Origin: a virus
Strand: one strand, 5' to 3'
Virus record (IMG/VR): IMGVR_UViG_3300025080_000078
Location: 1-21,132 of that record
Length of the DNA: 21,132 nucleotides
The notes under the pieces are model-generated. The model was not told the origin of the DNA and did no database searches. It saw only the letters and a program-made list of their open reading frames with translations. Of the stretch, positions 1 to 21,132 are shown in pieces. Position 1 is the stretch's first letter, and every line of letters starts with the position of its first letter. Both the position numbers and the translations under genes were made by a program.

Positions 1-72
1 GAGCTTGATAGCGACGAGCTGATCCATGTGCTCAAAGCCCTGCTCTTTTCCTACCGAAAGGCGGTATGGTGA
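1..72 (+). CDS. Phage head-tail connector protein, C-terminal end (partial)
   Basis: Only the last 23 codons are visible; the gene starts before the window. The frame reads ELDSDELIHVLKALL... and ends with TGA at 70-72. Its position directly before a head-closure gene, with the stop overlapping the next start (TGATG), fits the gp6/gp15-like connector ring protein that sits between portal and head closure in HK97/SPP1-type phages. The assignment rests mainly on gene order, because the fragment is too short for a motif. Any short phage protein in this slot would look the same. Confidence 0.5.
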   Translation, partial: ELDSDELIHVLKALLFSYRKAVW

Positions 73-398
73 TGAAAATCGGAAAGCTGCGGCACCGGGT
101 CAGGATCCAGGAATATACCGCCGGCAGAGACAGCTTTGGCGCGGAGGAACCCGCCTGGACGGACGTGGCAACGGTCTGGGCCAGCGTCACACCCGTTTCC
201 GGCAAAGAGTACTTTGCTTCCGCCCAAACAAACGCGGAGGTTTCCACAAAAATCACCATGCGCTATCAAAGCGGGATTACGCCGAAAATGCGGGCGGTCT
301 TTGGCGCGCGTATTTTTGAGATTATCTCCGCGCTAAACTTTGAGGAGCGCGGCATCGAACTTAACCTCATGTGCAAGGAGAGTGTCCCGGATGGCTAA
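72..398 (+). CDS. Phage head closure / head-tail adaptor protein (SPP1 gp16-like)
   Basis: This 108-residue protein begins MKIGKLRHRVRIQ and continues with D-FGAEEPAWTDVATVWASV, the typical opening of the Phage_H_T_join family (SPP1 gp16, HK97 gp7 type). These proteins close the connector after DNA packaging and form the docking surface for the tail. I chose the ATG at 72 because it overlaps the upstream stop as TGATG and gives the family's usual N-terminus; an in-frame ATG at 66 is possible. The stop at 396-398 overlaps the next gene, so the module is translationally coupled. The family call is fairly sure. Confidence 0.85.
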   Translation: MKIGKLRHRVRIQEYTAGRDSFGAEEPAWTDVATVWASVTPVSGKEYFASAQTNAEVSTKITMRYQSGITPKMRAVFGARIFEIISALNFEERGIELNLMCKESVPDG

Positions 399-798
399 AA
401 GGGTGCGGGTAAAGAAGCTAAAAACGCATATCGAGGGACTGGACGAGGTCATAAAGCTCGTGGAGCAGCTGGGCGACGCGGCGGCGGAGGCGCTGGACAA
501 AGCCTCGACGGCCGGAGCCGAGATTGTGCTGGCGGCGGCCAAGCAAAAAGCGCCGGTGGATACCGGACTCCTGCGGGACAGCTTAACGCTAAAGAAAAGC
601 AAGGTGCGCAAGCCCAATATCAAAAGCGAGCATGTGGTGACAAAGGGGAAAGGGGCGGCGCATTTTGCCCCGGTGGAGCTTGGGACATCCAAAATGAAGG
701 CCCAGCCCTTTCTCCGCCCTGCCATTGACGAAAACAAAAAGAGCGTCGCCAAGGTGGTAACCGACGAGATATTAAAGGCCATCGGGAGGGTGACATGA
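391..798 (+). CDS. HK97 gp10-like phage protein (tail completion/neck)
   Basis: This 135-residue basic protein contains the region AAKQKAPVDTGLLRDSLTLKK (residues about 48-68), in which APVDTGxLRxSL is the hallmark of the HK97-gp10 family. It ends with the usual PFLRPAIDENKKSV segment. Members are neck or tail-completion proteins encoded between head closure and the tail terminator, as here. The start at 391 has AAGGAG at 375-380 and overlaps the previous stop by 8 nt; longer in-frame extensions upstream lie inside the previous gene and are unlikely. The stop overlaps the next ATG (ATGA at 795-798). Confidence 0.88.
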   Translation: MAKRVRVKKLKTHIEGLDEVIKLVEQLGDAAAEALDKASTAGAEIVLAAAKQKAPVDTGLLRDSLTLKKSKVRKPNIKSEHVVTKGKGAAHFAPVELGTSKMKAQPFLRPAIDENKKSVAKVVTDEILKAIGRVT

Positions 799-1172
799 TT
801 AGACTGGAAGAAGCTCTCAGCGGCTATCTGCAGCCAAAACTAAAGGGCGCGCTCTACCCTTTCCTTCTGCCGCAAAAGTGCGCCCTTCCGGCTGTGGCCT
901 ACTTCCCCGTGTCGGTAGAGCGCCTGCACAGTTTAACAGAGGACACCGGCTTTGTGAAGCAGCGGCTGCAGTTTAGCTCGTTTGCCAAGTCATACAAACA
1001 AGCGGCGGAAACGGCAAAAATCATCCAAAGGGCGCTGCAGAACTTCTCCGGCGAGATGCACGGCTTGATAATTGGCGGTGTCTTGCTCCTGGATGAGGTG
1101 TCCGACTACGAAGCGGATACGGGGCTTTATTCCGTATCCCTGGAATTTGAATTTCAGTTTGAGGAGGGATAA
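795..1172 (+). CDS. Phage tail terminator-like protein (DUF3168-type position)
   Basis: This 125-residue protein lies between the gp10-like gene and the first tail-tube gene, the standard place of the tail terminator (lambda gpU-like), which caps the tail tube and joins it to the head. It has the right size and an alternating hydrophobic pattern, ending in SDYEADTGLYSVSLEFEFQF, a beta-rich C-terminus common in this group. Similarity to DUF3168 is judged by eye only. The RBS GGGAGGG (784-790) lies within the end of the previous gene, and the two genes overlap by ATGA. Confidence 0.7.
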   Translation: MIRLEEALSGYLQPKLKGALYPFLLPQKCALPAVAYFPVSVERLHSLTEDTGFVKQRLQFSSFAKSYKQAAETAKIIQRALQNFSGEMHGLIIGGVLLLDEVSDYEADTGLYSVSLEFEFQFEEG

Positions 1173-1175
1173 CCC

Positions 1176-1559
1176 ATGGCTATCGCTGGTAAAAGCGGCA
1201 AACTGGGACTGGGTGTAAGCGCCGTTATGGATATAAGCAGCTGGTCTTTGGAGCTGGGGTCGGATACGCTTGAGGTAACGGCACTCGGCGATGACTGGAA
1301 GAAATTCATCGCCGGCTTAAAGGAATGGTCGGCATCGGCCGAAGGCTTCTACTCGGTGCATACGGACGCAACCGGCCAGAGGGCGCTGCAGGACGCGTAC
1401 TTAAACGGCACGGAAGTATCGCTCAAACTCTTTGTTAACGCCGTGAATTATTATTCCGGCAGCGCCCATATTTCCGGTCTGTCCGTAGAGGACCCGGTGG
1501 ACGACACGGTGAGCATTTCCTTTGAATTCCAGGGCACCGGCGCGTTAAGTTATGGTTAA
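1176..1559 (+). CDS. Phage major tail tube protein, short paralogue
   Basis: This 127-residue protein begins MAIAGKSGKLGL. It carries the signature WSLELGSDTLEVTALGDDWK, then F..GL.EWSASAEGFY and a C-terminal VEDPVDDTVSISFEFQGTGAL, which matches the tail-tube fold of siphoviruses (Phage_tail_2/TP901-1 type). Subunits stack as hexameric rings around the tape measure. The RBS GAGGAGGG lies just upstream. The gene at 2841 is a clear paralogue, separated from this one by an inserted AT-rich gene. After the stop, base composition changes abruptly to AT-rich. Confidence 0.85.
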   Translation: MAIAGKSGKLGLGVSAVMDISSWSLELGSDTLEVTALGDDWKKFIAGLKEWSASAEGFYSVHTDATGQRALQDAYLNGTEVSLKLFVNAVNYYSGSAHISGLSVEDPVDDTVSISFEFQGTGALSYG

Positions 1560-1568
1560 CATTAATCA

Positions 1569-1605
1569 TAAATAAGTATGTATAAATAAAATTATTACTT
1601 ATTTA
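1569..1605. repeat. Inverted repeat, operator-like, upstream of the DUF2089-like gene
   Basis: Perfect 10-bp arms TAAATAAGTA (1569-1578) and TACTTATTTA (1596-1605) are separated by 17 nt. A further half-site-like ATAAGTA lies at 1627-1633. The right arm overlaps the candidate -35 box. No long T-run follows, so it is less likely to be a terminator. It could bind the HTH protein encoded just downstream (inference). Confidence 0.45.
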
Positions 1606-1631
1606 CAATGTAATCACACATATGATATAAG
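1602..1631 (+). promoter_or_regulatory. Candidate sigma-A promoter of the inserted gene
   Basis: TTTACA (1602-1607), with a -10 of ATATAA after 17 nt or TATAAG after 18 nt (1625-1631), lies in a very AT-rich stretch 36 nt before the chosen start at 1667. A dedicated promoter is expected for cargo placed inside a late operon. The -10 match is moderate and its exact position is uncertain. Confidence 0.4.
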
Positions 1632-1666
1632 TAAGCTACAAGAAACTTATGGAGAGAGGTGTGCTT

Positions 1667-2773
1667 ATGGGGAAGGAAGTTGTTGGCTTTTGTCCCGTAT
1701 GTCATGGCAAGCTTATGGCGACCCAACTAACCTGTCACAAATGTGATCTTAACCTAACAGGAGATTTTTTGCTGAATCCCTATGCCTATTTAACGAAGGA
1801 GGAGCAAGACTTTGTGGCTTTATTTCTCGTAAGTGAAGGAAGCTTTAAAGATGTTCAGGCAAAGCTGAACATTAGCTACCAGAGAGCAAAACAAATGCTC
1901 TCGGAGATACTCGTGAAATTGCAATTGAAAAGTGACGGTGATGGGGAAAGAGAAAATAGTTATCTTCCTGAAATTGCAGAAAATATCAAGGTTAATGAGA
2001 GTGACCACTTTGTTGTGAAGTTGATCAAAGAGAAATTAATCGCAAATGGAGGTGTAGCCGTAATCCCCCTTATTACTGCTGGCAAGGAAGCAAAAATATG
2101 GTTTTCTCAAGACGGCTCAGGTTTAGAGTGTGATAAAATACCTATTCCAAACCAGTTGACTTGGGAAGCGTTTGTTGCGGCCTATGACATAGCAGTGGCT
2201 CAGGATGGCGAGCTTTATAAAGGATATGCAAGGTCTGGCAAGTTAGGTAGTGATAGATTGCCAGTTGCTTCTTTAGAGGGCTATATAGCCCATGAAATAC
2301 ATGGCGTTAAAATTGGCGGCTCCGCTTTTAGCCCTGGGTTTATCTTTGCGGCAGTTTTGGATTGGGTTGGGATATTAGTTAATGAAAGGGGGTCCACATT
2401 GAAAATTGTTCCAGAAACCGTGTGTGTTTCGTCATACGAGGAAGCCCTGAAAAATGCCAAGACTTTTCTAAAAGAACTTGATGATTCTTCTACGGTAAAA
2501 GATAGACTCGGTACTTTCAGGCATTGGTACTATTTTGAAGAGGTTGATGGCTTTGCTCCCAGTAAGTTTATTGGTTACAAGGATATGAATATGAAAGCTT
2601 ATGAAGTAGGGTTTAACGATGGCATGAGTGGACTGGTAACGGAACAAGCACTCAGGGGTCTTTTTAGGATAGCCGAGGGAGAAAGAAAGGAATTACTGCT
2701 TCGCGAGCTAGAGAGCTTTTTAGGAAGGTTTAACAAGAACCCCAACGCTGTAGCAACTATCCATATAAGATGA
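1667..2773 (+). CDS. DUF2089-like zinc-ribbon/HTH protein with a long unassigned C-terminal part (moron)
   Basis: This 368-residue protein is not a known tail component. Residues 9-26 form a zinc ribbon (C9-x2-C12...C23-x2-C26). Residues about 43-87 read LTKEEQDFVALFL...SF.DVQAKLNISYQRAKQMLSEIL, which closely matches the helix-turn-helix of the DUF2089 family. The remaining 280 residues are unassigned. They include a beta-rich middle part and a W-Y-Y...FAPSKFIGY motif near residues 305-325, a pattern I associate from memory with nuclease/restriction-type proteins but cannot verify. I chose the ATG at 1667 because GGAGAGAGG lies before it; the ATG at 1649 lacks an RBS. The gene is AT-rich, sits between two tail-tube paralogues, and has its own candidate promoter, operator and terminator. 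A DNA-binding regulator, defence or lysogenic-conversion role is inference. Confidence 0.75.
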   Translation: MGKEVVGFCPVCHGKLMATQLTCHKCDLNLTGDFLLNPYAYLTKEEQDFVALFLVSEGSFKDVQAKLNISYQRAKQMLSEILVKLQLKSDGDGERENSYLPEIAENIKVNESDHFVVKLIKEKLIANGGVAVIPLITAGKEAKIWFSQDGSGLECDKIPIPNQLTWEAFVAAYDIAVAQDGELYKGYARSGKLGSDRLPVASLEGYIAHEIHGVKIGGSAFSPGFIFAAVLDWVGILVNERGSTLKIVPETVCVSSYEEALKNAKTFLKELDDSSTVKDRLGTFRHWYYFEEVDGFAPSKFIGYKDMNMKAYEVGFNDGMSGLVTEQALRGLFRIAEGERKELLLRELESFLGRFNKNPNAVATIHIR

Positions 2774-2796
2774 ACACGATATTAATTCGGTTATAG

Positions 2797-2819
2797 GCAC
2801 TCCGCGAGGGGTGCTTTTT
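2797..2819 (+). terminator. Rho-independent terminator after the DUF2089-like gene
   Basis: A 7-bp stem, GCACTCC (2797-2803) with GGGGTGC (2808-2814), contains one G-T wobble, has the loop GCGA and is followed by TTTTT (2815-2819). It closes the inserted gene just before the RBS of the next tail gene. In the late operon it would need to be read through or antiterminated. Confidence 0.75.
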
Positions 2820-2840
2820 GTTTGAAAGGAGGCGGAAATC

Positions 2841-3455
2841 ATGCCCATTGCTGGTAAAGTAGGCGCGGTATTCCTGCAGACCGAGGCTGAGCCGGTGGCC
2901 TTTATCAAGGAAAGCGCCGCGGGCAACCCGCAGAGGACGGTCTACGCAATTGAAAATGAAGCCTTGAGGTATCTGGACAAGACGTCGCCGGTTGTGGTGT
3001 ATGTCAACGACATCGCGGCGAGCGGCGGATTTACCGTGGAGCACTTAGGCGGCGTGGTGCAGTTTTTAGCGCCACTGCCTGAAGGCGCCGAAGTGACGGT
3101 CAGCGGCAAAAGCATAAAAGTAGACCAGGCGGGCGGCTTCTTTAACTGGAGCGCCGAGCTTGCGGCGGACACGGCGGATATCACCACCTTTGCCAGCGAC
3201 GGCTGGAAGGAACACCTGCCCGCCATGAAGGGATTTACGGCCTCCGCGGAGAGCTACTGGGCGGACGGGCGCCTGTCAGCAAGGCTCGGTCAGGAGATCA
3301 TCGTGGCCCTGTATCTGGATACAGGTGCCAACAAAAAACGCTATGAGGGCTACGCGCTCATCGCAGGCGACAGCATTGAATTATCCGTTGATGATGTGGT
3401 AAGCGAGAGCATCGAGTTTGAGGGTAGCGGCAATCTGTATTACAGGGAGGACTGA
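2841..3455 (+). CDS. Phage tail tube protein, long paralogue with inserted domain
   Basis: This 204-residue protein starts MPIAGKVG, like the 127-residue tube protein. From about residue 96 it repeats the same fold signature: FFNWSAELAADTADITTF, then GFTASAESYW and SVDDVVSESIEFEGSGNLYY. Roughly residues 13-95 are an extra segment (VYAIENEALRYLDK...GGFTVEHLGGVVQFLAPLPEGAEVTVSG) absent from the short copy and resembling a small beta domain. It may be the main tube protein with a surface decoration, or one of two tube subunits. The RBS AAAGGAGG (2825-2832) is strong. The order tube-tube-chaperone-tape measure is kept apart from the inserted gene. Confidence 0.75.
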   Translation: MPIAGKVGAVFLQTEAEPVAFIKESAAGNPQRTVYAIENEALRYLDKTSPVVVYVNDIAASGGFTVEHLGGVVQFLAPLPEGAEVTVSGKSIKVDQAGGFFNWSAELAADTADITTFASDGWKEHLPAMKGFTASAESYWADGRLSARLGQEIIVALYLDTGANKKRYEGYALIAGDSIELSVDDVVSESIEFEGSGNLYYRED

Positions 3456-3459
3456 AGGC

Positions 3460-3780
3460 ATGAAACCAGGTGTCACCATAGAACTGGATAAACCAAGGAC
3501 ACTGCGCTACGGCATGAACGCGCTGATCAAGATCGAGGAGCTGACGGGCAAGAACCTGACAAAACTTGACCTTGACGACATCTCTGTCAAAGACCTGCGG
3601 ACGATTGTCTACGCGGGTCTTTTTCATGAGGACAAAGACCTGACCCCGGAAAAATGCGCGGACTTGATTGACGAGTACAGCGATATAGGGACGATGGCCG
3701 GGAAACTGGGCGAAGCCATGACGCTGGCCTTCGGCGCGCCGCCGGGAAACCCTCAGGCGGTGGAGACAGCCAAGAAATAA
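3460..3780 (+). CDS. Tail assembly chaperone, short form (gpG-like)
   Basis: This 106-residue protein is MKPGVTIELDKPRTLRYGMNA...IEELTGKNL...DLRTIVYAGLFHEDKDLTPE. The pattern of binding-surface words plus 'YAGL..EDP.LT' is typical of siphovirus tail assembly chaperones encoded right before the tape measure. It binds the tape measure during tail assembly and is not kept in the virion. The start at 3460 follows GGGAGG (3445-3450). A slippery heptamer in the correct phase, 30 nt before the stop codon, allows a fraction of ribosomes to continue into the downstream frame and make the long form. Confidence 0.85.
   Translation: MKPGVTIELDKPRTLRYGMNALIKIEELTGKNLTKLDLDDISVKDLRTIVYAGLFHEDKDLTPEKCADLIDEYSDIGTMAGKLGEAMTLAFGAPPGNPQAVETAKK
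3744..3750 (+). other. Programmed -1 ribosomal frameshift site (GGGAAAC)
   Basis: The zero-frame codons are CCG GGA AAC, so the heptamer reads G GGA AAC, an exact X XXY YYZ slippery sequence related to lambda's GGGAAAG. After slipping, reading continues at CCC (3750) and is open without a stop to 4091. This yields a joined protein of about 210 residues. A downstream RNA structure was not modelled. Confidence 0.85.
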
Positions 3781-3821
3781 GCCTTGGCGGGCTGTTTGCC
3801 ATCGCCGTAAAGAGACTAAAA

Positions 3822-4091
3822 ATGCGCCCGGCCCAAGTCTGGGCACTCACACCCGCTGAGCTGGGGCTTCTCTTTGAAGGCTGCGCCGAGGAAAAGGCGG
3901 AGCGAAGGCAAGAGCTGATTTACCTGGCCTGGCACATCGAAGCCTTCGCCAGGCAAAAGCGGCTGCCCAGCCTGAAGAAAATACTCAAAGACAGCGGAAG
4001 CAAAAAGACCGCGCCAAGCCGCCTTTCTCTGGAGCAGCTGATCAAAATCGCGCGGAGCAAGGGGCTTAAAGTCCCGGCGAAATGGAGGTGA
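3822..4091 (+). CDS. Tail assembly chaperone, frameshift extension (gpT-like)
   Basis: Counted from the ATG at 3822, this encodes 89 residues (MRPAQVWALTPAELGLLFEG...). The ATG has no convincing RBS, and the frame is open upstream through 3750, reading GGLFAIAVKRLKMRP. This is the classic T-part of a G/GT chaperone pair, normally made only as a fusion by -1 slippage at 3744-3750 (3460-3750 joined to 3750-4091). It is basic and helical, and is expected to contact tape measure and tube subunits. The stop lies 4 nt before the tape measure start, and GGAGGTG at 4084-4090 serves that gene. Confidence 0.8.
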   Translation: MRPAQVWALTPAELGLLFEGCAEEKAERRQELIYLAWHIEAFARQKRLPSLKKILKDSGSKKTAPSRLSLEQLIKIARSKGLKVPAKWR

Positions 4092-4095
4092 TGGG

Positions 4096-6153
4096 ATGGC
4101 GGTACTGCGCAATGTGGTCGTCAAAATCGGCGCGGATATCTCCGAGCTGCAAAAGAGCCTGAATGAAGCATCCAAAAGCCTGGATAACGCGGGCAAAACT
4201 CTCACCTCCATTGGTGGTACGCTCACAACCGGGCTGACCCTTCCCATCGCGGCCGCGACGGCGGGAATCTTAAAGTTGGGAACGGATTTTGACGACGCTT
4301 TCGACAAGATCCGCGTCGGCACCGGCACCACCGGGGATGCTTTGGAAGGCTTAAAGGACGATTTCCGGGCGGTCTATACTGCGGTTCCGGCGGGGATGGC
4401 CGAGGTGAGCAGCGCTATCGCCGATCTCAACACCAGGACGGGCCTGGCCGGAAAGCCGCTGCGGGAGCTGTCCACCCAGATGCTGAACCTCTCCCGCATT
4501 ACCGGCGAGGAGCTTTCCGGCATGATCGCGGGCTCCTCCCGCCTCTTCGGCGACTGGAGTATGGCGGCGGACGATACCGCCGGCACTATGGACTACCTTT
4601 TCAAGGTATCCCAGAGCACCGGCATCGGCTTTAACGACTTAAACGCCAAGCTGGTGCAGTTCGGCGCGCCCCTGCGGCAGATGGGCTTTGACCTGGAGAC
4701 GGCGGCGGCCATGCTGGGGAAGTTTGAAAAAGAAGGGGTCAACACCGAGCTTGTCCTGGGCGGCCTGCGCATCGCGCTGGGTAAAATGGCCAAAGCGGGC
4801 ATTACAGACACCAAGGCGGCTCTGGAAGAAGTCACAAAAAGGATCAAGGAAGCAGGCTCGACCGGCGAGGCCAACGCCATCGCCCTGGAGATGTTCGGCG
4901 CCAGGATCGGCCCGGATATGGCAGCGGCCATCCGGGAAGGCCGTTTTGAGCTCTCAGAGCTGGTATCAACTTTAAAGGCCAGCGGGGAAACAATTAACGG
5001 CGCGGCCTTGGAGACGATGGATTTCGCGGAGCAGCTTGCCGTGATGAGGAATAAAGCAGCCGTCGCCCTGGAGCCGCTCGGCTCCTCCCTGATGCAGGCC
5101 GTCAACTCCGCCATGCCCGCCATTGAAGGGCTAATCGGCAGGCTCAGCGCGTTGGTGGAGTGGTTTGCGAACCTGAGCGGCGGCTCGCAGAAGCTGATCC
5201 TCTCATTTCTCGGCATCGCCGCCGCCATCGGGCCGCTGCTGACGCTCGTGGGTACACTCACCAGCGGCGTCAGCGCCGCGATCAAGGCAGTAAAATGGCT
5301 GGCGGACGCCAAAAACCTGGCCACGCTTAAAACCAACGCCCTGACCGCGGCGCAAAAAATAGCGGCGGTGGCGCAAAAGGTCCTGAACGCGGTGATGGCG
5401 GCCAATCCCATCGGGCTTGTGATCGTGGCCATAGCGGCGCTGGTCGCCATCATTATCCATCTGTGGAACACCAACGAGGGTTTCAGAAACGCGGTGATGG
5501 CTATATGGGACGGCATTAAGACCGCGGCCGCCAATATGGCAACCGGGATTAAAAGCGCCTTTGACAACATCAGAAACTGGATAGGCGGCCTTGTGGCAAG
5601 CGGCGTGCGTTTGGCTGAGAACCTGGCAGGCGGCATCACGAGGGCGCTCTCGCCTTTGGCGGGCAATGTCCGGAATGCCCTGAACCAGGCGCTGGCAATC
5701 GTTACGGGGCTTGGGCAAAGCTTTTTTAACGCCGGGCGCAACCTGATCGCCAGTATCGCCGGCGGCATCACCAGCGCCGCCGCCAGAGTCGCCGACAGCG
5801 TCAAGAGTGTCGTTGCCAGGGTCAGATCTTTCCTGCCCTTTTCCCCGGCCAAGGAGGGCCCGCTAAAGGATTTGGACAAGTTGGACTTCAGCAGCCCGCT
5901 GATTGACAGCATCAAAAAAGCTATCCCTATGGCGGAGCGGATGCTTGGCAGCCTGCTGGAAGTAAGCCTTCCCGCGTTGACATTGCCGCCGGAGCCGCAA
6001 GGGCAGCCGGCAGCGGCGGGAGCATACGGTCAAAGCGGCCCGCTGGTGGTGGTGGAAAACATGAGCGTGCGTGCGGAAACGGACATTGAGGAGATCAGCC
6101 GCAGGCTGTACCGTTATATCGAGGCGGCCAACCGGGGAAGGGGGAGATTGTAA
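4096..6153 (+). CDS. Phage tail tape measure protein
   Basis: This 685-residue protein starts MAVLRNVVVKIGADISELQKSLNEASKSLDNAGKTL, the usual opening of TP901-family tape measures. A globular/coiled region runs to about residue 350. Hydrophobic segments follow near 365-395, and near 440-460 is ANPIGLVIVAIAALVAIIIHLW, a standard motif of the family, then repeated amphipathic helices and a loop rich in FSPAKEGPLKDLD. It sets tail length and may form the DNA channel at injection. At family scaling the length suggests a siphovirus tail of order 100 nm (inference). GGAGGTG precedes the start, and the stop overlaps the next ATG (TAATG). Confidence 0.95.
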   Translation: MAVLRNVVVKIGADISELQKSLNEASKSLDNAGKTLTSIGGTLTTGLTLPIAAATAGILKLGTDFDDAFDKIRVGTGTTGDALEGLKDDFRAVYTAVPAGMAEVSSAIADLNTRTGLAGKPLRELSTQMLNLSRITGEELSGMIAGSSRLFGDWSMAADDTAGTMDYLFKVSQSTGIGFNDLNAKLVQFGAPLRQMGFDLETAAAMLGKFEKEGVNTELVLGGLRIALGKMAKAGITDTKAALEEVTKRIKEAGSTGEANAIALEMFGARIGPDMAAAIREGRFELSELVSTLKASGETINGAALETMDFAEQLAVMRNKAAVALEPLGSSLMQAVNSAMPAIEGLIGRLSALVEWFANLSGGSQKLILSFLGIAAAIGPLLTLVGTLTSGVSAAIKAVKWLADAKNLATLKTNALTAAQKIAAVAQKVLNAVMAANPIGLVIVAIAALVAIIIHLWNTNEGFRNAVMAIWDGIKTAAANMATGIKSAFDNIRNWIGGLVASGVRLAENLAGGITRALSPLAGNVRNALNQALAIVTGLGQSFFNAGRNLIASIAGGITSAAARVADSVKSVVARVRSFLPFSPAKEGPLKDLDKLDFSSPLIDSIKKAIPMAERMLGSLLEVSLPALTLPPEPQGQPAAAGAYGQSGPLVVVENMSVRAETDIEEISRRLYRYIEAANRGRGRL

Positions 6154-6914
6154 TGGGGCATTTCTCATTTGCCGGGGAACATTCCGGCAGTTACTCCGTT
6201 TATCTCCTGCGCTCCCCTGTCTCCGTTTTCCCGGGAGTTCGGGAAAAGGTTATCGTCATGCCGGGCAGGCATGGCGTCTTCAGGATGCCGCCTGACTTTG
6301 AAACTCGCGTGCTCAGCTTGGACTGCTGGCTTAAAATAGCGTCATATGACAAGCTCTATCAGCAGTTGGACCGGCTGCGCTCCTGGCTGAACCCGATGCG
6401 GGGAGCGCAGCGGCTGGTCTTTGACGGCTCGCCGGACAGATACTATCTGGCCACTTGGACAGATTCAGATCTGCAGATGCAGGCGACGGCAAGCCAGGGG
6501 CTGTTTACGCTGCGGATGGCCTGCGACGATCCCTTCGCCTACGACCTGGCGCCAGACGAGCTGCTCATAACGACAAGCCCATACACCCACTACCAGCAAG
6601 GGACGGCGCCGTCAGACCCTCTCTTTTTGCTGCAGGGAATCTCGGGCGGCGGCAGCCAGTTTCTGACGGTCAGAGTCAATGAGGAACAGTTCACCTACCG
6701 GGGAGCGCTTTCCGCAGGGGAGCGGCTGGAAGTAGATTGCCGGCAAAAGACGGCCGTTATTGTGCGGGGGGAAGCCAGGGAAAAAGCTTTGCACCTGCTG
6801 GAGCGACCAAGTTTTCCCCAGCTGACGCCTGGGACTAACACTATTCAAGTTGTTGCGGCAGGAGGCGCGTCCTGGTCAAGGGTGGAGATAAGCTGCCGCA
6901 ACCGCTGGCTGTAA
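6153..6914 (+). CDS. Distal tail protein (Dit-like, Sipho_tail family)
   Basis: This 253-residue protein lies immediately after the tape measure. It has the Dit pattern: an N-terminal beta-sandwich with RVLSLDCWLK...YDKLYQQLDRLRSWLNP and DGSPDRYYLATW, followed by a C-terminal galectin-like part (residues about 150-253). Dit hexamers form the hub at the tail tip and attach the Tal and receptor-binding proteins. Translation is coupled to the tape measure by the TAATG overlap. Family assignment is good from motif and position together. Confidence 0.85.
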   Translation: MGHFSFAGEHSGSYSVYLLRSPVSVFPGVREKVIVMPGRHGVFRMPPDFETRVLSLDCWLKIASYDKLYQQLDRLRSWLNPMRGAQRLVFDGSPDRYYLATWTDSDLQMQATASQGLFTLRMACDDPFAYDLAPDELLITTSPYTHYQQGTAPSDPLFLLQGISGGGSQFLTVRVNEEQFTYRGALSAGERLEVDCRQKTAVIVRGEAREKALHLLERPSFPQLTPGTNTIQVVAAGGASWSRVEISCRNRWL

Positions 6915-6926
6915 AGGAGGGATACC

Positions 6927-7907
6927 GTGGCTAAGACTCCATTTAAAAAAGTAACAAGCAGAGAGATCTACGGAGCGGACATATCCGGGCTGCAGGATGC
7001 GGTCAACAAACTGGAAACGGTGCTGGAGATGGACGTGGCAGCAATCGAGAATCATACACTTTCCCCTGTGGAAGATCAGCCGGAAGAAACTCTGCACCGG
7101 CGGATTTATGAGGGGGACATCCGCAACTGGCTGGAAAACCCCGCGCCTGTGGTCAGGCGCAACGGCGCAACCGTTCCCACAGGGGAATATATCCTGTATG
7201 CGGCGCAGGGCATGGTTGTCTTTCATGAGCAGCAACCCCCCGGCATAACAGTTACGTCAGATTTTTCTTATGTGCGCGATAGCTCGCCCTTTAGCGGCCA
7301 CGTGGGCGCGGGCGGTACAGCCCACGCCTCCGCGACGGCTGAAGCGGCCGGGTTTATGACGGCGGGCGACAAGCTGCGGCTGGATGCGCTGGACCTCTTG
7401 CGTTACCGGCGGCTCGGCTTATACCATGCCGGTATCACCGCCGCCGGTATGGCTCCTTTAACCACCTCGGCCAATAACATCGACCTGCTGCCGTTTTATG
7501 TGCCAGTCGCCCAGTCTTTCGACCGCGTCGCCGTCAACGTCACTACCGCCGCCGCGGGGAACGCGCGGCTCGGGGTATATGCCGACAGCGGCGCGATCTA
7601 TCCCGGCGCGCTTCTCCTTGACGCCGGGATCGTGACCACGGGTACGACGGGCATCAGGTGGCTGGAGGCAAATTTATCGCTCATGCCGGGCATTTACTGG
7701 CTGGCCCGCCTGCAGGACGCCGCGCCGAGCCTGCAGGGGCTTGCCAGCACGGGTATGCTTACGCTGGGCAGCGAGGATTTGGGCGCGGCCTGGATCACAG
7801 GTTACCGGCTAGCCAGGGCCTACGCTGACAGCTTTCCCGCCGTCTTTCCATTAGGCGCGGTGCATATCACCGGGGCCAGGCCGGCTGTTTTCCTAAGGAG
7901 GGCGTAG
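6927..7907 (+). CDS. Putative baseplate/fibre structural protein
   Basis: This 326-residue protein starts at GTG 6927 behind AAAGGAGG (6913-6920). Residues 1-60 are helical (SGLQDAVNKLETVLEMDVAAIEN). Residues 85-110 resemble the 'NG..V..G.Y.L....G.V.F....P' module of phage tip proteins. A GHVGAGGTAHASAT...GFMTAGDKLRLDAL linker of tail-fibre type follows (about 125-155), then a beta-rich C-terminal domain (about 180-320, RLGVYADSGAIYPGALLLD). It probably attaches at the tail tip and contributes to host recognition. No exact family is recognised. Confidence 0.7.
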   Translation: MAKTPFKKVTSREIYGADISGLQDAVNKLETVLEMDVAAIENHTLSPVEDQPEETLHRRIYEGDIRNWLENPAPVVRRNGATVPTGEYILYAAQGMVVFHEQQPPGITVTSDFSYVRDSSPFSGHVGAGGTAHASATAEAAGFMTAGDKLRLDALDLLRYRRLGLYHAGITAAGMAPLTTSANNIDLLPFYVPVAQSFDRVAVNVTTAAAGNARLGVYADSGAIYPGALLLDAGIVTTGTTGIRWLEANLSLMPGIYWLARLQDAAPSLQGLASTGMLTLGSEDLGAAWITGYRLARAYADSFPAVFPLGAVHITGARPAVFLRRA

Positions 7908-7909
7908 CA

Positions 7910-9373
7910 GTGTACAACACCGGCAAGCGGTATAACACAGGGCATCTTTACAATCGAATCCTTCTCCCCTGGCATCCGGTCTCCTGGTATGACCGGCTGG
8001 GTTTCGCCGTGCCTGTCGTCGTTAACAAGCAGCTGGAACCGGTCGCCCTCCTGCACGACGCTTATGAGATCATTGTGCACCAGACCCTGGGCAGCGAAGA
8101 CCGTCTGGAATTCAAGCTGCCTGTAAAGCCCGGCGTGGAAGCTTTGGAGACCGGTATGATTCTTGACTTGGCGGGGAGCGTTTACCGGGCGATGGTCCTC
8201 GCCAACGAGGAGGATGATGCGGGGGCCAGGTACTGGCAGGTTGAGGCCTGGGCGCTGTGGTACGATTTGCTGAAAGCTCCGGATACGCCCGCGCGGGAAT
8301 GGGAAAATGCCGTAGCGGCGGACGCGCTTACCTACCTCCTCTCCGATACGGGCTGGCAAGCGGGAAATTCTATCGCCTCTTCCGTCCGGCCCTTTGTTTT
8401 CCGCGGGGGCTGCAACCGCCTGGAAGCGCTGCGGGAGATGGAGCGCATCTTTCAAGTAGAATTAGATTTTCAGACGAAACAAAAGACGGTGTCGATCCGG
8501 GACGCCGCGGGAGAAGAACGCAACGTTTTCTTTATGCGGGGGAAAAACCTGCGCCGGGCCCAAGAGGAAAGAAACGCCATCGAGCAGGTGACCAGGGTTT
8601 ATCCCCGGGGCCGGGGCGGCCTGACGATTGCCACGGTTAATAACGGCATCCCCTATCTGGAGGCGGAGAGCGGCTACGATCCTCCTCCCTCCGCAGTTCT
8701 TATCGCGGAGGAATTCGCCGACCCCAACCAACTGAAAGAATATGCCCAGGCGTTTCTTTCCGCCTTATGCCAGGCGCAGGTAAGCTATGCGTGCGGCATT
8801 GTCGACCTCTCCGCCCTGACGGGTTATGAGGGGGAAAAGGTCAGCTTGGGAGACGTGGTGACGGTTTATGATGAGGACTCCGGCATCTATGTCAAGACAA
8901 GGGTTGTGCGCATGCGCTATTTTGTGGAGGAGCCTTGGCGGAGCGAAATCGAGCTGGCGGTTGTCCGCAAAGACCTGTCGGAGACGCTCAGCCAGGTTAA
9001 GCACTCCGTGGCTTTATTTGATACGGCGGATATGGTGGACAAAAAAGATATCGAGCAGCTCTCCGTCTTTAACCTGCTCTTAAATTCCAGAGCGGAGAGC
9101 GGTACCGCTTACTGGATAAACGACGGCTGGACGGTTGACAGCACAAAAGGACATTCGGGCAGAGCGTCTTTTCAAGCTGCGGGCGCGCTTGGCGTATCCA
9201 AGACACTGACGCAAACCGTGCATCCCGCCCACCGGGACAGCTATGTGTTAAGCCTGCGGGCAGCCTTAGAAAATATTCAGCTAGGGCCAAGCGGCAGGGT
9301 CGGCGTTGAATTGGTCATCCATTACGAGGACGGAAGCAGCGAAACGCAGTTTGTTTCCCTTGTTCTTGAGTAA
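7910..9373 (+). CDS. Tail-associated (Tal-like) tail tip protein
   Basis: This 487-residue protein starts at GTG 7910 with AAGGAGG (7895-7901) inside the end of the previous gene. It begins with a tandem YNTGKRYNTGHLYNR motif often seen in clostridial prophage tail proteins. Residues about 40-360 follow the prophage-tail (Tal/gp18) layout: LVNEEDD-like strands, RPFVFRGGCNRLEALREMERIF, and DLSALTGYEGEKVSLGDVVTVYDE...RVVRMRY, then a helical SETLSQVKHSVALFDTADMVDKKD linker. Residues about 370-487 form a jelly-roll-like, possibly carbohydrate-binding domain. No peptidase motif is obvious, so lytic activity is not claimed. Confidence 0.8.
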   Translation: MYNTGKRYNTGHLYNRILLPWHPVSWYDRLGFAVPVVVNKQLEPVALLHDAYEIIVHQTLGSEDRLEFKLPVKPGVEALETGMILDLAGSVYRAMVLANEEDDAGARYWQVEAWALWYDLLKAPDTPAREWENAVAADALTYLLSDTGWQAGNSIASSVRPFVFRGGCNRLEALREMERIFQVELDFQTKQKTVSIRDAAGEERNVFFMRGKNLRRAQEERNAIEQVTRVYPRGRGGLTIATVNNGIPYLEAESGYDPPPSAVLIAEEFADPNQLKEYAQAFLSALCQAQVSYACGIVDLSALTGYEGEKVSLGDVVTVYDEDSGIYVKTRVVRMRYFVEEPWRSEIELAVVRKDLSETLSQVKHSVALFDTADMVDKKDIEQLSVFNLLLNSRAESGTAYWINDGWTVDSTKGHSGRASFQAAGALGVSKTLTQTVHPAHRDSYVLSLRAALENIQLGPSGRVGVELVIHYEDGSSETQFVSLVLE

Positions 9374-9386
9374 AGGAGCAAGCGCC

Positions 9387-9572
9387 ATGTCATTTTTCGA
9401 GTCTTATTTGCAGTCTGTGTCCCCAACCAAAAAAGTTGAGAAAATCGAAGTCCGCCTTTGCCTGGAGGACGCAAGCGGCCAGGTAAATGTCGCCGACATC
9501 GTGCTGCAGGGCGGCGGGCTGGCCACTTTGTGGAACGGCCATGCCGCGGAGCTTCGCTTCTCCTTTGAGTAG
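9387..9572 (+). CDS. Small tail-region protein (61 aa)
   Basis: The start is ATG 9387 with AAAGGAG at 9372-9378; longer forms would run into the preceding gene. The protein has the segment DASGQVNVADIVLQGGGLATLW, which resembles the end of a common phage beta-sandwich ('TDI.LQ.G..ATGW'). The next gene carries a similar DAAGSFSFTDVMLQEGRHLTGY. The role is unknown, and it is probably a tail-tip accessory. It may be a truncated copy of the neighbour's N-terminal module. Confidence 0.6.
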   Translation: MSFFESYLQSVSPTKKVEKIEVRLCLEDASGQVNVADIVLQGGGLATLWNGHAAELRFSFE

Positions 9573-9580
9573 GTGAGAAA

Positions 9581-10213
9581 ATGAAACGCTATTTGTTTCG
9601 TTTCGCGCCGGAAAAGGAAAAGCGGGTGGCAAGTATCCGGGTTGACGCGCTAATGTCTGACGCCGCGGGCTCTTTTTCGTTTACGGACGTCATGCTCCAG
9701 GAAGGCAGGCATTTAACCGGCTACACCCAGAACACCAAGGAGATGCTGCAAAAACTGCGCGAAAACGGCAGTCCGGCTCAGCCGAAACACTACAACGCCG
9801 TGGTACGGGGCGCTAAAACCTTGATTGTCCCCAACCGCGGCGCCTACTGGGCGGTGGAGCTGGGGGCGGTAATCGTGCCCACGGCCCTGGACTTTCGCAT
9901 CAGGGCAAAGGAAAACTTGAGCAGAGGCATCGCCTTGGGGCAGAACCGGCTTACAAGGCTTTTTTATTTTCCGGGGGAACTGGCGAGTAACCAGGAGTTA
10001 GAGGTTATCGGCACTGACCGGCAAGTATTACAAAATAGCAGCCCCGTTCAGTTTAAAGGTCGGTTCCTCTATGCCGCTTGGGGGAATCCCCGCTTCCCCG
10101 TTACTCTCCTGGGGCTGGACGCAGGGCAGACAGCTCCGCGGCCGGAGCCTTCGGCCAGGATGATCATAGAGCTGCAGGAATGGCAGCTCTCGGAAGGGGG
10201 GAAACGGATATGA
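9581..10213 (+). CDS. Phage tail-region protein of unknown function
   Basis: This 210-residue protein starts at ATG 9581 behind AGGTGA. Residues 15-60 hold the FTDVMLQEGRHLTGY module shared with the 61-residue neighbour. The middle contains KHYNAVVRGAKTLIVPNRG and LDFRIRAKENLSRGIALGQNRLTRLFYFPG, which look like beta strands of a structural protein. It ends RMIIELQEWQLSEGGKRI. The gene overlaps the next by ATGA (10210-10213), so it probably belongs to the same tail-tip complex as the GH18-like protein. No known family is recognised. Confidence 0.7.
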   Translation: MKRYLFRFAPEKEKRVASIRVDALMSDAAGSFSFTDVMLQEGRHLTGYTQNTKEMLQKLRENGSPAQPKHYNAVVRGAKTLIVPNRGAYWAVELGAVIVPTALDFRIRAKENLSRGIALGQNRLTRLFYFPGELASNQELEVIGTDRQVLQNSSPVQFKGRFLYAAWGNPRFPVTLLGLDAGQTAPRPEPSARMIIELQEWQLSEGGKRI

Positions 10214-12720
10214 GCGGCATGCGGCAGGAAGGCCGGGGCTTTATGTCCTGGTCTTTTTTAAAGACTACCCGGGCCAGGCAGGAGTGGCGGGATTACGGCG
10301 ACAGGCTGACACACATGGGGCTGTTTGATTTTCTTGTGCCTGACAATACCGGCAGGATTGAGGGCACTATCCCCGCCGCTGATCTGGTAAGGGTCGGCCG
10401 CTGGCCACATATCACCCACTTGTTGACGGTCAGAAACGATGGCATCCTTTCCCGCTTTCGGGCCATCGTAGAGAACACCAACGGGGCGCAGGACATGTTT
10501 ATCAGCGAACTGCACCGTATTTTAGACATGTATCCCATCGCCGCCGGAGTGGACATCGACCTGGAAAAAGGGCTGAACGACAACCCGGACGGCGTGGTGG
10601 CCCTGGCGAAGCGCATCTACGAGAGCATCAAAAACCGACCGTCCCAGCGCTATGTGCATTGGGACTTGCCCCCGATGACTGGGGACGGCGTTCCATCCTG
10701 GGAGCGCTGGTGCGATTACCGCCGGATGGAGCCTTACTTTGATACCTGCGTGATTATGAGCTATGCCTTTGCCTGGGCGGGCAGCGCCCCCGGACCCATC
10801 AGCCCGGGGTGGTGGATGGAAGAAATCTATGACTACGCGGTGACGCGAATACCAAAGGGGAAAATCTTTCTCGGCATCCCCGGTTTTGGCTTCAACTGGC
10901 GCATTGATAGGCGTCCTGTCACAGGTGCTTACCGGGGCAGCGGCGGCACCTTCCTCGCCTGGCTTGGCTGGCAGCAGGGGGACTTTACTTATCATGAGCT
11001 GCAGCCGCGCCTCCCCTTTGCCGGTTTTCTGGACGAGGACAGCCAAAGCCCATACCTTCTCCTGCACATCTACGATTACCAGGAAGGCATGGACGCGGCG
11101 CGGACTACAAGCCCCATCTTTAAGGTTTCCGGCCAGGCGGGCCGGGTCAGACGAAATTACCTGGTCGCTTACGAGAAAGAGCCACGCTATGAGTTTACCG
11201 GGCAGGTCGCGGACAGGACAGGCAGCAGCTTTGATGAGATTACCGGCGCTATGCAAGTGGGCAGCGGCTGGATTTCTCCCAGGGCGCCCCAGCTTCTCCC
11301 CGTCCCGCCGGGTTCGCCGCCGGGAACTCAACCTGTGATGGAAGAAGAGGGCCTGGCCATCTTCTCGTTTTCCGTCCCCCAGTCGGGGGAATATGACCTG
11401 GCGGTAAGGGTGAATTGCCCCTGGTGGAACCGTCAGCTTTTGCAGCTGCGGCTAAACGGAACACCCATACAAATCGGACCGTTTCCCGACTGGTATCCCC
11501 TTCATCGCCGCACCCACTGGCTAAAGACTGGGAGCTTTCACCTGTCCGCCGGAAGCCACACCCTGGAAGTGCTGGGCGCGGGCAGCCAATACGGCACCCA
11601 GTTCTGGGGCTTTAGGGTCTGCTCACAGTTCAGCTTCAGCATGACCGGCGGAGAGGCGGAATTTGCCCTCACCCCGAGGAGACTAAAAAACGTAAACGGC
11701 AGCTGCGTACTGCCGGAGCAGTTTATTATAACTCCCGAAGTACTGCGAAGCGCTCCGGAGCACGCCTGGGTCTGGTATGACGACTTCCGGGACAACACGC
11801 TTGCCTTCTACAACCGTAGCGGCGGGGCTTGGAGCGTTGATACGGACCCGGCAAGGAGAATACTGATTCAGTCCGACCATGCAAGCGCTGATGCCCAGGC
11901 GCACCTATCCTATTATGGGTTTGGCGACTTAAATATCCGGGCCAGATTGCGCATGACGGCGGGGAGCGGCACTATGGGTGTGGTTTTCAAAGCTCAGGGA
12001 GCAAACGATCTATATCTGTTTTTGCTGCGGCGCAGCACGCAGACGGCGGAGCTGTGGCAAAGGACTGGCGGGATATGGACAAGGCTGCAGTCGGACGTAG
12101 CACAGAGTGTGAGACTGAATACCTGGTATACCCTGCGGATGCGAAGTCGAGGGAACGAGTTGCACTGCTGGGTAGGGACAACCAGGGTGTTTAATTTGAC
12201 GGCAACTCTCCCCGTCTCTGGTGGGTTTGGGCTGCGCACAAGCGGTGCGGCCTGTGAGTGCGGTTTGCTGGACGCGGGAGACCCCTATACTTATGTGCCG
12301 CAGGAAGCCCTTGACGTGGCTCTGCCGGATGGCCAAAGCCAGACACTGGGGCGCATTCAGCGCAGTGGCGTGACATGGCTTGAACCTTGGGACTATTTCC
12401 GCTTTGAAGGTCCCGGGGAAGAATCAGCGACCAGGCAAGAAAGCATCTCCACAGATTTTGACTATCTGCACACCGATTCTTTCGCGGCCTTCGACAGCGA
12501 CAGGGCTGTTACATTCCGGCTGCGCGACCGGGGGCTGTGGCTTACTCAGCTTTTCCTGGGAGACGCAAAGGGTTTCTCCATCGCCCATTATTCCGATGCC
12601 GAGCATTTCGATATGCTGGCCAACCTCGCAAAACACAGATGGGGCCTGAAAGGCATCGGATTATGGGCGCTCGGGCACCAAGACCCGCTGGTATTTCGAT
12701 TGCGTTCAGGAGTCGTTTGA
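10210..12720 (+). CDS. GH18-like tail hydrolase with carbohydrate-binding modules
   Basis: This 836-residue protein has a chitinase-like (GH18) core in residues about 30-240. It shows GVDIDLE with the likely catalytic Glu at 119 and Asp at 115 and 117, then CVIMSYAFAWAGSAPGP and KIFLGIPGFGFNW. The first Asp of the usual DGxDxDxE is Ala112. Residues about 350-475 resemble a CBM6/35-type sandwich, and about 520-690 a LamG/concanavalin-like fold. The end, AHYSDAEHFDMLANLAKHRWGLKGIGLWALGHQDP, looks like the last strand and helix of a GH18 barrel (Trp819), so the barrel may be split by the inserted modules. It is probably a tail-borne enzyme cutting cell-surface glycan. The start at 10210 overlaps the previous stop; an upstream extension of the frame lies inside that gene. 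Confidence 0.85.
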   Translation: MSGMRQEGRGFMSWSFLKTTRARQEWRDYGDRLTHMGLFDFLVPDNTGRIEGTIPAADLVRVGRWPHITHLLTVRNDGILSRFRAIVENTNGAQDMFISELHRILDMYPIAAGVDIDLEKGLNDNPDGVVALAKRIYESIKNRPSQRYVHWDLPPMTGDGVPSWERWCDYRRMEPYFDTCVIMSYAFAWAGSAPGPISPGWWMEEIYDYAVTRIPKGKIFLGIPGFGFNWRIDRRPVTGAYRGSGGTFLAWLGWQQGDFTYHELQPRLPFAGFLDEDSQSPYLLLHIYDYQEGMDAARTTSPIFKVSGQAGRVRRNYLVAYEKEPRYEFTGQVADRTGSSFDEITGAMQVGSGWISPRAPQLLPVPPGSPPGTQPVMEEEGLAIFSFSVPQSGEYDLAVRVNCPWWNRQLLQLRLNGTPIQIGPFPDWYPLHRRTHWLKTGSFHLSAGSHTLEVLGAGSQYGTQFWGFRVCSQFSFSMTGGEAEFALTPRRLKNVNGSCVLPEQFIITPEVLRSAPEHAWVWYDDFRDNTLAFYNRSGGAWSVDTDPARRILIQSDHASADAQAHLSYYGFGDLNIRARLRMTAGSGTMGVVFKAQGANDLYLFLLRRSTQTAELWQRTGGIWTRLQSDVAQSVRLNTWYTLRMRSRGNELHCWVGTTRVFNLTATLPVSGGFGLRTSGAACECGLLDAGDPYTYVPQEALDVALPDGQSQTLGRIQRSGVTWLEPWDYFRFEGPGEESATRQESISTDFDYLHTDSFAAFDSDRAVTFRLRDRGLWLTQLFLGDAKGFSIAHYSDAEHFDMLANLAKHRWGLKGIGLWALGHQDPLVFRLRSGVV

Positions 12721-12780
12721 TGATGGCAGGGCGCTCTTGCGCAGCTTAACTCCGCACACGGGGAAAGGGGGTAATTTTCA

Positions 12781-13191
12781 ATGAAAGTATTCTGGAACTG
12801 GGTACAGGCGGCATTTGCCGCCATCGGTGGCTTTCTCGGCTGGTTTTTGGGCGGTCTGGACGGCTTTCTCTACGCCCTAATCGCCTTTGTGGCCATCGAC
12901 TATCTGACCGGCCTCATGTGCGCAATTGCCGACAAAAAGCTCTCCAGCGAGATCGGCGCCAGGGGCATCTTTAAGAAGGTAATCATCTTTGCACTGGTGG
13001 GCGTGGGGCATATCGTCGACAGCCAGGTGCTCGGGCAGGCGCAGACCATTCGGACGACGGTGATCTTCTTTTACCTGACCAACGAGGGTATTTCGATTCT
13101 GGAGAACGCAGCCGCTCTCGGGCTGCCCGTGCCGGAGAAGCTAAAAGAAGTCCTGGCGCGGCTGCACGAGTCTAAGGAGGGTACGAGATGA
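12781..13191 (+). CDS. Phage holin (Phage_holin_4 / toxin-secretion holin family)
   Basis: This 136-residue protein has hydrophobic segments near residues 8-28, 30-50 and 64-82. Between them are FVAIDYLTGLMCAIADKKLSSEIGARGIFKK and, later, TNEGISILENAAALGLPVPEKLKEVL. The D-Y-x-T-G and S-x-x-G-x-x-G-I-x-K-K motifs identify the holin family common in clostridial prophages. It forms membrane lesions that release the endolysin. A purine-rich AAAGGGGG precedes the start. Its stop overlaps the amidase start (ATGA at 13188-13191). Confidence 0.92.
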   Translation: MKVFWNWVQAAFAAIGGFLGWFLGGLDGFLYALIAFVAIDYLTGLMCAIADKKLSSEIGARGIFKKVIIFALVGVGHIVDSQVLGQAQTIRTTVIFFYLTNEGISILENAAALGLPVPEKLKEVLARLHESKEGTR

Positions 13192-13931
13192 ATCTGCGCA
13201 GGCTGATACTCACTAACAACGCCTGCTACAAAGCAGGCAGAACGATTACGCCGCGAGGCATCATGGCTCACTCCACCGGGGCGAACAACCCGTGGCTAAG
13301 GCGCTATGTGGGCCCGGACGACGGGCTGCTGGGTGTTAATCGGCACAACAACCACTGGAACCAGGACAGGCCGGAGGGCAGGCAGGTCTGCGTCCATGCC
13401 TTTATCGGCAAGCTGGCCGATGGCTCAATTGCCACTTACCAGACTTTGCCGTGGAATCATCGCGGCTGGCATTGCGGCAGAGGATTAAAAGGCTCAGGTA
13501 ATGATACGCATATCTCCTTTGAGATTTGCGAGGATGGACTAGACGACGCCGTTTATTTCAACGCCGTCTACAAGGAAGCCGCTGACCTGTGCGCTTTCCT
13601 CTGCAAGGAGTACACCCTTGATCCAATGGCTGACGGCATTATCATCGGGCATTATGAAGGGCATAGGCGCGGCATCGCTTCCAACCACGCAGACCCCGGC
13701 CACTGGCTTCCAAGGCACGGGAAGTCGATGGACACCTTTCGCTCTGAAGTCACAAGGCTACTCACTGCGAGCGAAACGCCCAAACCACCTAAACCCGCTC
13801 CTCCGCCGACAGAACCGAAGAAACTGTACCGCATTCAAGTCGGGGCGTTCAACTCCAAGGCAAATGCCGACACGATGCTCGCCAGGGTAAAGGCGGCGGG
13901 GTTTGTCGACGCCTTCATCAAAACCGAATAA
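13188..13931 (+). CDS. N-acetylmuramoyl-L-alanine amidase endolysin with SPOR domain
   Basis: This 247-residue endolysin has an Amidase_2-type domain in residues 1-185. It shows MAHSTG (probable zinc ligand His28), WNHRGWHCGRG, THISFEICED, and NHADPGHW with a second probable ligand His172. A proline-rich linker (PKPPKPAPPPTEPKK) leads to a C-terminal SPOR-like domain (about 211-247, LYRIQVGAFNSKANADTMLARVKAAGF), which binds denuded peptidoglycan glycan strands. It cleaves the amide bond between MurNAc and the stem peptide. Translation is coupled to the holin, and a strong terminator follows. Confidence 0.93.
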   Translation: MNLRRLILTNNACYKAGRTITPRGIMAHSTGANNPWLRRYVGPDDGLLGVNRHNNHWNQDRPEGRQVCVHAFIGKLADGSIATYQTLPWNHRGWHCGRGLKGSGNDTHISFEICEDGLDDAVYFNAVYKEAADLCAFLCKEYTLDPMADGIIIGHYEGHRRGIASNHADPGHWLPRHGKSMDTFRSEVTRLLTASETPKPPKPAPPPTEPKKLYRIQVGAFNSKANADTMLARVKAAGFVDAFIKTE

Positions 13932-13956
13932 TTCGCGCGTTTCGGTTGCCAACTGA

Positions 13957-13991
13957 CCCCTCGCTGTCCTGTGGATGGTGAGGGGTTTTTT
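13957..13991 (+). terminator. Rho-independent terminator after the lysis cassette
   Basis: CCCCTCGC (13957-13964) pairs with GTGAGGGG (13978-13985) with one G-T wobble, a 13-nt loop and TTTTTT (13986-13991). It should stop late transcription before the integration cassette. Confidence 0.85.
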
Positions 13992-13999
13992 CCTTTTCC

Positions 14000-14013
14000 C
14001 CTCCGAATGGAGG
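14000..14013 (+). promoter_or_regulatory. Hairpin that could hide the ribosome binding site at 14009-14013
   Basis: CCTCC (14000-14004), GAAT, GGAGG (14009-14013) form a perfect 5-bp hairpin in which the right arm is the Shine-Dalgarno of the gene at 14021. It would lower initiation unless opened. Whether it folds in vivo, with only a 4-nt loop, is unproven. Confidence 0.45.
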
Positions 14014-14020
14014 CAATCGT

Positions 14021-14424
14021 ATGACCAACACGCAAAAACAGCGAATCGAATACTTACGCGGCAAAGGTGAGAGCTACGCCGCTATCGCCGACACAATCGG
14101 CGTATCCGAAAACACCGTCAAGTCCTACTGCCGCCGGAACAATATCGGCATCGGTGTGAAAGCCGAACAAGCCGCCACTGAGGACGCTTGTGCAAACTGC
14201 GGCCATCCCCTTGAACATACGCCGGGGTCGAAGCGGAAGCGCTTCTGCTCTGACAGGTGCCGTATGGCTTGGTGGAAGGCGCACCCTGAAGCCGTGAACC
14301 GCAAGGCGGTTTACCGTTTCGTCTGCCCGGCCTGCGGAGTAGGATTCGAAAGCTATGGCAACGCCGCCGCAAATACTGCTCCAGGGCTTGTTTCGGAGCG
14401 GCGAGGAAGGCTTCCGATGAGTAA
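14021..14424 (+). pseudogene. HTH plus zinc-finger protein, frameshifted near 14361-14370
   Basis: Residues 1-45 form a helix-turn-helix (SYAAIADTIGVSENTVKSYCRRN). A zinc finger follows with C57, C60, C76 and C80 (KRKRFCSDRCRMAWW), and a second begins with C102 and C105. After Asn114 the frame loses sense. One frame over, from 14365, the DNA reads RRKYCSRACFGAARKASDE and stops at 14422-14424, supplying exactly the missing Cys pair. A one-base loss around 14361-14368 has therefore fused this gene in frame with the next; the uninterrupted reading frame runs 14021-14656. Such HTH/zinc-finger genes head recombinase operons in clostridial elements, perhaps as regulators. A sequencing error cannot be excluded. 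Confidence 0.75.
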
Positions 14425-14656
14425 AGACGAGGTAATCCTACGCTACAAGTCAGCGATGGCAGTGTTCAAAAACTGGCTCTCCGAAGGCGTGATTTCCGGT
14501 GACGACCTGCTGGCAATAGACACAATGCTCGCCCAAAAGTACGGTTTATCCTCGTGCAGTATATTCCTCGAAAATGACTTGCTATGTAAGGAAAAAAGAG
14601 TGATATATGGTAGTGCGAAAGGAGGCCGTTATGGGCAGAAAGATAACGAAAATTAA
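14417..14656 (+). CDS. Small SHOCT-like protein of the recombinase operon
   Basis: This 79-residue protein starts at ATG 14417 with AGGAAGG (14404-14410) 6 nt upstream: MSKDEVILRYKSAMAVFKNWLSEGVISGDDLLAIDTMLAQKYGLSSCSIF. The helical 'F.NWLSEG.I...DL..ID..LA.KYGL' resembles the small SHOCT-like proteins often found between the HTH gene and the recombinases. Restoring the upstream frame makes an 8-nt overlap ATGAGTAA with that gene, a normal coupled arrangement. Its end overlaps the first recombinase by 26 nt. The function is unknown. Confidence 0.65.
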   Translation: MSKDEVILRYKSAMAVFKNWLSEGVISGDDLLAIDTMLAQKYGLSSCSIFLENDLLCKEKRVIYGSAKGGRYGQKDNEN

Positions 14657-15944
14657 ATCTACGGCACAGATGCCAACCAGACAGCGGGTCGCGGCGTATG
14701 CCCGCGTTTCCTGCGGTAAAGACGAAATGCTCCACTCCCTTGCCGCTCAGATTAGCTTTTACAGCAATCTGATACAAAGCAAGCCGGAATGGGAGTATGT
14801 CGGCGTATATGCCGACGAAGCGGAAACCGGCACGAAGGGCAGCAGGCCGGAATTTCAGCGGCTGATTGCCGACTGCCGGGCGGGGCGTATCGACCTCGTC
14901 CTCACGAAGTCAATCAGTCGCTTTGCGAGGAATACCGTCGTGCTGCTTGAAACCGTCCGAGAGCTCAAAGACCTCGGTGTTGGCGTATATTTCGAGGAGC
15001 AGAAACTGCACTCGCTTTCGGGCGACGGGGAGTTAATGCTCACCATCCTCGCAAGCTACGCACAGGAAGAAAGCCGCTCGGTCAGCGAAAACTGCAAGTG
15101 GCGTATCCGCAAGGACTTCAAGGAGGGCAGGCCCTCCAACAACATCCGCATTTACGGGTTCGACTACAAGGACGGCAAACTGACCGTCATTCCGGAGGAA
15201 GCCGAGGTCGTGCGGATGATATTTGCCGACTACCTATCGGGGCTTGGCAAGAACGCCATTATGAAGAAGCTGGTCAGGCTCGGAGTCCCCACCAAGTGCG
15301 GTGGTCGGTGGTCGGAAAGCACAGTGGGTTCAATTCTCAAGAACGAAAAATTCATCGGTGACACGTGCTTACAAAAAGGCTTTATCGCCGACCACCTTAG
15401 CAAGCAATGGAAACCAAACAGTGGCGAGCTGCCGAAATACTATGTCGAGGACTCACACGAGGCAATTATCGACAGAGAGACCTTCGAGGCAGTTCAAATT
15501 GAGATAGCTCGTCGGGCAGCAAAGGCAAACCACCCTCGGAGACTAACTTTCAGCGAATTTTCGGGAGTTATCACCTGCGAAAGGTGCGGGGCGAAATTCC
15601 GCAAAAAGGTGAACGGCATCGGCACAAAATATTCTAAGGTGACATGGGCTTGTGCAACCTACACCTATCGCGGCAAGCACGAGTGCGCCGCCAAGCGGAT
15701 ACCCGAAGATATTCTCAAAGAGAAATGCGCCGAGGTTTTAGAGCTTGCGGAGTATGCCCCCACTGTATTCACGGCAAAGGTTGCAGCGATAACAGTCCCC
15801 GACGACGGTATTATAGTATTCACTTTCAACGATGGCTCGGAGCGAATTGTCATTTGGGAGAACCGCTCCCGCCGCGAAAGCTGGACGGACGAGATGAAGA
15901 AAACCGCGAGAGAACGGGCGATGGGAGGTATTGACAATGGCTAA
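14631..15944 (+). CDS. Large serine recombinase 1, short form
   Basis: This 437-residue protein starts at ATG 14631 behind AAAGGAGG; an ATG at 14607 lacks an RBS. The catalytic domain shows RVAAYARVS with nucleophile Ser27, then LVLTKSISRFARNT and ASYAQEESRSVSEN. The recombinase domain follows (about 160-300, YGFDYKDGKLTV...TVGSILKNEKFIGD). A zinc ribbon comes next (CERCGAKF...WACATY...HECAAKRI, about 322-362). Unlike its neighbour it has almost no coiled coil and goes straight to a short end (IIVFTFNDGSERIV). It catalyses site-specific DNA integration or excision. It overlaps the second recombinase by 8 nt, so the two are probably made together and may act as partners. Confidence 0.93.
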   Translation: MGRKITKIKSTAQMPTRQRVAAYARVSCGKDEMLHSLAAQISFYSNLIQSKPEWEYVGVYADEAETGTKGSRPEFQRLIADCRAGRIDLVLTKSISRFARNTVVLLETVRELKDLGVGVYFEEQKLHSLSGDGELMLTILASYAQEESRSVSENCKWRIRKDFKEGRPSNNIRIYGFDYKDGKLTVIPEEAEVVRMIFADYLSGLGKNAIMKKLVRLGVPTKCGGRWSESTVGSILKNEKFIGDTCLQKGFIADHLSKQWKPNSGELPKYYVEDSHEAIIDRETFEAVQIEIARRAAKANHPRRLTFSEFSGVITCERCGAKFRKKVNGIGTKYSKVTWACATYTYRGKHECAAKRIPEDILKEKCAEVLELAEYAPTVFTAKVAAITVPDDGIIVFTFNDGSERIVIWENRSRRESWTDEMKKTARERAMGGIDNG

Positions 15945-17532
15945 TATCCGGGTTATACCCGCCACCGCCCCTATCCTCTCGGCTCAGGAGAGAAATTCGG
16001 CGGTCAAGCGACGCGTTGCTTTTTACGCTCGTGTCAGTACCGACTCCTCGGAGCAAAAAACCTCCTACGACGCTCAAGTGGACTACTACACAAAATTCAT
16101 TAAAAGCCATCTCGACTGGGAATTCGTCGGCGGGTACACGGACGAAGGCATATCGGCGGTGAATACCAAACGGCGCGAGGGCTTCAAACAAATGGTTGCT
16201 GACGGCTTGACAGGCAAATTCGACCTGCTCGTTACGAAGAGCGTCAGTCGATTTGCCCGAAACACCGTGGACAGCCTGACCACCGTCCGCAAGCTGAAAG
16301 AGGTCGGCTGCGAGATTTGGTTCGAGGAGCAGAACATATATACCTTGGACAGCAAGGGCGAATTGCTGATTACGATAATGTCCTCGCTGGCGCAGGAAGA
16401 GAGCCGCTCTATTTCGGAAAACGTGACTTGGGGTCAGCGCAAGCGCATGGCCGACGGCAAGGTGAGCCTTCCGTATGCCCAGTTCCTCGGTTACGAAAAG
16501 GGCGAGGACGGTTTGCCGAAGGTAGTCCCTGCCGAAGCGGATATTGTGCGGCTGATATTCAGGCTGTATATGGAGGGCAAGACCTTCTCGGCAATCGCCA
16601 AGTATCTCGGCAGTTATGGCATCCCTTCACCGGCGGGCAGAAAAACATGGCAGACGGCGGTGGTGCGGTCAATCCTGACCAACGAAAAATACAAAGGCCA
16701 CGCGCTTCTGCAAAAGACCTACTGCTCGGACTTCCTCACCAAGCAGATGGTCAAGAACACTGGCCAGGTACAGCAATATTACGTCGAGGACAGCCATCCC
16801 GCCATCATCGAGCCGGACGAATTTAACGCGGTTCAGCTGGAAATAGAGCGCCGCCGCTCGATTGGCAAACCGACAAGCTGCACGAGCATTTTCGCGGCGA
16901 AGATTCTTTGCGCCGACTGCGGTGGGTGGTTTGGCAAAAAGGTCTGGGGCAGCTACAAGGGCGATAAGACTTACCGAAAGGAGGTCTGGCAGTGCAACGA
17001 CAAGTATAAACGGCTCGGCAAGCCGGGCAAGGGCTGCAGTACGCCGCATATCACCGAGGACGAAATCAAATCCCGTTTCCTCACAGGCTTCAACAGCCTG
17101 ATGAGCGACCGCGACGGGTTGATCGAGGACTGCCGCCTTGCCCAGAGCGTCCTCTGCGACACCGCTGCGATTGACGCCGAGCTCGCCGAACTGCACCGCG
17201 AGATTGAGGTAGTCACGGAACTTTCCCGAAAGGCCATCTACGAAAACGCCCGGACCGCCGTCAACCAGACGGAATGGGCGGAGCGCAACAAGGCCTACCT
17301 TGAACGCCACCGCAAAGTCTTGGAACGGGTTGACGAGTTGGAAGCCGCCAAGCGGGAGCGGCTCGGCAAAGCGAAGATCATCGAGGGCTTCATTCGGGAC
17401 ATCGAGAGCCGACCGCTTGTCATCACGGAATTTGTTGAAAAGCTATGGCTTGCAGTCGTTGACCAAGCGACCGTTGGCAGGGACGGCACTTTTGTCTTCA
17501 GGCTCAGGAACGGATCGGAAGTCAGCACTTAA
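15937..17532 (+). CDS. Large serine recombinase 2, full-length
   Basis: This 531-residue protein starts at ATG 15937, 8 nt after GGGAGG; a TTG at 15931 is too close to the RBS. It contains RRVAFYARVS with Ser34, LLVTKSVSRFARNT, SSLAQEESRSISEN, and a recombinase domain (about 175-300). A zinc ribbon follows (CADCGGWFGKK...WQCNDKY...KGCSTPHI, about 325-370), then a long charged coiled coil (about 405-490) and the end TFVFRLRNGSEV. The coiled coil in this class helps synapse att sites and controls directionality. As the complete member of the pair it is the likelier main integrase. Location directly after the lysis genes suggests the attachment site lies just downstream. Confidence 0.95.
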   Translation: MANIRVIPATAPILSAQERNSAVKRRVAFYARVSTDSSEQKTSYDAQVDYYTKFIKSHLDWEFVGGYTDEGISAVNTKRREGFKQMVADGLTGKFDLLVTKSVSRFARNTVDSLTTVRKLKEVGCEIWFEEQNIYTLDSKGELLITIMSSLAQEESRSISENVTWGQRKRMADGKVSLPYAQFLGYEKGEDGLPKVVPAEADIVRLIFRLYMEGKTFSAIAKYLGSYGIPSPAGRKTWQTAVVRSILTNEKYKGHALLQKTYCSDFLTKQMVKNTGQVQQYYVEDSHPAIIEPDEFNAVQLEIERRRSIGKPTSCTSIFAAKILCADCGGWFGKKVWGSYKGDKTYRKEVWQCNDKYKRLGKPGKGCSTPHITEDEIKSRFLTGFNSLMSDRDGLIEDCRLAQSVLCDTAAIDAELAELHREIEVVTELSRKAIYENARTAVNQTEWAERNKAYLERHRKVLERVDELEAAKRERLGKAKIIEGFIRDIESRPLVITEFVEKLWLAVVDQATVGRDGTFVFRLRNGSEVST

Positions 17533-17598
17533 AGTGATGCCAGCAACTGTGTCGTGATACGATACAACCTTTGTGTATTTTCTGCACTATATGTCGGC

Positions 17599-17621
17599 AA
17601 AGCAAGGCTGAGTTGCTTTTT
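17599..17621 (+). terminator. Candidate terminator of the recombinase operon
   Basis: AAAGCAA (17599-17605) and TTGCTTT (17613-17619) form a 7-bp stem with loop GGCTGAG, ending in a T-run to 17621. The stem is AT-rich, so it may be weak. Confidence 0.45.
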
Positions 17622-17748
17622 CTCCCTGTATGCGCATAATGATGGTGGATGTGACCCGTATCAGGCTATGGTCACAATATGTCTTCACAGCTACCGCCTT
17701 CGTCGGAATCTACAGTACATAATAAGCCGTTCCTTCCAAGATATTCAC

Positions 17749-17770
17749 AAAAAACCAGCCCTAATGGTTT
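17749..17770 (-). terminator. Candidate minus-strand terminator
   Basis: Read on the minus strand, AAACCA, TTAGGGC, TGGTTT is followed by more T residues (six A at 17749-17754 on the plus strand). It lies about 140 nt beyond the end of the minus-strand gene at 17911-18723. The stem is short. Confidence 0.35.
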
Positions 17771-17784
17771 CCAGTAATTGTCTT

Positions 17785-17807
17785 CGTTGACGATCCCGTG
17801 GTCAACG
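17785..17807. repeat. Inverted repeat CGTTGAC/GTCAACG, attachment-site candidate
   Basis: Perfect 7-bp arms CGTTGAC (17785-17791) and GTCAACG (17801-17807) flank the 9-nt GATCCCGTG. Serine-recombinase att sites are inverted repeats around a 2-bp crossover, and this lies 250 nt after the recombinase. It could also be a protein-binding site or chance. Confidence 0.3.
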
Positions 17808-17865
17808 TTTTATGGGTCCATTATAGTGCCTGCTTTAGATTTTGCCTTTTGTGCTTTACCATTAC

Positions 17866-17912
17866 ATAGCTTTATCCCGCTCGTTAAAACAAACAGGATA
17901 AAGCTATTTTTT
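17866..17912 (+). terminator. Strong hairpin terminator between convergent genes
   Basis: A 12-bp perfect stem, ATAGCTTTATCC (17866-17877) with GGATAAAGCTAT (17896-17907), has an 18-nt loop, and T residues run from 17907 to 17912. The T-run favours plus-strand termination. It abuts the stop codon of the minus-strand gene. Confidence 0.65.
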
Positions 17913-18723
17913 AACTCACGGCATCTGGGTTGAAAGCCCCAACAAAATCAACAATCATATTCTCGTCAAATCCAAGGGACTCAAAAGTGATTGTATAACC
18001 TCCAAAGCCGAACGCACCAAACGCACGCGTTTCTCCAAAAGCTTCGTCATGAATTCTTGACAAAACTACTTCAGTGTCGCTTATTCTTGAAACTTCATCG
18101 ACAGGGACAACAACACCCCCTATCAATACTTCGGATGCACCAACATCTAACATCGAAGTTTCATCGGTGATTTTGACAATTCCTGCAGATAACCACTGAC
18201 CATCAGAGTGACGAATGATAAACCGCCACCCTATCAAATGCGTTGGTAAATCGCAAGTCGCACATCCCTGTCTGACAGCACCAAATGTTATGCAGTCCAA
18301 ACATTCCGGTCTATTGTGCGAATACACTAAATAGTATTCTGTTATTTCAGGCAAGGTAAACAGAAAGTGTTCTGCCCATTCTTCCCCGGAAACCCTCGTT
18401 CCGGCAACAAGCCGCTCTGTGTCAATATTAACATCGCTCCATACAATGATGTCCTCGTTTTCAGCGACACTTTCAACAAGGGGCGGTGTGGTCTCAACGT
18501 CCTCCGGTTCGTGGTTTGTCATAAGGTTTGGCTCGCCTGTAAGAATGTTATTCACACCTCCGTCATTTTCTCTATTGAAATGCACCACAGAAACCGTTAT
18601 AACCGTAGCAATTACTAAGCAAGCAACAATTGAGGATAAAACCTTGACTTTCCTCTTTTTGTTCATTATGTAAGTTTCATACATCGAAAAGATGTATTCA
18701 AGTAGTTTCTCATCAGTTCGCAT
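17911..18723 (-). CDS. Membrane-anchored exported protein of unknown function
   Basis: The protein has 270 residues. Residues 1-28 are cytoplasmic and basic near the membrane (NKKRKVKV), residues about 29-48 form one transmembrane helix (SSIVACLVIATVITVSVV), and the remaining 220 residues should lie outside. The outer part carries two Cys pairs, C141-x2-C144 and C154-x2-C157, which could bind zinc or form disulfides, inside YLVYSHNRPECLDC. The C-terminus is beta-rich (GGYTITFESLGFDE). The ATG at 18723 is chosen; TTG at 18729 is 6 nt after AAAGGA and also fits. It has its own promoter and an upstream palindrome. The layout recalls anti-sigma-type anchored proteins, but no sigma gene is nearby and no family is recognised. 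Confidence 0.7.
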   Translation of the reverse strand: MRTDEKLLEYIFSMYETYIMNKKRKVKVLSSIVACLVIATVITVSVVHFNRENDGGVNNILTGEPNLMTNHEPEDVETTPPLVESVAENEDIIVWSDVNIDTERLVAGTRVSGEEWAEHFLFTLPEITEYYLVYSHNRPECLDCITFGAVRQGCATCDLPTHLIGWRFIIRHSDGQWLSAGIVKITDETSMLDVGASEVLIGGVVVPVDEVSRISDTEVVLSRIHDEAFGETRAFGAFGFGGYTITFESLGFDENMIVDFVGAFNPDAVS

Positions 18724-18772
18724 AACCAAATCTCTTCCTTTCTAAGATCGGAATTTGCTTTTCTCTGGATCA

Positions 18773-18802
18773 AGCATAGCGATATTCTGTCATGGATGTC
18801 AA
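18773..18802 (-). promoter_or_regulatory. Sigma-A promoter of the membrane protein gene
   Basis: On the minus strand, TTGACA (18802-18797), 18 nt, then TATGCT (18778-18773) lie about 50 nt before the start codon. This is a near-consensus vegetative promoter. Confidence 0.7.
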
Positions 18803-18825
18803 CCCCACAATTACCCATATATTAC

Positions 18826-18840
18826 TTCGTGTTACACGAA
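18826..18840. promoter_or_regulatory. Perfect 15-bp palindrome upstream of the promoter
   Basis: TTCGTGTTACACGAA has 7-bp arms around a single central base (18833). Its centre lies 31 bp upstream of the -35 box, a typical place for an activator site. The protein that would bind is not known. Confidence 0.5.
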
Positions 18841-19077
18841 ATGGCTGCATTTTTATTGACCGTTTACAGCATGGAATAAACGAAGGTAAGCCATACTACC
18901 CAATGCTGTGAAATTATACTTGATTTTGGGCATAGAAGTCCCGTTCAGATGGCTTATAGCTTCTGCTTGGGCTTGTGAGGGGGGCATCTTAAGGTATTTC
19001 CATCTTCTTTTCTTTGACTCCTTTTGGATGTACCAAATCGCATTTTTCATTTGTCATCTTTTATACCCCTTCTCACG

Positions 19078-20097
19078 TTACCTATTCAGAATCGACACAA
19101 TCTCATCAAGTTGACCTATTTTGAAAAGGCTGTTTCTGGAGGTAAATCTATACCAACTACTTCCTTCTTCTATCGGCTCTATAGCAATAATATGCCGCTC
19201 TCCCGATTTGACTGTATCAGCAAGGAATATTACCACGAATTCATAGTTAACACTAAAATTACCTTTTAATACTCGGGTCGCAGTGACATAGTACAGGTCA
19301 GTCGTCATCCAATCTGTTGTCGACTGTTCGTGAGATAACCTGAGCGGCTCATTCACCTCAACAATCACAATATAGGGTGACTCTTTTACGATGTCTTCAA
19401 TCGCTTCCGACCTAATGAAGCCCCTTCCGGGTGAATTATTCCGTGTTAACTCGCCTACAAATGATACTATCTCCGTTCTTGAAAGCTGTCGCCTACTGAA
19501 ATCCAAACCTTCTGAATGTCGGGACAAAGGTTCACCATACATAACGCTCCTTGATGCGTCGTCCAAGTCTATGACAATGTTACGTATAAACGTGTACGCA
19601 TCATCGTGAGTATTTGCATGAGGCTGACCTACCTCAATGAGCGGTATCATGTAATTCGTTTCAAAGTTAAACGTCAAATCGCCGGTATCCGCATAGACAT
19701 AAATCCTTTCAGCAGCCTCGCCCAAAACCCTTTCAGACACAGCAAATTCAAACTCTGTCAGATTAGTGCCAAATGGTCTGTGACCAACGTACTGTGCAAT
19801 GACCACGTCTGTTGCGAACTCCAACAAAGCTTCTTCAAATGTTAGATAGTCGAAAGAAGGCCTAGAGACAGGAGGTTTAGGTCTTACAACAAATTTCGGC
19901 AAGCCCTCATTCACGACTTCCAGTAGCACCTCATCCACGAGAGGTTTAGAAGTTGCGACAACGTCTTGAGAAGCTTTTTCAATAGCCGGATAATTGGATG
20001 AAACCTCTGACTCCGGCAAGACCTCAGACGTACCGCAGGCGGTCATAAACACCACAAAGACAAAGAGAACAACCACACTCAACTTTCTTTTCATCAT
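19078..20097 (-). CDS. Exported lipoprotein with two related domains, unknown function
   Basis: This 339-residue protein begins MMKRKLSVVVLFVFVVFMTACG, a lipoprotein signal with lipobox MTAC and lipidated Cys21. After a low-complexity stretch, residues about 96-160 and 241-309 look like two copies of one beta domain: DVVIAQYVG...FEFAVSERVLG...IYVYAD, and YIVIVEVNE...YYVTATRVLKG...EFVVIFLAD. The pattern 'I/V-V-x-x-x-V ... Y-x-V-x-R-V-L-K/G' is common in surface proteins of Bacillota. AAAGGAG lies 11 nt before the start, with a promoter and direct repeats upstream. Composition is AT-rich like its minus-strand neighbour. The substrate or partner is unknown. Confidence 0.8.
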   Translation of the reverse strand: MMKRKLSVVVLFVFVVFMTACGTSEVLPESEVSSNYPAIEKASQDVVATSKPLVDEVLLEVVNEGLPKFVVRPKPPVSRPSFDYLTFEEALLEFATDVVIAQYVGHRPFGTNLTEFEFAVSERVLGEAAERIYVYADTGDLTFNFETNYMIPLIEVGQPHANTHDDAYTFIRNIVIDLDDASRSVMYGEPLSRHSEGLDFSRRQLSRTEIVSFVGELTRNNSPGRGFIRSEAIEDIVKESPYIVIVEVNEPLRLSHEQSTTDWMTTDLYYVTATRVLKGNFSVNYEFVVIFLADTVKSGERHIIAIEPIEEGSSWYRFTSRNSLFKIGQLDEIVSILNR

Positions 20098-20119
20098 CGT
20101 TTTATTTTCTCCTTTACAA

Positions 20120-20147
20120 AATATAATATTTCCGCAGATTTCATCAA
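20120..20147 (-). promoter_or_regulatory. Candidate promoter of the lipoprotein gene
   Basis: On the minus strand, TTGATG (20147-20142), 16 nt, then TATATT (20125-20120) lie about 22 nt before the start codon and overlap the leader. It is a fair match to sigma-A. Confidence 0.5.
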
Positions 20148-20153
20148 TAGTTA

Positions 20154-20199
20154 TCTCCCATTGAATTAGACTTAAAATGACTCTCTCAATGAATTAGAC
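20154..20199. repeat. Two 18-bp direct repeats upstream of the lipoprotein promoter
   Basis: TCTCCCATTGAATTAGAC (20154-20171) and TCTCTCAATGAATTAGAC (20182-20199) match at 16 of 18 positions and start 28 bp apart, right behind the -35 box. Paired direct repeats here would suit a dimeric response regulator. Confidence 0.5.
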
Positions 20200-20343
20200 G
20201 CAAATAACTCTTAATTGGTTCCGAACTGCATACTGCAGCTTCTTTGAGCCAGCGTCACGGTTAAAATAAGCCACCATCACGGTGCAAGCGCGCCACCCAC
20301 AGTTGCAGCTCTTCCCCGGAATTACTGAATAATGCACGACCGT

Positions 20344-20537
20344 TTATCCCTCTGGAAAACGAAAGCAAAAAACCTCGGGGGCGATGTGGGCAGAGCCCAT
20401 GCCAAGCTCTGTCCTCTTCAATGAAGCAGCCAGGGCGTCCCTGTAGTACTCTACGATGGTCCCGCGGTAACCGCTATCCAGTTGCAGCTCTCGCTCAGCG
20501 CGGTCTGCGTCAGAGACAGAAAGAAGAACAAACCACC
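20344..20537 (-). pseudogene. Possible decayed gene fragment
   Basis: On the minus strand the frame ending at 20344-20346 reads as plausible protein (LQLDSGYRGTIVEYYRDALA, then LKRTELGMGSAHIAPE). It has no start codon with an RBS and is closed upstream by a stop. A neighbouring frame further down contains EELQLWVARLHRDGG, which repeats the ELQL word. No family is recognised, and it may be non-coding. Confidence 0.25.
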
Positions 20538-20632
20538 TTCATCGTCACCGCCGATGCCAGTGTAGAGAAGACCGCTGATTTGGATATTGTCACTGGCGCT
20601 GGCAGTAACCGCTTTATTGTATTTAATAATCC

Positions 20633-20660
20633 ACGGCTCGCCTTCGGGCGGGCCGTTTTT
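20633..20660 (+). terminator. Strong terminator with UUCG tetraloop
   Basis: ACGGCTCGCC (20633-20642), TTCG, GGCGGGCCGT (20647-20656) form a 10-bp stem with one G-T wobble, followed by T residues to 20660. No intact plus-strand gene precedes it, so it is probably the relic of a lost transcription unit. Confidence 0.7.
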
Positions 20661-20861
20661 GTTTGCCTGAAAAGCCTTAATTTTAACGGGTCGGTGTATC
20701 GTTAAAAGATAGCCCGATTTTCGGTGCAAAGTTTAACGATTACCTTTCTTTTAACGATTTGCCCTTGCGACCACCCGGAAAACAGCCACGGTTCAAGTCA
20801 AGTGTTCTCCATAAACGGCTATTCAAAAACATCAACTATTGCTACAATACAAATCCCCAAA

Positions 20862-20890
20862 ACGCAAGAAAGCCCGCAAACAGCGGGCTT
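20862..20890 (-). terminator. Terminator of ssrA
   Basis: Read on the minus strand, AAGCCCGC, TGTTT, GCGGGCTT is followed by the T-rich TCTTGCG and TTTT. It lies 63 nt beyond the tmRNA 3' end, as expected for its transcript. Confidence 0.7.
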
Positions 20891-20952
20891 CCTGACTAAA
20901 AGGCAAACCACCTATTAACCTCACAGAGTTTATCAATAGATGGTAGATTATT

Positions 20953-21132
20953 TGGTGGAGGCGGGGGGAGTCGAACCCGCCGTCCGAAGATATGCCTGCC
21001 AGAGTTTCTCCGAGTGCAGTCAGCGATTTGGTGATTCGCCCTTGCCTACGCCCACTGACGGGCTGAGGCTTTCGCTAGCCTATGATTTCGGGTTACTTAC
21101 TAGGCGCTTGATAACCCTACTCCTACTTTCAT
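20953..21132 (-). ncRNA. ssrA: tmRNA (ssrA), 3' part, 5' end outside the window
   Basis: The minus strand ends with GGACGGCGGGTTCGACTC then CCCCCGCCTCCACCA: a T-arm with TTCGACT loop, an acceptor strand and an encoded CCA (20953-20955). Upstream come the typical tmRNA elements GGCATATCTTCGGAC, the CTCGGAGAAACTCT hairpin region and a pseudoknot-like GGCTAGCGAAAGCC. tmRNA rescues ribosomes stalled on broken mRNAs by alanine charging and tagging. The tag-coding part and 5' acceptor strand lie beyond 21132. The second base pair of the T-stem (GCGGG with CCCCC) is a C-C mismatch, which is unusual. Confidence 0.92.

Follow-up and report, generated by a model that had tools for sequence, protein, structure and literature searches.

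A single-gene cassette between two tail-tube genes of a virus encodes a putative self-regulated DNA-binding protein with a domain found near defence genes

The window analysed here comprises positions 1 to 21,132 (21,132 nucleotides) of the IMG/VR record IMGVR_UViG_3300025080_000078. The record is a fragment of a virus, and the phage relatives with which it was compared are metagenomic contigs. Head, tail and lysis genes fill its first 14 kb, and a one-gene, AT-rich cassette (about 1560-2823) lies among them between two tail-tube genes, on the same strand as both (Table 1). The tube genes are paralogues, both belonging to phrog_1407. With a GC content of 0.404 versus 0.582 for the flanking operon, the cassette differs in base composition from its surroundings, as is typical of a moron. 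The open reading frame spans 1649/1667-2773; its conserved start is the ATG at 1667, 5 nt downstream of a ribosome-binding site that is conserved as AGAGGTGYGC in homologous cassettes. All full-length homologues begin with M-x-K-E-V, and the protein length of 368 aa given in the original prediction is therefore right. The prediction had also described an AT-rich gene with a promoter, an operator-like repeat and a terminator between the paralogous tube genes, and this description was borne out, with counterparts in the homologous cassettes. Elsewhere in the window, positions 10078-12720 encode a very long tail-region protein, the N-terminal part of which we take to resemble a glycoside hydrolase 18-type domain. 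At 14607-17532, two large serine recombinase genes lie side by side, as in the related phage L068. The gene just ahead of this pair (14021-14656) encodes a product that combines a SHOCT_2 domain (PF20612, 1.1e-10) with an HTH and zinc-finger-like stretches rich in Cys.

Table 1. Coordinates of the cassette, its signals, the protein modules and the flanking genes in the window.
Feature	Position	Strand	Remarks
Tail-tube gene 1 (context)	1176..1559	+	PF06199; phrog_1407, E 1.5e-23
Candidate operator: inverted repeat TAAATAAGTA-N17-TACTTATTTA	1569..1605	.	right arm overlaps -35 hexamer
Promoter, -35 TTTACA, 18-bp spacer, -10 TATAAG	1602..1631	+	sigma-70-type; TTGACA/TTTACA in all homologous cassettes
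Ribosome-binding site GAGAGAGGTG	1652..1661	+	sequence; AGAGGTGYG kept in L001, L002, L009, L067
Cargo gene, 368 aa, three modules	1667..2773	+	dN/dS 0.18 vs L002
Module A: DUF2089 zinc ribbon (residues 9-38) and HTH (42-87)	1691..1927	+	PF22747 and PF09862
Module B (residues 111-248)	1997..2410	+	independent module in L013, L014, L015, L016, L035, L048, L068
Module C (residues 253-368), WYY...FAPSKFIGY	2423..2770	+	independent module, alone or with HNH
Intrinsic terminator, hairpin and T-run	2796..2823	+	same hairpin type in L001, L002, L009, L067
Tail-tube gene 2 (context)	2841..3455	+	phrog_1407, E 1.4e-13

Relatives were gathered with tube gene 1 as bait, giving 80 loci. Sixteen relatives carry both tube genes without the cassette, at a spacing of 20-21 bp, against 1285 bp when the window is measured in this way; the cassette is thus absent from close relatives in which the flanking genes are adjacent. 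Relatives with negative gaps (one tube gene matched by both queries) and L089, which is cut at a contig end, were excluded from this count, and the long tube gap of L149 was rejected as cargo, a further tube-like gene being present there. Full-length homologues were found in three other phages (L001, 65% identity to the window protein; L009 and L067, both 61%), where the cassette sits between a gp6-like connector gene and a gp16-like head-completion gene, and a partial one in L059, a contig that starts within module C and continues into a gp16-like gene. Of these, L067 tells the most: it has a tube gene 1 that is 84% identical to that of the window, and its tube genes retain the empty 21-bp spacing while its cassette occupies the connector/gp16-like slot; in the window, the connector-gp16 junction near 66 is uninterrupted. 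The CACTCC...GGGGTG hairpin, the promoter layout and the ribosome-binding site move together with the gene, and L001, L002, L009 and L067 each keep a promoter and a terminator for the cassette, so that this moron feature is conserved across slots. That three phages have this cassette in a different slot and 16 relatives have empty sites agrees with the moron layout that had been proposed, and sequence comparison thus gives good support to the cassette being a moron (cargo gene). Since only four complete homologues and one partial one were found, sampling of the cassette's recent history is sparse; the GenBank phage collection contained no homologue of the cargo protein and none of a standalone C domain.

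The same-strand position between two tube genes would suit a tail structural or assembly gene, or one that regulates the late operon of the phage itself. However, the gene is missing in the 16 relatives with the same operon and takes a different slot in others, its own terminator precedes tube gene 2, and it is intact in a contig with broken tube genes (L002). Because its position varies and relatives lack it, the gene is not a conserved member of the tail operon, and we rejected both the structural and the late-regulatory role, which we consider extremely improbable. Homologues are not confined to tail operons or devoid of a promoter and terminator, as the slots vary and proteins with modules A and B or with module C occur elsewhere, and none of the matches found was to a tail component. 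L002, on a contig from a metagenome-assembled genome of a Bacillota bacterium, is a decayed prophage with the cassette between tube genes 1 and 2, as in the window. Of its tube gene 1 only residues 71-127 remain, and tube gene 2 is frameshifted and cut off. The cargo gene is an open reading frame, 88% identical and with a dN/dS of 0.18 (0.07 for L001 versus L009), and its persistence beside broken tube genes is the pattern expected of a gene serving the host. Among 98 genomes of the class of the L002 host, module B was found in the L002 genome only.

Further insertions were seen in the late operons of the relatives. The slot between the two tube genes holds two AT-rich genes with their own terminator in L093 (5391-6385), neither with a Pfam match, and inserts of about 700 bp are found between tube gene 2 and the chaperone gene in L075, L079 and L138. 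The insert of L075 (3239-3811) is a gene of the uracil-DNA-glycosylase superfamily (PF03167, 1.2e-9), and that of L079 (6011-6735) ends in its own hairpin terminator. An extra gene of 194 aa lies between the portal and protease genes of L009 (1153-1737) and is not there in L001 and L067; its site is possibly a further cargo slot. Upstream of the portal gene of L067 is a partial gene (1-411), the product of which presumably resembles an Abi_2-type abortive infection protein. The slots in one late operon (connector genes, tube 1/tube 2 and tube 2/chaperone) are places to seek more cargo.

The inverted repeat at the promoter of the window is perfect, with 10-bp arms, and a repeat as good was obtained in 5 of 300 dinucleotide shuffles. 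It is a single copy within the window, to which this search was confined. A palindrome ending at the -35 hexamer, TATGTRA-N13-TYACATA, is also found in L001, L009 and L067. Both of its arms covary in L067 (TATGTAA/TTACATA versus TATGTGA/TCACATA), the palindromes of L009 and L067 were equalled in none of 300 shuffles, and among 156 loci the motif was found in these three contigs only, once each. The window palindrome is unlike these in sequence and spacing, and scoring against shuffles revealed no outstanding palindrome in the promoter region of L002. The promoter of L068 has, by eye, a comparable but weaker repeat, TAGTTAGTAATA-A-TATTAACAACTA, directly adjoining its -35, and the top-scoring repeat sits further upstream, before a T-run. 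The placement at the -35 is retained in most homologous cassettes, and equivalents of the terminator are present in all of them. The layout suggests that the cargo protein likely autoregulates through the candidate operator, though the operator is not uniform across homologues.

The protein itself consists of three modules, and these recombine among homologues. In keeping with the original prediction for the first 90 residues, Pfam identified a DUF2089 zinc ribbon (34.8 bits) and a DUF2089 HTH (44.7 bits), both exceeding the gathering cut-offs. The modelled HTH resembles LuxR/NarL-type domains in Foldseek searches, consistent with PMC2686095. The window protein thus shares the CxxC...CxxC zinc ribbon and LuxR/NarL-like HTH of DUF2089 proteins, which have a zinc ribbon, an HTH and a SHOCT-like tail (PMC11237479), but has modules B and C in place of this tail; a SHOCT-like C-terminal domain was not matched in the cargo protein, in which residues 91-368 correspond to modules B and C. 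The remaining 280 residues, which had been called unassigned, form two separate modules and not a single block; neither module has a Pfam match, and PDB profile searches stayed at chance level for both. Proteins combining modules A and B include that of L013 (49% identity), followed by an overlapping Fic gene (PF02661), that of L014 (44% identity), which has a different C-terminal extension, and those of L015 and L016, which are encoded in bacterial genomes and have no module C. Another follows two recombinase genes of L068, a phage with a holin and an amidase resembling those of the window. The A+B gene and the overlapping downstream Fic gene of L013 (1450-3023) are laid out like a two-gene toxin module. 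Module B without A is found in L035 and L048, and a viral scan with B-only proteins returned nothing.

Module C carries the W-Y-Y...FAPSKFIGY motif that had been pointed out in the original prediction, at residues 287-289 and 296-304. This is the most conserved part of what is a widespread domain, and W287, Y288, P298, Y304 and Y312, around PSKFIGY, are among its most conserved residues. Module C ranges over Bacillota, Proteobacteria, plasmids and phages, either alone or with an HNH domain, and most C proteins are without any nuclease. An AlphaFold run with 3 sequences gave a pLDDT of 38; with 12 sequences, the ten-residue means of module C reached 80-95, with one block at 65, while the HTH scored 63-78 and module B mostly below 55. 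Modelling beyond residue 90 was thus confident for C and not for B. Foldseek searches against PDB and BFVD gave nothing at E <= 0.001; the best PDB matches were to HTH domains and spanned about 50 residues, and nothing informative was obtained for B or C. On these searches, B and C are undescribed modules.

The genes surrounding module C in other genomes were inspected by hand in an unsystematic sample, in which some C genes have ordinary neighbours. In phage L064, a gene for C and HNH has a portal gene (PF04860) on one side and a GPA replication gene (PF05840, 1.1e-104) on the other, exactly within the P2-type gpQ-gpA slot known as a hotspot of antiviral genes (PMC9122126), and in L061 a gene for C alone adjoins a portal gene that likewise belongs to this portal family; the window cassette, in contrast, is in another phage group and another slot. 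C alone is also encoded next to TerS in L062 and between TerL and TerS in L060, and the slot between the terminase genes is that of the defence moron Tab of Pseudomonas phage JBD26 (PMC10884400). Like the window gene, tab is an extra gene in the late operon with its own promoter and is missing from close relatives. Tab, however, is a protein of 83 aa without a DNA-binding domain that acts on tail assembly (PMC10884400), while the window protein is a DNA-binding protein of 368 aa whose gene lies in another slot, runs in the direction of the operon and has a palindrome and a terminator of its own. Outside phages, a C gene lies directly upstream of gajA and gajB of Gabija (L006; PADLOC 2.8e-230 and 2e-236), near a BglII-type gene (L046; PF09195, 6.3e-48), about 3 kb from a PbeA homologue (L051; PADLOC 3.1e-180), and adjoining the genes of an RNase_T-EVE protein (L050) and of an SMC/SbcC-like ATPase and a metallophosphoesterase (L049). 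A defence association of module C is consistent across this sample. The cargo protein itself matched no PADLOC model.

Proteins with C at the N-terminus and HNH at the C-terminus are encoded by two phages (L063:996-1757 and L064:4986-5813) and by a Pseudoalteromonas plasmid (L005:5022-5756). The HNH half of L064 matches EcoKMcrA (2.9e-19) and the PADLOC model mREase_IV (9.8e-20), and the C-domain relatives L064, L063 and P0007 have a C-terminal HNH half, as McrA has; such proteins may be restriction-type enzymes whose recognition domain is new. In contrast to EcoKMcrA-type enzymes, the window protein has no HNH domain by Pfam, this being present only in its C-domain relatives, and no similarity between C and the N-terminal domain of McrA could be detected. 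Identity with the latter had seemed attractive, as the HNH match begins about equally far from the N-terminus, and was rejected with an hhalign probability of 0.1% against EcoKMcrA. Alternatively, the cassette might derive from a homing-endonuclease-like element. Module C would then correspond to the DNA-binding half of HNH endonucleases that are free-standing and insert themselves between late genes, and the present copy would have lost the nuclease. C and HNH genes do lie between structural genes in L063 and L064 (in L063, where the second domain reads as HNH, between what by eye are tail genes on the opposite strand), but the HNH is of the McrA type, most C proteins have no nuclease, nuclease-free homologues occupy several slots, and the cassette has its own promoter, candidate operator and terminator together with a DUF2089 regulator. 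We therefore consider such an origin very improbable. A cargo protein produced from the prophage or late in infection could instead neutralise a defence of the host or a rival, for instance restriction or Gabija, and the proximity of C to Gabija and restriction genes also fits an immunity or modulator role of this kind. The fusion of C to HNH, however, argues for an attacking enzyme, and standalone C copies on plasmids and chromosomes are hard to explain by counter-defence, which is improbable in our judgement.

A role outside defence was also considered, where the moron encodes an autoregulated lysogenic-conversion regulator, with B-C sensing a metabolite or stress and the protein altering host expression in favour of the lysogen. 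The DUF2089 HTH and the palindrome at its own promoter agree with such a regulator, as do the A+B proteins lacking C in bacterial genomes and the stress-response contexts in which DUF2089 has been placed (PMC11237479). On the other hand, a plain metabolite sensor leaves unexplained why C is common to McrA-type nucleases and neighbours of Gabija, and the palindrome has no second copy in the phage. This role is possible, although we are doubtful of it.

The other slots used in related viruses, and the frequent position of module C beside anti-virus genes, suggest that the cargo gene probably helps the host cell and not virus building. The suggestion in the original prediction that it might sense or block competing phages is backed by circumstantial evidence, namely the genomic surroundings and fusion partner of the C domain (P2-type hotspot, Gabija and McrA-type HNH), and it is from this that we infer an anti-phage role. 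We give about an even chance to a single-gene moron that is expressed in the lysogen and encodes a self-regulated DNA-binding protein, with C as a defence-associated reader or effector. In this model, the prophage would express the cassette and the lysogen would gain from it, and the protein, probably as a dimer, would bind the palindrome at its own -35 and keep its own expression low. A-B may serve as a DNA-binding regulatory platform with exchangeable partners, namely a Fic gene (L013), another extension (L014) or C (window). As the cassette has one gene, C would have to be the effector or the sensor, and its place before the McrA-like HNH, in the position of the recognition half, leads us to favour a module that recognises nucleic acid of an invading phage as foreign or unusual; the fold of C being unmatched, the notion of a reader depends on this position. 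Upon engagement, the protein might block the invading DNA directly, or leave the operator and accumulate, in either case interfering with the competing phage. We advance more tentatively, as rather unlikely in its full form, that C reads phage nucleic acid and in some phages and plasmids provides McrA-type nucleases with their recognition half. Joined here to the DUF2089 zinc ribbon-HTH, C would form part of a nuclease-free, self-regulated immunity protein that works through DNA binding and has the promoter palindrome as its operator.

The analysis defines two hitherto undescribed protein modules, and module C links a Bacillota prophage moron to McrA-type nuclease genes of phages and a plasmid and to a plasmid gene beside Gabija. 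If C reads foreign nucleic acid, the cassette would offer a testable route to a new family of prophage immunity.
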